From the NCBI RefSeq assembly GCF_001579945.1, contig NZ_CP011971.1, positions 1,576,001 to 1,640,000 on the forward strand: DNA of 64,000 bases, in the 5' to 3' direction. Positions 1 through 64,000 of this stretch are shown piece by piece (the stretch's first letter is position 1; each line of letters starts with the position of its first letter). The position numbers were made by a program, and so were the translations under genes. Below the pieces are notes generated by a model, which saw only the letters and a list, made by a program, of their open reading frames with translations, did not search any database and was not told where the DNA came from. This stretch comes from Steroidobacter denitrificans (GTDB taxonomy: Bacteria; Pseudomonadota; Gammaproteobacteria; Steroidobacterales; Steroidobacteraceae).

Positions 1-834
1 GGCGTGGTCGGTCTGGGTGCGATCGGCGTGGAAGTCGCCAATGCGGCGCATGCGCTGGGCATGCGGGTGCTGGGCTTCGATCCGCAAATCACCGTGCAGC
101 GTGCCTGGCAATTATCCTCGGGCGTCGAACAAGCGCTGTCACTGGATGACCTGTTCTCGCGCGCCGACATGGTGACGGTGCATGTACCCTTGCTGGAGGA
201 TACCCGCAATCTGATCAACGCCGCGCGCCTGCGTTTGTTCAAGAAGGATGGCGTGATTCTGAACTTCTCCCGAAGCGGTATCGTGGACGAGGCGGCCGTG
301 CTGGATGCTCTGAACGCCGGAGCGCTGCGCGCCTATATTTGCGACTTTCCCAGCGCGCGGTCCAAGGACCACCCCAAGGTCGTGGCGCTGCCTCACCTGG
401 GCGCATCCACGGGCGAGGCCGAGGAGAATTGCGCAATCATCGTCGCCGACACGCTGCGGGATTTTCTCGAGAACGGCAATGTACGCCATTCCGTGAATTT
501 TCCGGAGGCGGTCATGCCGAGGGCCTCGGGAGGCTCCCGTCTGGCGATAGCCAACGAGAATGTGCCGAACATGGTCGGTCAGATTTCCACGGCGCTGGCC
601 ACGGCGAATCTGAATATCGCCGATCTGCTCAACAAGTTCCGCGGTGAACTGGCCTATACCCTGATCGACGTCGACGGAGGCATTCCCGACAGCGTCATCG
701 GCGCCTTGCAGGGCATCGAGGGCGTGCTCACCATCCGCACCCTGCAGGGCACAACGGCCGGCAGGATCCGGGGGCCTGATACAGGCAGGGTGCGCACCAT
801 GACGCGGGATATGATGATGCGAAACAGCGCATGA
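1..834 (+). CDS. serA: D-3-phosphoglycerate dehydrogenase, C-terminal part (5' end outside window)
   Basis: The frame is already open at base 1, so only the last 277 codons are present. The visible part starts inside the NAD-binding Rossmann fold with GLGAIG, continues through NFSRSGIVDE (carrying the usual catalytic arginine) and PHLGASTGEAEE (catalytic histidine), and ends with a regulatory ACT domain (NVPNMVGQISTAL). This is the layout of SerA-type dehydrogenases that oxidise 3-phosphoglycerate in the first step of serine synthesis. Its last codons overlap the next gene by 4 bp (ATGA), which suggests translational coupling to pheA. A different hydroxyacid dehydrogenase with an ACT tail is possible but less likely. 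Confidence 0.88.
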   Translation, partial: GVVGLGAIGVEVANAAHALGMRVLGFDPQITVQRAWQLSSGVEQALSLDDLFSRADMVTVHVPLLEDTRNLINAARLRLFKKDGVILNFSRSGIVDEAAVLDALNAGALRAYICDFPSARSKDHPKVVALPHLGASTGEAEENCAIIVADTLRDFLENGNVRHSVNFPEAVMPRASGGSRLAIANENVPNMVGQISTALATANLNIADLLNKFRGELAYTLIDVDGGIPDSVIGALQGIEGVLTIRTLQGTTAGRIRGPDTGRVRTMTRDMMMRNSA

Positions 835-2075
835 CAGGCGATGCCGGGCGTAAATCCTCCAGGCGCAGAGCGGCTTCCAGCGCCGCGGATTCCCCGCGGG
901 TCGGATCCAGGCCGGCCAAGAGTGCTGCAAGACATGCGCCGCCGCATGCAAGGAGGGGGCGTCCGGAAAGCCCGGCGCCGGCCGGCAGCGCGGACGGCCT
1001 GGATTGCATCCGTGAACGGATCGACGATATCGACTGCCAAATCCACGAACTGTTGAACGAACGCGCCCGCTGCGCCCAACAGGTGGGCCGTTCCAAGCGC
1101 TCCGCAGGGTTGAGCGCCGTGGACTTCTACAGGCCCGAGCGCGAAGCGCAGGTACTGCGCCGTGTGATCGAGCGCAACAAGGGGCCGTTGCGCAATGAGG
1201 AGGTCGTGCGTCTGTTTCGGGAGATCATGTCGGCCTGCCTGGCGCAGCAGGAACCCTTGAAGATCGCCTTCCTGGGGCCCGAAGGAACCTTTTCACAGCA
1301 GGCGGTATTGAAGCATTTCGGACATTCGGTGCGAGCGCTGCCATTGCCGGCGATCAATGAAGTATTTCAGGAAGTGCAGTCCGGGCATGCGGATTTCGGC
1401 GTGGTGCCGATCGAGAATTCGACTGAAGGCACGGTCAATCATACCCTGGACATGTTTCCTTCCTCGCCGCTGAAAATTTGCGGCGAAGTCGAATTACGCA
1501 TCCAGCAGCACTTGATGGGACGCATGTCGGGCCTGGAGAACATCGCACGCGTCTGCTCGCATCAACAGTCCCTGGCGCAGTGTCGTCAATGGCTCGACGA
1601 ATACTTGCCGAATGCCGAACGGATGCCGGTCGCCAGCAACGCGGAGGCCGCGCGGCGGGCGCGTGACGAGGACGGCACGGCGGCGATCGCGGGGCAGGCA
1701 GCCGCGGAAGTCTATGGGTTGAATATCCTCGTACCCGATATCGAAGATAGCCCGGACAATACCACGCGCTTTCTGGTCATCGGTCGTAAACTGTTCAGCG
1801 CCAGCGGCAACGACAAGACGACCTTGCTGGTATCGGCCGGCGATACCCAGGCACCCGGTGCTCTGCATCAGTTGCTCGGCCCGCTGGCGCGCCACGACAT
1901 CACGATGACCCGGATCGAATCGCGTCCCTCGCGCCGCCGCAAATGGGATTACGTATTCTTCATCGACGTGGCGGGACACGCCGATGAACCGCCTCTGAAA
2001 CAGGCCCTGGAGGAATTGCGCAAGCAGGCCTCCTTGTTTCGGATCCTGGGCTCCTATCCCTGCGCCGTGCTATGA
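831..2075 (+). CDS. pheA: Bifunctional chorismate mutase / prephenate dehydratase (P-protein)
   Basis: The 414-residue protein makes phenylpyruvate from chorismate for phenylalanine synthesis. Domains in order: an Arg/Ala/Ser/Pro-rich extension of about 55 residues; an AroQ-type chorismate mutase helix bundle (LDCIRERIDDID onward, residues ~57-145); prephenate dehydratase (IAFLGPEGTFSQQAV and VPIENSTEGTV); and a C-terminal ACT domain with ESRPSRRRKWDYVFF, the phenylalanine-binding module. The start ATG overlaps the serA stop. No in-frame ATG, GTG or TTG lies between residue 1 and the mutase domain, so the extension appears to be translated. Its stop overlaps hisC by 4 bp. Confidence 0.96.
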   Translation: MTGDAGRKSSRRRAASSAADSPRVGSRPAKSAARHAPPHARRGRPESPAPAGSADGLDCIRERIDDIDCQIHELLNERARCAQQVGRSKRSAGLSAVDFYRPEREAQVLRRVIERNKGPLRNEEVVRLFREIMSACLAQQEPLKIAFLGPEGTFSQQAVLKHFGHSVRALPLPAINEVFQEVQSGHADFGVVPIENSTEGTVNHTLDMFPSSPLKICGEVELRIQQHLMGRMSGLENIARVCSHQQSLAQCRQWLDEYLPNAERMPVASNAEAARRARDEDGTAAIAGQAAAEVYGLNILVPDIEDSPDNTTRFLVIGRKLFSASGNDKTTLLVSAGDTQAPGALHQLLGPLARHDITMTRIESRPSRRRKWDYVFFIDVAGHADEPPLKQALEELRKQASLFRILGSYPCAVL

Positions 2076-3202
2076 GCAGGGTTCTGGCCGGCAATCCGGC
2101 CGAGTTCGCCGCACCCGCCGTTGTTACCCTGGCACCCTATGTACCAGGGAAGCCGATCGAGGAACTCGAACGCGAATACGGCATCCGCGGCAGTATCAAA
2201 CTGGCCTCCAACGAAAATCCGCTGGGACCGGGGCTGCGCGCCCTGGAAGCGATCGCGGCGGCGGCCGGTGATATCGGCCTGTATCCGGACGGCAGCGGCT
2301 TTGCGCTGAAGCGGGCGCTGGCAGCCAAGCATGACTGGCCGATGGACGGCATCACGCTCGGCAACGGTTCGAACGATGTGTTGGTCATGATCGCCGAGGC
2401 CTTCCTGACGCAGCAGAGCGAGGCGGTATTTTCGCAGTACGGCTTCGCTGTCTATCCGATCGCCGTCCAGGCCAGCGGCGCGACGGCCCGCGTTGCGCCG
2501 GCCCGGCCGCCGGATGCCCCGATGGCGCTCGGCCATGACCTGGATGCCATGGCCGGGCTGGTCGGCGAACGCACCCGTGTCGTCTTTATCGCCAACCCGA
2601 ACAATCCGACCGGTACCTGGCTGGAAGCTGCCGCACTCGAGCGATTCATTGGTTCCGTGCCCCCTTCGACGCTGGTGGTGATCGATGAGGCGTACATTGA
2701 ATATGCACAGGATGAGGCCTTTCCGGACGCGAGCCGCTGGCTGGCCGCCTATCCCCACCTGGTGGTGACGCGAACCTTCTCGAAGGCCTATGGACTGGCC
2801 GGGCTGCGCATCGGCTATGCGCTGTCTCATCCGGCGGTGGCCGGTATGCTCAATCGAGTACGCCAGGCGTTCAATGTGAATTCGCTCGCCCTGGCCGCAG
2901 CCCGCGCGGCCCTGGAAGACGGTGAACATCTGGCGCGCTCGGTCGCCGTGAACCGCAGCGGCATGAAACAAGTATGTGCCGGTTTCAAAGCGCTGGGTGT
3001 GCGCCATATTCCCTCGGTTGGCAATTTTGTGTTGATCGACTGCGGCCGGCCGGCGCAGGCGGTGTATGAATCCATGTTGCGCCAGGGCGTCATCGTACGG
3101 CCTGTCGGCAACTATCAACTGCCGAATCATCTTCGGATCACGATCGGAACGCAGCCGCAGAACGAGCGTATGCTGGCTGCCTTGCAACAGGCTTTGCACT
3201 GA
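2072..3202 (+). CDS. hisC: Histidinol-phosphate aminotransferase
   Basis: A 376-residue fold-type I PLP aminotransferase. SNENPLGPG near the N terminus, NPNNPTGTW, VIDEAYIEY and the PLP-lysine segment TFSKAYGLAGLRIGY (Lys ~238) mark the HisC family. In supra-operons with pheA and aroA, the family member also or mainly transaminates aromatic keto acids, so a phenylalanine/tyrosine role is plausible (inference from context). The ATG overlaps the pheA stop by 4 bp and aroA starts 3 bp after the hisC stop. No tyrA gene lies between hisC and aroA, unlike in pseudomonads. Confidence 0.95.
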   Translation: MSRVLAGNPAEFAAPAVVTLAPYVPGKPIEELEREYGIRGSIKLASNENPLGPGLRALEAIAAAAGDIGLYPDGSGFALKRALAAKHDWPMDGITLGNGSNDVLVMIAEAFLTQQSEAVFSQYGFAVYPIAVQASGATARVAPARPPDAPMALGHDLDAMAGLVGERTRVVFIANPNNPTGTWLEAAALERFIGSVPPSTLVVIDEAYIEYAQDEAFPDASRWLAAYPHLVVTRTFSKAYGLAGLRIGYALSHPAVAGMLNRVRQAFNVNSLALAAARAALEDGEHLARSVAVNRSGMKQVCAGFKALGVRHIPSVGNFVLIDCGRPAQAVYESMLRQGVIVRPVGNYQLPNHLRITIGTQPQNERMLAALQQALH

Positions 3203-3205
3203 CCG

Positions 3206-4534
3206 ATGCCGCATTACATCACCCAGCCCGCCGGCCGCGCCGGCGGCGATTTTCGCATCCCGGGCGATAAATCCATCTCGCACCGGGCGCTCATGCTCGG
3301 CAGTATCGCCGAAGGTACGACCGAGGTGCGTGGCTTCCTGGAAAGCGAGGATTGTCTCGCCACGATGAAAGCCATGCGCACCATGGGAGTACGCATCGAG
3401 CAGTTCGCGCCCGGGGCGCTGCGGGTGTACGGGGTCGGCCTGCGGGGGCTGAGGCAGCCCGGCCGGGCATTGGATCTGGGGAACTCCGGCACCGCGATGC
3501 GGCTGATGACCGGTCTGCTGTCGGGGCAGACCTTCGACAGCGAGTTGATCGGCGATGCTTCGTTGATGAAGCGGCCGATGGAACGGGTTGCGGCGCCGCT
3601 GCGACTGATGGGAGCACGCATCGACACCGATCAAGGCCGGCCTCCCGTACGAATCGGCGGAGCTGCCGCATTGCAGGGCATCCGCTACACGCTGCCGGTC
3701 GCCAGTGCACAGGTCAAATCGGCAATACTGCTGGCGGGACTGTATGCCCAAGGGGCGACCATGCTCATCGAGCCGGGGATCACGCGCGATCATACCGAAC
3801 GCATGCTGCAAAGTTTCGGCTGCCCGGTGCAGGCGGCGCATGGCGAGGTGCACATGACGCCGGTGGAGCGGCTGGTGGCGCGTTCTCTGGAAGTGCCGGG
3901 TGATTTTTCCTCCGCGGCTTTCTTCATGGTGGCCGGCTCGATCGCGGCCGGAAACGGATTGACGCTGCGCGGCGTCGGTGTGAATCCGACGCGTACCGGA
4001 TTGCTGGATATTCTCGCGCTCATGGGCGCGGATCTGCGCCTCATCAATCATCGTTCCGCCGGGGCCGAGCCGGTGGCCGACATCGAGGTGCGGCCTTCGC
4101 GCCTCCAGGGCATCCATGTTCCCGAACACCTGGTGCCGCTGGCCATCGACGAATTTCCCGCCTTGTTCATCGCTGCCGCCTGTGCACAGGGCGAGACGCG
4201 GGTGACCGGCGCCGAGGAGTTGCGCGTCAAGGAAAGCGATCGGATCGCGGTGATGGCCGAGGGATTGACGGCGCTGGGAGTGAGCTGCGAAGTGTTGCCC
4301 GACGGCATCCGAATTCAGGGCCGGCCGGCCGAGGCCCCCGCCGGCGAGGCGGTATTCGCGGGTGGCACGATCGACAGTCACGGCGACCATCGCATCGCCA
4401 TGGCATTCGCGGTGGCAAGCTTGCGGGCGAATGCTGCGATCCGTATCGACGATGTCGCCAATGTGGCCACTTCCTTTCCCGATTTTCCCGCTATCGCAAC
4501 GGCCGCCGGATTGCATCTGCGGGCTGTGCCCTGA
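3206..4534 (+). CDS. aroA: 3-phosphoshikimate 1-carboxyvinyltransferase (EPSP synthase)
   Basis: The 442-residue enzyme transfers the enolpyruvyl group of PEP to shikimate-3-phosphate in the shikimate pathway. Diagnostic stretches are PGDKSISHRALML near the N terminus (shikimate-3-phosphate and PEP contacts), LGNSGTAMRLM, RVKESDRI, and GGTIDSHGDHRIAMAFAV near the C terminus. Length matches single-domain AroA; there is no TyrA fusion at the N terminus. It lies 3 bp after hisC in the same transcription unit. Confidence 0.97.
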   Translation: MPHYITQPAGRAGGDFRIPGDKSISHRALMLGSIAEGTTEVRGFLESEDCLATMKAMRTMGVRIEQFAPGALRVYGVGLRGLRQPGRALDLGNSGTAMRLMTGLLSGQTFDSELIGDASLMKRPMERVAAPLRLMGARIDTDQGRPPVRIGGAAALQGIRYTLPVASAQVKSAILLAGLYAQGATMLIEPGITRDHTERMLQSFGCPVQAAHGEVHMTPVERLVARSLEVPGDFSSAAFFMVAGSIAAGNGLTLRGVGVNPTRTGLLDILALMGADLRLINHRSAGAEPVADIEVRPSRLQGIHVPEHLVPLAIDEFPALFIAAACAQGETRVTGAEELRVKESDRIAVMAEGLTALGVSCEVLPDGIRIQGRPAEAPAGEAVFAGGTIDSHGDHRIAMAFAVASLRANAAIRIDDVANVATSFPDFPAIATAAGLHLRAVP

Positions 4535-4557
4535 AGACGCCGCCCGGAAATTTTCAG

Positions 4558-5238
4558 GTGGCCGGCGCGCCGATCATCACCGTCGACGGTCCCAGCGGCT
4601 CCGGCAAGGGAACGATCTCCCGGCGACTCGCTCGGCAGTTGGGCTGGCGGTGGCTGGACAGCGGCGCATTGTATCGGCTGGTGGCCTACGCCGGACGACA
4701 GCGGGGTCTTGCGATCAGCGACGCTGCCGGGCATGCCTATCTGGCTCTGCACCTGGATGTGCGTTTCGACGAGGGGAGCGACGGGGTGGAGCGGATCTGG
4801 TTGGACGGCGTGGAGGTCAGTGTTGCCATCCGCGGCGAGGATATCGGTAAAGGCGCCTCCGTAGTGGCCGCCATGCCGGAAGTACGAGCCGCCTTGCTGG
4901 AGCGCCAGCGGGCATTCGCCGGCGCGCCGGGTCTGGTGGCCGATGGGCGGGACATGGGCAGCGTCGTTTTTCCCGCCGCCGAACTCAAGATCTATCTGAC
5001 CGCCAGCGCCCGGGAGCGGGCGTTACGGCGTCATAAGCAGTTGAAACAAAAGGGGCTCAGTGCTAACCTCGCCGCCCTTTCACTGGAGATTGCCGAGCGT
5101 GATCGACGCGATATGGACCGGCCGATCGCTCCGCTGAAACCCGCCGACGACGCCGTTGTCGTCGACTCCACCTCGATGACGATCGACGCGGTCGTCGAAC
5201 GGGTGCTGCAGCTGGCGGCTGCACGGCGTTTGTTTTAG
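4558..5238 (+). CDS. cmk: Cytidylate kinase
   Basis: This 226-residue protein phosphorylates CMP/dCMP with [16 protein letters not shown] at the N terminus is the P-loop, LDSGALYR binds the substrate, [13 protein letters not shown] follows mid-protein, and the lid carries arginines ([24 protein letters not shown]). The start is GTG, 23 bp after the aroA stop; no better ATG precedes the P-loop. The aroA-cmk-rpsA order is conserved in gammaproteobacteria. Confidence 0.95.
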
Positions 5239-5345
5239 ACGAAGATTCTTTATGGTACCGCGCCGGATGTGCGGTTCGATTCATCAGACCCTTGCGGGAC
5301 GGGACGATCGCAGGGGACAGCGGGCGACAGGCCCCGGAAACACCC

Positions 5346-7070
5346 ATGACCGAAAGTGCAGCAACTGAAAGTGTAGCGACCGAGAGTTTTACGACTGAAA
5401 GCTTCGCACAGATGTTCGAAGAGAGCCCGGCTTCACAGAAAATAAAGCCGGGTGCGATCCTGATGGGCCGCATCGTGTCCATCGGGCCCGATGTGGTACT
5501 CGTCAATGCCGGCCTGAAAAGCGAGGCCGTGATCCCGGTCGAGCAGTTCAAGAACGAACATGGCGAAGTGGAAGTCGCTGTCGGCGATGATGTGGAAGTG
5601 GCGCTGGACAGCGTGGAGGATGGCTCGGGCGAGACCCGGCTATCGCGCGAGAAGGCGAAGCGGGCGCGCACCTGGTCACGCCTGGAAGAGGCGTTCGAGC
5701 AGCAGGAAGTCGTCAAAGGCATCATCAACGGCCGCGTCAAGGGCGGCTTCACGGTCGAGATCGACTTCGTCCGCGCATTCCTGCCGGGTTCGCTCGTCGA
5801 CGTGCGTCCGGTGCGCGATCCTTCCTATCTGGAAGGCAAGACCTTGGAATTCAAGGTCATCAAGCTCGATCAGAAACGCAATAACGTCGTGGTGTCGCGC
5901 CGTGCCGTCGTCGAGCAGGAGTACAGCGTCGAGCGGACCGAACTGTTGGAAAAGCTCCAGGAAGGCGTGGTCATCAAGGGCACGGTCAAGAACCTCACGG
6001 ATTACGGCGCATTCGTCGATCTGGGCGGTATCGACGGCCTGCTGCACATCACCGACATGGCCTGGAAGCGTGTCAAGCATCCTTCGGAAGTCGTCACGGT
6101 CGGCGATGAAATCGATGTGCGTATTCTCAAGTTCGATCGGGAGCGCCAGCGTGTCAGCCTGGGGATAAAGCAGTTGGGCAATGATCCGTGGCAGCAGATC
6201 GGCCGCCGCTACCCCACCGGTACGCGTCTGTTCGGCAAAGTGACGAATATCGCCGACTACGGCTGCTTCGTGGAGATCGAAGAGGGCGTGGAAGGCCTGG
6301 TACACGTATCGGAAATGGACTGGACCAACAAGAACGTCAATCCGTCCAAGGTCGTGCACATCGGTCAGGAAGTGGAAGTCATGGTGCTCGATATCGATGA
6401 GGAGCGCCGGCGTATTTCCCTGGGCATCAAGCAGTGCCAGTCGAATCCCTGGAAGGAGTTCTGCGACGACTTCAATCGCGGCGACAAGGTCAGCGGCCAG
6501 ATCAAGTCCATCACCGATTTCGGCATCTTCATCGGCCTGTCCGGCGGCATCGACGGTCTGGTGCATCTGTCCGACATCTCCTGGGACGTTCCCGGCGAAG
6601 AGGCCGTGCGCAATTACCAGAAGGGCCAGCAGCTGGAAGCCATGGTGCTGTCGATCGATCCCGAGCGCGAACGCATTTCGCTCGGCATCAAGCAGCTGGC
6701 GAAAGATCCGTTCTCGACCTGGATCGCCGAACATCCCAAGAACACGATTGTCACCGGCACCGTGCGCGAAGTGGATGCGAAGGGTGCAATCATCGATCTA
6801 GGCGGCGGTGTGGAAGGACACCTGCGCGCCTCGGAACTGTCGCGCGATCGCGTCGAGGATGCGCGTGCCGTGCTTAAGATCGGCGAGGAAGTGGAGGCGA
6901 AATTCACCAACGTGGATCGCAAGAGCCGTACCATCGCCCTGTCGATCAAGGCCAAGGAAATGCACGAAGAGGCCGAGGCGGTGCAGAACTATCGCACCGG
7001 CGAGTCTTCTACGGGCACCAGCCTGGGTGATCTGCTGAAGGAGCAAATCGGAGGCCAGGACGCTTCCTGA
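5346..7070 (+). CDS. rpsA: 30S ribosomal protein S1
   Basis: A 574-residue protein with six S1 RNA-binding repeats that helps the 30S subunit bind and unwind mRNA. I place the start at the ATG giving MTESAATES rather than the in-frame TTG at 5292, because S1 proteins begin with MTESFAQLFEES-like sequence. Here that N terminus is expanded by short repeats ([17 protein letters not shown]) before FAQMFEES. Repeats are recognisable by segments such as [20 protein letters not shown] and [20 protein letters not shown]. The usual order cmk-rpsA-ihfB is kept. Confidence 0.96.
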
Positions 7071-7082
7071 TCGCGGTACCGA

Positions 7083-7112
7083 CGTGGCGGCGGAGTGATC
7101 TCCGCCGCCACG
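7083..7112 (+). terminator. Strong GC hairpin after rpsA
   Basis: Perfect 12-bp inverted repeat (7083-7094 with 7101-7112), extendable by one G-C pair to a TGAT loop, 12 bp after the rpsA stop. No run of T follows, so it may be a weak terminator, an mRNA-stabilising hairpin or an attenuator between rpsA and ihfB. Confidence 0.6.
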
Positions 7113-7178
7113 TTCACTATATGCCTGCGACAATACAGTCGGATTGGCGCCGGCGCTAGAACAACAACGGGCCCGAGC

Positions 7179-7481
7179 ATGACCAAATCGGAACTCATCG
7201 AGCTCATCGCAGCCAAACAGAAGCATCTTCCCGCCAAGGATGTCGAACTGGCGGTGAAGCAGGTTCTGGAAATCATGAGCGATGCGCTGGCTCAGGGCGG
7301 ACGCATCGAAATCCGCGGCTTCGGCAGCTTCTCGCTGCATTTCCGGCCGCCGCGCCAGGGGCGTAATCCCAAGACGGGTGAGACCGTGGCTCTATCGGGC
7401 AAATATGTGCCTCATTTCAAGCCGGGCAAGGATCTGCGCGAGCGCGTCAACGCCGGCGCGGACATGCCCATCCGCGACTGA
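7179..7481 (+). CDS. ihfB: Integration host factor beta subunit
   Basis: A 100-residue HU/IHF-family DNA-bending protein, partner of IhfA (encoded at 32092-32391). [14 protein letters not shown] is the typical IhfB start, and [20 protein letters not shown] followed by GRNPKTGE is the DNA-contacting beta-arm region with the conserved proline. The frame is open upstream to 7095, but the extra residues have no family support and the ATG at 7179 gives the standard length. IHF assists recombination and promoter architecture. Confidence 0.96.
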
Positions 7482-7637
7482 TCGTTCGCAACCCGGACGA
7501 GAGCCTGCTGCCTGGAAAATCGCGGCTGGAAACCTGCCGATCGGAACTCGCCGACCAACAGCCCGCAACCCAAGACTCGCTGGCCCAAAAACCGATTGGC
7601 CTGCCCTTCATGAATAATCTCGGCTAGAGTCATCATC

Positions 7638-7925
7638 ATGAGCCGAGTCCTTTTTTTGTCCTTGGTCGTCGTCCTGGCCCTGGCGGCGCTGCTGATCACT
7701 GCCATGAATCCCGTGCATGTGGATCTGGAACTGGCCTTCATCCGTATTACGGCACCGCTGGGGCTGGTGCTGGTCGTCGCGCTGGCCGTCGGGTTGCTGG
7801 CCGGGTTGGCGTCGCGCGCCTATTGGATCGCCGCGTTGCTCCAGGAGCGCGGTCGCCTGCGTCGCGCGCTGCGCCGGGCCGAATCCAGTTCATCGTCCAA
7901 CAAGACGGCCGATGATGCCGGCTGA
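7638..7925 (+). CDS. lapA: LapA-family lipopolysaccharide assembly protein
   Basis: A 95-residue inner-membrane protein with two hydrophobic segments (about residues 4-23 and 41-62) around a short NPVHVDLEL-type loop, followed by a basic coiled tail. This is the DUF1049/LapA pattern. LapA works with LapB in controlling lipopolysaccharide synthesis through LpxC turnover. It lies between ihfB and lapB, the canonical location, and overlaps the lapB start by about 14 bp. Confidence 0.88.
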   Translation: MSRVLFLSLVVVLALAALLITAMNPVHVDLELAFIRITAPLGLVLVVALAVGLLAGLASRAYWIAALLQERGRLRRALRRAESSSSSNKTADDAG

Positions 7926-9162
7926 ATCCTGGCTGGTGGCGCCTCCGCTGGTATTGATCGGCGGCTCGTTCATCGCAGCAGCGGCCGGCTGGCTGCTGGG
8001 GCGGCGTTCGACACTGCGCAGTGCCTCGTTCCGCAATGCACACAATGCCATGGATGCCGGCGAGCCGCAGTCTCGCCCGGCAGCTCGCAGCCTATCGGAA
8101 GAGTATTTCCGGGGATTGAGATTTCTGCTCGACGAGGAGCCGGACAAGGCGCTGGCGGTGTTCCTGCACATGGTCGATGTGGATAACGATACCGTGGAGA
8201 CTCACTTCGCGCTGGGCAGTCTGTACCGCCGCCGCGGGCAGATGGATCGCGCGATCCGTGTGCATGAGAACATCATGGCGAGACCGGCGCTGAGCGAGGA
8301 ACATCGGTTGCATGCGATGTTCGCGCTTGCCGAAGATTATTTCAGCGCGGGACTATTCGATCGGGCGGAACAGCTGTTTCTACAGTTGTCCGACGGCGGC
8401 AGATGGCATATTTCAGCGTTGCGCTATCTATTGCGTATCTATGAACAGCAGCGTGACTGGGAACATGCCATCGAAGTGCATGGCCGGTTGACCAGGGTGG
8501 CGACCCCGGAGCATCCGACCGCCATTGCGCATTACTATTGCGAACTGGCGGAACAGACGCGTGAGGTAGGGGATTTCGATGCGGCGCGCGCCTACCTGCA
8601 CCGGGCGCGCGAGGCGCAGCGCAATTTTCCGCGCAGCGCCCTGATACGCGCTGATATCGCCCTGGACATGCATGAACCGCTGCTTGCCGCCACCCTGTGC
8701 CAGCGGGTGGTGGAACTGCATCCCCGGCTGCTGGCGCTGGCGCTGCCGCGGGTTGTGCGTGCAATACGCGATGGCGGCGTGGACGGCCTGGAACAACAAG
8801 TGCAGCAGCGGATCCGTTCAGAGCCGGCGGCGCGCGCCGAACTGGCATATGCAGCGATCGTGGCGGGCCTGGAGGATGAGGCCGTGGTACGCGACTGCCT
8901 ACCGGATCTGTTGCGCGAAGATCCCAGCCTGGGCGAAATCGTGCATGCGCTGGCGGGTGAACCTGGACTACTCGATTCTGCACAACGCGGCGCACTCGCC
9001 ACGGCGCTGGGCCGCATTCTACGGCGCACCCAGCGGTATCGCTGCGTCGAATGCGGTTTCGCGAGCAGTTCGCATTTCTGGCAATGCCCCGGCTGCCGTA
9101 GCTGGGATGCATTCGCGCCGGTCGTGCTGCTGGATCTCATGCCTGGCATGCAGCGCCGCTAA
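7912..9162 (+). CDS. lapB: LapB lipopolysaccharide assembly protein (TPR and zinc ribbon)
   Basis: A 416-residue protein with an N-terminal membrane anchor (LVLIGGSFIAAAAGWLLG), a series of tetratricopeptide repeats (for example FALGSLYRRRGQMDRAIRVHE) and a C-terminal rubredoxin-like zinc knuckle with paired cysteines (YRCVECGF and WQCPGCRSW). LapB bridges LpxC to FtsH and couples lipopolysaccharide synthesis to demand. The reading frame extends upstream to 7717, but the start that gives the membrane anchor is ATG 7912 (or 7915), inside the lapA tail. Confidence 0.92.
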   Translation: MMPAESWLVAPPLVLIGGSFIAAAAGWLLGRRSTLRSASFRNAHNAMDAGEPQSRPAARSLSEEYFRGLRFLLDEEPDKALAVFLHMVDVDNDTVETHFALGSLYRRRGQMDRAIRVHENIMARPALSEEHRLHAMFALAEDYFSAGLFDRAEQLFLQLSDGGRWHISALRYLLRIYEQQRDWEHAIEVHGRLTRVATPEHPTAIAHYYCELAEQTREVGDFDAARAYLHRAREAQRNFPRSALIRADIALDMHEPLLAATLCQRVVELHPRLLALALPRVVRAIRDGGVDGLEQQVQQRIRSEPAARAELAYAAIVAGLEDEAVVRDCLPDLLREDPSLGEIVHALAGEPGLLDSAQRGALATALGRILRRTQRYRCVECGFASSSHFWQCPGCRSWDAFAPVVLLDLMPGMQRR

Positions 9163-9326
9163 ACACCGGCAGACAACCTGCTCGCCGGACAGTCCGGAGA
9201 GAGGGGGATGCCGGCGCATTTTGATCCCGAATGCGTAGAAATACGTCCTTCTGCGGCGATCACCGATGCCACATACTTCGATCCGTTCATACGGATCAGG
9301 GATGCCGCATCGGGGAGGGAGCCTCC
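9163..9326. other. Intergenic stretch with short inverted repeat
   Basis: No gene seen. A 7-bp inverted repeat (9280-9286 with 9291-9297, loop TCAT) is present without a T tract. It precedes a possible small gene. Confidence 0.4.
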
Positions 9327-9515
9327 ATGTCATTCAGCCGGCCGACGCCGCTCGTACGCCGCCGCATTCGCATGTTGATCGCCTGCTTGATCGCTCAGGC
9401 GGCCGACCCCGCCTTGCCACCGGCCCGTCGCGATACGCCCATATCTTCGCCACCGCCCGGACGCCGCGCACGCCGGCGCCTGGGCGGTAACGGACGTGGC
9501 ACACGAAATACCTGA
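9327..9515 (+). CDS. Possible small exported protein, unknown
   Basis: A 62-codon frame beginning MSFSRPTPLV with a good ribosome-binding site (GGGGAGGGA, 7 bp upstream). A basic start and a hydrophobic stretch (MLIACLIAQAADP) resemble a short signal peptide; the rest is rich in Arg, Pro and Gly. I recognise no family, and in a GC-rich genome this could be a chance frame. Support is the ribosome-binding site and its position in an otherwise empty 400-bp gap before galU. Confidence 0.3.
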   Translation: MSFSRPTPLVRRRIRMLIACLIAQAADPALPPARRDTPISSPPPGRRARRRLGGNGRGTRNT

Positions 9516-9560
9516 CTTTCTTGCGATATCATCGCGGCTTGCTGATGGCGGAGGTGCATA

Positions 9561-10460
9561 GTGAGTCGGATAGGACGGATCAGAACGGCAGTATTTCCGG
9601 TGGCCGGCCGCGGCACGCGATTTTTGCCCGCCACCAAGGCGAGTCCCAAAGAAATGCTGCCGATCGTCGACAAGCCGTTGATCCAATATGCAGCGGAAGA
9701 GGCGCTCATGGCGGGTGCAACCAAGCTGGTGTTCATCACCGGCAGTTCGAAACGAGCGATCGAGGACCATTTCGACAGCGATCACGAATTGGAGGAGGCG
9801 CTGCAGGAGCAGGGCAAGTCTGATCTGCTTAAATCGCTCAAGGAGATCGTGCCTTCCTGGGCCAGTTGCATCTATATCCGGCAGCCCTCGCCGCTGGGAC
9901 TGGGGCATGCCGTCTGGTGCGCCAAGCCGGTGGTGGGGGACGAGCCGTTTTTCGTGCATCTGGCGGACGATCTCATCGATGCCGGAACACCGTGCCTGCA
10001 GCAGATGGCCGCCGTGCACGGCGAGCGCGACGGCAGCGTGTTGGGCGTGGAAACCGTGCCTCATACCGAAACGAACAAATACGGCATCGTCGCGGCCCAG
10101 GAATGCGGCAGCCGGCTCAGCAGAGTGACCCAAATCGTCGAAAAACCCGCGCCTGAGCGCGCGCCATCGAATTTGGCGGTAGTCGGACGCTATGTGCTGT
10201 CGCCCTCCATTTTCCGGAAGCTCGAAACCATCGGTCGCGGCGCCGGGGGGGAGATTCAGTTGACGGATGCGATTGCCGCGCTGCTGGACGAGGAAGCCGT
10301 GTACGCCTATGAATTCGAAGGCAGGCGTTATGACTGCGGCAGCAAGCTGGGCTACCTGCAGGCCACCGTGGAGTACGGCTTGAAACATGAAAGCCTGGGC
10401 GGGGAATTCGGCGAATATCTCGTGGCCCTGGCTGACCGGTTGGATTCCCGCGCGCGCTGA
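9561..10460 (+). CDS. galU: UTP--glucose-1-phosphate uridylyltransferase
   Basis: The 299-residue enzyme makes UDP-glucose, a donor for surface polysaccharides. [37 protein letters not shown] is the nucleotidyltransferase signature (split here across residues ~12-48), with VEKPAPE and [10 protein letters not shown] further on. The start is GTG at 9561, with GGAGG about 8 bp upstream. It may supply the polysaccharide locus at the right end of the window. Confidence 0.95.
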
Positions 10461-10756
10461 GCATGCATCGATATTGAATATGGCGCGGCGCGTCCCCCGC
10501 GCGCCGGCCTGTTGATCCATCCAAAGGGCGATCCCCAACGGGCGATCCGCCAAACGACGCCGGCGCGTCCTGTTCCTGTACGCAAATGCACGAATGCGGC
10601 ATGAACTCGTTGTGAGGCATGCTACCACCGCTCCGGCGTACTCTGAGGGGGCGGGGAGGTGCGTGTTTTTCGATAGTCTCGTTGACAACACATTTTGACA
10701 ACACAGTCAATGCTGTCGGTGGACCTCGTTCACTGCATAACGAAGGGGGTACGGGA
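10461..10756. promoter_or_regulatory. Upstream region with tandem TTGACAACACA repeats
   Basis: The stretch before the di-heme peroxidase gene holds two direct copies of an 11-bp sequence, TTGACAACACA, at 10682-10692 and 10695-10705 (13-bp period). Each copy contains a consensus sigma-70 -35 hexamer, but no good -10 box stands at 16-18 bp. The repeats may be an activator site or a -35 element for a regulated promoter. Confidence 0.4.
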
Positions 10757-12190
10757 ATGACACGCTCAATATGGGTAATAGGAGGCTTGTGCCTGCTCGC
10801 CATGCCGGCGATCCAGGCGCAGCAGTCCGATACGGCCGCCAGACTGAGTCAGGAACTGAAAACGGCGAATATCGCACAACGCGCCGACTCCAGTTACATG
10901 CCGGTGGCGAACGACGCCGAACTCGCGGAACTCGCCAAGAAGCTTCGAGCCGAGAAACCGGCTGCCGCTGCCCGCCACCAGGCGTTGCTGGAAAGCCGCT
11001 ATGACCTTTCGAACCGACCCGCACAAGGTGTCACGATGACACGTGGCAAACCGGTACAGGCAGGTGTACGGGTCAAGCTTCCCCCGGGAATGACCTGGGA
11101 GAAATTATCCGAAATGACTCCAGAGGAGATTCATCAACAGGATCTCTTTCCGGCAGGCTTTTTACCCTTGCCGCATCCCATTCATGCCGAAGGCGGCATG
11201 GTGTTTCCTAAATTCATGATCGATGAGATCAAACGACAGGAAGCCCGCGATCTGAGCCGCTTCGATCTCGATTTCGATCTGCCCGATCACTTTCTACCGG
11301 AATTTCCTGCCGCAATATTTTTGACCACGCGCCCGGATCTCGGTGACGTTTCGCAAGGCCGGTTGGTCACGAATCGTAATTTCTATGAACTCTTCGGCGG
11401 TATTCTGAATCCGAAGCAGCTCGAGGGCTTGCGACTGCTGGTCATGCCGTTTCCGCAGCAACAGTTCAATCAAACCAGCGACCGGCGCAGCGAGCATGCC
11501 CATCAAGGTGTCGCCTGTTTCGATTGTCATGCCAATGGTCATACCAACGCCGCCACGCATCTGGTCGGTGATATCCGGCCACAGCAGTTCCGGCATCGTA
11601 TCGCCACGCCGACCTTGCGCGGAGTGAACATCCAGCGCCTGTTCGGCTCCCAGCGGGCACTGAAGACGATCGAAGACTTTACGGAGTTCGAGCAGCGCGC
11701 TGCGTATTTCGATGGCGATACGGTGATAGCGGTCAAGAAGGGCGTCAACGTGTTGGAGCGCGGCAGCCAGGTGCACGATATGGCTGAGTTTCAGGAACTG
11801 CTGGATTTTCCGCCGGCACCAAAGCTGAATCTCCTCGGAAGGTTGGATCCGGCCAAGGCTTCTGCGCAGGAACGGCGCGGCGAGGAGGTTTTTTTCGGCA
11901 AGGGACAATGCTCCGCCTGTCACATGGCGCCGTTCTATACGGACAATCTGATGCATAACCTGCAGACGGAGCGCTTTTACCGGGCGCGCATGATCAACGG
12001 TAGAGCCGCTGCAGCCGATGGTCCAATCAAGACCTTTCCGTTGCGCGGCATCAAGGATTCGGCGCCCTATCTGCATGATGACCGGCTGCTTACGCTCGAT
12101 GACACCGTGGAGTTTTTCAATCTCATCCTGGGTACGAGGCTGACCCAAAGCGAGAAACAGGACCTGGTCGCATTCCTTTATACGCTCTGA
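10757..12190 (+). CDS. Di-heme cytochrome c peroxidase / MauG-like protein
   Basis: A 477-residue exported protein. The start chosen gives a signal peptide (WVIGGLCLLAMPAIQA) with likely cleavage near residue 22. Two CXXCH haem sites are visible, CFDCH (~254) and CSACH (~385), and the C-terminal segment FPLRGIKDSAPYLHDDRLLTLDDTVEFFN is the conserved second-domain motif of bacterial cytochrome c peroxidases and MauG. The roughly 230 residues before the first haem motif are longer than in classic peroxidases. Its substrate cannot be read from sequence. It stands alone behind the repeats at 10682-10705. Confidence 0.75.
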   Translation: MTRSIWVIGGLCLLAMPAIQAQQSDTAARLSQELKTANIAQRADSSYMPVANDAELAELAKKLRAEKPAAAARHQALLESRYDLSNRPAQGVTMTRGKPVQAGVRVKLPPGMTWEKLSEMTPEEIHQQDLFPAGFLPLPHPIHAEGGMVFPKFMIDEIKRQEARDLSRFDLDFDLPDHFLPEFPAAIFLTTRPDLGDVSQGRLVTNRNFYELFGGILNPKQLEGLRLLVMPFPQQQFNQTSDRRSEHAHQGVACFDCHANGHTNAATHLVGDIRPQQFRHRIATPTLRGVNIQRLFGSQRALKTIEDFTEFEQRAAYFDGDTVIAVKKGVNVLERGSQVHDMAEFQELLDFPPAPKLNLLGRLDPAKASAQERRGEEVFFGKGQCSACHMAPFYTDNLMHNLQTERFYRARMINGRAAAADGPIKTFPLRGIKDSAPYLHDDRLLTLDDTVEFFNLILGTRLTQSEKQDLVAFLYTL

Positions 12191-12234
12191 CGATCGCTGT
12201 CATCGGAATCATCGAGGTCCTTCATTGATGATCG

Positions 12235-12267
12235 GGATGTCCGGGGTGATCAGCGCCCCGGACATCC
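12235..12267 (+). terminator. Hairpin downstream of the di-heme protein gene
   Basis: Perfect 12-bp inverted repeat (12235-12246 with 12256-12267) with a 9-nt loop, 44 bp after the stop codon. No T run follows, so it is a terminator-like or mRNA-end hairpin. Confidence 0.5.
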
Positions 12268-12333
12268 ATTCAGACCCGCCGGCCCATACCGCCCTGTGGA
12301 AACGATACGCCGCAGGAGCACGAGGAGAATGTA

Positions 12334-12537
12334 ATGACCGTCGCACGCATCACCGAGATCAGCAGCATCAGTCCCAAGAGCTTCGAGGATGCCATCGTTC
12401 AGGGCATCGACCGCGCGAATAAGACCTTGAAAAGCTTGAAGGGCGCCTGGGTGAAGGATCAGGAGGTCACAATCGAGAACGGCAGGGTGAGCGGTTATAA
12501 GGTTGTGTTGAAGGTGACGTTCGTCCTGACAGATTGA
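12334..12537 (+). CDS. Dodecin-family flavin-binding protein
   Basis: A 67-residue protein starting MTVARITEISSISPKSFEDAI, with the dodecin pattern of one helix and an antiparallel sheet (WVKDQEVTIENGRVSGYKVVLKVTFVL). Dodecins form dodecameric shells that store or buffer flavins. AGGAG lies about 8 bp before the ATG. Confidence 0.93.
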   Translation: MTVARITEISSISPKSFEDAIVQGIDRANKTLKSLKGAWVKDQEVTIENGRVSGYKVVLKVTFVLTD

Positions 12538-12587
12538 CGATATCCTGGTGGAGGAAAATCCCCGGGATACTCGCGACCGCCGGAGTT

Positions 12588-12632
12588 CGGACCGATCGAT
12601 CCGAGAATAATCGTTCCGTGACGATCGGTCCG
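12588..12632. terminator. Hairpin between convergent genes
   Basis: An 11-bp inverted repeat (12588-12598 with 12622-12632), loop 23 nt, between the dodecin gene and the convergent hydrolase gene. It could serve both directions, though no T tract is seen. Confidence 0.4.
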
Positions 12633-12638
12633 GCCGGC

Positions 12639-13355
12639 TTACCGGAGCACCTCCTCCAGGAATTGCAATAATGCTTTCCAGGAGCGGCGATCGGCGCGGT
12701 CGCTGTAGAGCATGCCCATCTCCCGGTTGTTCGCTGCCGGATTGGTGAAGGAATGAACGGTGTGGCCATAGGCGTGCAATTGCCAGTCGACGCCGGCCCG
12801 GGTGAATTCCTGAGCGATGGCCAGCACATCCTGCGGTGGCGCCAGCGGATCGTCATAGCCGTGCAGAATCAAGATCTTCGATAAGATCTTCGCAGCCGTT
12901 AGTCCGGTGGGCTTGAGCAGTCCATGAAAGCTCACCACACCGCGCAGTTCCGCACCGCTGCGCGCCAGATCCAGCACGCACAGCCCCCCGAAGCAGAAAC
13001 CCATGGCGGCCACCCGGCGCGGATCCACTTGCGGCAACGCCTTGAGGGCTGCGAGTGCGGCATTGATACGCTGCGACAACAGCGCCCGATCCTGCATGAA
13101 CGGTTCCATAAGCGACTGGTTTTCCTCGGGAGAACTGCCGCGTCGGCCGTTGCCGTACATGTCCAGCGCGAAGCTGGCGTAACCATGGTAGGCCAGCCGG
13201 CGTGCCTTGCGTTCGACGAATTCGTCCCGGCCTCCCCAGGCGTGACTGATCAGTACTGCCGGTAACGGTTGGTGGCGCGACTCGTCATAACAAAAGAAGC
13301 CTTCCAGGCCGGCGTCGCCGTCTCGATATTCGATGAGTCGTTCACGTATCGTCAT
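12639..13355 (-). CDS. Dienelactone hydrolase family protein
   Basis: A 238-residue alpha/beta hydrolase. LISHAWGGRDEFV is the oxyanion region, GFCFGGLCVLDLA carries the nucleophilic cysteine of the dienelactone hydrolase class (G-x-C-x-G-G), LHGYDDPLAP holds the catalytic aspartate, and the histidine is in YGHTVHSFTNPAA. Length and motifs match cytoplasmic family members that hydrolyse lactones or esters; the true substrate is unknown. It is transcribed alone on the reverse strand. Confidence 0.87.
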   Translation of the reverse strand: MTIRERLIEYRDGDAGLEGFFCYDESRHQPLPAVLISHAWGGRDEFVERKARRLAYHGYASFALDMYGNGRRGSSPEENQSLMEPFMQDRALLSQRINAALAALKALPQVDPRRVAAMGFCFGGLCVLDLARSGAELRGVVSFHGLLKPTGLTAAKILSKILILHGYDDPLAPPQDVLAIAQEFTRAGVDWQLHAYGHTVHSFTNPAANNREMGMLYSDRADRRSWKALLQFLEEVLR

Positions 13356-13638
13356 GCCCTGATCCTCAGGATCTGAGAAGCCATGATGCGATCATGCCGG
13401 GAGCGGCCGGACAGTGCCAGTCCGGTCCTCACGCAAATGCCGTCGCCTTGCTTTGCATCCGCTGATGCCAGATAGCGCCGCCGATGAGATACTGAACGTT
13501 TGACTGAAGCCGATGCGGCTCAGGCTGCGCGGCATGAAAGACTTCATCCTGATTCATCGCACATGCTGCGAAAATCAGTATGGATCCGCAGTCCCGACTC
13601 ATACGGCATGACGGGACGGTAAAGGAGAAAAATCGAAC

Positions 13639-14421
13639 GTGCAGTCTTCCACGATCTTCTGGATGGGGTTTGGCGCGAGTCTGGCCGCGGGCATGGGCAC
13701 GGCGCTGGGAGCGATCGGAGTGCTCTTGTTCAAGCGTCCCACGGCACGCATGAGTGACGGACTGCTCAGCGCCGCGGCGGGTGTCATGCTTGCGGCAACC
13801 TTCTTTTCCCTGCTGCAGCCAGCGATCGAGTATGGTGAAGCGCAGTACGACAGTCGTCTGATCGCGGTCGGCCTGGTGGTCGCCGGAGTGATCGGTGGTG
13901 CGCTGGGCCTGTTCCTGATTCATCGTTTCGTGCCGCACGAGCATTTCATCATCGGCAGACAGGGACCGGATAACAAGGCGATGGAACGGATCTGGTTGTT
14001 CGTACTGGCCATCACTTTACATAATTTTCCCGAAGGCATGGCGGTGGGCGTGGGCTTCGCCGGCGGAGACCTCGGCAAGGGTCTGTCTTTGGCCATCGGT
14101 ATCGGCCTGCAGAACATTCCGGAAGGCCTTGCGGTTGCCGCAGCCCTGTCGGCGATCGGTTACGCCAGGTCACAGGCTTTCTGGGTTGCCTGCCTTACCG
14201 GACTGGTCGAACCGGTCGGCGGCGCATTCGGCGCATCGGCCACCTGGCTGGCCGCCGCGGCGATGCCCTGGATCCTAGGTATGGCGGCCGGTGCGATGTT
14301 GTTCGTCATCAGCGACGAGATCATTCCAGAGACGCATCGCGGCGGGCATCAGGAACTGGCGACCTTTTCGTTGCTGGGAGGCTTCTGCGTCATGATGGTG
14401 CTCGATACGGTCTTCGGCTGA
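13639..14421 (+). CDS. ZIP-family divalent metal transporter
   Basis: A 260-residue membrane protein with about eight hydrophobic segments. The two metal-site helices are clear: LHNFPEGMAVGVGFAGG and LQNIPEGLAVAAAL, with His/Asn-x-x-x-Glu ligands; further ligands are HRGGHQE near the end. ZIP proteins move zinc or related cations into the cytoplasm. The start is GTG at 13639, with AAAGGAG about 10 bp upstream. Confidence 0.88.
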   Translation: MQSSTIFWMGFGASLAAGMGTALGAIGVLLFKRPTARMSDGLLSAAAGVMLAATFFSLLQPAIEYGEAQYDSRLIAVGLVVAGVIGGALGLFLIHRFVPHEHFIIGRQGPDNKAMERIWLFVLAITLHNFPEGMAVGVGFAGGDLGKGLSLAIGIGLQNIPEGLAVAAALSAIGYARSQAFWVACLTGLVEPVGGAFGASATWLAAAAMPWILGMAAGAMLFVISDEIIPETHRGGHQELATFSLLGGFCVMMVLDTVFG

Positions 14422-14475
14422 GCGCCTGGGGAGGATCGATCGGTCAGGCGGCAAAGACAGTAATAAGCTATTTGT

Positions 14476-14505
14476 TAGCATGCTATCATTAATCCCTGCT
14501 ATAGT
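14476..14505 (+). promoter_or_regulatory. Palindromic operator and -10 box upstream of the marR-like gene
   Basis: A perfect 10-bp palindrome, TAGCATGCTA (14476-14485), sits just upstream of a TATAGT -10-like hexamer (14500-14505), in the AT-rich gap 50-80 bp before the marR-like ATG. Placement over the -35 region suits autorepression by the MarR homodimer. The -35 box itself is poor. Confidence 0.5.
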
Positions 14506-14555
14506 CGGCGAACTACAAGCGTGACTTCAAATTATTGATTTTGCTGGAATTATAG

Positions 14556-15011
14556 ATGGATTTACGAGAGTCCTTCGCACGTGAATTGGGTTGGGTGAGT
14601 CGCCGCTGGCGCACGCGTATCAATGAGCGTCTGGCCGGTTGCGGCCTGACCTTCGCACGCTGGAGCACGCTGCTGCAGTTGTCGCGATGCGAAGGACTGA
14701 TCACGCAGACGGAGCTGGCCGCGCTCCTGGGTGTCGAGGGACCCACCCTGGTACGGCTGCTCGATGCCCTGGAAAAGAAGGGACTCATCGAGCGGCGCCT
14801 GACCATGGATGACCGTCGGGTCAAGCTGATCGCGTTGACGCCGGCGGCGCAGCCGGTACTGGAGCGAATCAATCAGATCGCCCGTGAAGTGCGTGAGGAC
14901 ATCCTGGGCGATCTGGATACATCGGATCTGGAAGCCTGCCTGACGGTGCTGAGACATATCGGCGCACGGCTCGAGGGTTCGTTGGGAAAATCCCGAAATG
15001 CTGGTCACTGA
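14556..15011 (+). CDS. MarR-family transcriptional regulator
   Basis: A 151-residue winged-helix regulator: ITQTELAALLGVEGPTLVRLLDALEKKGLIERR is the helix-turn-helix and RLTMDDRRVKLIALT the wing. It resembles SlyA/EmrR-type proteins. It overlaps the next gene by 14 bp and is followed by an EmrA-EmrB-like pair, so it most likely represses this efflux operon and responds to an aromatic ligand (inference). Confidence 0.92.
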   Translation: MDLRESFARELGWVSRRWRTRINERLAGCGLTFARWSTLLQLSRCEGLITQTELAALLGVEGPTLVRLLDALEKKGLIERRLTMDDRRVKLIALTPAAQPVLERINQIAREVREDILGDLDTSDLEACLTVLRHIGARLEGSLGKSRNAGH

Positions 15012-16236
15012 ACCCCATATCCCTTCCGCCGGGGCCGACCCTGTACTCAAGATCGAAGCTGCCCGGTCATGTTCTCGCGAGTGCGACTCCAGCGCGCCAC
15101 GCCGACGGCTCCAGGGTTTTTCATGGTTTCCCCCGGGCTGCACGGCGAACCTGCGGCTACGCCGGATCGCGATGGCGATCGCGCTGATGGCCGGCGTGAT
15201 TTCGCTCGGCATATGGTTGCATCATCGGGCGACCCATATCCATGTGACCGATTCGCGTATCGCCTCGCATGTAGTGGTGCTCAGCAGCGAAGTAACCGGG
15301 CGGCTCCTCGCCATACCGGTGGTGGTCGGCCAGCATGTGTCCAAGGGTGACCTGCTGGCTGCGATCGACCGATCACAATCACGGCTGCAGTTGCGCGAGA
15401 TCGAGGCGCGCATGGAGGCGGTGTCCGCACAGCAGGCGCAGTTGCGCGCCCAACAAGACATGGTACGCAGGCAGGTGAACGGCCGATTGCAGGCGGCACG
15501 TTCACAGCTTTTGGCTGCCGAGGCGGATCGCCATGGGAAAATGGCAGAGCGCGACAACGCACGCGATGAACTCGAGCGGCTGTCGGCGCTTTACAAGACC
15601 GGTGCGGTATCGGCGCAGCTCCTGGACACGACTCGTGCGCAATTCATCAGCACACAGCAACAGGAACTACGTGCTGCAGCCGGCATCGACACGGCGCGCG
15701 CCAATCTGACCTCGGTACAGGCCGAGGAAGCGCAGGCGGTGGTACTGGAGCGGCAGATCACGATGCTGGAGGCGCAGAAGGCGGCGTTGGCCGCCCAACG
15801 TCAGCAGCAACTGATCGATCTGGACAAACGCGCGATCCATGCCCAATTCGACGGGGTCATCGATCAAACGTTTGCAGAGGCTGGCGAGTATGTCTCTCCC
15901 GGCATGCGCGTGCTGATGTATCACGATCCCAAACGTGTGTGGGTGGACGCCAACATCAAGGAAACAGATTTCGATCGGCTCAAGATCGGGGCATCCGCGA
16001 CAGTCACGGTGGATGCATATCCACACCGCCGCTTCACGGGCAAGGTGACGCACTTGGGGCAGGCAACGACCAGTGAGTTCGCTTTGCTGCCCAATCCCAA
16101 CCCCAGCGGAAATTTCACTAAAGTCACGCAGCGTCTGCCGGTGCGTATCGCGGTGGCGCAACAGGATGATCTGCTGCGCCCGGGCATGATGGTCGAAGTT
16201 TCCATCGACGCCACTACCGGCAATGTCGTCCACTAA
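14998..16236 (+). CDS. EmrA/HlyD-type membrane fusion protein of a multidrug efflux pump
   Basis: A 412-residue periplasmic adaptor. A ~60-residue cytoplasmic leader and one membrane helix (RIAMAIALMAGVISLGIWL) precede lipoyl-like halves (VLSSEVTGRLLAIPVVVGQHVSKGDLL), a long coiled-coil hairpin (~120-280) rich in Gln/Ala/Arg, and a beta-barrel part with VWVDANIKETDF and NFTKVTQRLPVRI, typical of EmrA. It links the MFS pump encoded next to an outer-membrane channel not seen here. It overlaps neighbours on both sides by 14 bp. Confidence 0.92.
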   Translation: MLVTEPHIPSAGADPVLKIEAARSCSRECDSSAPRRRLQGFSWFPPGCTANLRLRRIAMAIALMAGVISLGIWLHHRATHIHVTDSRIASHVVVLSSEVTGRLLAIPVVVGQHVSKGDLLAAIDRSQSRLQLREIEARMEAVSAQQAQLRAQQDMVRRQVNGRLQAARSQLLAAEADRHGKMAERDNARDELERLSALYKTGAVSAQLLDTTRAQFISTQQQELRAAAGIDTARANLTSVQAEEAQAVVLERQITMLEAQKAALAAQRQQQLIDLDKRAIHAQFDGVIDQTFAEAGEYVSPGMRVLMYHDPKRVWVDANIKETDFDRLKIGASATVTVDAYPHRRFTGKVTHLGQATTSEFALLPNPNPSGNFTKVTQRLPVRIAVAQQDDLLRPGMMVEVSIDATTGNVVH

Positions 16237-17791
16237 AGCACTGTTCGAGCGTTACGGCGATACATACCGAACACTGGCCACGGTGACGGCGCTGGTCGCC
16301 GCGACCGCCGTCATCCTGTCCGCAACGATCGTGAATGTCGCTATTCCCGATGTGATGGGGACATTCGGCATCGATCAGGTCCAGGCGCAGTGGCTTTCCA
16401 CTGGATTCCTCGCCGCCATGACCGCGACCATGCTATTGGGCGCATGGGCGGAGCGGGCCTTCGGATTGCGCGCGACCTTCGTCGCCTCTCTATTGCTTTT
16501 CGGCGTCGGTTCGATACTCGGCGGTATGGCACCGAACAATAGCGTGCTGACGCTGGCGCGGGTGGTTCAGGGTGCTGCAGCGGGTATCGTGCAGCCGCTG
16601 GCCATGGTGGTACTGTTCCAGGTGTATCCGCTCCACCAGCGCGGCAGAGCGATGGGGGTCTTCGGAATCGGTGTCGTTCTCGCGCCAGCTCTAGGCCCGT
16701 GGGTAGGCGGCCTGCTCATCGACAATTTCAATTGGCGCTATGTATTTTATCTAGGCCTGCCGTTTGGTGCGCTGGGTGTGGTGCTGGCTGCATTCTTCCT
16801 GCCGACCCGCGAGCAGGAAAAGAGCAGGCCGCGCTTCGACTGGATCGGTTTCGCCCTGCTGTGTCTTTTTCTGCTGCTGCTGCTGAGCGCCTTGTCGAAC
16901 GGGCAGCGTATGGGCTGGGATTCCGATGCCATCCTGCTGCAACTCGCCATCGCCGCCGGCGCCATCGTCGCCTTCGTCTTCTGGGAGCGACATACGGCAG
17001 AGCCGATGCTTGCTCTGAGTCTGTTCGAGCAAGTACCGTTCGCGGCAAGCGCGTTCGTGAGTTTCGTCATCGGCGCCGGTCTGTTTGGCTCCACCTATCT
17101 ACTGCCTTTGGCAGTGCAGACGATACAGGGGTTGACCCCGACACAAGCGGGGCTGATGCTGATGCCGGCAGGGTTCATTCTGGCGGCGATCTTTCCCTTG
17201 TCGGGCCACTTGAGTGATCGAATGCCTCCGGCACTCATGATTGCCATCGGGCTGCTGATCTTTGCGCTCGCCAGTTATCTGACTGCGAAGTTCGACGTCA
17301 ATAGCAGCTTCGTGTGGCTGACCTGGCTGACCGTGCTCACGCGGCTCGGCCTGGGTGTCATGTTTCCGTCTCTGAACGTGGCTTCCCTGCAGGTCTTGCC
17401 GCGCTCATTGATATCGCAGGGTTCCGGTGCAGTCAACTTCATGCGCCAGTTGGGAGGGGCGTTCGGCGTCAATCTGCTCGCGGTGCTGCTGGAGCGGCGC
17501 ACGGTCTTTCATGGCGAGGCTCTGGCCGTGCTGCAGACATCTCACAATCCGGCTACTGCCGCATTCATCGGCGAAGCCGTAGACCTGATGAAGGAGATGT
17601 CTCTATCGGCGGGTGACCGTGTTCCGGCGGCACTCTGGTATCTGGGGCAGGCGCTCTATGTCCAGGCCCGTACCGAGGCGTTTCGCGATGCATTCCTGGT
17701 GACGACATTGGTGTTTTTGATCGCGCTTTGGCCGACCTGGCTGCTGTATCGAGCGTTGCAGAGTGAACCGCCGGGGACCGCGGAGGAATAG
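16223..17791 (+). CDS. EmrB/QacA-type (DHA2) MFS drug transporter
   Basis: A 522-residue integral membrane protein with about 14 hydrophobic helices. IVNVAIPDVMGTFG in the first helix and the GPWVGGLLIDNFNWRYVFYL motif C/D region are DHA2 hallmarks. It exports drugs or toxic organic compounds using the proton gradient together with the upstream EmrA-like protein. It is the last gene of the marR-emrA-emrB-like operon. Confidence 0.92.
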   Translation: MSSTKALFERYGDTYRTLATVTALVAATAVILSATIVNVAIPDVMGTFGIDQVQAQWLSTGFLAAMTATMLLGAWAERAFGLRATFVASLLLFGVGSILGGMAPNNSVLTLARVVQGAAAGIVQPLAMVVLFQVYPLHQRGRAMGVFGIGVVLAPALGPWVGGLLIDNFNWRYVFYLGLPFGALGVVLAAFFLPTREQEKSRPRFDWIGFALLCLFLLLLLSALSNGQRMGWDSDAILLQLAIAAGAIVAFVFWERHTAEPMLALSLFEQVPFAASAFVSFVIGAGLFGSTYLLPLAVQTIQGLTPTQAGLMLMPAGFILAAIFPLSGHLSDRMPPALMIAIGLLIFALASYLTAKFDVNSSFVWLTWLTVLTRLGLGVMFPSLNVASLQVLPRSLISQGSGAVNFMRQLGGAFGVNLLAVLLERRTVFHGEALAVLQTSHNPATAAFIGEAVDLMKEMSLSAGDRVPAALWYLGQALYVQARTEAFRDAFLVTTLVFLIALWPTWLLYRALQSEPPGTAEE

Positions 17792-17820
17792 TTATTGTCC
17801 AATGCCGAGCGGGCGCGTGG

Positions 17821-17846
17821 CCGACATGGGAGGCCGACATGGGAGG
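17821..17846 (+). repeat. Tandem 13-bp duplication
   Basis: CCGACATGGGAGG occurs twice back to back (17821-17833 and 17834-17846), right at the boundary between the efflux operon and the mobile-element remnant. It may be a slippage product. Confidence 0.7.
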
Positions 17847-17852
17847 TGATGA

Positions 17853-18351
17853 TCCGCGGCCGGGAGCAGGGTTCGGATACAGGGGCTCGACATCTCGATC
17901 GAGAACCCGATCGACTCGATCCGCCGTTCCACCGGATGCTCCCGTGCAGTGGGAGCGAAAGATGAAGGACCACTACGGCTACATCCGCGGCACCGAGGAC
18001 AACACCGGCGAGCACGTGGATGTATTCGTTGATCCGCAGCCGGAGGCTGGGCAGGTCTTCGTTATCGACCAGGTGATTGATGGCAAGTTCGATGAGCCGA
18101 AGGTGATGATCGGCTATGGCGGCGAGCAGGAAGGCATATTTGACCGCGAGGGCGACGCCATGAACGAGCAACTACTCACCGCCGGCCTGATGCTGATGAA
18201 CACCCTGTTGCAGCGGGCGATGCAGGTCTCAGCCCAGATTCAGGCCGGGACGCTGGATCGGGCGTACCTGGACGCGCAGCTGATCGAGGATGTCGAGGCG
18301 CGGCAGATGCAGTTGGCCGCACTGGAAAGGGCGAGGGCGGAGGGGAGGTAG
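17853..18351 (+). pseudogene. Frameshifted phage-type inorganic pyrophosphatase-domain fragment
   Basis: In the frame from 17839 to 18351 the segment VQWERKMKDHYGYIRGTEDN and GEHVDVFVDP resembles the pyrophosphatase-like domain found in large polyvalent proteins of phages and conjugative elements. The part expected just before it (IQGLDISIENPIDSIRRSTG) is encoded at 17877-17936, but in a different frame, so a frameshift separates them. After KVMIGYGGEQE the similarity ends, and the frame runs into a 63-residue helical tail starting MNEQLLTAGLML (ATG 18160), possibly a separate small phage protein. I treat the whole as a decayed remnant. An intact 170-codon frame starting at 17839 exists but lacks the domain's N terminus. 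Confidence 0.6.
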
Positions 18352-18353
18352 AC

Positions 18354-18728
18354 CTACTTCGATCCTTGCTTGTTATACGCAGCGACCTTTGCGGCAAGCC
18401 GGCGGAGTTCGGCAATTGGGAGCTGCTCGTACTGCGCCTTCGCGTACACCGATATCAGGCATGGGCCTGAAACTCCGCTATGGTAGATCACTCGGAACCC
18501 GCCCCGCTTTCCTCGATTCTGGTCTGCTGAGGCGATCCTGATCTTAACAAGCCCAGGGAACAGCGGTATTGGATACGTAGGAGCTTTTCCTGCTAAGGCA
18601 AGCTTCAATGCCTCTCGGATGTCGTCTTCAACGTGCGGATATTTTTTTCTTAGTTGTTCTAGATCGCTGTCGAAGTCGGGCAGCGATCTGTAGTCATGCA
18701 CACTGATCCAACTGGAGCATGCTGGCAT
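18354..18728 (-). CDS. RelE/ParE-superfamily toxin-like protein
   Basis: Up to 124 residues. LEQLRKKYPHVEDDI, an IRIASADQNRGKRGGFRVIYH strand pair and a C-terminal LISVYAKAQYEQLP match the compact RelE-type fold of mRNA-interferase toxins. The upstream gene overlaps its 5' part; a GTG at 18701 in the same frame gives a 115-residue version overlapping that gene by 8 bp and may be the true start. No classical antitoxin is adjacent; the upstream partner is a membrane protein. An orphan toxin or a non-toxic relative is possible. Confidence 0.65.
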   Translation of the reverse strand: MPACSSWISVHDYRSLPDFDSDLEQLRKKYPHVEDDIREALKLALAGKAPTYPIPLFPGLVKIRIASADQNRGKRGGFRVIYHSGVSGPCLISVYAKAQYEQLPIAELRRLAAKVAAYNKQGSK

Positions 18729-19170
18729 CCAGCCGGGATCGGTTGCCGAGAACGTAGTCTATGGAGTCTAGATGCTCATCAAGGTCTTCGATTACGCGCG
18801 ACGCCTTGCTCTTGAAAATACTGCCAGGACGGAGCACGTGCATGACCTGTCGTGTTAGGAGCATTACGTCTCGAACTCGCTCAAGAGACTCTTCGTCTTT
18901 GGCAGACGTCATCGCATCAACGAGATCGGGTAGCCGGCGTCTAGCGTAGAACGGGAAGAATTGCGCGTAGCCACCAAGAACCAAGCCCAGAAACCCAAGC
19001 ATCGCATAAGCCGACCAGACTCTATATCGGGCTCGCTTCAAATTGCGGCGAAGATTTATTAATTCGGTGCCATGAGTGACGGCGTCGAATTCGCCATGGA
19101 CCAATGCGGTCATCAGCACATCCTCAGGAGCTTGACCAACACGTATTTTAGTGTGCAGTCTCATTGGCAT
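18694..19170 (-). CDS. Unknown protein with one or two membrane segments, paired with a RelE-like gene
   Basis: A 158-residue protein without a recognised family. Residues ~50-72 (VWSAYAMLGFLGLVLGGYAQFF) are hydrophobic; the region after is charged and helical (DAMTSAKDEESLERVRDVMLL, ASRVIEDLDEHLDSIDYVL). A second ATG at 19164 has GGGAA at better spacing and may be the start. The 3' end overlaps the RelE-like gene, so the two are probably co-translated. Base composition is more AT-rich than the flanking core genes, which suggests transfer. Confidence 0.55.
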   Translation of the reverse strand: MPMRLHTKIRVGQAPEDVLMTALVHGEFDAVTHGTELINLRRNLKRARYRVWSAYAMLGFLGLVLGGYAQFFPFYARRRLPDLVDAMTSAKDEESLERVRDVMLLTRQVMHVLRPGSIFKSKASRVIEDLDEHLDSIDYVLGNRSRLDASMLQLDQCA

Positions 19171-19593
19171 CGGTTCCCGTGCGTGGTTCGCAGTTCGACA
19201 ACCGAGTCGGAATAGTTCCGACGCGTAATCATTGCCTATATACGGCAGGAATGTCTATAGGTGTACATTTAAGATGTAGGTTTAAACCAAGAATTTAAAT
19301 GGCGTTGTTCCGCAACGTCTGTTATTTACGCCCAAAGTCTGGTAATTCATCCGGAATGGCGTCGGTGTTTTTTACACTGCGCATATCGTCCGAGGCGAGG
19401 CGCATGCCTTGGCGGTGATATCACACGCAGTGCGGGTGCCAGTAGCTGCGAGCGGAGGTATGAGGCGGGGCGAATTGACGTTGGCTGATCCGTCCAATAT
19501 CAGCCGCGGTGAACCTTGATTTTCAGCAGAAAAATAGCATTGAACCGAGCGTAATATTGGACACTCGCTATTCGTGTAAGTTAATGATTTATA
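19171..19593. other. AT-rich gene-free stretch beside tRNA-Asn
   Basis: No convincing gene. The stretch is clearly richer in A and T than the chromosomal background and holds a separated 9-bp inverted repeat (GTCCAATAT 19492-19500, ATATTGGAC 19554-19562). Together with the remnant genes to its left it looks like the leftover of an element inserted at the 3' end of tRNA-Asn. Confidence 0.5.
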
Positions 19594-19668
19594 TGGCTCC
19601 CCGGGCCTGATTCGAACAGGCGACCAACGGATTAACAGTCCGTCGCTCTACCACTGAGCTACCGGGGA
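19594..19668 (-). tRNA. tRNA-Asn (anticodon GTT)
   Basis: On the reverse strand, 75 nt including CCA: acceptor TCCCCGG pairs with CCGGGGA, D-arm AGCTCAGTGGTAGAGC, anticodon loop CTGTTAA, T-arm GTTCGAATC. The 3' end faces the degenerate genes at 17.8-19.2 kb. Confidence 0.96.
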
Positions 19669-19888
19669 ACGCTGAAACTAGACACTGGAACTAGAGGGCG
19701 GCGAAGGCGCGCGATTTTGCGTAATGCGCTCCGGGGTGTCAAGGACGCCGGCCGGCAGGATGAGACGTAATTGCAATACACGGGATCCTGAGCGGGCAGG
19801 GTTACCCCCGGGGACGGTCATGAGCCCGGAAACTACCTGTCAGGGGGCGGCAGCTCGCCTTAATCGAGGACGCCGCCGGCTTTTTGTT

Positions 19889-21082
19889 CTATCCGATACC
19901 TGTCCCAAGCGTCTTGCCCATGCGCCGCAGCGCTTCCTCCAGGGTCTGCATGCTGCAGGCGAACGAAAGACGCACATGGCCGGGGGCGCCGAAACCGCTG
20001 CCGGGCACGACAGCGACGCCGCTGGTGGCGAGCAGATGTTCGGCAAATGCCGTGTCGTCCGCGACGCCGATCATCTCGATCGCCCGTTCCACATTGGCGA
20101 AGGCATAGAATGTTCCCGCACCTTCCAGGCAAGATACGCCTGGCAGGCGGTTCAATCCGGCCACGAGGAGATCGTGGCGCTCCCGGAAATGACGGTTCAT
20201 TTCTCGTACACAGGCCTGGTCGCCGTTCAATGCGGCGGCGGCGGCTTTCTGCGCGATAGAGGAGGGATTGGAGGTGCTCTGGCCCTGGATCGTCGCCATG
20301 GCAGTGATCAGCGCCGCTGGTCCGCCGCAGTAGCCGATGCGCCAGCCGGTCATGGCATAGGCCTTGGAGACTCCATTGACGGTGACGATGCGCTCATAGA
20401 GTTCGGGGCATGCCTGGGCCAGACTGATGAAGGGCTCGCGCGCCCAGTAGATGTGCTCGTAGATGTCGTCCGTGCAGATGATGATGCGCGGGTGCCGGGC
20501 CAGCACGGCGCCCAGCGCGCGCAGCTCCGCAGCGGTGTAGGCTGCGCCGGTGGGGTTGTTCGGGCTGTTCAGGATGAATAGCCGCGTATGAGGCGTGATG
20601 GCGGCCTCGAGTTGTGCCGGAGTGATCTTGTAGCCCTGATCGCGGCCCGCCAAGGGTGTGACCGGCACCCCCTCGGCAAGCATCACCATGTCGGGATAGG
20701 ACACCCAGTAAGGCGCGGGAATCACGGCTTCATCGCCCGGGTCGATCAGCGCCATGATCAGGTTGAACAGGATCTGCTTGGCGCCGCTCGATACCAGGAT
20801 CTGTTGGCGCTGGTATTCGAGTCTATTGTCGCGCCTGAATTTCGCGATGACAGCATTCTTCATCTCCACCGTGCCATCCACCGGCGTATAACGGGTGTGA
20901 CCTTCGCGAATGGCCTGGATGCCGGCTGCAGCGAGGTGTGCCGGGGTGTCGAAATCCGGTTCCCCGGCGCCCAGCGAGATGATGTCCCGGCCCTCCGCCT
21001 TGAGGCGTGCCACGCGGCCGGTGAGCGCAACGGTCGGGGACGGTCTGACGCGCTGAACACGCCGTGAAACAGTTGAACTCAC
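19889..21082 (-). CDS. PLP-dependent aminotransferase (aspartate aminotransferase-like)
   Basis: A 397-residue class I aminotransferase of the I-gamma type found in many bacteria. SLGAGEPDFDTPAH, TRYTPVDGTVEMKNA, NSPNNPTGAAY, CTDDIYEHIYW and the PLP-lysine segment NGVSKAYAMTGWRIGYCGG are all present. The likely reaction is aspartate/2-oxoglutarate transamination, but prephenate or other acceptors occur in this subgroup. The start is GTG at 21082 with GAGG upstream. It is divergent from uvrB. Confidence 0.88.
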   Translation of the reverse strand: MSSTVSRRVQRVRPSPTVALTGRVARLKAEGRDIISLGAGEPDFDTPAHLAAAGIQAIREGHTRYTPVDGTVEMKNAVIAKFRRDNRLEYQRQQILVSSGAKQILFNLIMALIDPGDEAVIPAPYWVSYPDMVMLAEGVPVTPLAGRDQGYKITPAQLEAAITPHTRLFILNSPNNPTGAAYTAAELRALGAVLARHPRIIICTDDIYEHIYWAREPFISLAQACPELYERIVTVNGVSKAYAMTGWRIGYCGGPAALITAMATIQGQSTSNPSSIAQKAAAAALNGDQACVREMNRHFRERHDLLVAGLNRLPGVSCLEGAGTFYAFANVERAIEMIGVADDTAFAEHLLATSGVAVVPGSGFGAPGHVRLSFACSMQTLEEALRRMGKTLGTGIG

Positions 21083-21273
21083 TGGGAACCTCGAGCATCG
21101 CAGGGAATATCGGCGGAAACAGGCTGCATTCTAAACTGATCCGGCCAGATCGGCCCGAGCGCGGTATGGTCCGGCGCTTGAGGGCTGGATTTTCATCGAT
21201 TTGGGTTTCATGAGCGGAACATCGAAGGAGTGTATCCTTGCCGATTCCACCTTGAGCCCCCATCGATCTCTCC

Positions 21274-23418
21274 GTGTCTAAAGCTGCCTCACGTCGTCCC
21301 AAAACCGGTCGCCGGCCATCGGCCGGCGCCAATGGCGGTCCGGCGGCGGCCAATGCCGCCGGCGGCTCTGAGACACGCACCTTGACGGCACCTCTTGCGG
21401 ATACGGCTCCCCGCACGTCTGCATTTCAGCTCGATGGGCGCTATCAGCCCGCGGGCGATCAACCCCAGGCTATCGCGCAGCTGGTGGAGGGGCTGCGTTC
21501 GGGTCTGGCGCACCAGACCTTGCTGGGCGTGACCGGCAGCGGCAAGACCTTTTCGATCGCTAACGTCATCCAGGTACTGCAGCGTCCCACCCTGGTGTTG
21601 GCGCACAACAAGACCTTGGCGGCCCAGCTCTACGGCGAGTTCAAGGAGTTCTTCCCGCACAACGCGGTGGAGTACTTCGTGTCCTACTACGATTACTATC
21701 AGCCTGAGGCCTACGTGCCTTCCTCGGATACCTATATCGAGAAAGACTCCTCGGTGAACGAGCACATCGAGCAGATGCGCCTATCGGCAACCAAGGCGCT
21801 GCTGGAACGCTCTGACGCCATCATCGTCGCGACCGTCTCGGCAATCTATGGTCTGGGCGACCCACAATCCTACCTGTCGATGGTGCTGCATCTGTCGCGC
21901 GGGGATCGGCTGGATCAACGCAAGATCCTGCGTCGATTGGCGGACATGCAGTACACGCGCAACGAGCTGGATCTCAGTCAGGGCACCTACCGCGTACGCG
22001 GCGACGTGATCGACATCTTTCCGGCGGAATCCGAGCGCGAAGCCTTGCGTGTAGAGTTGTTCGACGATGAGGTCGAGGCGCTGCAACTGTTCGATCCGCT
22101 CACGGGCGAAATCCTGCGCAAGGTACCGCGCTATACCGTGTTCCCCTCGTCGCACTATGTCACTCCGCGCGAACGTCTGATCGCGGCGGTGGACGCAATC
22201 CGCGAGGAGCTGCATGAGCGCCTGCAGGTCCTGAAGAGCGGCGGCAAGCTGCTGGAGGCGCAGCGCCTGGAGCAGCGTACGCGCTTCGATATCGAAATGA
22301 TTCGGGAAGTCGGTTATTGCAACGGGATCGAGAACTACTCGCGCTTCCTGTCCGGTCGCAGTCCAGGCGAGCCGCCGCCCTGCCTGTTCGACTATCTGCC
22401 TGCCGACGCACTGCTGGTCGTCGACGAGAGCCATCAGACGATTCCGCAGCTAGGCGCGATGTATCGCGGCGATCGCTCGCGCAAGGAAACCTTGGTCGAG
22501 TACGGCTTTCGGTTGCCTTCCGCGCTGGACAACCGGCCGCTACGCTTCGATGAGTGGGAGTCGCTGGCGCCGCAGACGATTTTCGTCTCGGCGACGCCAG
22601 GACCCTATGAACTGGAGCGTTCGGGGCAGATCGTGGAGCAGCTGGTGCGTCCGACCGGCCTGATCGATCCTTCGGTCGAAATACGTCCCGTGCGCACCCA
22701 GGTCGATGATGTGCTCTCGGAGATCCGAATTTGCGTTGCGCACAATGAACGAGTGCTCATCACGACCCTGACCAAACGGATGGCGGAGGACCTTACCGAA
22801 TACCTGGACGAACATGGCGTCAAGGTGCGCTACCTGCATGCCGATATCGATACCGTAGAGCGCATGGAGATCATCCGGGATCTGCGCCTGGGAAGGTTCG
22901 ATGTGCTGGTGGGCATCAACTTGTTGCGCGAAGGCCTGGACATGCCCGAGGTATCGCTGGTGGCGATCCTGGATGCCGACAAGGAGGGCTTTCTGCGATC
23001 GGAAAACTCGCTGATCCAGACGATCGGTCGAGCCGCACGGCATCTCAATGGACGGGCGATTCTGTATGCGGATCGCCGTACCGGTTCGATCGAGCGTGCG
23101 TTAGCCGAAACCAACCGGCGTCGCGCGCGTCAGATCGAGTTCAATGAGTTGCACGGTATCACTCCACGCGGCATCACCAAGGAGGTTACGGATATTCTGG
23201 AAGGTGCATACGCCGGTGCAGAGCGCGGACCCGTCCGTCGGGTCGCCGAGCCTGCTCATGATTATTCCACGCTGACGCCGGCGCAGGTACAGCGCAAGAT
23301 CAAGAAGCTCGAGCAGGAGATGATGAAGCGTGCGCGCAATCTGGAATTCGAAGAAGCCGCCAGGCTTCGTGATGAAGTGCGCGAACTGCGCCAGTCGTCT
23401 CTTGGGTTGAATGCATAG
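21274..23418 (+). CDS. uvrB: UvrABC system protein B
   Basis: The 714-residue damage-recognition subunit of nucleotide excision repair. Present are [15 protein letters not shown] (Walker A), the beta-hairpin region [22 protein letters not shown], helicase motifs ([50 protein letters not shown]) and the C-terminal UvrC-contact helix pair ([23 protein letters not shown]). The GTG start gives about 48 residues of Ala/Gly/Arg-rich extension before the usual N terminus. I see no CTGT-N8-ACAG LexA box in the 190 bp upstream. Confidence 0.97.
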
Positions 23419-23483
23419 ACAGGTGCTGCTGCTTGCAGCGTCTCGATCGGGCCATATACAGGAATCAACGCTCATCGATATCC

Positions 23484-23557
23484 ATATTGATGATAAATCA
23501 ATAATAGTTGATTGCCGTAAAACGGCATATTGGCGGCTGTCATGCCGTATCGGCATG
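23484..23557. promoter_or_regulatory. AT-rich region with three short inverted repeats before a methyltransferase gene
   Basis: Between uvrB and the methyltransferase lie TATTGAT/ATCAATA (23485-23491, 23497-23503), TGCCG/CGGCA (23513-23517, 23523-23527) and CATGCCG/CGGCATG (23541-23547, 23551-23557). The first lies in an AT-rich block that may hold the promoter. No factor can be named. Confidence 0.35.
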
Positions 23558-23720
23558 TAAATCGCTCCGCGCTTGCCGTAAAAGCTGTGTTACCATTTGC
23601 ACCCGGAGCACGCCTTCTCGTCTATTGCCAACAATCGAAGAGGCGCTAAATCTAGCCGCTCCATGCCGTGCCATGGGTATCGAAGGACGTTCGTCTGTCC
23701 CGTGGGAGACACTTATCCGC

Positions 23721-24674
23721 ATGAGGGACACGCTCATGAGAAGCAGCTTTGCTGCCATCAATTCATCGAAGGCGAATTTCGATGAAATCTACATCCGTGA
23801 TGATCCACGTGCGTATTTCTCGGTCCTGGGTTCGTTGGACTATATGATTCCCGACCTGGCCGAGCCGGTGGTACGGCAACTGCTGAATGCCCGTATTCAG
23901 CGTCATGGCGGTGCGCAGCTGGTGCTGGATGTCGGCTGCTCCTACGGTATCAATGCGGCGGTGCATCGCTTTCCGCTCAGCTTCGGTGCCTTGCGCAGCC
24001 GTTATGCGCGTCACGAGATGACGGCATTGAGCTCGAAGCAACTGGCGGGACTGGACAAACATTTCTATGACAGCTGGCCGGAGATCGGCCTGGCGCGATT
24101 CATCGGATTGGATGTATCGGCGCCGGCCATTCAGTATGCGCGCAGCGTGGGGCTGATCGATCGCGGCATCATTGCGGATCTGGAGCATGGGTCACTTGCG
24201 CCGCAGGATGCACTCCACGTGCAACAAGCCAACGTCATCCTGTCCACCGGTTGCGTCGGCTATGTTACCGACAAGACCTACCGGCAGTTGCTGACAGCCA
24301 TGAAGCAGCCGCCCTGGGTCGTTTCGTTCGTGCTGCGCATGTTCCCCTACGATGCGCTCGCTTCGACCCTGTCCGAATTCGGACTGGTTACAGAACGACT
24401 GGCCGGCGCGACATTCGTGCAGCGCCGCTTTCGTGACGTGGAGGAATTCATCTCGACACTGGATGCGCTCGGGACGAATGGAATCGATACCAACGGCTTC
24501 GAATCGGAAGGCACGTTCCAGGCCGATCTGTTCGTATCGCGTCCCGCGGCCGATGTACACGCAGCACCGCTGGATGAGATCATTACCATCAACAGTGGCC
24601 GCAACCGCCAGATCGGCACCCGGTATGTGCAGGTCGAAACGGACCATGGCGTGGAAATCGCCCTGGAGCCCTGA
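23721..24674 (+). CDS. SAM-dependent methyltransferase-like protein
   Basis: About 317 residues from ATG 23721 (ATG 23736 is also possible and has a GAGGGA ribosome-binding site). The open frame extends upstream to 23508, but that part is Arg/Cys-rich and unlike a protein. VLDVGCSYGINAAV is the class I SAM-binding motif I; FIGLDVSAPAIQYARSVG fits motif II and NVILSTGCVGYVT motif IV. The central helical region and long C-terminal part (TLSEFGLVTERL onward) suggest a small-molecule methyltransferase, but no substrate can be assigned. It stands alone. Confidence 0.65.
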   Translation: MRDTLMRSSFAAINSSKANFDEIYIRDDPRAYFSVLGSLDYMIPDLAEPVVRQLLNARIQRHGGAQLVLDVGCSYGINAAVHRFPLSFGALRSRYARHEMTALSSKQLAGLDKHFYDSWPEIGLARFIGLDVSAPAIQYARSVGLIDRGIIADLEHGSLAPQDALHVQQANVILSTGCVGYVTDKTYRQLLTAMKQPPWVVSFVLRMFPYDALASTLSEFGLVTERLAGATFVQRRFRDVEEFISTLDALGTNGIDTNGFESEGTFQADLFVSRPAADVHAAPLDEIITINSGRNRQIGTRYVQVETDHGVEIALEP

Positions 24675-24771
24675 ACGCTGTCGTTGCCTTTTGCAAGCTG
24701 CCACTCCCCGGACGGCAGGGGATGAACCTCTGGGTCGGGGGGCTGTTTCAACCTTCGGATGTCAGCCGACG

Positions 24772-24828
24772 AGCGCCGGCGAACCCCGGCCTGTAGAGCC
24801 GGCGCTAACACAATGTAGAGCCGGCGCT
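24772..24828. repeat. REP-like GTAG repeats upstream of tRNA-Val
   Basis: TGTAGAGCCGGCGCT occurs twice in direct orientation (24792-24806 and 24814-24828), and the reverse complement of its core, AGCGCCGGC, precedes them at 24772-24780. A GTAG head followed by an invertible GC-rich stem is the structure of GTAG-class REP sequences known from Stenotrophomonas and relatives. They fill the otherwise empty gap between the methyltransferase gene and tRNA-Val. Confidence 0.6.
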
Positions 24829-24870
24829 TGCCAGCCTCTGGGCGCACCGTTATCCTTGCCGGCCTTTTTA

Positions 24871-24945
24871 GGGCGGTTAGCTCAGTGGTAGAGCACTACC
24901 TTGACATGGTAGGGGTCACAGGTTCAATCCCTGTACCGCCCACCA
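24871..24945 (+). tRNA. tRNA-Val (anticodon GAC)
   Basis: 75 nt including CCA: acceptor GGGCGGT pairs with ACCGCCC, D-arm TAGCTCAGTGGTAGAGCA, anticodon loop TTGACAT within stem CTACC/GGTAG, T-arm GGTTCAATCC. Confidence 0.96.
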
Positions 24946-25087
24946 TTCTTCGGGTGTCCGGTACCGGGCTCGAGGATGGATGCCGACCTGTACGCTCGTC
25001 ATGAGGGGTTCATGACGCGTCGTTTGGTTCGTCTAGATCCAATGCGGCGGTGCGAGCCGCTTTTGACCCAAGCCGACATCTTCACAA

Positions 25088-27016
25088 ATGCCTGTCATCA
25101 TCCTGCCCGACGGCAGCCAGCGTAGTTACCCGGAGCCGGTCTCGGTCGAGAAGGTCGCCGCGGATATCGGCCCCGGACTGGCGAAGGCGGCGCTGGCGGG
25201 CAAGGTCGACGGTGTGCTGGTCGACACCTCTTTCCTGATCGATCGCGACGCGACGCTTGCGATCGTGACCGAGCGCGATCCCGAAGGCTTGGAGGTGATC
25301 CGCCATTCCACCGCGCATCTGCTGGCACAGGCGGTCAAGCAGTTGTTTCCGGATGCCCAGGTGACGATCGGTCCGGTGATCGAGGACGGCTTCTACTACG
25401 ATTTTTCCTATCAGCGCCCGTTCACGCCTCAGGATCTGGAAGCGATCGAGGCGCGCATGCGCGAACTGGCCCAGGCCGATCAGAAGGTTACCCGCCGGGT
25501 CATGGCGCGCGACGAGGCCGTGAAATTCTTCAAGGACCAGGGTGAGATCTACAAAGCCGAGATCATCCAGAGCATCCCGGCGAACGAGGACATCAGCCTG
25601 TACGGCCAGGGCGATTGGGTGGATCTGTGTCGCGGGCCGCATGTGCCCAGCACCGGCAAGCTGCGGGCGTTCAAGCTCATGAAGATTGCGGGCGCCTATT
25701 GGCGCGGCGATTCACGCAATGAAATGCTCCAGCGCATCTACGGCACGGCCTGGGCCGACGAGAAGGCGCTGAAGGCCTACTTGCATCGCCTGGAGGAGGC
25801 CGAGAAGCGCGATCATCGCAAGCTAGGCAAGGAGCAGGATCTATTCCATTTCCAGGAAGAAGCGCCGGGCGCGGTATTCTGGCATCCGAAGGGCTGGACC
25901 TTGTTCCAGGCGCTGATCGCCTATATGCGCGAACGCCAGACGCTGGCCGGTTTCGAGGAAGTCAATTCGCCGGAAGTGATGGACGTGAAGCTGTGGCAGG
26001 CTTCCGGCCACATCGAGAAGTTCGGCGAGAACATGTACTACACCGATCTGCCCGACGATCGAAAGTATTGCCTGAAACCGATGAACTGCCCCGGGCACAT
26101 CCAGATCTTCAATCATGGCCTGAAGAGCTACCGCGACCTGCCGCTGCGCTATTGCGAGTTCGGCAAGGTACACCGCTACGAACCCTCCGGCGCGCTGCAC
26201 GGGCTCATGCGGGTACGCGCATTCACCCAGGACGATGCACATATCTTCTGCACCTATGACCAGCTGGTCGAGGAATGCGTGGAAGTCACGCGGCTGATCC
26301 TGGATATCTACAAGGATTTCGGCTTCGAGGATGTAACCATCAAATTCGCCGATCGCCCCGAACGCCGGGTGGGTGGCGATGAGATCTGGGAGCGCTCCGA
26401 GACGGCGCTGAAAAAGGCGGTCGAGGCTACGGGCCTGCCCTATACCCTGAACCCGGGCGAGGGCGCCTTCTATGGTCCCAAGCTGGAATTCGTGCTGCGC
26501 GATGCCATCGGCCGGGATTGGCAATGCGGCACCTTGCAGGTGGATCTGAATCTGCCCGGCCGCCTCGGCGCCAGCTATATCGCCGAGGACAGCCAAAAAC
26601 ACGTCCCCGTACTACTGCACCGGGCCATGTTCGGCTCCCTGGAACGTTTCACGGGCATCTTGATCGAGCATCACGCCGGACGTCTGCCCACCTGGCTGGC
26701 GCCGGTGCAGGCCGTGGTGATGAACATTACCGACGGCCAGGCGGCTTATGTGCGCGAGGTCACTGAAACCCTGAAAAATCAGGGGCTTCGAGTCATCTCG
26801 GACTTGCGCAATGAAAAGGTCGGCTTTAAGATCCGCGAACACACGCTGCAACGCGTCCCGTACCTGCTGGTGGCCGGCGATCGCGAAGCAAATTCTCATT
26901 CTCTGGCCGTGCGCACACGCAATGGCAAGGACCTCGGGGCGATGCCGGTGAGTGGTATTGCCGCGAAACTTGCCGAGGAGATTGCCAGCCGCGGCCGGAC
27001 TATTTTGGAGGTATGA
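25088..27016 (+). CDS. thrS: Threonyl-tRNA synthetase
   Basis: 642 residues, the usual bacterial length. An N-terminal TGS domain ([22 protein letters not shown]) is followed by the editing domain with [14 protein letters not shown] and the class II catalytic core ([18 protein letters not shown] with a zinc-ligand cysteine, [39 protein letters not shown]), then the C-terminal anticodon-binding domain. Its 3' end carries the ribosome-binding site for infC. Confidence 0.98.
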
Positions 27017-27022
27017 CGCATC
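27007..27022 (+). promoter_or_regulatory. infC ribosome-binding site with AUC initiation codon
   Basis: GGAGG (27007-27011) stands 8 nt before ATC at 27020-27022, overlapping the thrS stop. Only this start opens the IF3 frame: an in-frame TGA at 27014-27016 lies just upstream, and the nearby ATG at 27013 is out of frame and closes after 8 codons. Rare AUU/AUC/AUA starts on infC are the known basis of IF3 autoregulation. Confidence 0.85.
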
Positions 27023-27544
27023 GCTGCTCCTATCAATAAGCGTATTCGGCGCAATGACGAAATCACCGCGCCGCAACTGCGCATCATCGACGCCGAAGGC
27101 AATCAGGCCGGGGTGATCTCCCGGTTCGAAGCGCTGGAAATGGCGCAAAGCGCCGGGTTGGATCTGGTCGAGGTCTCACCGACGGCGGAACCGCCGGTAT
27201 GCCGGATCATGGATTTCGGGAAGTACTTGTTCGAACAGAACAAGAAGGCGCATGCAGCGAAGCGCAAACAGAAACAGATCCAGATCAAGGAAGTCAAATT
27301 TCGTCCAGGAACCGAGGATGGTGATTATCAGGTGAAGCTGCGTAACCTGATTCGCTTTCTGGAAGAAGGCGACAAGGCCAAGGTCACCTTGAGGTTTCGG
27401 GGCCGGGAGATGGCCCACCAGGAAGTCGGCCGCGAACTCCTGCAGCGCGTTCAGCAGGACTTGTCGCCCTATGCGCAGGTCGAGCAGAATCCGCTGATGG
27501 AAGGGCGCCAGATGGTGATGATGTTCGGCCCCAAAAAGAAGTGA
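27020..27544 (+). CDS. infC: Translation initiation factor IF-3
   Basis: 174 residues from an ATC start. The N-terminal domain ([38 protein letters not shown]), the lysine-rich linker ([20 protein letters not shown]) and the C-terminal domain ([32 protein letters not shown]) are complete. IF3 proofreads the start codon and prevents 70S association. By contrast, the first in-frame ATG/GTG is at 27113 and would delete 31 residues of the N-terminal domain. Confidence 0.95.
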
Positions 27545-27874
27545 ATCGAGGCGGCAGCCGGGGCATAAATCCGGCTGCCGCAGCGTGAAAGTCGTACCGC
27601 CCTGCAGCGAAAGCGCGAGGCAGTGCGCAACGGGTGGGTTCGGCGCGCAGGTGCCGGGCGAAGCCCGTACAAGAAGTGAACAACGTCCAGATCACCGGAT
27701 GTAACCGTAAGGTTCGCCGCTGACGGGCGTTGTCCCGCCTTCCAGAGCGTGAGCGAAGCTGAATCCACCACGGCGCTCGGCACGAGCGTTTGCCGGGCCT
27801 TGCCGGCGGTGCGGGAACCAGCAAGCTGCGCCCTAAAAAGGCTAGTAAAAACAGAGCCAAGGAGCTCATTTCTA
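27545..27874 (+). other. infC-rpmI intergenic leader with hairpin
   Basis: 330 bp without a gene. A 10-bp inverted repeat (27552-27561 with 27571-27580, loop 9 nt) follows the infC stop without a T tract. In gammaproteobacteria the rpmI-rplT leader is the binding site for L20, which represses its own operon, and the unusual length here fits a structured leader. I cannot identify the L20 site by eye. Confidence 0.45.
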
Positions 27875-28069
27875 ATGCCTAAGTTAAAGACGAATAGGGC
27901 AGCGGCGAAGCGATTTCGCAAGACTGCCAAAGGGTTCAAGCGGACCCAGTCCCATCGACGTCACATCCTCACCAAGAAGCCGAGCAAGCGCAAGCGTCAG
28001 CTTCGTTCGCCGAGCATGGTGGCTAAACAAGATTTGGTGCGGCTCGAGCAGCTGCTGCCGCACGCCTGA
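27875..28069 (+). CDS. rpmI: 50S ribosomal protein L35
   Basis: 64 residues, [20 protein letters not shown] onward, very basic, full family length. AAGGAG (27859-27864) stands 10 nt before the ATG; the longer open frame from 27749 has no support. rplT follows 11 bp later. Confidence 0.97.
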
Positions 28070-28080
28070 GGAGGTGACTT

Positions 28081-28470
28081 ATGGCACGCGTTAAAAGGGG
28101 CGTCATTGCCGGCGCCCGTCACAAGAAGATTCTCAAGAAGGCCAAGGGCTACTACAACGCCCGCCGCAAGGTGTTCCGCGCCGCGAAGCAGGCCGTCATC
28201 AAGGCGGGCCAGTATGCCTATCGCGACCGCAAAACCAACAAGCGCAACTTCCGCTCGCTGTGGATCACGCGCATCAATGCCGAGGCGCGCGTCCATGGCT
28301 TGTCCTACAGCAAGCTTATTGATGGGCTGAATCTGGCTGGCCTGGCGATCGATCGCAAGGTGCTGGCGGATATCGCGATGCAGGATCCGGCCGCGTTTGC
28401 GGTGATCGCGCAGAAGGCCAAGGACAGCCTGGAAAAAGCCGGCAAGCTGACTCAGGCGGTCGCGGCCTGA
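28081..28470 (+). CDS. rplT: 50S ribosomal protein L20
   Basis: 129 residues with [24 protein letters not shown] at the start and [21 protein letters not shown] in the globular domain. It binds 23S rRNA early in assembly and in relatives represses the rpmI-rplT mRNA. GGAGG lies 7 nt before the ATG. A terminator follows. Confidence 0.97.
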
Positions 28471-28481
28471 TCCCTGCTTGG

Positions 28482-28510
28482 ATCCCCGGAGGGAGCCCTC
28501 CGGGGATTTT
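28482..28510 (+). terminator. Rho-independent terminator after rplT
   Basis: An 11-bp GC-rich stem (28482-28492 with 28497-28507) with a GAGC loop and TTTT, 11 bp after the rplT stop. Confidence 0.8.
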
Positions 28511-28591
28511 GGGGGAATTTTAGGGATCTTTTTCGCGCACAGGTCCTGTTTCCCGGCGCGTGAGAGCGTGTACGGGATCCACGCTCGGTAG

Positions 28592-29647
<1,056 letters not shown>

Positions 29648-29660
29648 CTGAAATATCGCT

Positions 29661-32090
29661 ATGAAGATCGGACTGCATTGGCTGAAGGATTGGGTCGACA
29701 CCGGCGATGACGTGCCGGCGCTGGCGCATGCGCTGACGATGGCGGGCCTGGAGATCGAGGGCATCCATCCGGTGGCGCCATCGCTGAGCGGCGTCGTGGT
29801 GGGTGAGATCCTGGCGGTCGAAATGCATCCGAACGCCCGCAGATTGAGCGTGTGCCGTGTGGCCGGCGGCGGCGAGCCGTTGCAGATCGTGTGCGGTGCG
29901 CCGAATGTGCGTGCCGGCATGAAGGCTCCGCTGGCCCTTGTCGGCGCGGTCCTGCCGGGCGGCATGCGCATCGCAGCGGCGGCGCTGCGCGGCGTGGAGT
30001 CCGCCGGCATGCTGTGCTCGGCGCGTGAACTCGGTCTGAGCGAGGAGTCCTCCGGACTCATGGAACTGCCGATGGATCTCGTCACGGGTCAGGATCTGGT
30101 GAAGGCGCTGGCGCTGGATGACACGGTTCTCGAAATCAACCTGACGCCGAATCGGGGCGACTGCATGAGCATCGCCGGCGTGGCGCGGGAGGTGGCGGCA
30201 TGCCGCCGTCAGAGTTGGCGCCCGCCCGCCATCGCGTCCGTGGAGGCGCGCATCCAGGATCGATTCGAGGTGCGGCTGGAAGCGCCGCAGGCCTGCCCGA
30301 AATTCGTGAGCCGAATCATCCGAGGCATCCGTTCCGAGGCGAAATCACCGCTGTGGATGCAGGAGCGGCTGCGCCGTGCCGGTCTGCGGCCGATCGGTGC
30401 GGTCGTGGACATCACGAACTACGTGATGCTGGAAATGGGTCAGCCCATGCACGCCTATGATTTGGCGCATCTGGAAGGTGCAATCGTGGTACGCCATGCA
30501 CGGGCCGGCGAAGCACTGCGGCTGCTGGATGAGCGGATCGTCGAGCTGACCCCCGACGTGCTGGTGATTGCCGATGATCGCAAATTGCTAGGCATGGCCG
30601 GCGTGATGGGCGGCGCGGACTCCGGCATCGGCGCTGCCACGCAGGATGTATTCCTGGAGGTGGCGTTCTTCGAGCCGGACGCGATTGCCGGGCGCGGCCG
30701 GCGCCGTGGCTTGATCACGGATGCCTCCCAGCGCTTCGAGCGTGGCGTAGATCCGCAACTGCAGGAACGGGCGATCGAACGCGCCACCGCCTTGTTGCTG
30801 GAGCATGCCGGCGGGCTGGCGGGCCCGGTGTCGGTGACGCGCGGCAGCAGGCCTGCAGCCGCCGTGTCGTCGATCCCGCTGCGTCATGCGCGAGTAGAAA
30901 AGGTACTGGGCATGACGCTGGCACCGGCGACGGTGGCCGCACTGCTGGAATCGCTCGGCATGCAGCTCGAGGAGACGCCCGGACCGGATCGGGATTCGAG
31001 CGAGCGTTCTCTTGAATGCCGCGAGGATACCCTGCCTGCACCGTGTTGGCAGGTGAGGCCTCCAAGCTGGCGTTTCGATCTGCATATCGAAGAGGATCTG
31101 ATCGAGGAGATCGCACGACTGGTAGGTTTCGATCGGATTCCGGAGCGTGCGGAACAAGCCGCGCAGCAGGTGCAGCCCTGGACCGAAACACGGTTGAGCA
31201 AGGAGCGCGCGGCAGATGCCCTGGTCGACCGGGGGTATCAGGAAGCCATCACCTATGCCTTCACGGATTCTGCATTTCAGGCGGCGCTGTTGCCCGGTGC
31301 AGCGCTGGCGTTGCGCAATCCGATTTCCGCGGAACTGGCCGTCATGCGCATATCGCTGTGGCCCGGGCTGATTCAAGCGGCGGCCGGCAATCAGCGTCGC
31401 CAACAGTCACGCCTTCGTCTGTTCGAGGTCGGCCGGTGCTATGCGGGCGATACCGGTGCGGAGACGGAGGTCATTGCCGGCATCGCCTCGGGTGCGGCAC
31501 TGCCGGAGCAATGGGGTACGGAGACATCGAAGCTGGATTTTTTCGACGTGAAAGCCGACCTCGGAGCCGTGTTGGCCTTGACCGGCGCAAGTCATGAATT
31601 CCGCTTCGTGGCCCAGCCGAATCCAGCGCTGCATCCGGGGCAAAGCGCTCGCATCCTGCGCAGGGAACAGCCCGTGGGCTGGCTGGGCGCATTGCATCCG
31701 GCACATCTCGATCGGCTTGATTTGACATATCCCGTGTTCGTTTTCGAGTTGGAGACGCAAGCGGGGCTGGCAGCGGCGGTGCCGGAGTTTGTCGAAATTT
31801 CCAAATACCCTGCCATCCGCCGCGATATTGCCGTGATCATCGCGGAATCGCTTCCGGTAGAGGTGCTTCTGGCCAGTGTGCGCAGCCATGCGGGAAGCCT
31901 GCTCAAGACACTGACGATACTGTCCGTGTATCGTGGCAAACAGATCGAGAATGGCAAGAAAAGCATAGCCTTAGGCCTGCATTTACAGGATACTTCCCGA
32001 ACCTTGACCGACGACGAAGCCGACACTGTCGTGACACAAGTCATTCAAGAACTAGGTCGGGAGCTCGATGCCACGATTCGAGACAAATAG
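29661..32090 (+). CDS. pheT: Phenylalanyl-tRNA synthetase beta subunit
   Basis: 809 residues. The tRNA-binding OB domain ([23 protein letters not shown]), the B3/B4 editing region, the B5 domain ([20 protein letters not shown] marks the earlier B3 boundary), the catalytic-like core and the C-terminal anticodon-binding ferredoxin-like domain ([21 protein letters not shown]-type segment, starting ~residue 713) are all present. It completes the alpha2-beta2 enzyme with PheS. Confidence 0.97.
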
Positions 32091-32091
32091 C

Positions 32092-32391
32092 ATGGCACTG
32101 ACTAAAGCAGAGATTGCAGAAGCATTGTTCGATCAGCTCGGGCTGAACAAGCGTGAGGCGCGTGAGCTGGTGGATCTGTTTTTCGAGGAGTTGCGCGCCT
32201 CCCTGTCCACGGGAGAGCAAGTGAAACTTTCCGGGTTCGGCAACTTCGATCTTCGCGACAAGAACCAGCGCCCGGGGCGCAATCCGAAAACGGGTGAGGA
32301 AATTCCCATCAGCGCACGTCGCGTAGTGACCTTCCGGCCTGGACAGAAGCTCAAGGCACGAGTGGAAGCATATGCTGGAAGCAGGCAATAA
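32092..32391 (+). CDS. ihfA: Integration host factor alpha subunit
   Basis: 99 residues, [27 protein letters not shown], then [30 protein letters not shown], the beta-arm region that inserts into the DNA minor groove. It is one base after the pheT stop, the classical pheST-ihfA arrangement, and overlaps the merR-like gene by 20 bp. Confidence 0.97.
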
Positions 32392-32728
32392 CAGCGAATT
32401 ACCCCCCATCCCGGGGAAGCGCTATTTCACGATCGGTGAAGTCAGCGACCTGTGTGGCGTGAAACCGCATGTGCTGCGCTACTGGGAACAGGAATTCCCT
32501 CAGCTCAAGCCCGTGAAGCGCCGCGGCAACCGTCGCTACTATCAGCGCCAGGACGTGCTGGTCATCCGCCAGATCCGCAGCTTGTTGTATGAACAGGGCT
32601 TCACCATCGGCGGCGCGCGCAATCGCCTGCAGGGCGAGGAAGCCCGCGACGATCTCACCCAGGCGCAGCAGATCGTGCGCCAGCTGCGCACCGAACTGGA
32701 GGAAGTGCTGCGGATTCTGCGGCGCTAG
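32372..32728 (+). CDS. MerR-family transcriptional regulator
   Basis: 118 residues with [31 protein letters not shown], the winged helix-turn-helix of MerR proteins, and a short coiled-coil dimer helix at the C terminus ([18 protein letters not shown]). No cysteine-rich effector site is seen. The gene after ihfA is widely conserved in gammaproteobacteria, but its target is not known to me. Confidence 0.9.
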
Positions 32729-32762
32729 CCGCCGCGGCGCAGACATAAATCCCGCATCGCGG

Positions 32763-33260
32763 TCAGGTGGCTACCGGAAGCTTGCGGCGCTCGGCGACGC
32801 GCTGGCGGGCCAGCTCGTACACATGCCGGTTGCCACGGTTCCATGTGACGTTCAGCGTGACGCCGTGGATCTTCCAGCCGTCCATGCCTAGCCTGATCCG
32901 GTGAGTGTAATAGCCGCCCAACGTGTGGCTCGAATCGCCCAGGCCGTTGGTCAGAAAGTGCTCAGCCTGCATGTAGACGGTGACCGTGGCCGTGTCGCCA
33001 CGGATATCGAATACCATGTTGGCCAGCAGATGTTGAGTGACATCGAAGCCGGGCAGCAGCATTTGCACGGCGGCGACCCAGTCGTCGCCCCTCATGCGCG
33101 CGGCGGGCTGGCCGTCGTAGGACGAGAAATCGATGTCGACCTCGTCGGCGAAGATCGATCGGTACAGGGCCCAGTCGCGGGTGTCGATCCCCGTCGCGTA
33201 TTTGTTGATCAGGTCGGTCAGATCGGCCCTGTCACGCAGATATTTCAAGTCATCGTTCAT
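32763..33260 (-). CDS. SnoaL-like / NTF2-fold protein
   Basis: 165 residues: YLRDRADLTDLINKYATGIDTRDWALYRSIFADEVDIDF is the typical opening of the SnoaL-like domain, followed by LLPGFDVTQHLLANMVFDIRGDTATVTVYM and TLGGYYTHRIRLGMDGWKIHGVTL. Such proteins are small cone-shaped hydrolases, isomerases or binding proteins, often for steroids or terpenoids. Substrate not inferable. It is encoded convergently to the ihfA operon, next to tRNA-Pro. Confidence 0.83.
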   Translation of the reverse strand: MNDDLKYLRDRADLTDLINKYATGIDTRDWALYRSIFADEVDIDFSSYDGQPAARMRGDDWVAAVQMLLPGFDVTQHLLANMVFDIRGDTATVTVYMQAEHFLTNGLGDSSHTLGGYYTHRIRLGMDGWKIHGVTLNVTWNRGNRHVYELARQRVAERRKLPVAT

Positions 33261-33406
33261 TCTCGTTTCCGTTCCCGGTGCTGAAGCGCCTGCTGCTCAG
33301 ACGGCCTCGGCAGGCAGATGATCTTCGTAGCCGGCAGCTTGCGGGAAGCGGCCGCACAAGTATAGTTGCAAGTTGGCACGGGGCTGTTTAGCATCCGCCG
33401 CCGAGT

Positions 33407-33483
33407 CGGGACGTGGCGCAGTCTGGTAGCGCACTTGCATGGGGTGCAAGGGGTCGGAGGTTCGAATCCTCTCGTCCCGACCA
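33407..33483 (+). tRNA. tRNA-Pro (anticodon GGG)
   Basis: 77 nt including CCA: acceptor CGGGACG pairs with CGTCCCG, anticodon stem CTTGC/GCAAG around ATGGGGT, T-arm GGTTCGAATCC. Everything between this gene's 3' end and about 42.87 kb is accessory, so it is the likely integration target. I found no second copy of its 3' end that would mark the far boundary. Confidence 0.96.
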
Positions 33484-33563
33484 ATCTAAAAACCCCGTAA
33501 AAACAAGCCAATAAGCGCTTTTCTGGTGATTCCTCTTTAAGCCTGAAATCACCTGTTTTCTGT

Positions 33564-33587
33564 TTCCGGCTACAGTTCCGGCTACAG
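33564..33587 (+). repeat. Tandem 12-bp repeat next to tRNA-Pro
   Basis: TTCCGGCTACAG occurs twice back to back (33564-33575 and 33576-33587), 80 bp after the tRNA. Such repeats near an attachment site could be integrase arm-type or excisionase sites, but this is only positional evidence. Confidence 0.5.
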
Positions 33588-33675
33588 TCAGCTCTCAGCA
33601 AAGAGCGGACCGCCGCCGGTGGTGAGACACCGACGACGGCCCTGACCACAACTTGATCCCTTGGAGATCAGAGTC

Positions 33676-33810
33676 ATGGCTGTGCCCATTATCCCGCGAC
33701 TGGTTCGCGGGTGCCTGTTTTGGTTTGTCGGTGACATTGGTTCGATCCGCGCCCGGATTGCGACGGAGGCTCACCCCCTCGACCGTGTGGGCGCTGGGGG
33801 TGTCGCATGA
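33676..33810 (+). CDS. Very small hypothetical protein, first of an ATGA-coupled chain
   Basis: 44 codons, MAVPIIPRLVRGCLFWFVGD onward; a GGAGA-type ribosome-binding site lies 9 nt upstream. It contains a short hydrophobic patch and no known domain. Its TGA overlaps the ATG of the next small gene (ATGA at 33807-33810), which is the main argument that it is translated. Confidence 0.5.
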   Translation: MAVPIIPRLVRGCLFWFVGDIGSIRARIATEAHPLDRVGAGGVA

Positions 33811-33995
33811 GCGCCCTCGATCAATGGGACCTCGCCGTCCTTCACCTCGCCTTCGACTTCCTTGGTCATCACGCCGATTCGGAACTGCTCAAGGCTCGCG
33901 AGCGGGGCAGCCGCCGGAAGCAGCTCTCAATGCTGGTTCTGCGCGAACAAATCGGATCTGTCCGCACGAAGCTCCGCTCGATGGTGTCGCCATGA
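33807..33995 (+). CDS. Small helical hypothetical protein of the tRNA-Pro island
   Basis: 62 residues, MSALDQWDLAVLHLAFDFLG then an Arg/Lys-rich helix (LLKARERGSRRKQLSMLVLR). No family recognised. It overlaps the genes on both sides by 4 bp (ATGA), so three or four tiny proteins appear to be made from one message. Confidence 0.6.
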   Translation: MSALDQWDLAVLHLAFDFLGHHADSELLKARERGSRRKQLSMLVLREQIGSVRTKLRSMVSP

Positions 33996-34201
33996 AGGCG
34001 GCGACCGTCGATCCTGGCCGCCTGAAAGCGGCGGTCGGAACAGAGCTTGGCCACCTCCACAAAACGCACGCGCTGTTGATCGCCGTCCAGTTCGCCGCGA
34101 ACCACGACGCCGACTTCGATGTGAGCGACGCGCTGGCCGTGATTCGGGATCGAGTCGGGCAGTCGATCGCTCGACTCGATACGGCGGAGGTGCGACGATG
34201 A
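33992..34201 (+). CDS. Small hypothetical protein of the tRNA-Pro island
   Basis: 69 residues, MKAATVDPGRLKAAVGTELG onward, with predicted helices (HKTHALLIAVQFAANHDAD, VSDALAVIRDRVGQSIARL). No family recognised. ATGA overlaps join it to both neighbours. Confidence 0.6.
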   Translation: MKAATVDPGRLKAAVGTELGHLHKTHALLIAVQFAANHDADFDVSDALAVIRDRVGQSIARLDTAEVRR

Positions 34202-34242
34202 TCAAGGAGGAAACCCGAACGCCCGCTGCAATTCCAAGCTGA
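34198..34242 (+). pseudogene. Truncated fourth gene of the ATGA chain
   Basis: ATG at 34198 overlaps the previous stop and AAGGAGG follows it within the gene, but the frame closes after 14 codons where the sequence enters the reverse-strand integrase fragment. The true gene was most likely cut off by the rearrangement near 34216. Confidence 0.5.
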
Positions 34243-34630
34243 CGCGAACATACAGATCGCTGACCTTGCCCAGCTTGTCGGCAAGCTCGGCCGCCTTGTT
34301 CTCATTTGTGACAAACACTCGTTTCGGAACATCGAGCTGGACGTTGCTGGACGGTATCAGTCCTTCCTTGCCGACCTTCTCGGCCCACCAGCGCAGATGT
34401 GCAAGACGGTTCTTGAGCGTGCCCGCCGACAGTCCGTCGCTCCGCCAGCGTTCAAGCAGCGCTTCGACATGCTTCCCATTCAGCGAGGTCGCCTTCATCT
34501 GTCGGAAGCCTGCCTCCTTGAGCTGTCGAGCCATCAATTTCAGGCAGCTTTCTCGGTCGCCTTGCGTAGCATGACTGCCGTCTCGATTCCGGTCGCACAG
34601 CTGGCGCAGCGTATATGTCAGATTGTCCAT
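34202..34630 (-). pseudogene. Integrase N-terminal fragment (core-binding domain only)
   Basis: 142 codons starting MDNLTYTLRQLCDRNRDGSH, with KATSLNGKHVEALLERW and LSAGTLKNRLAHLRWWAEKVGK. This is the SAM-like N-terminal region of a family of plasmid/island tyrosine recombinases. Similarity stops after LELQRAFG, just before the catalytic domain, where the small-gene chain joins. The catalytic Arg-His-Tyr residues are absent. An AAGGA ribosome-binding site precedes the start. Confidence 0.75.
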
Positions 34631-34732
34631 TGTGTTCCTTCAAGGGCCATTACAAAATTTGCTGCTGAGTGACGAGCGGTCAGTGTTGATGCCAACTCGC
34701 GGCAAGCGAGATCCCCCGAAGGGGCAAGGGCC

Positions 34733-35032
34733 AGGCGCTCAGCGGAGCCTGTTGCCTCGTCTGAGGCTTCCGCCGTGCCTTCTGTTGAAAGCTCGGGCGG
34801 AGGTTTTGCATGGATGGAAAACGACGCGGGTTTGCTTCGATAAGTTGTCTCCTGTGGTGAAGTGGGGTGAAGAACGGCGCCCAGATCACAGCCATACGGC
34901 CATGATCGGTGCTGAGAGTGACGACGTACGATGACGTACCGGGTGGATGTTTGACGAAAGTGGCTCAGCCTCTTGGGAGGGCGACGCGCAAGTGAGCCTG
35001 GCGCGTCTAGGTGGGGCGGCCGATTGGGTACG
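34733..35032 (+). repeat. Direct repeat A, copy 1 (about 300 bp)
   Basis: The sequence from AGGCGCTCAGCGGAGCCTG to GATTGGGTACG is repeated in the same orientation at 41231-41530. The first 134 bp of both copies align with only a few substitutions; the rest is more diverged but keeps blocks such as GACGCGCAAGTGAGCCTG and TAGGTGGGGCGGCCGATTGGG. Both copies are 300 bp. No long protein or known insertion-sequence end is recognisable. Confidence 0.8.
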
Positions 35033-35495
35033 GCGTCAGCGGCTTGGTGCTTGCATGATGTGGCGCTTGATGCCCCAGCGCCGGATTGCCGGTGATTGTC
35101 TCCGCCGGCAGATTGGTCGGGGACGAGTCTGCTTGGTGGTCATCATGTGAGCGACGTTTAATGCGAAACGTCGCCCGACCGGATTGTTGCTGCAGTTTCG
35201 TGGACCGTCACTGCGGTGGCAGTGACGGCCCAATGTAATAAAGACGATGCCGGCAGCAGTGAACTGCTGGTAGATTGAGCCGCCTCTGGGCAATGGGCGG
35301 TGGCATTATCCATATTAAGGTTCGTATTTGCCGTGTGACGCGCCGAGTCGTTTCGCGCTGGATGGTGGCGGTCAGTTCATCAGCGACATAAGCACCGACT
35401 GCGCTCAATTGCACGCGGTTGCACGCGGTCGATGCCGGCGAGGGCGGCGTTAGCAGTTGGGCTTTCCGGCCACGTCGTTCCTCCACGCTACCCCG
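35033..35495. other. Gene-free stretch with strong hairpin
   Basis: No gene supported. A perfect 10-bp inverted repeat (35205-35214 with 35219-35228, loop GGTG) is present without a T tract on the strand of the neighbouring cassette. It may mark the 3' end of the reverse-strand three-gene operon, 270 bp away. Confidence 0.4.
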
Positions 35496-36323
35496 TTATG
35501 GCTTAATGTCGGCTTCGAGACTTAAATCCTCGAAGCCCCAGTTCTTGTAACTGGCAGCAGTGGCAACTGACATGCGCGCACTACTCGCCAAGTCCACCAC
35601 TTCGACTTCGACGCCGGGTTTGTCGGACAGAATCTCCTCGATCTTGTCACGGACCGTCTCTAACACTTCGAGCTTGGCGGTATTCGCCGCGGCTTCCGGC
35701 TTGGCCAGCAGGATCACCCGCATACGATAGGTCTCTTCCTCGCCCAACTCCTTCTCAGTGGAAAGTGAATACAGCAGTGCTTCGATATCGCTTTCCACCT
35801 TGCTAAGTGTCTTTCGGATACGCTTGTGGCTATCTGTGCCGATCCTTTGGTCTAGCGCGTTGGGAAACGAGCGTCTTCGTACGCGGGCCGACAGCCAGAA
35901 GGTGTAGTGGTCAAGGTCCTCCTCGGTTATCCAAGCATCGGGATCAGGCCTACGTTCCGCGAGAACTGCGCGTCCGACTACAAATCGCATGGGGGCGCAC
36001 AACTCGTGAAGCACGGCCTGTCCCTCAATATTCACGGCTATTCGGAGCCGTCGCGGGTCGCGTGCGTAACCGAACTGTCCCAGCGTTTCTTGGGTCGGCA
36101 GTGGTGCCGCTGGGCACACTTCTATGTACCGCTCCATGGCGCTCGGGCTCACTACGTCGCAGCTATGGCTGGCAATTACAAGCCGAGTTCCAGCCGGTAG
36201 CTCGTGTCCCTCGGGCAAAGGATGCCAATGCGCAGATGCGATCAGTTCCGCTGAATCAGCAAGGGAAAAAATACTCCCTTGGAGCCATCCGAACTCATGG
36301 ATTTGTTTATGATCGATCGCCAT
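35496..36323 (-). CDS. Unknown protein with SHSCD motif, third gene of TIGR04255-associated cassette
   Basis: 275 residues, not assigned to a characterised family. The N-terminal part has LQGSIFSLADSAELI and LVIASHSCDVVSP; Ser-x-Ser-Cys-Asp after two strands resembles a conserved motif in uncharacterised proteins that often sit near defence genes (recollection, not verified). The middle region is Arg-rich (RRSFPNALDQRI) and a helical segment (IRKTLSKVESDIEALLYSL) precedes a C-terminal alpha/beta part. It starts 12 bp after the HTH gene stop and is the last gene of a reverse-strand operon. Confidence 0.6.
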   Translation of the reverse strand: MAIDHKQIHEFGWLQGSIFSLADSAELIASAHWHPLPEGHELPAGTRLVIASHSCDVVSPSAMERYIEVCPAAPLPTQETLGQFGYARDPRRLRIAVNIEGQAVLHELCAPMRFVVGRAVLAERRPDPDAWITEEDLDHYTFWLSARVRRRSFPNALDQRIGTDSHKRIRKTLSKVESDIEALLYSLSTEKELGEEETYRMRVILLAKPEAAANTAKLEVLETVRDKIEEILSDKPGVEVEVVDLASSARMSVATAASYKNWGFEDLSLEADIKP

Positions 36324-36335
36324 TCTGCAGCGAGA

Positions 36336-37052
36336 TCACTCTTTGTCGGCATAGCTCGGTGCATATTTGTCCCGACGACGACGACGCTGCTCTAAAGCGT
36401 CTTCGGCAGGAAATCCGTCAATGCCCCTAAGCTCAGTTAATTCCAATGGACCTGCAGTGGCTGCCCGTATGAGCCGTCGAAGTGCTTCCATATCCAAGTG
36501 TTCTGCACTAAGCATCTCTCCGAGAGTTCGGGACATCACATCCCCTGGAGTACGCATGTGCCATGACGCACGTGCCGACCCCAATCCCGCAGACACCCAT
36601 TCTCCTGCAAAGTGCTCAAGTGCCACAATGCGGTCCCGCGCCCGTGAACGTGGCTGCACACCCCGAAACCACTGGTAAAGCGTCGCGCGCTCGACCTGCA
36701 GCGCGGACGCCAATTGAGACTTAGTCAGCTGTAGCTGACTTTCCAAAGTTTCGAGCGATCGGGTTACAAGCGACGCCGATTGATCGTTCTCGCGATGCGG
36801 GTAATCCGGACCCGACCGGAACTGCATGCGCCACTGCTTGAACGGCGTCTCAACATCGGAGGCGTGATATCCCTGCATGACCAAACTCGAGAGGATTGCT
36901 GCCGCAATCACGACGGACATACCCTGATGCGGACCACTGGACGATGAGTTCGCAAACGGATCGAACGCGGACCCGTAGAGCATGCTCTGCTGTCCGCTCC
37001 CAGAGTGGATTCGATCCCATTCCTCGACATGCGCTGCGCTCGGGTGAGCCAT
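36336..37052 (-). CDS. HTH-containing protein, middle gene of TIGR04255-associated cassette
   Basis: 238 residues from the ATG at 37052, preferred over the GTG at 37061 because AAGGAG lies 8 nt before it and the ATG shares its A with the upstream stop (TGATG). An N-terminal segment contains a hydrophobic stretch (GMSVVIAAAILSSLVMQGY). LQLTKSQLASALQVERATLYQWFRG is a clear Xre/Cro-type helix-turn-helix (~115-140). The C-terminal region (FAGEWVSAGLGSARASWHM, LGEMLSAEHLDMEALRRLI) faintly recalls the toxin-binding domain of Xre-type antitoxins, but I cannot confirm this. A regulator or antitoxin of the cassette is the simplest reading. Confidence 0.65.
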   Translation of the reverse strand: MAHPSAAHVEEWDRIHSGSGQQSMLYGSAFDPFANSSSSGPHQGMSVVIAAAILSSLVMQGYHASDVETPFKQWRMQFRSGPDYPHRENDQSASLVTRSLETLESQLQLTKSQLASALQVERATLYQWFRGVQPRSRARDRIVALEHFAGEWVSAGLGSARASWHMRTPGDVMSRTLGEMLSAEHLDMEALRRLIRAATAGPLELTELRGIDGFPAEDALEQRRRRRDKYAPSYADKE

Positions 37053-37828
37053 CACTTCCACTCCTTGACCGCCTTGTCAGAAATCGCGCGCTTGAACGCC
37101 GATGCAATCGGCTTCTTCAGTTCACGAAGGAATTGCTCAAGCTGCTCAATCCGTGGCATTGATTCGGCACCTTCAATGAAATGATCCGTGTCCAAAAAAA
37201 GGCTGCGTTTGTTGGGGTCAGGCATGCGGACGGGCTTGAGTACTAAGGGCAGCAAGTCCGGCGGAAGGGCGGCATCAAGCACACCTTTGGTCGCACGAAA
37301 GAGGATCTGCCCCATCACCGTTGCGCCGCTCACGACGTATTGCGAGATTTTCTCTGTGACACCATCAAGTTCGAAACCCCTTAACTGAGCATCGATATAG
37401 TCTTCCAGAGGAGCATTCCCTTGATCTGCAATCAGGTCAACGTATCTGAGTCCGATTCGATGCATGCGGGAGATGCCCGCAATCTCGGCGACCGTCGAGA
37501 ATCCTTTGACTATTTCAGGAACGAATTCCTCAAAGTCTGTGTACGCGGTCGTATGGTATGTCAGCGACGCGTTGTAGAGGATATACCCGCTACGAGCATC
37601 CGCCCGTTCGAACCGCCAGCGAGTCTCGTTCCTCAAGGCTATAGCCTTGCTTCTCGGCTGCATCGCTACGTCGGCGATCTGCTCCTCCTCAAATTCTTCG
37701 TACTGTGATCGGAGCCGTTCCTGAATGTCGGGAACGTATTGGGCCATTTTCAGGACCGGCGCGAACCGGATTTGGCACAGCGCATATACTAGGGGGGCAT
37801 GCGAGAGACGCCCCGTAAAATCAGCCAC
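37052..37828 (-). CDS. TIGR04255-family-like protein, first gene of a three-gene cassette
   Basis: 258 residues. The start region (LSHAPLVYALCQIRFAPVLKMAQYVPDIQERLR), the mid segment (HTTAYTDFEEFVPEIVKGFSTVAEIAGISRMHRIGLRYVDLI, split positions ~95-140) and the end (LRELKKPIASAFKRAISDKA) match the sporadically distributed TIGR04255 family as I remember it; no biochemical function is known to me. The start is GTG at 37828 with GGGAG 8 nt upstream. It heads a reverse-strand operon with no gaps, inside an island rich in integrase fragments and toxin-antitoxin genes. Confidence 0.7.
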   Translation of the reverse strand: MADFTGRLSHAPLVYALCQIRFAPVLKMAQYVPDIQERLRSQYEEFEEEQIADVAMQPRSKAIALRNETRWRFERADARSGYILYNASLTYHTTAYTDFEEFVPEIVKGFSTVAEIAGISRMHRIGLRYVDLIADQGNAPLEDYIDAQLRGFELDGVTEKISQYVVSGATVMGQILFRATKGVLDAALPPDLLPLVLKPVRMPDPNKRSLFLDTDHFIEGAESMPRIEQLEQFLRELKKPIASAFKRAISDKAVKEWK

Positions 37829-38025
37829 TTGCGGTACTCCCTAGATCGGAACCTACTCTATGGACATGCGCCCGGAGCGAAAGTTTACACAAAACAATAC
37901 ACTCTGTCCCCTGAAGTAGGGATCGCGCGTGACGAAGTTGGCCCTGGGTGGGCGTCGTGTTCCCCGCGGTCCGCAACCCTGGTTAGCCTCCCTCGAGGGG
38001 CCTTGCTAGCTCATTAAATTGACGA
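37829..38025. promoter_or_regulatory. Upstream region of the three-gene cassette
   Basis: About 200 bp of relatively AT-rich sequence between the excisionase-like gene and the cassette, with several A/T runs at 37880-37905 (reverse strand TTGTTTTGTGTAAAC). It probably contains the cassette promoter, but no pair of -35 and -10 boxes is convincing. Confidence 0.35.
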
Positions 38026-38253
38026 TCATTCCGAGATGGACTGGAGATAACGACGGATTGTAGATCTACGCCATCGATGTGCAGAGCCCAGCCGGCCTCG
38101 CACGTCCGGCGGCGGAAAGCGCCCGCGCGCGATCAGCTCTGATATCCATCGGCGAGTGTAACCGGTCGCGCGCTCTACGTCGCGCGTCTCTATCAGTCCA
38201 TCCAATTCTTCGGCGATCTGCTCCGGGGTCGGTCGGCGGGAATGCGATGGCAT
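38026..38253 (-). CDS. AlpA-like excisionase/DNA-binding protein
   Basis: 75 residues from the ATG at 38253 (the GTG at 38298 would add 15). LIETRDVERATGYTRRWISELIARGRFPPPDVRG and HRWRRSTIRRYLQS form the winged-helix DNA-binding unit of AlpA-type regulators, which activate or direct excision of P4-like elements. It lies 110 bp downstream of an integrase C-terminal fragment in the same orientation, the usual pairing in such islands. Confidence 0.75.
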   Translation of the reverse strand: MPSHSRRPTPEQIAEELDGLIETRDVERATGYTRRWISELIARGRFPPPDVRGRLGSAHRWRRSTIRRYLQSISE

Positions 38254-38363
38254 GTCTACTGCACCACTATCTAGGGTGCGCAGACTGTGCCGGTCCACAT
38301 CGGCTAAGCGCGAGCATCAATGGGGACAAGCGATCAGCCGCATTGCTGATGCCGCCGAGATCG

Positions 38364-38717
38364 TCATGATCCGCGTGCTTTCGCGATCGGGACGACCTTG
38401 CTTAGCTTGCCATCAATGATCGAGCGCAATTCCGTTTCCCATATGGCGAGAGCGCGTTGTTTCTCGTTCCAATAGCTGTGGCGATCGTAGACCGCCGTGA
38501 TGTCGCCGCTGTCGCTGTGGTTCAAAATTTTGCCGACGTGTAGGCGCTCGATGCCGAGCGCGGTCATTTGCGTGGCGGCCGTCCGGCGCAGGTCATGCGG
38601 CGTGAACGGCTCACAGCCGAACAGCTGGGGATGCTTTTCGCCAACGCGATTGTTTCTCAACGCTCGCGACAGCGCTCGCTCGCTTATCGGTGCGTCGGGC
38701 TTAAGCATTGAATGCAC
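38364..38717 (-). pseudogene. P4-type tyrosine integrase, C-terminal fragment
   Basis: 117 codons. PFTPHDLRRTAATQMTALGI holds the catalytic H-x-x-R, ILNHSDSGDITAVYDRHSY holds the second histidine region and tyrosine, and NEKQRALAIWETELRSII is the usual tail. Roughly the first 280 residues of a P4-type integrase are missing; an in-frame stop lies a short way upstream. It is a different integrase from the fragment at 34202-34630. Confidence 0.8.
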
Positions 38718-38786
38718 TGATGGCTGCGCATGAGGCTGGCCAGCCGTGGCAGAGTGTTAAAGGCATCAGAAGCCGTGCCCGCTTCT

Positions 38787-38883
38787 TGCGCGTCCTAGCG
38801 CGTGCCAGGTGGCGTCTGGCGCGCTAGGCAGCCGTGCCAGTTGGCACACCTTCAAGCCCCGGCGCCCTTGGCCGGGGTTTTTT
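38787..38883 (+). repeat. Repeat B, copy 1, ending in a rho-independent terminator
   Basis: The segment TGCGCGTCCTAGCGCG (38787-38802) through a CCCCGGC/GCCGGGG hairpin (38857-38863 with 38871-38877) and six T residues is about 70% identical to 39681-39775. The two copies bracket the HigBA-like module. The terminator points rightward and also lies just beyond the antitoxin stop. Confidence 0.7.
38857..38883 (+). terminator. Rho-independent terminator in repeat B copy 1
   Basis: 7-bp GC stem with a 7-nt loop followed by TTTTTT. There is no obvious complete gene just upstream on this strand, so the transcript it ends, if any, may be a small RNA or the read-through of the integrase remnant region. 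Confidence 0.75.
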
Positions 38884-38911
38884 GTTTGACGCCCGGGGTG
38901 CAGCCATGCGC

Positions 38912-39226
38912 TCACGCCGCTTTCGACACGCTCAGCCGCATGCCGAGAGCCTTCATCACCTTGACCACGGTTGCAAGCGTGGGATTGCCGCCCGCGCCGA
39001 GCGCCTTGTAGAGCCCTTCGCGCGTAAGGCCGGTGTCGTTGGCGAGCTTGATCATGCCGTACGCGCGAGCCACGTTGCCGAGTGCCGCAGAAATGAGCGC
39101 TGGATCGTCCGCGGCGTCCTCCATGACAGCGTCCAGGTACGCAGCAATATCATCTTCGCTCTTGAGGTAGTCGGCAGTGTCGTAGCGGGAGAAGGTCTCC
39201 TTTGCAGTCTTTCGCTTGGTAGCCAT
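38912..39226 (-). CDS. HigA-like antitoxin (addiction module antidote)
   Basis: 104 residues. YDTADYLKSEDDIAAYLDAVMED, then LISAALGNVARAYGMIKLANDTGLTREGLYKALGAGGNPTLATVVKVMKALG, the Xre-type helix-turn-helix of the TIGR02684 antidote family. It neutralises the toxin encoded 3 bp upstream and probably represses the shared promoter. Toxin-first gene order is normal for this family. Confidence 0.88.
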   Translation of the reverse strand: MATKRKTAKETFSRYDTADYLKSEDDIAAYLDAVMEDAADDPALISAALGNVARAYGMIKLANDTGLTREGLYKALGAGGNPTLATVVKVMKALGMRLSVSKAA

Positions 39227-39229
39227 GGT

Positions 39230-39526
39230 TTAACCCTTCCACTGTTTGGCGATTTTGATCGCCTGCTTGATGTCTTTGTCCTGCGTGCGCTTGTCGCCGC
39301 CGCACAAGATCACGGCAATCACCCGGCCGCGCTGTGTGTAGTACACCCGGTAGCCGGGGCCGTAGTCGATCCGCAACTCACTCACGCCCGAGCCCACTGG
39401 CTTCACATCACCGGGATTGCCCAACGCGAGACGATCCAGCCGAAGCTGAATGCGCGCCCGCGCCGCGAGGTCTCCCAGGCCTGAAAGCCAGGCATCGAAA
39501 GTGGCGGTTTTGATCAGCTCGACCAT
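39230..39526 (-). CDS. HigB/RelE-like toxin (addiction module killer)
   Basis: 98 residues from the ATG at 39526: VELIKTATFDAWLSGLGD, ARARIQLRLDRLALGNPGDVKPVG, LRIDYGPGYRVYYTQRG, VILCGGDKRTQDKDIKQAI. This is the TIGR02683-type RelE-fold mRNA-interferase family. An ATG at 39544 is in frame, but it would overlap the -10 box of the promoter at 39533-39561, so the second ATG is preferred. Confidence 0.9.
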   Translation of the reverse strand: MVELIKTATFDAWLSGLGDLAARARIQLRLDRLALGNPGDVKPVGSGVSELRIDYGPGYRVYYTQRGRVIAVILCGGDKRTQDKDIKQAIKIAKQWKG

Positions 39527-39532
39527 GAGCGA

Positions 39533-39561
39533 ACTGTAAACCATAGTTCACATTGTGTCAA
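39533..39561 (-). promoter_or_regulatory. Consensus sigma-70 promoter of the HigBA-like module
   Basis: On the reverse strand TTGACA (39561-39556), 17-bp spacer, TACAGT (39538-39533). The expected start of transcription is 39526, the A of the toxin ATG, so the message would be leaderless. Repeated GTGAACTA half-sites around the -35 and spacer could be the antitoxin operator. Confidence 0.75.
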
Positions 39562-39680
39562 CTGTAGTTCACCTGGGTGGGCTAAGCTGCAGGAGACGCT
39601 GCTGTCTCGCATAAACATGGGCCGCGAGAAAAAATCGGAACCGCCCCCTCAAGTAAGGTATCCGAACCGTACTCGGTTCC

Positions 39681-39779
39681 TGCGCGTCCTAGCGCGCGCG
39701 AGGTGGCGACTGGCGCACCAGTAACCCGCGTGGATGCAACCCTTACAGCCTCGGTGCCCGCGGCCGGGGTTTTTCTTTT
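39681..39779 (+). repeat. Repeat B, copy 2, ending in a rho-independent terminator
   Basis: TGCGCGTCCTAGCGCG at 39681-39696 leads to a CCTCGG/CCGGGG stem (39749-39754 with 39764-39769) and a T-rich tail. It aligns along its length with 38787-38883. It lies between the two divergently arranged toxin-antitoxin modules. Confidence 0.7.
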
Positions 39780-39820
39780 CGGAGGCGCGGTTCACCTGCG
39801 CTTCCCCAATCCCACAAACT

Positions 39821-39855
39821 GCGGCATTGACGCATATGCGGCATTGACGCATACT
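39821..39855 (+). promoter_or_regulatory. Promoter built from a tandem 17-bp repeat
   Basis: A 17-bp unit, GCGGCATTGACGCATAT, occurs twice (39821-39837 and 39838-39854, last base changed). The first copy supplies TTGACG (39827-39832) and the second supplies CATACT (39850-39855) at exactly 17 bp. The expected start of transcription, 39862, is 2 nt before the toxin ATG at 39864. Confidence 0.65.
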
Positions 39856-39863
39856 GCGCTCAC

Positions 39864-40187
39864 ATGTACACCGTCATCGAAACTCCGACCTTTACGCGGC
39901 TTTGGCCGGACTACTGGGATGAGGACGAACGCGGTGAATTCGTGGCGTGGCTGGTCGAGAACTCCGAAGCCGGAGATGTGATCAAGGATTCCGGCGGCTG
40001 CCGCAAGGTGCGCTGGAAACGTTCAGGCATGGGCAAGCGTGGCGGTGTTCGTGTCATCCACTACAACCGCTTGGCAGATGGCGTGATCTATCTGCTGCTG
40101 ATCTACGCGAAGAGTGTTCGTGATGACATCAACGCAAAGACGCTCGACAAAGTTCGGAGGACGATCGATGGCAAAAAAGATGAGTGA
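39864..40187 (+). CDS. RelE-like toxin of second toxin-antitoxin module
   Basis: 107 residues: MYTVIETPTFTRLWPDYWDEDERGEFVAWLVEN, DVIKDSGGCRKVRWKRSGMGKRGGVRVIHYN and IYLLLIYAKSVRDDI, the layout of RelE/HigB toxins paired with NadS-like antitoxins. No ribosome-binding site precedes the ATG, in keeping with a near-leaderless message. The 3' end overlaps the antitoxin gene by 20 bp. Confidence 0.88.
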   Translation: MYTVIETPTFTRLWPDYWDEDERGEFVAWLVENSEAGDVIKDSGGCRKVRWKRSGMGKRGGVRVIHYNRLADGVIYLLLIYAKSVRDDINAKTLDKVRRTIDGKKDE

Positions 40188-40485
40188 ACGCGCGCTACGG
40201 GCGCGCGATGCAAAACGCGATATTGGCGCCGAACTACTCGCCTCGGTACGCGAGATGAAGGCCGGCCAGGCCGGGCATGTTCACCGTGTACCGGTATCGG
40301 CGATCGCAGAGGCGCGTGCGCGTTCCGGATTGTCGCGGCAGAAGTTTGCGGACCTGCTCGGCGTGTCTGCGCGCACGATGCAGGAATGGGAACAAGGCCG
40401 GCGTCAGCCTTCTGGGGCGGCGCGCTCACTGCTTGCTATTGCTGCTCGTCGGCCAGAGGTATTTCGCGAAGTGTTCAACGATTGA
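40168..40485 (+). CDS. NadS-like HTH antitoxin of second module
   Basis: 105 residues from the ATG at 40168, which has GGAGG 8 nt upstream. After a basic leader, ARARSGLSRQKFADLLGVSARTMQEWEQGRRQPSGAARSLLAIA is a Xre-type helix-turn-helix with the C-terminal tail of NadS-type antitoxins. It likely binds the toxin and represses the repeat-containing promoter upstream. Confidence 0.88.
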   Translation: MAKKMSERALRARDAKRDIGAELLASVREMKAGQAGHVHRVPVSAIAEARARSGLSRQKFADLLGVSARTMQEWEQGRRQPSGAARSLLAIAARRPEVFREVFND

Positions 40486-40554
40486 ACCACGGGGTTGGCC
40501 TCACACGCGCCTCATGTAAGGTAGCGGCTGACGAAATCGTCATCGTCATCAACG

Positions 40555-41061
40555 TCATCGATGCGGTGCTGAACCTTCGTTTCGTCTACCGGCGTCGTGC
40601 CGAGCTTGCTCAAGAGCGAACTCAAAGCCTGCGAGCCGCGAATAGATGATCCACTCGCCAGCGCGGGTGAGGACCTTGCGCGAGCCATGATGGAAGTCTA
40701 GATGTAGCAGTTGCAAGACGTACCGGACCTCGTAGCTTCTGATCTCGCGTTCAACGAGGATCTCGGCGCCGGCGCAGATCTCGTCGTTGCCACGACGAGG
40801 TGCGCGCTTGCGAGTCAGGCCATGGGCCTTCAGATACCGCCGCACGCTCGCATAGGAGGGACATGGCACGGGTGGATCGGCGACGGCGAGGACGATGCGC
40901 AGGTTGTCATGCAGGAGCTGTACGTTCCACAAAGGATGCTCAGCGTACTGCGCCCGCAGGGCTTCGCCCGCCGCCGGCGGGGCCGCCAACAACACACCGA
41001 TAATTTTAAAGCGTAATCGCGCCCAGAGATCTCGCTCACGTAGATCGTTCTTGCCCCTCAC
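40555..41061 (-). pseudogene. DDE-type transposase remnant (IS481-like)
   Basis: The frame begins DLRERDLWARLRFKIIGVLLAAPP, jumps to LRAQYAEHPLWNVQLLHDNL, and continues with PSYASVRRYLKAHGLTRKR and SYEVRYVLQLLHLDFHHGSRKVLT. Full-length relatives have about 60 further residues between the first two pieces and a complete DDE catalytic domain after the last, so this copy has an internal deletion and a lost 3' half. I recall this pattern from IS481-like integrase-catalytic proteins. Confidence 0.7.
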
Positions 41062-41099
41062 TGCTTGCCTCCCACACCGACAACATCGCCAGTATCACG

Positions 41100-41230
41100 A
41101 TGGCGCGACAGGCTATGCACCCTCTTTCGCTGGAGGAAGCCGGCGACGATCCAGCATACATCGCCGCTGTCCTTGGCGACATTGCCAAGAACAGCGGCAT
41201 TCTGAAATTGGCAGAGGACACCGGCATGAC
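41100..41230 (+). pseudogene. Antitoxin fragment cut by direct repeat A
   Basis: LSLEEAGDDPAYIAAVLGDIAKNSGILKLAEDTGMT matches the first helices and start of the helix-turn-helix of HigA-type antidotes like the one at 38912-39226. The match ends exactly where repeat A begins (41231), and its N terminus is replaced by sequence next to the transposase remnant. No toxin gene accompanies it. Confidence 0.65.
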
Positions 41231-41530
41231 AGGCGCTCAGCGGAGCCTGCTGCCTCGTCTGAGGCTTCCGCCGTGCCTTCTGTTGAAAGCTCGGGCGGAG
41301 GTTTTGCATGGATGGAAAATGATGCGGATTTGCTTCGATAGGTTGTCTCCTGTGGTGAAGTGGGTGCAGGACGGGCACCGATCTTGGCATGGCGGCCGGG
41401 ATCGGTGGCCAGAGTGACGACGCACGATGATGTGCTTGCTGAATGCTTGACGAAAATGGCTCAGCCTTCAGGGGGAGGGTGACGCGCAAGTGAGCCTGTC
41501 GCATTTAGGTGGGGCGGCCGATTGGGTACG
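41231..41530 (+). repeat. Direct repeat A, copy 2 (about 300 bp)
   Basis: Same orientation as 34733-35032, 6.5 kb away. Its left edge falls inside an antitoxin gene directly after the codons for GMT, as expected if the repeat, or something ending in it, was inserted there. Confidence 0.8.
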
Positions 41531-41562
41531 CGATCGAGACCGATAGCGACATGCCGGTCAGA

Positions 41563-41592
41563 TTACGCAACATTATCATATTATGATATATT
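41563..41592 (+). promoter_or_regulatory. parDE promoter and palindromic operator
   Basis: A perfect 15-bp palindrome, TATCATA-T-TATGATA (41574-41588), overlaps the spacer and -10 of a promoter with TTACGC (41563-41568) and TATATT (41587-41592), spacing 18. A ParD dimer site for autorepression is the natural interpretation. Confidence 0.6.
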
Positions 41593-41615
41593 AAGATACT
41601 CATCAGCTTTCAACG

Positions 41616-41888
41616 GTGACTACCGTGCCATCAAGTTACACCCTCGGTGAACACTTCGAGCAGTTCGTAAGGAGGCAGGTCGATGGAGGCCGCTACGTCA
41701 GCGCAAGCGAAGTCTTGCGGGATGCTCTGCGTCTGCTGGAGCAGGAGCAGCAGCGGCGACAGGCATCTCTCGACGCCCTGCGCGGTGAAATCGACAAAGG
41801 CCGACAGAGTGGGAAACCCCGGCCTGCTACTGACATTCTCGACCGTCTTGAGCGCAAATACGCCAAAGCCGCCCAAGAGCCGAAATAG
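41616..41888 (+). CDS. parD: ParD-like antitoxin
   Basis: 90 residues. SYTLGEHFEQFVRRQVDGGRYVSASEVLRDALRLLEQEQ is the ribbon-helix-helix DNA-binding unit typical of ParD/CC2985-type antitoxins, followed by a charged, flexible toxin-binding tail. The start is GTG at 41616 (GTG 41625 also possible). ParE follows 3 bp downstream. Confidence 0.9.
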   Translation: MTTVPSSYTLGEHFEQFVRRQVDGGRYVSASEVLRDALRLLEQEQQRRQASLDALRGEIDKGRQSGKPRPATDILDRLERKYAKAAQEPK

Positions 41889-41891
41889 CAA

Positions 41892-42182
41892 GTGCGCGCC
41901 TATTTCACGCCACTGGCCGAAGCCGACCTTGAAGAGATCGGCGACTACATCGTGCTCGACAATCCGCGACGTGCAGTCTCTTTCATCCGCGAAATCCGCG
42001 AACACTGCGAGAAGATCGCAGACGGGCCGCTCCACTACGTAGCTCGCCCCCAACTCGGCGCGAAGCTGCGCAGCTGTGCGCACGGCAACTACGTCATTTT
42101 CTTTGAGCCCTTCGAGGACGGCGCCCTGATCCTGCGGATTCTGCAAGGCGCCAGAAATCTCCCTGATATTTTTGCTCTATGA
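41892..42182 (+). CDS. parE: ParE-like toxin
   Basis: 96 residues: YFTPLAEADLEEIGDYIVLDNPRRAVSFIREI, then GAKLRSCAHGNYVIFFEP and ILRILQGARNLPDI. This is the ParE branch of the RelE superfamily, whose characterised members poison DNA gyrase. GTG start directly after parD. Confidence 0.92.
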   Translation: MRAYFTPLAEADLEEIGDYIVLDNPRRAVSFIREIREHCEKIADGPLHYVARPQLGAKLRSCAHGNYVIFFEPFEDGALILRILQGARNLPDIFAL

Positions 42183-42871
42183 GTCGCGGGCGCTCAGCCT
42201 TCGCACGTCAAGAACATACACATGTACGAAGACCCGGACTGATATGGCCTGACGTGTCAACTGGCACAACGCCCTCTTTCTCGCGTTCTATACCACGATG
42301 TTGGATCTAACCTAGCAAACAAGCGCAGTAGCAACGCGACGCGCAGGCAGTCATGGCGAGGATGGATCATGCTGATATCCGCGGATTGGTTACTGCATTT
42401 CATCTGTCCATCGCGGGGCTGCCTACACTCTAGTGTCGGGAATCATCGCGATGGATACCAAATCCAAAAAGCCCATCAGCTCGCTTGGATGAGCAAAGCG
42501 GTGGAAGTCCCCGACCTCGGCGCTGCAAAGCCAATCATCTGGAACCCAGCATGAGCCGCCGAGGAAACTGCTGGGATAACGCGGTGGCGGAATCATTCTT
42601 CAGCAGTTCTTCAGTCGGCGAATGTCGCATGTGCCTTTATTGCGCGGCTATATTCCGTGCCTTGTCGAGACCGCCAGAGTGCCGACGTCGTACTCCCGGT
42701 ATGCATGTCATGGCCGATCTGAAAACCGTGTAGATAAGCTGGTTTGAAGATCGAGTCTCCTTCATCCGTTTTTTCGGATGAACTTTATACAAATCATCCG
42801 CGGACGCCAGAAGTACTGTAGCAAGCCCCTGAGTGTCGCAGCACCGGCGGAGCTGCGTATGCCGGTGAGAA
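42183..42871. other. Right end of the accessory island, mostly gene-free
   Basis: 690 bp without an intact gene. It contains one insertion-sequence scrap (separate entry) and a CATCCG/CGGATG hairpin with a six-T loop (42763-42780). Composition shifts toward AT in the last 150 bp before the polysaccharide locus. No copy of the tRNA-Pro 3' end is seen. Confidence 0.5.
42545..42610 (+). pseudogene. IS3-family transposase scrap
   Basis: The frame reads SMSRRGNCWDNAVAESFFSS, the well-known segment near the end of the IS3-family OrfB catalytic domain (it includes the last acidic residue of the DDE triad). Sequence before and after is unrelated. Only about 20 codons survive. Confidence 0.8.
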
Positions 42872-43960
42872 TCATAGAAACCGTGTCCGGTGAATTTCGG
42901 TATCTCCATACCGTTCGCCACGCAGGCGCAGCAGCGCGCCCTTGCATGCTTCGGGGTTTCGTAATGCGATGCACGTTGCCGTAGAGCACGTGAGCAATAG
43001 GGCGAGGGAGATCAGGTCGTCAACCTTGAAGAGTTCGATCAAAAACCCGCATCCTGCGAACAGTACGGTAATACCCAGAAGGACCGCGCAGGTCGCGCGG
43101 CCGGAGAGGCCGGCGCGTTGCAACCTATGATGGAAGTGATCCGCATCCGCCGATAGCGGGGACCGTCCGTCTGCGAGACGGCGCGCGAAACTGACGATGA
43201 GTTCCATGATGGGCACCGCGGTCATCCAAAGTATGGTCGTGGGTTGTGCAAGCATCACTGGGCCCTGACTGATACGCATGCCGAACCACGCAACCCATAG
43301 CCCGATCATCGTGCTGCCGGCATCTCCCATGAAGCATCGAAACCGGCGGTTGAACGAAAATGGAGCATTGAACGCGAGAAAGGCCGCTAGTGGGGCCGCA
43401 GCGATCGCAATTGCAATAATCAACTCTTGGGGGCCGGCTGCAAGGCAGGATAGCACCAGAAAAAACACCAAGGACAGCAGGCCGAGTCCGGCGGCGAGCC
43501 CATCGAGGCCATCGACGAGATTGTAGGCATTGATGGCGGCCATCGCGGCCAGCAGGGTAAATGCCGGCGCCCATGCGTCAAGGCCGATGAAGGATCCATC
43601 TTCCCAGCTGAGAATCCGCTCGATGACTACCCCACCGGAGCCTATCAGGATCGCAGCTGCGGCCAGATGAACCGCAAGACGCAACCATGGGTGCACTTCG
43701 AAGCGATCGTCGGTTATCCCGACAGCAAACAGCATACTCATGCTCAGCAGAGCCGGTAGCGAGGCCTGAGTCTGATAGGGCGCCAACAATACGCCCACTG
43801 CATAACCGCCGAACATACCGATTCCACCGATCACAGCGACTTCACCTTCATGCCGCTTACGTCCACCGGGGCGGTCTATGAAGCCGAGCACCGGTGCAAT
43901 CGGGAGCAGGATCAGGATGAGTACAACCGTGCTGATAAAGACGATAGCTGCGTGCAGCAT
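42872..43960 (-). CDS. WecA/MraY-family polyprenyl-phosphate sugar-1-phosphate transferase
   Basis: 362 residues with about ten membrane helices. GITDDRFEVHPWLRL is the first catalytic aspartate-pair region, INAYNLVDGLDGLAAGLG the second conserved motif, CFMGDAGSTMIGLWVAW and ADADHFHHRLQRAGLS the HxxHH-type loop. It would load GlcNAc-1-P or a related sugar-1-P on undecaprenyl phosphate to begin repeat-unit assembly. It is divergent from the phosphatase and sugar-modifying genes, at the left edge of the polysaccharide locus. Confidence 0.88.
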   Translation of the reverse strand: MLHAAIVFISTVVLILILLPIAPVLGFIDRPGGRKRHEGEVAVIGGIGMFGGYAVGVLLAPYQTQASLPALLSMSMLFAVGITDDRFEVHPWLRLAVHLAAAAILIGSGGVVIERILSWEDGSFIGLDAWAPAFTLLAAMAAINAYNLVDGLDGLAAGLGLLSLVFFLVLSCLAAGPQELIIAIAIAAAPLAAFLAFNAPFSFNRRFRCFMGDAGSTMIGLWVAWFGMRISQGPVMLAQPTTILWMTAVPIMELIVSFARRLADGRSPLSADADHFHHRLQRAGLSGRATCAVLLGITVLFAGCGFLIELFKVDDLISLALLLTCSTATCIALRNPEACKGALLRLRGERYGDTEIHRTRFL

Positions 43961-44369
43961 GCAGAACTGTGGCTCTTTGCTGTGTGCGGCGGCGAATTAC
44001 CGCTGTGCATCCGCCAATCCGTTGGGTTGATGAGACACGCATAGCCTAAACAAGCGCAGAGGTCCGCACCGGGTAGAACAGTTCGAGATGGAATGACTTT
44101 TCTGGAAGCGAAGGTTGCCACAAGCATTCCCATGCCTACCCGCAGGGAGACGTGCGGTACCGCCTCGATTCCGGGCAGGGCTCAGAAAGAACCAATTTGA
44201 ATCAGACTTGTGCCGCGTCAGTCGGTATCGTCAATACACTTGCGAGGCAATACGGATATGGCATTGCGATCGCGTGCAGTGCGACTTCTCGCGCTGGATT
44301 TCACAGCCTTCGTCATATGAGCACACATGCGCTTGTGCAGATCGAACGTATCGGTTCGAGCTAACTGTA
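43961..44369. promoter_or_regulatory. Divergent intergenic region of the polysaccharide locus
   Basis: 410 bp, less GC-rich than the genes, between the divergent WecA-like and phosphatase genes. It probably holds both promoters, but I found no convincing consensus boxes and no gene. Confidence 0.4.
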
Positions 44370-44897
44370 ATGAAAGAGACGCTCTGCGATGCTTCCGATT
44401 CGATCGCGTTACGAATCTTGATGGTATGTACTGCAAATGTCTGCAGAAGCCCTATGGCCGAGGCGGTACTCAGCCGTCTGGCTACGCCAAACAGTATACA
44501 AGTACGCGTATTTTCGCGCGGACTGATTACCCCGCAACGTGCGACCGTGCATGAATGGGCGGTCAAGGCGTGCCGGAAGGCGGGCGTGCAGATAGATCAA
44601 AATCGTCAGGCGGTTCGACTGCGTTTCGCCGACGTGTATGCAGCGGATCTGATCCTGGTGATGGAGCAGGCGCATCGAAGCGTCCTGCGCAGGGACTTTC
44701 CGGCGCACACCGGGAAGGTGCACATGCTGGGGCACTGGCAGGGCGTGGAAATCGATGATCCGCTCGGCGGCGACGAGGAGCAGTTCACCCGGTGCCTGTG
44801 CGCGATCCGTACGGGCGTCGTGGCGTGGATGGAGCGTTTGCAAGGATTGCAGTGGTCTCGCTCAAGGAGCGCAGTAATGAACGGTCGAGCGACCTGA
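44370..44897 (+). CDS. Low-molecular-weight protein-tyrosine phosphatase (Wzb-like)
   Basis: 175 residues. The P-loop VCTANVCRSPMAEAV places the nucleophilic Cys at 20 and Arg at 26; the general-acid loop is EIDDPLGGDEEQF. Wzb-type enzymes dephosphorylate the Wzc tyrosine kinase; the matching kinase is encoded at 57070-59346. The frame is open upstream to 44115, but only the part from the ATG at 44370 resembles the family. Confidence 0.88.
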   Translation: MKETLCDASDSIALRILMVCTANVCRSPMAEAVLSRLATPNSIQVRVFSRGLITPQRATVHEWAVKACRKAGVQIDQNRQAVRLRFADVYAADLILVMEQAHRSVLRRDFPAHTGKVHMLGHWQGVEIDDPLGGDEEQFTRCLCAIRTGVVAWMERLQGLQWSRSRSAVMNGRAT

Positions 44898-44916
44898 ATC
44901 GAACTTGGATGATCGC

Positions 44917-47157
44917 GTGCAACAGATTCTTCAGAAACTCGATACGGGTGAAATAGGCACCTGCGAAGTACCCGCGCCGGCCATTTCGCCGGGAAAGGTT
45001 CTGATCCGCACACATGCCACGGTCGTGTCCGCCGGCACCGAACGTATGTTGGTCAAATTCGGACAGGCCAACTTGTTACAGAAGGCGCGTCAGCAGCCGG
45101 ATAAGGTGCGCGAGGTGCTTGCAAAAATGCACACGGACGGAGTGCTGACTACGCTGGATACGGTCAGGGCCAAGCTGGACGAGCCGCTGGCGCTCGGATA
45201 CTGCAACGTTGGATCGATTCAGCAGGTAGGCGCAGGAGTTGATGGACTATCGATCGGGGATCGTGTGGTCAGCAACGGAAAGCATGCGCAGATCGTCTGC
45301 GTACCGAAGAATCTGTGCACCCGGGTCCCGGATTCTGTAGCGGACGATCATGCGGCGTTCACGGTACCGGCGGCGATCGGCTTGCAGGGCATACGGCTCG
45401 CGGCGCCGACGATCGGGGAGTGCGTTGTAGTCACGGGGCTCGGGCTGATCGGACTGTTATGCGTGCAGTTGCTGCGTGCACATGGCTGCCGCGTGTTGGG
45501 CGTGGACTTCGATCCGCATCGTCTGGAGTTGGCCAGGAAGTTTGGCGCTGACGCCGTGGATCTCTCGCGCGGGGAAGATCCGGTCCGCACAGCAGTCGCG
45601 TTCTCCAGAGGTCGTGGTATCGACGCCGTCATCATCACGGCGTCCACTCGCAGCAGTGAGCCCGTCTCGCAGGCCGCGGCTATGTGTCGAAAACGCGGTC
45701 GAATCGTACTGGTCGGTGTGACCGGACTCGAGTTGTCGCGCGCGGATTTCTATGAGAAGGAACTCAGCTTTCAGGTGAGCTGCTCTTACGGTCCGGGTAG
45801 ATACGATCCCGAGTACGAGGAGCATGGTCGGGATTATCCCGTTGGGTTTGTGCGCTGGACGCAGCAACGTAACTTCGAAGCCGTGCTGGATCTGATGGCG
45901 AGCGGCACCTTGAATCTCGAACCGATGATCTCGCATCGATTTGCGCTCGAACAGGCGAGCGAGGCGTATCGGAGTCTGGAGGATCCAAGGGCCCTTGGCA
46001 TCGTGCTGCAGTACATTTCGGGCACTCCGCAGCCGGACACTTTGCCGCGCTCCATCGTATTGAGTGGCAGTCCGGATGGCCTGCATTCACGGGCTGGGCA
46101 GCCGGCGATCGCCTTTATCGGCGCGGGCGCCTATGCCGGACGGGTACTGATTCCCGCATTCAAAGCCGCCGGAGCGCAACTGCACACCATCGTGAGCGCC
46201 ACCGGCGTAAGCGCCGCCCATTACGGCCGCAAGTACGGGTTCATGCAAGCCTCCACGGATGCTGCTCAGGTGATCGGGGATGCGGCGGCCGATGCGATTG
46301 CGGTCGTCACGCGTCACGACTCGCACGCGCGTTACGTCCTGAGCGCTCTGCGTGCCGGAAAGCATGTATTCGTCGAGAAGCCGCTGTGCCTCACGTTGCC
46401 GGAGCTGTCGGAGATCGAACGGGAGGCTGCGGCACGTCCGGCGCAGCTGCTGATGGTCGGCTTCAATCGCCGATTCTCTCCGCATGTCCGGCGAATGAAA
46501 GAGTTGCTCGAATCGATCGCTGAACCCAAGACCTTCGTGGTGACGGTGAACGCCGGACACATTCCTCCCGAGCACTGGACGCAAGACCGGCGCGTGGGCG
46601 GCGGCCGGATCATCGGCGAGGCCTGCCACTACGTGGATCTGCTGCGCTGCCTGTCCGGTCATCCAATAGCCGCCGTGGCGGCACTGGCCACAGGAAGATC
46701 CGGGAGCTGCGCGGTACCGGATACCGCGCTGTTGGCGCTCACGTTTGCGGACGGCTCGGTCGGTACCATTCACTACGTATCGAGTGGACATAAGAGCTTT
46801 CCGAAGGAACGTGTCGAAGTGTTCTGCGCCAGACGCGTACTGCAGCTGGACAACTTTCGCGTCCTGAAAGGCTGGGGATGGGGAAAAGGTGTCGGTATGC
46901 GTCTCTGGCGCCAGGACAAAGGCGCCCGGGCGGCGGTTTTTCAATTTATACGCGAATTGCGCTGCGGTGGTACCGCGCCTACGCCGCTCCATGAGCTCAT
47001 CGAAGTGACTGCGGCTTCGATTCGTTTGACGGAAGCTCTGCACGCCGGATCGAAGAGCGCGATGCAGTCCGCAACCGGTAAGGATACCGCCACTGTTTCC
47101 TTGAATGACCTCCTACGGAGCAGCTGTACGTCTAGCGAACTGAGCAGCGATGCGTGA
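44917..47157 (+). CDS. Bi-domain oxidoreductase: zinc-type alcohol dehydrogenase fused to Gfo/Idh/MocA
   Basis: 746 residues. The first ~370 residues form a medium-chain dehydrogenase (LDTGEIGTCEVPAPAISPGKVLIRT, NAD-binding GLGLIGLLCVQLL), the second half a Gfo/Idh/MocA fold (IAFIGAGAYAGRVLIPAF, HVFVEKPLCL, FNRRFSPHVRRM). GTG 44917 starts at the conserved QQILQKLDTG; a TTG at 44905 would add four residues. Such fusions sit next to heparinase II/III-like genes in polysaccharide clusters. The substrate is probably a nucleotide- or lipid-linked sugar (inference). It overlaps the next gene by 8 bp. Confidence 0.88.
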   Translation: MQQILQKLDTGEIGTCEVPAPAISPGKVLIRTHATVVSAGTERMLVKFGQANLLQKARQQPDKVREVLAKMHTDGVLTTLDTVRAKLDEPLALGYCNVGSIQQVGAGVDGLSIGDRVVSNGKHAQIVCVPKNLCTRVPDSVADDHAAFTVPAAIGLQGIRLAAPTIGECVVVTGLGLIGLLCVQLLRAHGCRVLGVDFDPHRLELARKFGADAVDLSRGEDPVRTAVAFSRGRGIDAVIITASTRSSEPVSQAAAMCRKRGRIVLVGVTGLELSRADFYEKELSFQVSCSYGPGRYDPEYEEHGRDYPVGFVRWTQQRNFEAVLDLMASGTLNLEPMISHRFALEQASEAYRSLEDPRALGIVLQYISGTPQPDTLPRSIVLSGSPDGLHSRAGQPAIAFIGAGAYAGRVLIPAFKAAGAQLHTIVSATGVSAAHYGRKYGFMQASTDAAQVIGDAAADAIAVVTRHDSHARYVLSALRAGKHVFVEKPLCLTLPELSEIEREAAARPAQLLMVGFNRRFSPHVRRMKELLESIAEPKTFVVTVNAGHIPPEHWTQDRRVGGGRIIGEACHYVDLLRCLSGHPIAAVAALATGRSGSCAVPDTALLALTFADGSVGTIHYVSSGHKSFPKERVEVFCARRVLQLDNFRVLKGWGWGKGVGMRLWRQDKGARAAVFQFIRELRCGGTAPTPLHELIEVTAASIRLTEALHAGSKSAMQSATGKDTATVSLNDLLRSSCTSSELSSDA

Positions 47158-48805
47158 GAGCTTGCGAACATTTCGGCTCACGATCAACACCGTGAGATAT
47201 CTTCGGCCGGTACAGATCTACGGGCGGGTCTGGTTTAAAATGCGCAAGCCGAAGCCGTTTCGCCGTCCTGCCTCTGCGCGTCGCCTCCACTCGCAGCGCT
47301 GGTGCCCCATGCCCCGTAAGCCCTCGATGACCGGGCCTTGCCGCTTCCAGTTTCTCAACGTGGAGCGCACGCTGCGTGAACCGGCGCAGTGGACTAATGG
47401 CGAGGTGCCGAAGCTGTGGCTCTATAACCTCCATTACTTCGACGACCTTCTCGCAGACGGCGCGGACGATCGACGGGCCTGGCATGAGGCGCTGATTCAT
47501 CGCTGGATTGCGGAGAATCCGGCTGGCAGCGGCATCGGGTGGGATCCTTATCCGAGTTCGCTCAGGATCACGAACTGGATCCAGTGGGTGCTGGCCGGCG
47601 CCTCCTTGTCCGATGCAGCACTGGACAGCCTCGCAACGCAGGCGCGATGGCTGGCGCGACGGATGGAGTTCCATTTGCTCGGCAACCATCTTCTGGCAAA
47701 CGCCAAGGCACTCATCTTTGCGGGCACATTTTTTACCGGACGGGAAGCGCGGCATTGGTTGCACAGGGGTGTGCGCGTATTGGACGAGCAGCTAACTGAG
47801 CAGATCCTACCCGACGGGGGACATGTCGAGCGCAGTCCGATGTATCACGCAATCGTGCTCGCCGATGTACTAGATCTGTTGCAGTTGGCCAATGTTTTTC
47901 CCGGTGTACTGGATACGGCACGTGTGCATAGATGGCGCGCCATCGCGTATGAAATGCTGCGCTGGATGCGGATCATGACCCATCCAGACGGTGACCTGGC
48001 TTTCTTCAACGATGCTGTCATGGGTATCGCCTCCCGCTATTGTGAATTGCAGGATTACGCCAGCACGGTCGTGACGCAGCTCGATGGAGTGAAGAACGAG
48101 GAGATCCGGCCCATTGAGGCGCTCGCGCATTCCGGGTACGTACGGTTGCAGCGCGGTGCCGCCGTGTTGATCGCCGATGTCGGTGACATCGGTCCGGACC
48201 ATCAGCCCGGTCATGCACATGCCGATACGCTGAGTTTTGAGCTATCGCTGCTTGGACATCGAGTGTTCGTCAATGGGGGAGTGTCCACCTACGAGCCGGG
48301 TCCACTGCGTCTGCGCCAGCGTGGCACGGCGTCCCATAATACCGTCGTGATCGACGGTCACGACTCCTCGGAAGTATGGGGCAGTTTCCGCGTTGCCCGC
48401 CGGGCGCGTCCGCAGAACGTGAGGTGGAACGCTGACGAAGACGTCCTGTGCCTGCATGCCTCCCATGACGGCTATGAACGAATTTCCCGTGGACTTATGC
48501 ATATGCGCCATTGGTCACTCACCGATACGTCTCTGCGGATCGAGGATTCGATCTGCGGCGATTTTAATATCGCGCAAGCCATGCTGATCGTACATCCGGA
48601 TGTCGATGTCGTCATCGGACGCAACGGAGCCGTTCTTCGGGGAGCGGACTACCGCATACAGGTTTCCACGACAGGCGCTGCGATCGAGTCGACTTTAGGT
48701 ACCTGGCATCCGCGCTTTGGTCTTGCGCTGCCTAACCGGCGCTTGGAGGTGCAATCGCGCGCACGACGATTTTCTACGCAGATCTCCTGGCGCTGCGCGC
48801 CGTAA
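47150..48805 (+). CDS. Heparinase II/III-family protein (polysaccharide lyase-like)
   Basis: 551 residues. An N-terminal alpha/alpha toroid (LYNLHYFDDLL, GWDPYPSSLRITNWIQW, HLLGNHLLANAKALIFAG, QILPDGGHVERSPMYH) is followed by the beta-sandwich heparinase II/III region (DHQPGHAHADTLSFEL, RGTASHNTVVIDG). The His/Tyr/Asn-containing motifs are intact. There is no signal peptide, so a cytoplasmic role in surface polysaccharide synthesis or turnover is likely, as for homologues in O-antigen-type clusters. Confidence 0.88.
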   Translation: MRESLRTFRLTINTVRYLRPVQIYGRVWFKMRKPKPFRRPASARRLHSQRWCPMPRKPSMTGPCRFQFLNVERTLREPAQWTNGEVPKLWLYNLHYFDDLLADGADDRRAWHEALIHRWIAENPAGSGIGWDPYPSSLRITNWIQWVLAGASLSDAALDSLATQARWLARRMEFHLLGNHLLANAKALIFAGTFFTGREARHWLHRGVRVLDEQLTEQILPDGGHVERSPMYHAIVLADVLDLLQLANVFPGVLDTARVHRWRAIAYEMLRWMRIMTHPDGDLAFFNDAVMGIASRYCELQDYASTVVTQLDGVKNEEIRPIEALAHSGYVRLQRGAAVLIADVGDIGPDHQPGHAHADTLSFELSLLGHRVFVNGGVSTYEPGPLRLRQRGTASHNTVVIDGHDSSEVWGSFRVARRARPQNVRWNADEDVLCLHASHDGYERISRGLMHMRHWSLTDTSLRIEDSICGDFNIAQAMLIVHPDVDVVIGRNGAVLRGADYRIQVSTTGAAIESTLGTWHPRFGLALPNRRLEVQSRARRFSTQISWRCAP

Positions 48806-48895
48806 TGCTAGCACCACCGCCTCCCTCCTGGACGGCGGACCTCCATATGGCAGGGTTACCCGATGCGCCGCCACTCATGCCCGAGGATGAATATC

Positions 48896-50239
48896 ATGCG
48901 GATCCTGTTTCTCTCGGATAACTTTCCGCCGGAGTCCAACGCTCCGGCCGCCCGGATACACGAACATGCCAAGTACTGGGTGGCGGCCGGTCACGAGGTG
49001 ACCGTGATCACATGTGCGCCGAATTTTCCGGAAGGCCGCGTCTATAAAGGGTATCGAAATGCCTGGCATACGACAGAAACGGTCGATGGTATTCGAGTCA
49101 TTCGCGTGAAGACGTTCATCAGCGCAAACGAAGGTTTTGTAAGACGCACGTTGGACTATCTCAGCTTCGCAGCCGCAGCGGTGTTTGCCGGGTTGTTCGA
49201 ACGTCGTCCGGATGTCGTCGTGGCCACGACTCCGCAGTTCTTCTGCGCTGTTGGTGGGTGGATGCTCGCCGCGCTCAGGCGTCTTCCCTTCGTGTTGGAA
49301 CTGCGCGACTTGTGGCCCGCCTCGATCGCCGCGGTCGGCGCCATGCGTCCTGGATTTGCCATGCGCATGTTGGAGAGGCTGGAACTGTTTCTGTATCGGC
49401 GTGCTGCTGTCATCGTATCCGTGACGCAGGCGTTTCGGGAGGATCTGGTCGGGCGTGGGATCGATAATGGAAAGATCCACGTGGTCCTTAACGGGGCGGA
49501 TCTCTCCTGGTGCTGGCCACGGCCACGTGCAGCCGATATCGTGCAGCAGTATGGTCTGCAAGAAAAGTTCGTGGTCGGCTACCTGGGAACACATGGCATG
49601 GCCCATGCGTTGCCGCGCGTCCTGGAGGCAGCGGCAAGGTTGGCGCCCCGCAAGGACATCGTATTGGTCTTTGCAGGGAGTGGGGCCGCCCGTGCTGAAG
49701 TGGAGCGTATCGTTCAGCAGCGTGGGCTTGCCAATGTGCACCTGATACCTAGGCAACCCAAGGAGGCGATGGGTGCTCTTTGGAGCATCTGCGATGCATC
49801 GCTCATGCCGCTGCGAGACGATCCACTATTCGCCACGGTGATCCCTTCGAAGTTGTTCGAAGCGATGGGTAACGGTGTGCCCACCATCGCCAGTCTTCCG
49901 GAAGGCGAGGCGACGCAGCTTGTCCGTTGGACCGGATGCGGATTGATCGTACAGCCGGAGCAACCCGATGATCTCGCAGCTGCCATCGAAACGCTGGCGG
50001 ACGATCGCGATCTGTGGCTGCGCCTGCGTCAGGCAGCGCTTGATGCGGCGCCCGATTTTTCCAGGGCGCACATGGCCAGTTGCATGGTCGAGATCCTGCA
50101 GAAGGCCGTTCATGGCAAGGTAGAATCGGCTGGCGGCCTGAAAGGCGAACCGATGGACAAGGCTGGAGACGAGCCGCTTCATCACGGCGCATCCAGTGGT
50201 GTCGATGCGCCACCGCGCGGCACTGCCGGAGTGGCGTAA
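48896..50239 (+). CDS. Glycosyltransferase family 4 (WbuB-like)
   Basis: 447 residues from the ATG at 48896 (MRILFLSDNFPPESNAPAAR), which has GAGGA 8 nt upstream; in-frame ATGs at 48863 and 48887 are less likely. The N-terminal acceptor domain and the GT-B donor domain (VVGYLGTHGMAHAL, VFAGSGAARAEVE, PSKLFEAMGNGVPTIASLPEGEA) are complete. A non-conserved tail of about 40 residues follows. It adds a sugar to the lipid-linked repeat unit. Its stop shares one base with the next start (TAATG). Confidence 0.9.
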   Translation: MRILFLSDNFPPESNAPAARIHEHAKYWVAAGHEVTVITCAPNFPEGRVYKGYRNAWHTTETVDGIRVIRVKTFISANEGFVRRTLDYLSFAAAAVFAGLFERRPDVVVATTPQFFCAVGGWMLAALRRLPFVLELRDLWPASIAAVGAMRPGFAMRMLERLELFLYRRAAVIVSVTQAFREDLVGRGIDNGKIHVVLNGADLSWCWPRPRAADIVQQYGLQEKFVVGYLGTHGMAHALPRVLEAAARLAPRKDIVLVFAGSGAARAEVERIVQQRGLANVHLIPRQPKEAMGALWSICDASLMPLRDDPLFATVIPSKLFEAMGNGVPTIASLPEGEATQLVRWTGCGLIVQPEQPDDLAAAIETLADDRDLWLRLRQAALDAAPDFSRAHMASCMVEILQKAVHGKVESAGGLKGEPMDKAGDEPLHHGASSGVDAPPRGTAGVA

Positions 50240-51348
50240 TGGAGCGGGACAACGCAGGCTATCGCTATTTCATGCGCAAGGAGATCCTTGAGCAGCCTGG
50301 CGCTGTAAGCCGCACGCTGGCCGGTTGCGTGACGAACGGGCGAGTGATCGAGGCTGCCTTCGGTTCAGCTGCCGGCACAGTGTTCGATCGTACCGAACAT
50401 GTGCACATCGTGGCGTGCGGTACAAGCTATCACGCCGGAGTCGTAGCGCGGTATTTCATCGAACAGATCTGCAGGTTGCCGTGCAGTATCGAAGTAGCGA
50501 GTGAATACCGCTACCGAAAACCGGTAACGCCAAGAGGATCGTTGCTCGTGGCACTGTCGCAGTCGGGAGAGACGCCCGACACGCTCGCGGCGGCAAGACT
50601 TGCTAGACCAGGCGGCTTTATCGCATCGCTCGCGATCTGCAATGCGCCGAAAAGTACGTTGGTGCGGGAGTCTGACCTGGTTCTGTTGACACATGCAGGC
50701 GCAAAGCTGGCACTACCCGCAACCAAGACGTTCACCGCCCAACTGGTGGCGCTCGGCGTACTCATCGGCGCCCTTGTGCGCCGATATGAGGATGATTCAT
50801 GTCGGGAGCGTGAACTGGTGGCGCAGTTGCTGACGTTACCGGCGGTGATCGAAGCAACGCTTGCGCTCGAGCCGGCGATACGTTCACTGGCCCGGCGCTT
50901 GGCGGAAGAACGCCATATGCTTTTACTGGGACGCGGCATCATGTATCCCGTCGCGATGGAAGGAGCGCTAAAGCTGAAGGAAGTGTCGTATATCCAGGCG
51001 GAAGCGTACGCAGCCGGCGAACTGAAGCACGGACCGCTAGCACTGGTGGATGCCGCAATGCCGGTGATTGCCATGGCACCGTGCGATACGGTCCTGGAGA
51101 AACTCAAATCCAATCTGATGGAGGTCCGCGCCCGAAGGGGTCAGGTCGTTGTGTTCGCCGACCCCGACTCAGGCCTGATCTCGAAGGAGGAAGTTGCCTC
51201 GATTGCGATGCCGGGGAGGCTGGCAGAAATCCAGTGTCCCGTTGTCTACAGCGTTGCGCTGCAGTTGTTAGCATTTCACGTGGCGTTGTTCAAGGGCATC
51301 GATCCGGATCATCCCAGAGGCATTACTATGAACTCTGGCCGCGAGTAG
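50239..51348 (+). CDS. GlmS-like double-SIS protein lacking the glutaminase domain
   Basis: 369 residues. It starts at the interdomain linker of glucosamine-6-phosphate synthase (YRYFMRKEILEQPGAV) and continues with two SIS domains: VACGTSYHAGVVARYFIE, ALSQSGETPDTLAAARLAR, KTFTAQLVALGVL, LLGRGIMYPVAMEGALKLKEVSYIQAEAYAAGELKHGPLALVD. The N-terminal Ntn glutaminase (Cys1) is absent, and the usual LAKSVTVE C terminus is replaced by GITMNSGRE. It may act as an ammonia-dependent or pure isomerase for an amino- or keto-sugar phosphate. The preceding gene has a normal stop, so this is not a recent truncation. Confidence 0.85.
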   Translation: MERDNAGYRYFMRKEILEQPGAVSRTLAGCVTNGRVIEAAFGSAAGTVFDRTEHVHIVACGTSYHAGVVARYFIEQICRLPCSIEVASEYRYRKPVTPRGSLLVALSQSGETPDTLAAARLARPGGFIASLAICNAPKSTLVRESDLVLLTHAGAKLALPATKTFTAQLVALGVLIGALVRRYEDDSCRERELVAQLLTLPAVIEATLALEPAIRSLARRLAEERHMLLLGRGIMYPVAMEGALKLKEVSYIQAEAYAAGELKHGPLALVDAAMPVIAMAPCDTVLEKLKSNLMEVRARRGQVVVFADPDSGLISKEEVASIAMPGRLAEIQCPVVYSVALQLLAFHVALFKGIDPDHPRGITMNSGRE

Positions 51349-51449
51349 ACGATGCCGTTTCAGTGGGCAACCCGTTCGTCGAAGGAACGGTCCGTCACCG
51401 GATCGCAGGGTAAACAGGTGCGATATTACTTTGCTCACCGGCATTCTCG

Positions 51450-52154
51450 CTAGAATGTCCGTGTCTTCATATCGCCGCGAAAGCGCACCGTGTACGTCGC
51501 AGGGGTATCGAACGGTAGTTCCACGCGAAACTTGCCGCCCGCATAAAGGCGTTGAGCCGGTAGCGTGCGGCAGTCCTGCTGTGATGCGTCGCATTGACGG
51601 CCATCGTGCAGCACTGCGCACGAGTTGCCCAGGTTCTCGATCATCAGTACATGGCCGGTGCGCCGGCTTTGGATATCCGCATTGGCGTCGGCAGGGCGCA
51701 CCAGTACTAGCACGTCGTAAGCTACGACCACCTTGACCGCCGCTGTCTGATCGGACTCGATGCTGCCAACCACGGGTTTGATCGCGACGCGAAAAACCTC
51801 GTCGAGGACCGGTTGTGGATTGAGCGCAACGATGCGCACCCGATGGCGTTCCCTAGGTTGCACGATCAGGCGCATCGGCGTGACGAGCAGGCCCAGCGAC
51901 TCCGGATCGCGTGGCGAGATGCGTTTCTCGTCGGGGCGCCCGGGATGTTGTATCCGGCTGGGGGCGATCTGTATATAGAGAGGCTCGGTTCCTAAATTGG
52001 TAATTTCGATGTCGTCGTAGCGCCGTTCTGCACCTAATTCGACCTCTATCTTGTCGAGCACCATCTGTGCGTGCGCGGGTGAACTTGAGAGCAGGGCATA
52101 GAGCGCCGGCGGCAAGGCGGTCAGCAGCGATATGACACGAACGAACATCGTCAC
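51450..52154 (-). CDS. Periplasmic pilus chaperone (PapD-like)
   Basis: 234 residues: signal peptide (VISLLTALPPALYALLSSSPAHA), then an Ig-like domain (MVLDKIEVELGAERRYDDIEITNLGTEPLYIQI; LVTPMRLIVQPRERHRVRIVALN) and a second domain. VIVQPRERHRVRI is the strand that caps pilin subunits in related chaperones. It is last in a reverse-strand pilin-usher-chaperone operon and overlaps the usher stop by 4 bp. Confidence 0.85.
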   Translation of the reverse strand: MTMFVRVISLLTALPPALYALLSSSPAHAQMVLDKIEVELGAERRYDDIEITNLGTEPLYIQIAPSRIQHPGRPDEKRISPRDPESLGLLVTPMRLIVQPRERHRVRIVALNPQPVLDEVFRVAIKPVVGSIESDQTAAVKVVVAYDVLVLVRPADANADIQSRRTGHVLMIENLGNSCAVLHDGRQCDASQQDCRTLPAQRLYAGGKFRVELPFDTPATYTVRFRGDMKTRTF

Positions 52155-54640
52155 GGCCTTGTAATACGATTTGAATGATCGAGAGTCGTCTTTTGCGGAG
52201 CAAGGCCGGCACCGGAGCAGCGCAGTATGCCCAGGCGGACGAACAAGGCGCTGGGATCATCAATGGTTACCGGTATTTCGCATCCAGCACGCGGATGCAG
52301 GAACCGCAGCGTAGCCGTGACTGGAAGTTCGGCCGTAAAGTAGCCTCGCTCATCCGTGAAGACCGTGATAGCAGCGCCCTTGATCTGCACATTGCGCAAT
52401 GGCTCACCATCTGATCCGATAATTCTTCCGAAGGCTGGAATGACGACGGCCGCACGCCAGGTGTAGTGCGCCACATTGCCCGGAAACAGCGTCACATGTC
52501 GGGCGCCCTGGTCGTAGGTCACGGCGCGTGTGCCGGTCGCTGAGATCCGTATGTCATAGGTGTGATAGGCTGGAACAGTGACCGTGAGCTGCTCCTGCGC
52601 GCGTAGCGCGCCGCGTTCGACCCCGTCGATATAGACATGAAAGATGTTATCGGGCGCAGAACCTTCGATCCCTACGAGGATTGCGGCATTTCCCGAGCTG
52701 CCGCCCATACCGAAGGCCCGGTCGGTGCTCAATAATCGTGTGGCGTAGAGTCCGGTTTGAAAGTTGACGTCATACGAAGCGGTGGAGATATTGCCCAGAC
52801 GCCCGACGTTCGAAGCGGCGGACAGCTGGCCCAGCCCGCCCTGGTAGTCGCCCTGCACTTGGAGATTATGCCCATCAGGAGTGCGATCGGCGGCCATCAT
52901 TGCCTGGATGCGGTGCGCGCCGGAGGGTTCGAAGTATCCGGAGAGCGACGCGGTTTGGAAATCGCCGGAGTGATCCGTGGGGCCGGCGCTCCGGCGGCCA
53001 TCGATTATCCGATAGCCTGATGTAACATCGAGCGTGCGTGAGGGCCGTCCGAAGCGGCCGGTGAGCCCCAGCGAAGCGACAACCGTTCCGTCAGCGTACC
53101 CGATATCGAAAAGGATATCCGAGTTCAGCGCGCCGTTCAGCGAACATGGATAGCGTAGATGCATGCTTGCGCTGTGCGAGCGGCCGAACTGGCTGTCGCT
53201 GAGCGAAAAACTAGAGGAGAGGATCGCCTCGCCGATGGGACCCGCAAGCGAGATACTCGCTCGTGTCTGGCTGCGCGCTAGTTCATAAATGAAGCTGTCG
53301 GCGCTAGCGCCATCGCCTGACCAGACTTTACGCAACATCAATGAGGGGTGCCACTGCCCGGTGTGCGCGGTGAGCCTCGAATCGATGCCGAAATTCCCAA
53401 AGTTCGACGCGAAAGACGCCCAGCGAGCCGACCAGTGTTCGCCGAGACGCGAGGCGCTGAACTCGGCCAGCTGCGCTTGTGTGCCGCCGAGCAAATCCCC
53501 ACCCAGTGCCAAATTATTTGCCACTCGCCAACGCGCTCCGACGCGCAATGCATACATGGGATCGTCGGCATCGAGCCGTGATCGCGTAAAGTTCACGATG
53601 CGGCCAGCGTCAAAGAAGTAGAACGGCGTTCGAGCGCTGGGTACGTCGTATTCCTTGACAAAAAATCGAACCTCTTCACGAGGCGCGGAACCTTCTTCGA
53701 GAATCTGTAGCGTCACCTGGTACGAACCGTCCGGCAAGCGCTGCTGATCGACCGTCTGGTGTCCGGGAGCCAACGTCTGACTCAACAGGACCCGCCCCTC
53801 ACGCAGAACCCTGACCTGCGCGCGTCGATTCAGAAAGACCGCGAGCTGGTCGGGATCCGTCAGTTTCTTGTCCACCAGCCCGTCGGTGTGCGTACGAATG
53901 GAGATGCCCAGCATATTGAGATCAGAGATAGCGGCAAGCGATGGTGCGAAGAAGCGTCCCAGGGTATAGCGCCACAGCTTGCGATCATGCTCCAGGCGCA
54001 ATGCATCGATCAGCAGCGCCTCCTCGTTGGAGAGGAACGTGCTTGCCACCAGACGAGTCGCGCCTGCGCCCACCTGCAGTTCCTGATGAAGCGAAATCCG
54101 GGTGGTACCGTCCATCGACCCGGAAGCCGAGCCGAACAGTTGCGAGAATGCGAACTCTTCCGTTGGCGGCGAGGGAAGAAAGATATCGACACCGACCTCC
54201 GATCTGACGAAGGCTGCATTGATGAAGAGTTCGGCGCGAAAACGTTCGCGATCATAGATGATGCCGGCGACGCGCGGCTCCAGCCGTCCGCAATTTTCCT
54301 GGTCGGCGGCATGCGCGTGGCACACGAGCTGTTCATTGGTCGGCAACGGCCCGCTCAGCGTTTGCAGAAGCTGTTGAGAATCATCGATCTCCTTGATTTC
54401 CGCCAGCAGTCGTAGCGGCTCTTCGAAGCGTAGCGTGGCGCCTTGCAGGGCGACAGCGACCCCTTGAATCGTGCGCCCGAGTATGACGAGATCGATCAGC
54501 GTTCTTTGCGGGTCGTCGAGATCATCGAAGCCCGGCGGCGGAATCGTACGAAGCGACTGTGCCCAGCAGGGTACACATAGCAATACCGCGGCGCAGACGA
54601 CAGCGCAATGCAGGCTCGGAGCGAGAAGCAATAGCCGCAT
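52151..54640 (-). CDS. Outer-membrane fimbrial usher (CS1/TcfC-like)
   Basis: 829 residues with a signal peptide (LAPSLHCAVVCAAVLLCVPCWA). The N-terminal part resembles the periplasmic domain of alternate-class ushers, a long middle region alternates short strands as in the beta-barrel with plug (YQVTLQILEEGSAPREEVRFFVKEYDVP), and the C-terminal domain has GRIIGSDGEPLRNVQIKGAAITVFTDERGYFTAELP, a carboxypeptidase-regulatory-like fold common in CooC/TcfC ushers. It translocates and assembles pilin-chaperone complexes. Confidence 0.82.
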   Translation of the reverse strand: MRLLLLAPSLHCAVVCAAVLLCVPCWAQSLRTIPPPGFDDLDDPQRTLIDLVILGRTIQGVAVALQGATLRFEEPLRLLAEIKEIDDSQQLLQTLSGPLPTNEQLVCHAHAADQENCGRLEPRVAGIIYDRERFRAELFINAAFVRSEVGVDIFLPSPPTEEFAFSQLFGSASGSMDGTTRISLHQELQVGAGATRLVASTFLSNEEALLIDALRLEHDRKLWRYTLGRFFAPSLAAISDLNMLGISIRTHTDGLVDKKLTDPDQLAVFLNRRAQVRVLREGRVLLSQTLAPGHQTVDQQRLPDGSYQVTLQILEEGSAPREEVRFFVKEYDVPSARTPFYFFDAGRIVNFTRSRLDADDPMYALRVGARWRVANNLALGGDLLGGTQAQLAEFSASRLGEHWSARWASFASNFGNFGIDSRLTAHTGQWHPSLMLRKVWSGDGASADSFIYELARSQTRASISLAGPIGEAILSSSFSLSDSQFGRSHSASMHLRYPCSLNGALNSDILFDIGYADGTVVASLGLTGRFGRPSRTLDVTSGYRIIDGRRSAGPTDHSGDFQTASLSGYFEPSGAHRIQAMMAADRTPDGHNLQVQGDYQGGLGQLSAASNVGRLGNISTASYDVNFQTGLYATRLLSTDRAFGMGGSSGNAAILVGIEGSAPDNIFHVYIDGVERGALRAQEQLTVTVPAYHTYDIRISATGTRAVTYDQGARHVTLFPGNVAHYTWRAAVVIPAFGRIIGSDGEPLRNVQIKGAAITVFTDERGYFTAELPVTATLRFLHPRAGCEIPVTIDDPSALFVRLGILRCSGAGLAPQKTTLDHSNRITRP

Positions 54641-54655
54641 GGGTCGCCGATGTAG

Positions 54656-54739
54656 TTATGAGACGGTGATGATCAGGGTGCCGGCACTGGCGCCGTCATT
54701 GCAAACTGCGTCAGTGCCGGCACCGGAATCAACCGCCAT
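54656..54739 (-). CDS. Possible 27-codon pilin-tail remnant
   Basis: Between pilin and usher on the reverse strand, MAVDSGAGTDAVCNDGASAG followed by TLIITVS ends in a stop 15 bp before the usher start. The final TLIITVS resembles the closing strand of the pilin upstream (DTLTLVITPL). It may be what is left of a second pilin gene or a chance frame. It coincides with the hairpin at 54677-54724. Confidence 0.25.
   Translation of the reverse strand: MAVDSGAGTDAVCNDGASAGTLIITVS
54677..54724 (-). promoter_or_regulatory. 13-bp hairpin between pilin and usher genes
   Basis: Perfect inverted repeat GGTGCCGGCACTG / CAGTGCCGGCACC (54677-54689 with 54712-54724, 22-nt loop). There is no T run on the reverse strand. 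In pilus operons a hairpin after the major pilin often protects its message and lowers expression of usher and chaperone; that role is inferred. Confidence 0.55.
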
Positions 54740-54806
54740 GCGTGGTAATGATAGCCTCGGCTGACAGCCGGAACGGTTTTATTACTTTCACCCGCCGGAG
54801 ATGCCC

Positions 54807-55439
54807 TTAAAGCGGCGTAATCACTAGCGTCAACGTGTCGGAATAGGCCCCTTCGCCGGCAGCGCTGAGAGCGTTTTCGGCAATATTGACGAACAGGCCT
54901 GCCGTGGCGTTGGGCCCCTGCGAACAGTCGATGGATTGGGCATTGGTATTCTGACCGGTGAGCGGCGAGTTTGGATTGAGTGCTTGGCCGCTGGTTTGAT
55001 TACCACTCTGCGCCCATTGCACCTTGTAGGGAACCAGCTTGCCGCTGTTCGACCGCAGGTTGAAGTCATTACCCTGCACATTCTGCGATTGAGCGGTGAT
55101 GCTGTACACGCCGCTGTTGGTCCAGACGCAGATTGCATTTGAGCTGCCGGTCAGATCTCCGGCGCCTGTCCAGGACCCGAGTTGAATGTCCTCCAGCTTG
55201 GAGACACGCGCGAGGGTGGGAACGGTAAGAGATACACCGAGCGAACCGGTCGAGGTCGCTCCCCGCTGACCTTGGGTCGCCGCTGAGGCGCTGCCTGCCG
55301 TCAGGCAGCCGATGACGACCGTTGCGGCGACACCTGTCAACAGGCCGCGCAGCGATGTGGAGCGAAGACGAAAAAGGAGCGAGGATAAAAGAATCTGTCC
55401 ATTGTCTGGATAAAATCTGTCAAGGTGAAGCGACTGCAT
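54807..55439 (-). CDS. Pilin-like secreted protein (major subunit candidate)
   Basis: 210 residues from the ATG at 55439; an upstream in-frame start at 55496 would add 19 residues. After a long basic leader comes a signal sequence (LTGVAATVVIGCLTAGSASA). The mature part (STGSLGVSLTVPTLARVSKLEDIQLGSW; SITAQSQNVQGNDFNLRSNSG; GAYSDTLTLVITPL at the end) is Ser/Thr/Asn/Gly-rich and strand-forming, with two cysteines, like donor-strand pilins. First gene of the operon with usher and chaperone. Confidence 0.72.
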   Translation of the reverse strand: MQSLHLDRFYPDNGQILLSSLLFRLRSTSLRGLLTGVAATVVIGCLTAGSASAATQGQRGATSTGSLGVSLTVPTLARVSKLEDIQLGSWTGAGDLTGSSNAICVWTNSGVYSITAQSQNVQGNDFNLRSNSGKLVPYKVQWAQSGNQTSGQALNPNSPLTGQNTNAQSIDCSQGPNATAGLFVNIAENALSAAGEGAYSDTLTLVITPL

Positions 55440-55967
55440 GTTATCGAGCCTTCCTATTTCGGGAGTGGGTAAGAAATGGCGAGGTTTCAGTCCCATCGCC
55501 AGCCCTCAATGATGAACGAGATCCCTCGTCTTGCGCCGAAGGGAAAGATGCATTGCGGATATATTTGCTCTGGATGAAGCGCGTGGACGCATATGCCGAC
55601 AATAAAATTTGCCGTTGTTATAGGAATTTCATGGTGTAGTTTTCTAAATCCAATTCGGATTCAAACCATCTGGAATGATGTATCGACAGATGCCAATCCA
55701 ATAACATGATTCCAGGCCAGATCGGTACCCTCGAAATGAACTCTTCGACGAATCACTTTCAGAATGGATGAATCACCAGGCTGGACGAATCTCATCGATG
55801 CTAGCTTGGTGCTCTCGTAGCAATCACATGAATCGAGGGCAGGGGATAGCCTCGATATTGTGTCCTCCGGCAGTGAACTTAATTCAGCGCTTGCCCGCAA
55901 GCGTCGGGACGCGTAGAGCCCTGGATGACGTGGCCGCGAAGCATGTCCTGTATGGCGGCGGCCGCCA
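55440..55967. promoter_or_regulatory. Divergent intergenic region, pilus operon and wza
   Basis: About 530 bp, noticeably AT-rich around 55560-55700. It separates the divergent pilin and wza genes and must hold both promoters. I see no supported gene, no JUMPstart/ops element (GGCGGTAG) and no clear promoter boxes. Confidence 0.45.
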
Positions 55968-57080
55968 TTGATATTGGATGGAAAGATAGTGGGAAGGCTT
56001 GTTTTGGTTCTCTGCGCTCTGCTGCAGGCCGGGTGCGTCATGGCGCCAGGAATGAAGATGACCGGAAGCTTCCGGGAAGCAGCGGCGCGGCTGATGCCGA
56101 GTGACAGTGAACTCGGTCTGCAGGTGGAATATGTGCCGATCACGCCGACGCTGATCTCGAAGCTCGAGGAGGCGAGCGATGTAGATGCGCCGAAGGCGTT
56201 GACCGGTAAAGAACGCGGACCTTATCGCATCGGTCCGCGTGACGTTCTTTCCGTCGTTGTTTGGGAGCATCCGGAACTGACCATTCCGGCCGGCGAGTAC
56301 CGCGCCGCTGATGCGGCGGGGCAAATCGTCGATGAAGAGGGATGCCTTTATTACCCATACATTGGCCGATTGCATGTTTCCGGCATGACCACGAACGAGC
56401 TAAGGGAGCTACTGGCGAAGCGTCTGTCCAAGTACATCGAGAACCCGCAGCTCGACGTGCGAGTCGCCGCATATCGTAGCCAGCGCGTTCACGTGATCGG
56501 GGCAATCGGCCAGCCGGGGATCCAGCCGATCAACGACGTGCCGCTCACGATCGCCGAGGCGATCAGCCGCAGCGGTGGACTCACCGACAAGGCGGATATG
56601 CGCCGCGTGTCGCTCACCCGTGACGGCCGCACGGTGATTCTGGATTTGCTGTCGATGTACAAGCACGGCGATGCGGCACAGAACGTGCTGCTGCAAGATG
56701 AGGATGTGTTGTACATCCCGGGCATCGAGGAAAGCAAAGTGTTCGTGATGGGCGAGGTTTGGAATCCACAGGCGGCGCCGATGATCCGCGGTCGCATGAG
56801 CCTAGCGGAAGCGTTGAGCGTGGCGGGCGGCGTCAATCAGAACACGGCCGATTCCGGACAAGTGTATGTCATCCGCCGCGACGAAACCTCGTCCGCCCGC
56901 GTCTTTCATCTCAATGCGGATTCGGCGGATGCCTTGTTGCTCGCCGATGCTTTCGAACTTAAGCCGCACGACATCGTGTTCGTGGGAACCGCCAGCATTA
57001 CACGCTGGAACCGCGTAATCAGTCAGATCCTGCCCTCGGCAGTCCTCCTGAAAACCTATCGTGACGCCAATGAGCGTTAA
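55968..57080 (+). CDS. wza: Polysaccharide export outer-membrane lipoprotein (Wza-like)
   Basis: Up to 370 residues. LVLVLCALLQAGC is a lipoprotein signal with lipobox LQAG-C. The PES domain (GPYRIGPRDVLSVVVWEHPEL, DEEGCLYYPYIGRLHVSGMT) and SLBB domains (VHVIGAIGQPGIQPINDVPLTIAEAISRSGGLTD; VFVMGEVWNPQAAPMIRGRMSLAEALSVAGGVN) follow. It forms the octameric export channel for capsule or exopolysaccharide. The start is unsure: TTG 55968 is the longest, GTG 55989 gives a more standard signal peptide. Confidence 0.93.
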   Translation: MILDGKIVGRLVLVLCALLQAGCVMAPGMKMTGSFREAAARLMPSDSELGLQVEYVPITPTLISKLEEASDVDAPKALTGKERGPYRIGPRDVLSVVVWEHPELTIPAGEYRAADAAGQIVDEEGCLYYPYIGRLHVSGMTTNELRELLAKRLSKYIENPQLDVRVAAYRSQRVHVIGAIGQPGIQPINDVPLTIAEAISRSGGLTDKADMRRVSLTRDGRTVILDLLSMYKHGDAAQNVLLQDEDVLYIPGIEESKVFVMGEVWNPQAAPMIRGRMSLAEALSVAGGVNQNTADSGQVYVIRRDETSSARVFHLNADSADALLLADAFELKPHDIVFVGTASITRWNRVISQILPSAVLLKTYRDANER

Positions 57081-59346
57081 TCCCTATCCGCCAGACCATC
57101 AGACGAACGGAGCCATGCCGAAAGGAACGGAGCCCGCCGCGGCAGCGGTCTATACGGATGTAAACGCTGCGGGAGATGACGTCGATCTGCACCGGCTGCT
57201 CGCGACTCTCATCGAAGGTAGGTGGATCATTGTCGCCGCGGCGATTGCGAGCCTGTTGATCGCATCGGTATATCTTGGCCTCGCGCGCCCGGTCTACCGC
57301 GCGAACGCGCTGGTTCAGGTCGAGCGTGGCAAGAGTGCGTTCAGCGCGGAATTCGATAACGTCGCGGCACTTTTCGGCCAACAGGCGCCAGAAGCGGCAG
57401 GGGAGATGGAGCTACTGCGTTCGCGCATGGTGCTCGGCCGGGCCGTGGATAGCCTGCAAATGACGGTATACGCCGAACCGCAATACTTTCCCGTCATAGG
57501 TCGTGCAATGGCGCGCCGGCACGCCGGCGAGGAGCTCGCGCCGCCGCCTTTCGGACTCGCGGAGTTCGCCTGGGGCGGTGAGGTGATCGAGGTCGTGCAC
57601 TTCGAGATCCCGCAACGCTACATCGGCCGCGTGTTCACGCTGATCGCCGGGGAAGACGGCCGCTACGAACTCATAGACCCGGAGGGATCGCGGCTTCTGC
57701 ACGCTCCTGTAGGGAAGCTCGCGCGCGTGGCGCTGGATGACGAAGAACTGGTGCTGCAAATCGATGTACTGCATGCGCGGCCCGGGACACAGTTCACACT
57801 CGTGAGTCGATCGCGCCAGGCGGTGATCGGGGAACTTCAGGGTAGAGTACGGGTGATCGAACGAGGCGTGCGCTCCGGCATCATCGAGATCACCCTCGAG
57901 GATACCGATCGGCAGCAAGCCGCCGATGTGGTCAACGAGATCGCGAAGCAATATCTGCGGCAGAATGTCGATCGGAAATCGGCCGAGGCGGCGCAGCGGC
58001 TGGCGTTTCTCGATGAGCAGCTTCCAGCAGTACGGCGCGACCTGCAGGCCGCCGAAGATGCGTTGAACCGCTACCGTAATCGTGAAGGTTCCGTCGACCT
58101 GGAGCGGGAGGCAGCCAGTCTGCTGCAGCAGATCGTGAATGTCGATCAGGAGATCACGAAGCTGCGACAGGAGCGTGAAGCGCTGATCCGCCGCTTCACT
58201 CCTGCACATCCCTCGATCGTCACCGTGGATGCGCAGATTCATGATCTGCAGGTGCTTGCCGAACGGCTGGAGCAGCGGGTACGCGGCCTGCCGCAGACGC
58301 AGCAGTTGATCCTCCGGCGCAAGCGCGACGTCGAAGTAGGCACCCGGTTATACACCGGTATGCTGGACAGCTATCAGCAACTGCAGGTCATCAAGGCAGG
58401 CACACTCGGCGACGTGAGGATCGTCGATCGAGCGGTAGCCCCACTGGGTATCGTCGAGCCCAACCGGCCCCGCACGCTGATGGTTGCCCTGGTGCTCGGT
58501 CTGGCAGGTGGCGTGGGTTTTGTCTTTCTCGCCCGCATGCTCAGGGGCGGCATCTCCGATCCCGAATTGATCGAGCGATACCTGGGATTGCCTGTGTACG
58601 CGACGGTGCTGCACAGCCAGATACAGCAGAAACTCAGAACCCGAATGCGTCGCAGATCGGAGCGAGAAAACTATGTGCTCGCGGACGCCGATCCGCAGGA
58701 TCCAGCCGTGGAATCGCTGCGCAATCTGCGCACGGCACTGCATTTCGCGACGTTGGGGGCCGACAGCAACGTGCTGATGATCACCGGTCCGATGTCGGGT
58801 GTAGGCAAGACATTCATTACGATGAATCTCGCCTCCGTACTGGCCATGTCCGGCAAGCGCGTACTGATGATCGACGGCGACATGCGACGTGGATGCCTGC
58901 ACGAATACGTCAGGCGGCCTCGCGATCCAGGTCTGAGCGAACTGCTCGGCGGAGCGCAGGCGCTGGAGCAGGTGATCCAGACAACCAACGTCGATCAGCT
59001 GGAAATAATAGCCTCGGGAGTCATTCCACCGGCGCCGGCCGAGTTGCTGTTGCATCGGCGCTTTGCGGAAATGCTCGCGGACGTCAGCCGAAACTACGAC
59101 CACGTGCTGATCGACACGCCGCCCGTTCTGGCCGTGGCCGACGCCGGGATCATCGGGCGCTTTACCGGTGCCGCGCTGCTGGTGCTGCAGGCGGAACGCC
59201 ATCCGCTGCGGCAGATCGAGCATGCCGCCAGGCGCCTGCAACTGGCGGGTGTGAACCTTCGCGGCGTGGTGCTGAACGATCTCAGATCCGCTACTACCGC
59301 ATATGGGTATGGCTATGGCTACGGCTATCGGTACGACGCCAAGTGA
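57070..59346 (+). CDS. wzc: Wzc-like polysaccharide co-polymerase and tyrosine autokinase
   Basis: 758 residues from the ATG at 57070 (11-bp overlap with wza). Membrane helix 1 ([20 protein letters not shown]), a large periplasmic Wzz domain with coiled coil, helix 2 ([20 protein letters not shown]), then the BY-kinase: Walker [11 protein letters not shown] (~573), Walker A' [11 protein letters not shown] (~598), Walker [14 protein letters not shown] (~678). The C terminus is a tyrosine cluster ([11 protein letters not shown]), the autophosphorylation tail. It controls chain length and export with Wza; the phosphatase at 44370-44897 is its probable partner. Confidence 0.95.
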
Positions 59347-59365
59347 GCCCGTCCGCGAACAAGTC

Positions 59366-60502
59366 ATGAACCAAAAACGCGTTCTTTCGATCTTCGGCAC
59401 GCGTCCGGAGGCCATCAAAATGGCACCGGTGGTGCGAGCCCTAGCGGCTCACCCGGGATTCGACTCGAGGATCTGCGTCACTGCTCAGCATCGCGGCATG
59501 CTCGACCAGGTGCTCGGGCTGTTCGAGATCAAACCAGATTACGATCTGAACATCATGTCGCCGGGGCAGGACCTCTTCGACGTCACTTCGCGCGTGCTGC
59601 TCGGCTTGCGAGCGGTCATTCGCAAGGAATCCCCGGACATCGTTCTCGTGCAGGGCGACACGACGACCTGCTTCGCAGGGGCGCTGGCCGCTTTCTATGA
59701 AGGCGTCGCCGTGGCGCATGTCGAGGCAGGTCTGCGCACCGGGAACCTGCGTGCGCCATTCCCGGAAGAGGTCAATCGCACACTGGTCAGCCGGATCGCC
59801 GAGCTTCACTTCGCGCCGACCGATCGCTCCAGGCGCAATCTGCTGGCGGAGAATATCCCCCAGCCGCAGATCATCGTCACCGGCAATACGGTCATCGACG
59901 CGCTACTGTGGATGCGTGAGCGCGTGGGCGCCTATCCGCGCAGCGTCTGGAAGACGCTGTTCGGCGAGACTCTATTCACGCGCATTCACGACAACGGTCG
60001 CCGGCGCGTGCTGATCACGGGGCACCGCCGGGAAAATTTCGGACAGGGGTTCAAGGATCTGTGCCAGGCGATTCGCGAGCTGGCAATGAATCACGCCGAT
60101 TGGGATTTCATCTATCCAGTGCACTTGAATCCCAACGTACGCCAGCCCGTCAACGATATTCTCCTGCGGCTGCCCAATGTGCATCTGATCGAGCCGCTGG
60201 ACTATGCGCCGTTCGTCTGGCTGATGAACGAATGCGATCTCATCCTTACCGACTCTGGCGGCGTGCAGGAAGAGGCGCCTTCGCTCGGCAAGCCGGTACT
60301 GGTCATGCGGGAGGTGACCGAGCGTCCGGAAGCGGTCGAGGCTGGCACCGTACGATTGGTCGGTACGGACAAGACCACGATCATCGCAGCGGTGGAGGAT
60401 CTGCTAGGCGATCCCAGTCTGTACGAGCGCATGTCGCGGACCCATAACCCGTACGGCAACGGTCATGCCGCGGAACGGATCGTTCAAGAGCTGGCGCGAT
60501 AG
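59366..60502 (+). CDS. wecB: UDP-N-acetylglucosamine 2-epimerase (non-hydrolysing)
   Basis: 378 residues from the ATG at 59366. [121 protein letters not shown] are all family signatures (individually positioned along the chain). It interconverts UDP-GlcNAc and UDP-ManNAc, so N-acetylmannosamine or its uronic acid may be in the repeat unit. Confidence 0.96.
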
Positions 60503-60520
60503 AGGTTCGCTGCGGAGCAT

Positions 60521-61864
60521 ATGAACACACTCATCGCATCGGTTCGCTCCAGAGTTCGCGCCTCGCCCGTCGCGTATCGGCTGGCCATTGGTGCCACCTG
60601 GAGCATGGCAGGCGCGGTAGCAGAGCGGGTAGTGACGTTCGCCAGTTCTGTCGTGATCGTACGGCTGCTCGGCAAGGAATCTTTCGGAAGCCTGGCGATT
60701 CTGCAGAGCACGCTCTCCATGGTAGGAGTATGCGCGGGTCTCGGCCTGGGTGTCACGGCCACGAAATACGTTGCCGAATTGAAGGAACGCGATCCACAGC
60801 GGCTGGGGCGCATTCTGACGCTCACTCATCGAGTGGCGCTGGCCAGCGGCCTGTCGATCGCCGGAATACTCGCGGCCGGCTCCGGCTTCATCGGCACTCA
60901 CATCTTGAACATGCCGGGCGAAGCCGACTTGCTTGCGTTGAGCGCACTGGCCGTTCTGTTCAATACACTGCAGAGCTATCAAAGCGGCGCCCTGATCGGC
61001 TTCGAGGCCATGCGCAAGAACACGCTGGCCGGCGTTTATACAGCGCTGTTGTCCGTTCCGATGAGCGTGTCGCTGACGTACTCCTACGGTCTCGCAGGTG
61101 CCGTGTGGGGATTGGTGTTGAGTTCTTTGGTGCGCTGGGTCATCAGCGGTGTCATGTTGGCCGATTGCCTCGGTAGTTGGCGCATACCCAGAATCTGTCG
61201 CGGATGGGCGAGCGAATGGCGCTCGATTCGTGACTTCGCGGCACCGGCACTACTGTCGACAATGATGGTCATGCCGGTGCATTGGATCTGTCATGCAATG
61301 CTGATCAATACGCCGCAAGGCAAGGAGCAGATGGCGGTGCTTGGCGTCGTGAACCAATGGTACTACGCCTTGCTGCTGTTGCCCATGGCGGCCGGGCGAA
61401 TCGTGCTACCGGTGCTCACTCAAACTCTCGCCGTCCAAACTCCGGCCAATAAGGGATCGAAGGCCGGTGCGAACGTGCTGCGCCTCGGCATGCTCGCCAA
61501 CGCCGCGATCGTGGCGCCCTTCGCTGTCGCGCTGGGTGTGGGCGCTCCGTTCATCATGAAGCTCTACGGCGATTCATTCGCCGCCGAGTGGCCGGTGCTG
61601 GCGGTGACCGTCGTAACCGCCAGCCTGGTGGCGATACAGATGCCGGTGGGCTCCATCCTCGCGGCGAGCGGCCGCATGTGGTTGGGAGCCGTCATGAACC
61701 TTGGTTGGGCAGCGGTGTACGTGACGGGCAGCTGGCTGCTGCTAGACAACGGCGCCATGGGGATCGCGGCGGCTCTGTTGGGCGCTTATATTATCCACGC
61801 TCTGTGGACGTTTGCGTTCGCCGCGCGGCAGCTCCGGTTTGGCGGCGGAGATTCCGGAGGATGA
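60521..61864 (+). CDS. wzx: Wzx-type oligosaccharide flippase
   Basis: 447 residues with about 12-14 hydrophobic helices. LAIGATWSMAGAVAERVVTFASSVVIVRLLGKESFGSLAIL is the typical opening of polysaccharide-biosynthesis flippases of the MOP superfamily (this first segment spans residues ~19-60). It moves lipid-linked repeat units across the inner membrane. Its stop overlaps the next start (ATGA). Confidence 0.9.
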   Translation: MNTLIASVRSRVRASPVAYRLAIGATWSMAGAVAERVVTFASSVVIVRLLGKESFGSLAILQSTLSMVGVCAGLGLGVTATKYVAELKERDPQRLGRILTLTHRVALASGLSIAGILAAGSGFIGTHILNMPGEADLLALSALAVLFNTLQSYQSGALIGFEAMRKNTLAGVYTALLSVPMSVSLTYSYGLAGAVWGLVLSSLVRWVISGVMLADCLGSWRIPRICRGWASEWRSIRDFAAPALLSTMMVMPVHWICHAMLINTPQGKEQMAVLGVVNQWYYALLLLPMAAGRIVLPVLTQTLAVQTPANKGSKAGANVLRLGMLANAAIVAPFAVALGVGAPFIMKLYGDSFAAEWPVLAVTVVTASLVAIQMPVGSILAASGRMWLGAVMNLGWAAVYVTGSWLLLDNGAMGIAAALLGAYIIHALWTFAFAARQLRFGGGDSGG

Positions 61865-62982
61865 AGCTCATGCAATCCAAATCCATGCGCGGCAGCCTCT
61901 ACGGATTCTGGAATGTCATCGCTCAGCGGCCGCATCATCTGGCGGGCGCTTTGTTGCGTGCCGGGTGGCAAGTGGACACATTCTCTCAGCGAGGAATGCG
62001 AGATAGGGCACCGCCCTTGGACCATCGGCCTGCCGTGCATTATCGGACATTGCCGCCTGGCCGGTTGTACCGGTCGTCGCTCACAGCGAGCCTGGCTCGA
62101 CGGTACCAACGCCACGTCGAGCACGGAGTCTTCTCCGACTTCACCTCCTCGCAAGCGGACCTGTTCATTTACTATCATCGTCCGCATGAATATGCTGCAC
62201 GGATCGGCGCGTTGCCTGGCCCTCTCGTCTATGACTGCATGGACGACTGGGCAGCCTTCGGGTATGTGGGAGCCGGAGCAGTACAAGAATGGGAGCAGCG
62301 CCTGTGCGAGCGGGCGGATCGCATTTGGGTGGTCAGCCGGCATTTGCAGGAGAAGCTCTCTGACTGGAAGGACAAGGTCCGCTATGTCCCCAATGGCGTC
62401 GATTACGCTCATTTCGCCCGTGCGCGGGATATGCGTGCGCAACTCGAGGCCGATCCTCAGACAAGAACTCGCGCGCCGCGGTTGATCTACATCGGCTCGC
62501 TGGAGCATTGGTTCGATGCACGCCTGGTGGGCGAAGTTGCGGGCCGACTTCCCGACTGGCTGATACAGGTCGTCGGACCCTCGAAGCTCGCCGAGCGCCA
62601 GAGGGCATGGCTGGACCGGGACAATATTCATTTTCTCGGCAAGAAGGATTATCACGAGCTGCCGTCGCTACTGGCAGCAGCGAGTGTCGCGATGATCCCG
62701 TTTCTTCTGAGCGACCTGATTCGCGGCACCAGTCCCATCAAGCTCTACGAGTACCTGGCCGCGGGCGTCCCGGTCGTTTCTTCCTCGATGCCTGAGGTAT
62801 TGGCGCACGTCGAACCGGGCGCGGTCGTGTGCGCCGACGATCCGACGGAGTTTGCCCGGTTGGTGGAAGAGTGCGCCGCCTCCGGTAATCCGGATCGCTG
62901 CCAGGCGATTGCGCACAAATGTAGCTGGGACAGCCGCTTCCTGCCGGCGGTCCATGACATCGGGAGGGCGACTTCGCGATGA
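61861..62982 (+). CDS. Glycosyltransferase (GT-B fold), tandem copy 1
   Basis: 373 residues from the ATG at 61861. SLYGFWNVIAQRPHHLAGALLRAGWQVD at the start, YDCMDDWAAFGY, ERADRIWVVSRHLQEKLSDWKDKVRYVPNGVDYAHF and the donor-side LIRGTSPIKLYEYLAAGVPVVSSSMPEV show a GT-B enzyme of the GT4/GT1 type (motifs in order along the protein). It overlaps its neighbours by 4 bp on each side and has a close paralogue directly downstream. Confidence 0.88.
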   Translation: MKLMQSKSMRGSLYGFWNVIAQRPHHLAGALLRAGWQVDTFSQRGMRDRAPPLDHRPAVHYRTLPPGRLYRSSLTASLARRYQRHVEHGVFSDFTSSQADLFIYYHRPHEYAARIGALPGPLVYDCMDDWAAFGYVGAGAVQEWEQRLCERADRIWVVSRHLQEKLSDWKDKVRYVPNGVDYAHFARARDMRAQLEADPQTRTRAPRLIYIGSLEHWFDARLVGEVAGRLPDWLIQVVGPSKLAERQRAWLDRDNIHFLGKKDYHELPSLLAAASVAMIPFLLSDLIRGTSPIKLYEYLAAGVPVVSSSMPEVLAHVEPGAVVCADDPTEFARLVEECAASGNPDRCQAIAHKCSWDSRFLPAVHDIGRATSR

Positions 62983-64000
62983 AGTGCAGCTTGTACGGCT
63001 TGTGGTATTGCTACGCCCAGCGGCCACACCATCTGGCGGCGCTCATGCTGAGGATGGGCTGGGAAGTAGACGTGTTCTGCCAGCGGAACATGCGGGATAC
63101 GGCGCCCACACTGAACTACCGACCGCGTGTGCATTCCCGTAGCTCGCCACCCAGTCGCCTGCATCATTGGCCGCCCACCAGCGCCTTCGCTAGGCGATAT
63201 CAGCGCGGGATCGAGCACCGCATACTCTCAGATTTCATTTCGTCACGTGCCGATCTGTACGTTCACTATCGCCGGCCGCTCGAATACCCCGCACGAATGG
63301 GTGCGCTTCCTGGCTCATTCGTTTACGACTGCGTGGACGATTGGGAGGGATTTGGGAGTGGCGATGCCGCACAGGTGCGCGCCTGGGAGCAGGCGCTGTG
63401 CGAGCGGGCCGATCGCATCTGGGTGGTCAGCCGGCGTCTGCAGGAGAAGTTCGCCATCTGGAAAGACAAGATCAGTTACGTTCCCAATGGCGTCGACTAT
63501 TCGCACTTTGCTCGTGCGCGCGACATGCGCATCGAGTCGGATGCTCGGATGCCCGACAAGGGTCGTCCGCGGCGGCTGATCTACATCGGCGCGCTCCAGC
63601 ACTGGTTTGACGCGCGGCTCGTCGGCGCCACCGCCGCTCGCCTGGGGGGCTGGGAAGTGCAACTCGTCGGTTCTTGTCAGCTCGATCAGCAACAAAGAGC
63701 GTATCTGGCGCGGGGCAACATTCGACTGCTCGGGCGTCGAGACTACCAAGAGTTGCCGTCGCTGCTGGCGAAGGCGGACGTAGCGATGATCCCGTTCGTG
63801 ATGAACGACCTTATCCGCGGCACCAACCCCATCAAGCTCTATGAATATCTCGCCGCCGGTGTACCGGTGGTCGCTTCTCCAATGCCAGAAGTGCTGCCGT
63901 ACGTGAAGCCGGGTGTGGTGGGGTGCGCCGACGATCCGGCGCATTTCGCGCGGCTTGTAGAGGAATTCGCCACCGCCCCCAATCCGGATCGATGCCAGGC
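62979..64000 (+). CDS. Glycosyltransferase (GT-B fold), tandem copy 2, runs off the window
   Basis: 340 complete codons without a stop before the window end. It follows the same plan as copy 1: SLYGLWYCYAQRPHHLAALM, YDCVDDWEGFG, ERADRIWVVSRRLQEKF, VPNGVDYSHFARARDMR, LIRGTNPIKLYEYLAAGVPVV. Roughly half or more of the residues match copy 1 by eye, with the same spacing, so this is a tandem duplication that has diverged. The ATG overlaps the stop of copy 1. Confidence 0.88.
   Translation, partial: MKCSLYGLWYCYAQRPHHLAALMLRMGWEVDVFCQRNMRDTAPTLNYRPRVHSRSSPPSRLHHWPPTSAFARRYQRGIEHRILSDFISSRADLYVHYRRPLEYPARMGALPGSFVYDCVDDWEGFGSGDAAQVRAWEQALCERADRIWVVSRRLQEKFAIWKDKISYVPNGVDYSHFARARDMRIESDARMPDKGRPRRLIYIGALQHWFDARLVGATAARLGGWEVQLVGSCQLDQQQRAYLARGNIRLLGRRDYQELPSLLAKADVAMIPFVMNDLIRGTNPIKLYEYLAAGVPVVASPMPEVLPYVKPGVVGCADDPAHFARLVEEFATAPNPDRCQ

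What the first reader, a model, noticed from the sequence alone, without database searches (positions are those of the whole stretch)
39526..39561. HigB-like toxin gene with a consensus promoter that predicts a leaderless mRNA
On the reverse strand TTGACA and TACAGT are spaced by exactly 17 bp, and the projected transcription start (39526) is the A of the ATG that gives the best toxin start. The in-frame ATG 18 bp upstream would lie in the promoter. Leaderless toxin messages would be translated by 70S ribosomes and could respond differently to stress than the following antitoxin.
Basis: partly seen in the sequence, partly recalled or inferred. Interest (0 to 1): 0.55.

Follow-up and report, generated by a model that had tools for sequence, protein, structure and literature searches.

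The report
Leaderless toxin mRNA in toxin-first operons
A bacterial toxin gene sits so close to its promoter that its message should begin at the start codon itself, and the same layout recurs in several families in which the toxin gene comes before its antidote, which may help such pairs make less toxin than antidote.

Summary
The genes are an HI1419/HI1420-type (TIGR02683/TIGR02684) toxin-first module. The layout is family-wide: in 110 of 127 usable loci the best sigma-70-like -10 ends 4-8 nt before the toxin start, in 66 exactly 6. Codon-position bias begins at this ATG, so 39544 is not a conserved start. These toxins show background Shine-Dalgarno signal (12 of 110); 95 of 109 of their antitoxins have one. 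Four other toxin-first families show the layout in about half of the loci (HigB PF05015 16/30, BrnT 16/30, HicA 12/27, HigB PF09907 13/27); antitoxin-first ones do not (ParD 0/29, RelB 0/29, Phd 1/30). Best reading: a leaderless toxin cistron with a Shine-Dalgarno-led antitoxin, biasing output toward antitoxin. No RNA end was mapped; 70S initiation, dosage and stress response are inference. In the listings and passages I saw, leaderless TA regulators and a general TA link are described, this rule is not.

The parts
39230..39526 (-). toxin CDS, RelE/ParE superfamily, TIGR02683 (HI1419 type), 98 aa, ATG at 39526
   Evidence: coding bias starts here in the family; predicted fold with pLDDT 89.9, nearest PDB chain HigB1
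38912..39226 (-). antitoxin CDS, TIGR02684 / PF21716 (HI1420 type), 104 aa
39556..39561 (-). -35 hexamer TTGACA
39533..39538 (-). -10 hexamer TACAGT, 6 nt before the ATG
   Evidence: spacing conserved in the family
39526..39526 (-). predicted +1, coinciding with the A of the start codon; preceded by C
   Evidence: inference; pyrimidine before the start codon in 90 of 110 leaderless-like loci
39535..39552 (-). operator-like palindrome TGTGAAC-TATG-GTTTACA overlapping the -10
   Evidence: 6 of 7 pairs, same geometry as most of the family; other registers nearby also reach 6 of 7; function inferred
39556..39573 (-). weaker palindrome GGTGAAC-TACA-GTTGACA containing the -35, 21 bp from the first; tentative
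   Evidence: only 5 of 7 pairs; function inferred
39234..39240 (-). Shine-Dalgarno GGAAGGG of the antitoxin, inside the end of the toxin gene
   Evidence: duplex -6.0 kcal/mol against -2.2 before the toxin
39542..39544 (-). alternative in-frame ATG in the promoter spacer, judged not used
39864..40187 (+). divergent toxin-first module (RelE PF06296), also with a promoter close to the start: TTGACG-17-CATACT, 8 nt, ATG

Best explanation
The operon is read from one sigma-70-type promoter whose +1 is the A of the toxin start codon, so the toxin is the leaderless first cistron of a two-gene message, and the antitoxin is started internally from a Shine-Dalgarno site. This offsets the promoter-proximal position of the toxin and should favour antitoxin. 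The antitoxin, of an HTH-type family, probably represses by covering palindromes that overlap the promoter. The layout is conserved in the HI1419 family and common in other toxin-first families. Shown by sequence: promoter, spacing, start codon, Shine-Dalgarno asymmetry, palindromes, conservation. Inferred: the 5' end, 70S initiation, ratio setting, repression.
For: 110 of 127 HI1419-family loci have the best -10 at 4-8 nt from the start, 66 at exactly 6; a gap of 3-10 nt was seen in 112 of 127 against a mean of 7.9 of 127 in 20 rounds of shuffling. 100 of 117 upstream-sequence clusters agree. The base before the start is C or T in 90 of 110. Pairing to the anti-Shine-Dalgarno of -4.5 kcal/mol or better: 12 of 110 toxins (16% in shuffles), 95 of 109 antitoxins (34% in shuffles); antitoxin stronger in 103 of 109. 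Third-position share of mismatches 0.58 in codons 2-6, 0.33 in codons -6 to -1 (442 pairs). Toxin-first families together 167 of 241, antitoxin-first 1 of 88. Ordinary ORFs of 200 aa or more in the 80 scanned loci: 14 of 179. Palindrome with at least 6 of 7 pairs in 92 of 110 (15% in shuffles), overlapping the -10 in 76. In a plasmid search the DNA match to relatives begins exactly at the ATG in 10 and at the first base of the -10 in 5 of the 20 listed of 74 records. Published: leaderless transcripts of Methylosinus sporium were mainly of stress regulators and toxin-antitoxin systems (PMC12403871, passage).
Against: No 5' end was mapped. 17 of 127 family loci do not fit, and half of the loci in the other toxin-first families do not (57 of 114 fit). 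HicA is weak when only TAnnnT is asked for (6 of 27). E. coli K-12 higB, mqsR and hicA do not fit (best -10 at 31, 24 and 18 nt). Leaderless messages are not poorly translated everywhere: in Caulobacter they are as efficient as others (PMC4117421, passages), so ratio setting may depend on the host. 20 of the 110 starts are GTG. The low structure of the first 40 nt (median -6.0 against -10.4 kcal/mol further inside) is also usual for ordinary starts.
Confidence: 0.72

Rival explanations
1. Antitoxin-only message: the promoter makes a transcript whose first cistron is hardly translated, as for the autoregulated promoter of E. coli hicAB, and toxin is made from a longer transcript that starts further upstream.
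For: A review states that the autoregulated hicAB promoter yields a transcript truncated at the hicA ribosome-binding site, supporting HicB only, and that another promoter upstream serves both genes (PMC7167474, passage). My scoring places that -10 18 nt before hicA, which fits.
Against: A longer transcript would expose no Shine-Dalgarno: 98 of 110 leaderless-like toxins are weaker than -4.5 kcal/mol. In the window no candidate clear of this promoter exceeds 2.3 bits within 150 nt; further upstream was not examined.
Confidence: 0.17
2. Packing by-product: operators must overlap the promoter and the cassettes are compact, so the start codon happens to abut the -10; leaderlessness has no role in dosage.
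For: Palindromes overlap the -10 in 76 of the 92 loci that have one; leaderless translation is efficient in Caulobacter (passages).
Against: Antitoxin-first modules, which are also autoregulated, have the layout in 1 of 88 and a Shine-Dalgarno in 78 of 88.
Confidence: 0.2
3. Translation starts at the in-frame ATG 39544 on a longer message.
For: The ATG is in frame (104-aa ORF).
Against: No codon-position bias upstream of 39526 and a mismatch rate of 0.59 there against 0.26 in codons 2-6; it lies in the promoter spacer; 13 of 110 leaderless-like loci of the family have an in-frame stop within 12 nt upstream of the start.
Confidence: 0.02

Closest known systems
HI1419/HI1420-type toxin-antitoxin module (TIGR02683/TIGR02684)
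   Same: Both proteins score far above the curated cut-offs and the toxin gene is first
   Different: A leaderless layout is what this report adds; of the four papers that the search for the family names found I saw the listing of three and passages of one (PMC4226512), which say nothing of its promoter
Lambda cI and PaaR2 (paaR2-paaA2-parE2) leaderless repressors
   Same: Promoter abutting the start codon; PaaR2 shown leaderless by 5' RACE and likened to cI (PMC8630535, passages)
   Different: There the leaderless product is the repressor; here it is the toxin, and the presumed repressor is the Shine-Dalgarno-led second gene
E. coli hicAB autoregulated promoter
   Same: Toxin-first; the message lacks the full translation signal of the toxin (PMC7167474, passage)
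   Different: hicA has a ribosome-binding site that a second promoter serves; the HI1419 family mostly has no Shine-Dalgarno to lose
E. coli mqsRA and rnlAB extra antitoxin promoters
   Same: Same problem: antitoxin must exceed toxin in a toxin-first operon (PMC6918082 and PMC7167474, passages)
   Different: Solved by transcription from within the toxin gene, not by the kind of translation start

Membership tests
HI1419/HI1420 TA module | toxin above the TIGR02683 cut-off | tested here: met
   133.3 bits against 62.85
HI1419/HI1420 TA module | antitoxin above the TIGR02684 cut-off, directly downstream | tested here: met
   114.2 bits against 53.7; starts 3 nt after the toxin stop
HI1419/HI1420 TA module | toxicity and neutralisation | not testable with these tools
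   no experiment
HigB (PF05015 / PF09907) | match to either Pfam HigB model | tested here: not met
   only PF05973 Gp49 at E <= 0.001; fold nearest HigB1
Leaderless mRNA gene | -10 about 6 nt before the start codon and no Shine-Dalgarno | tested here: met
   for the window; for the family
Leaderless mRNA gene | mapped 5' end at the start codon | not testable with these tools
   no RNA data for this genome were at hand
hicAB-type antitoxin-only transcript | toxin has a Shine-Dalgarno that the short transcript loses | tested here: not met
   -2.2 kcal/mol before the window toxin, equal to the shuffled median of the family

The most novel reading that the evidence does not exclude
A leaderless first cistron is a general, repeatedly evolved solution of toxin-first type II operons: it lowers toxin relative to antitoxin in growing cells, and because leaderless starts depend differently on initiation factors and 30S subunits, conditions that impair Shine-Dalgarno initiation would tip synthesis from antitoxin to toxin, making the operon a sensor of the state of the translation machinery.
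Probability: 0.3. Interest if true: 0.8.

Novelty: new variant of a known kind. Interest (0 to 1): 0.6.

Why it matters
How toxin-first operons are expressed so that antitoxin exceeds toxin is posed as a question in the literature and answered case by case with extra promoters (passages). A conserved leaderless toxin start would be a simple answer for many loci, can be read from sequence, and can be checked against existing 5'-end maps. By the same scoring the E. coli K-12 examples higB, mqsR and hicA do not have it, which may explain why work on that model did not show it.

Tried and rejected
The flanking direct repeats (38773-38887, 39667-39779) were followed as possible cassette ends or a small RNA: no Rfam match at gathering thresholds in 36000-44000, no match in plasmids for one copy or in phages for the other, and in 190 family genomes, besides the window genome, only short pieces (31 nt at 94%, a terminator stem by eye, and 39 nt at 88%). 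I could not say what they are. Single-sequence search found no solved relative of the toxin at E <= 0.001; a profile reached only HigB1, weakly (E 0.003). The antitoxin had no PDB match at E <= 0.1. Thirteen papers were looked into, by passages for search terms only; none was read whole.

Choices that changed or were not blind: I read genome-search loci as if strand-oriented, and redid it with reverse complements. The start rules were set before promoter scoring but after I had looked at upstream sequences by eye. One search counted gaps of 3-10 nt; the class 4-8 nt was chosen after seeing its histogram (HI1419 112 became 110; HigB, BrnT, HicA and ParD did not change). In one search the start rule for PF09907 could not reach the real start; after looking at the sequences I moved it (6 of 22 became 13 of 27). 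Rows dropped: of 139 HI1419-family loci 10 had no start codon near the family start, 1 too little upstream DNA, 1 was a duplicate; HicA lost 3 and ParD 1, RelB 1, PF09907 3. The 127 include the window locus itself. The -10/-35 base frequencies were recalled, not taken from a call. Only three antitoxin-first families served as controls.

Full report
What is there. On the minus strand the window reads TTGACA (39561-39556), a 17-bp spacer, TACAGT (39538-39533), six bases, and ATG at 39526. The gene encodes a 98-aa protein of TIGR02683 (upstrm_HI1419), followed after its stop by the TIGR02684/PF21716 antitoxin at 39226-38912. The toxin model (mean pLDDT 89.9) is nearest in fold to HigB1 of M. tuberculosis and to HigB2. 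Its first strand is residues 3-6, so the protein from 39526 has its complete fold. The genome is a single contig of 3.47 Mb and holds one more TIGR02683 copy at C1:777011-777296, split between two frames.

Is the start right? In 442 pairs of family members with 65-97% DNA identity over codons 2-40, mismatches in codons 2-6 fall at codon positions 1/2/3 with shares 0.30/0.12/0.58 (mismatch rate 0.26), while codons -6 to -1 show 0.32/0.35/0.33 (rate 0.59). Coding therefore begins at 39526. The ATG at 39544 lies between -35 and -10. In a search of plasmids with 1,301 bases around the module, the match begins at the ATG in 10, and at the first base of the -10 in 5, of the 20 records listed out of 74.

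Is the spacing more than chance? Of these 139 loci 127 were usable. The toxin start was set from the protein alignment; then the best sigma-70-like promoter in the 150 nt upstream was found. The -10 ends 4-8 nt before the start in 110 of 127 and exactly 6 nt in 66. A gap of 3-10 nt was seen in 112, against a mean of 7.9 in shuffled sequences. Among promoters of 8 bits or more it is 88 of 95. Collapsing similar upstream regions leaves 117 clusters, of which 100 have a median gap of 4-8 nt. The base before the start is C or T in 90 of 110. Long ordinary ORFs in the 80 scanned loci give 14 of 179, and none of the nine with a promoter of 8 bits or more.

Translation signals. Before the 110 leaderless-like toxins, pairing to the anti-Shine-Dalgarno of -4.5 kcal/mol or better occurs in 12, which is background (16% in shuffles). 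Their antitoxins have it in 95 of 109 (34% in shuffles), and the antitoxin signal is the stronger in 103 of 109 and the weaker in 6. In the window the values are -2.2 and -6.0; the antitoxin site GGAAGGG (39240-39234) lies in the end of the toxin gene.

A wider pattern. The same procedure on other toxin-first families gave 16 of 30 for HigB PF05015, 16 of 30 for BrnT and 12 of 27 for HicA, and 13 of 27 for HigB PF09907 (start rule moved after a first count of 6 of 22). Antitoxin-first families gave ParD 0 of 29, RelB 0 of 29 and Phd/YefM 1 of 30. Together 167 of 241 against 1 of 88; without the HI1419 family 57 of 114. A plain TAnnnT at that place, without any -35, gives HI1419 104/127, HigB 17/30, BrnT 17/30, PF09907 16/27, HicA only 6/27, against ParD 0/29, RelB 1/29, Phd 1/30. 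Shine-Dalgarno signals follow: 18 of 167 leaderless-like toxin-first genes, 33 of 74 other toxin-first genes, 78 of 88 antitoxin-first genes. Promoter position and Shine-Dalgarno thus change together. The divergent neighbour in the window, a RelE/HTH toxin-first pair at 39864, has its -10 8 nt from the start.

Operators. A palindrome with 7-bp arms, at least 6 paired, occurs in the last 50 nt in 92 of 110 leaderless-like family loci (15% in shuffles), overlaps the -10 in 76, and in 58 ends exactly 2 nt short of the 3' end of the -10. In the window TGTGAAC-TATG-GTTTACA (39552-39535, 6 of 7 pairs) has that place; other registers at 39563-39545 and 39549-39531 also reach 6 of 7, and a copy over the -35 (39573-39556), 21 bp away, reaches only 5 of 7. 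That the antitoxin binds them is inferred.

Mechanism. The message should start at the toxin's AUG. Leaderless starts are read without a Shine-Dalgarno, while the antitoxin is read from a good one. This would offset the promoter-proximal position of the toxin. Literature, seen as passages found by search terms unless said otherwise: a review notes that reverse-order systems use extra antitoxin promoters, that toxins appear to be translated less efficiently than antitoxins, and that the autoregulated hicAB promoter of E. coli yields a message truncated at the hicA ribosome-binding site (PMC7167474); mqsRA uses promoters inside mqsR (PMC6918082); PaaR2, the regulator of a TA operon, is leaderless by 5' RACE, like lambda cI (PMC8630535); leaderless transcripts of Methylosinus sporium were mainly of stress regulators and TA systems, without saying which gene of the pair (PMC12403871); in Burkholderia cenocepacia leaderless genes were enriched in regulators and have the promoter motif directly upstream in place of a Shine-Dalgarno (PMC4603805). 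Against simple weakness of leaderless starts, Caulobacter translates them as well as others (PMC4117421).

Why it may have been missed. In E. coli K-12 the best -10 lies 31, 24 and 18 nt before higB, mqsR and hicA; for hicA that leaves a leader of about 11 nt. In the listings of ten searches of an open-licence library, and in the passages I opened, I saw no statement that toxins of toxin-first modules are leaderless. Most listed papers were not opened, subscription papers are not held and supplements were closed, so the pattern may stand in tables.

Limits. I had no RNA data for this genome; the loci are the best-scoring ones and are related; start codons in the comparison families were called by rule; promoter frequencies were recalled from E. 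coli and applied to many phyla. What I hold firm is the contrast between toxin-first and antitoxin-first genes in promoter position and in Shine-Dalgarno signals, and for the window the exact geometry.

Noticed in passing
window 38773-38887 and 39667-39779 (+): Two direct repeats (62 nt at 81% and 44 nt at 77% in register), about 893 bp apart, flank the module; both end in a terminator-like hairpin with a T run on the plus strand. Only these two copies in the genome at E <= 0.001; unexplained.
   Followed up: partly
window 39820-39853: A perfect 17-bp tandem repeat (TGCGGCATTGACGCATA twice) lies in the promoter of the divergent RelE/HTH module; possibly its operators.
   Followed up: no
window 38364-42182: Cluster of three TA modules (HI1419-type, RelE/HTH, ParDE) next to a tyrosine-recombinase C-terminal fragment (38364-38717, -), suggesting a mobile or remnant island.
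   Followed up: no
window 41100-41417 (+): ORF whose first part resembles an HI1420-type antitoxin by eye and then diverges; possibly a decayed module.
   Followed up: no
L002, G000:C1:777011-777296 (-): Second TIGR02683 copy in the same genome, split between two frames (probable frameshift), with a palindrome-rich upstream region.
   Followed up: partly
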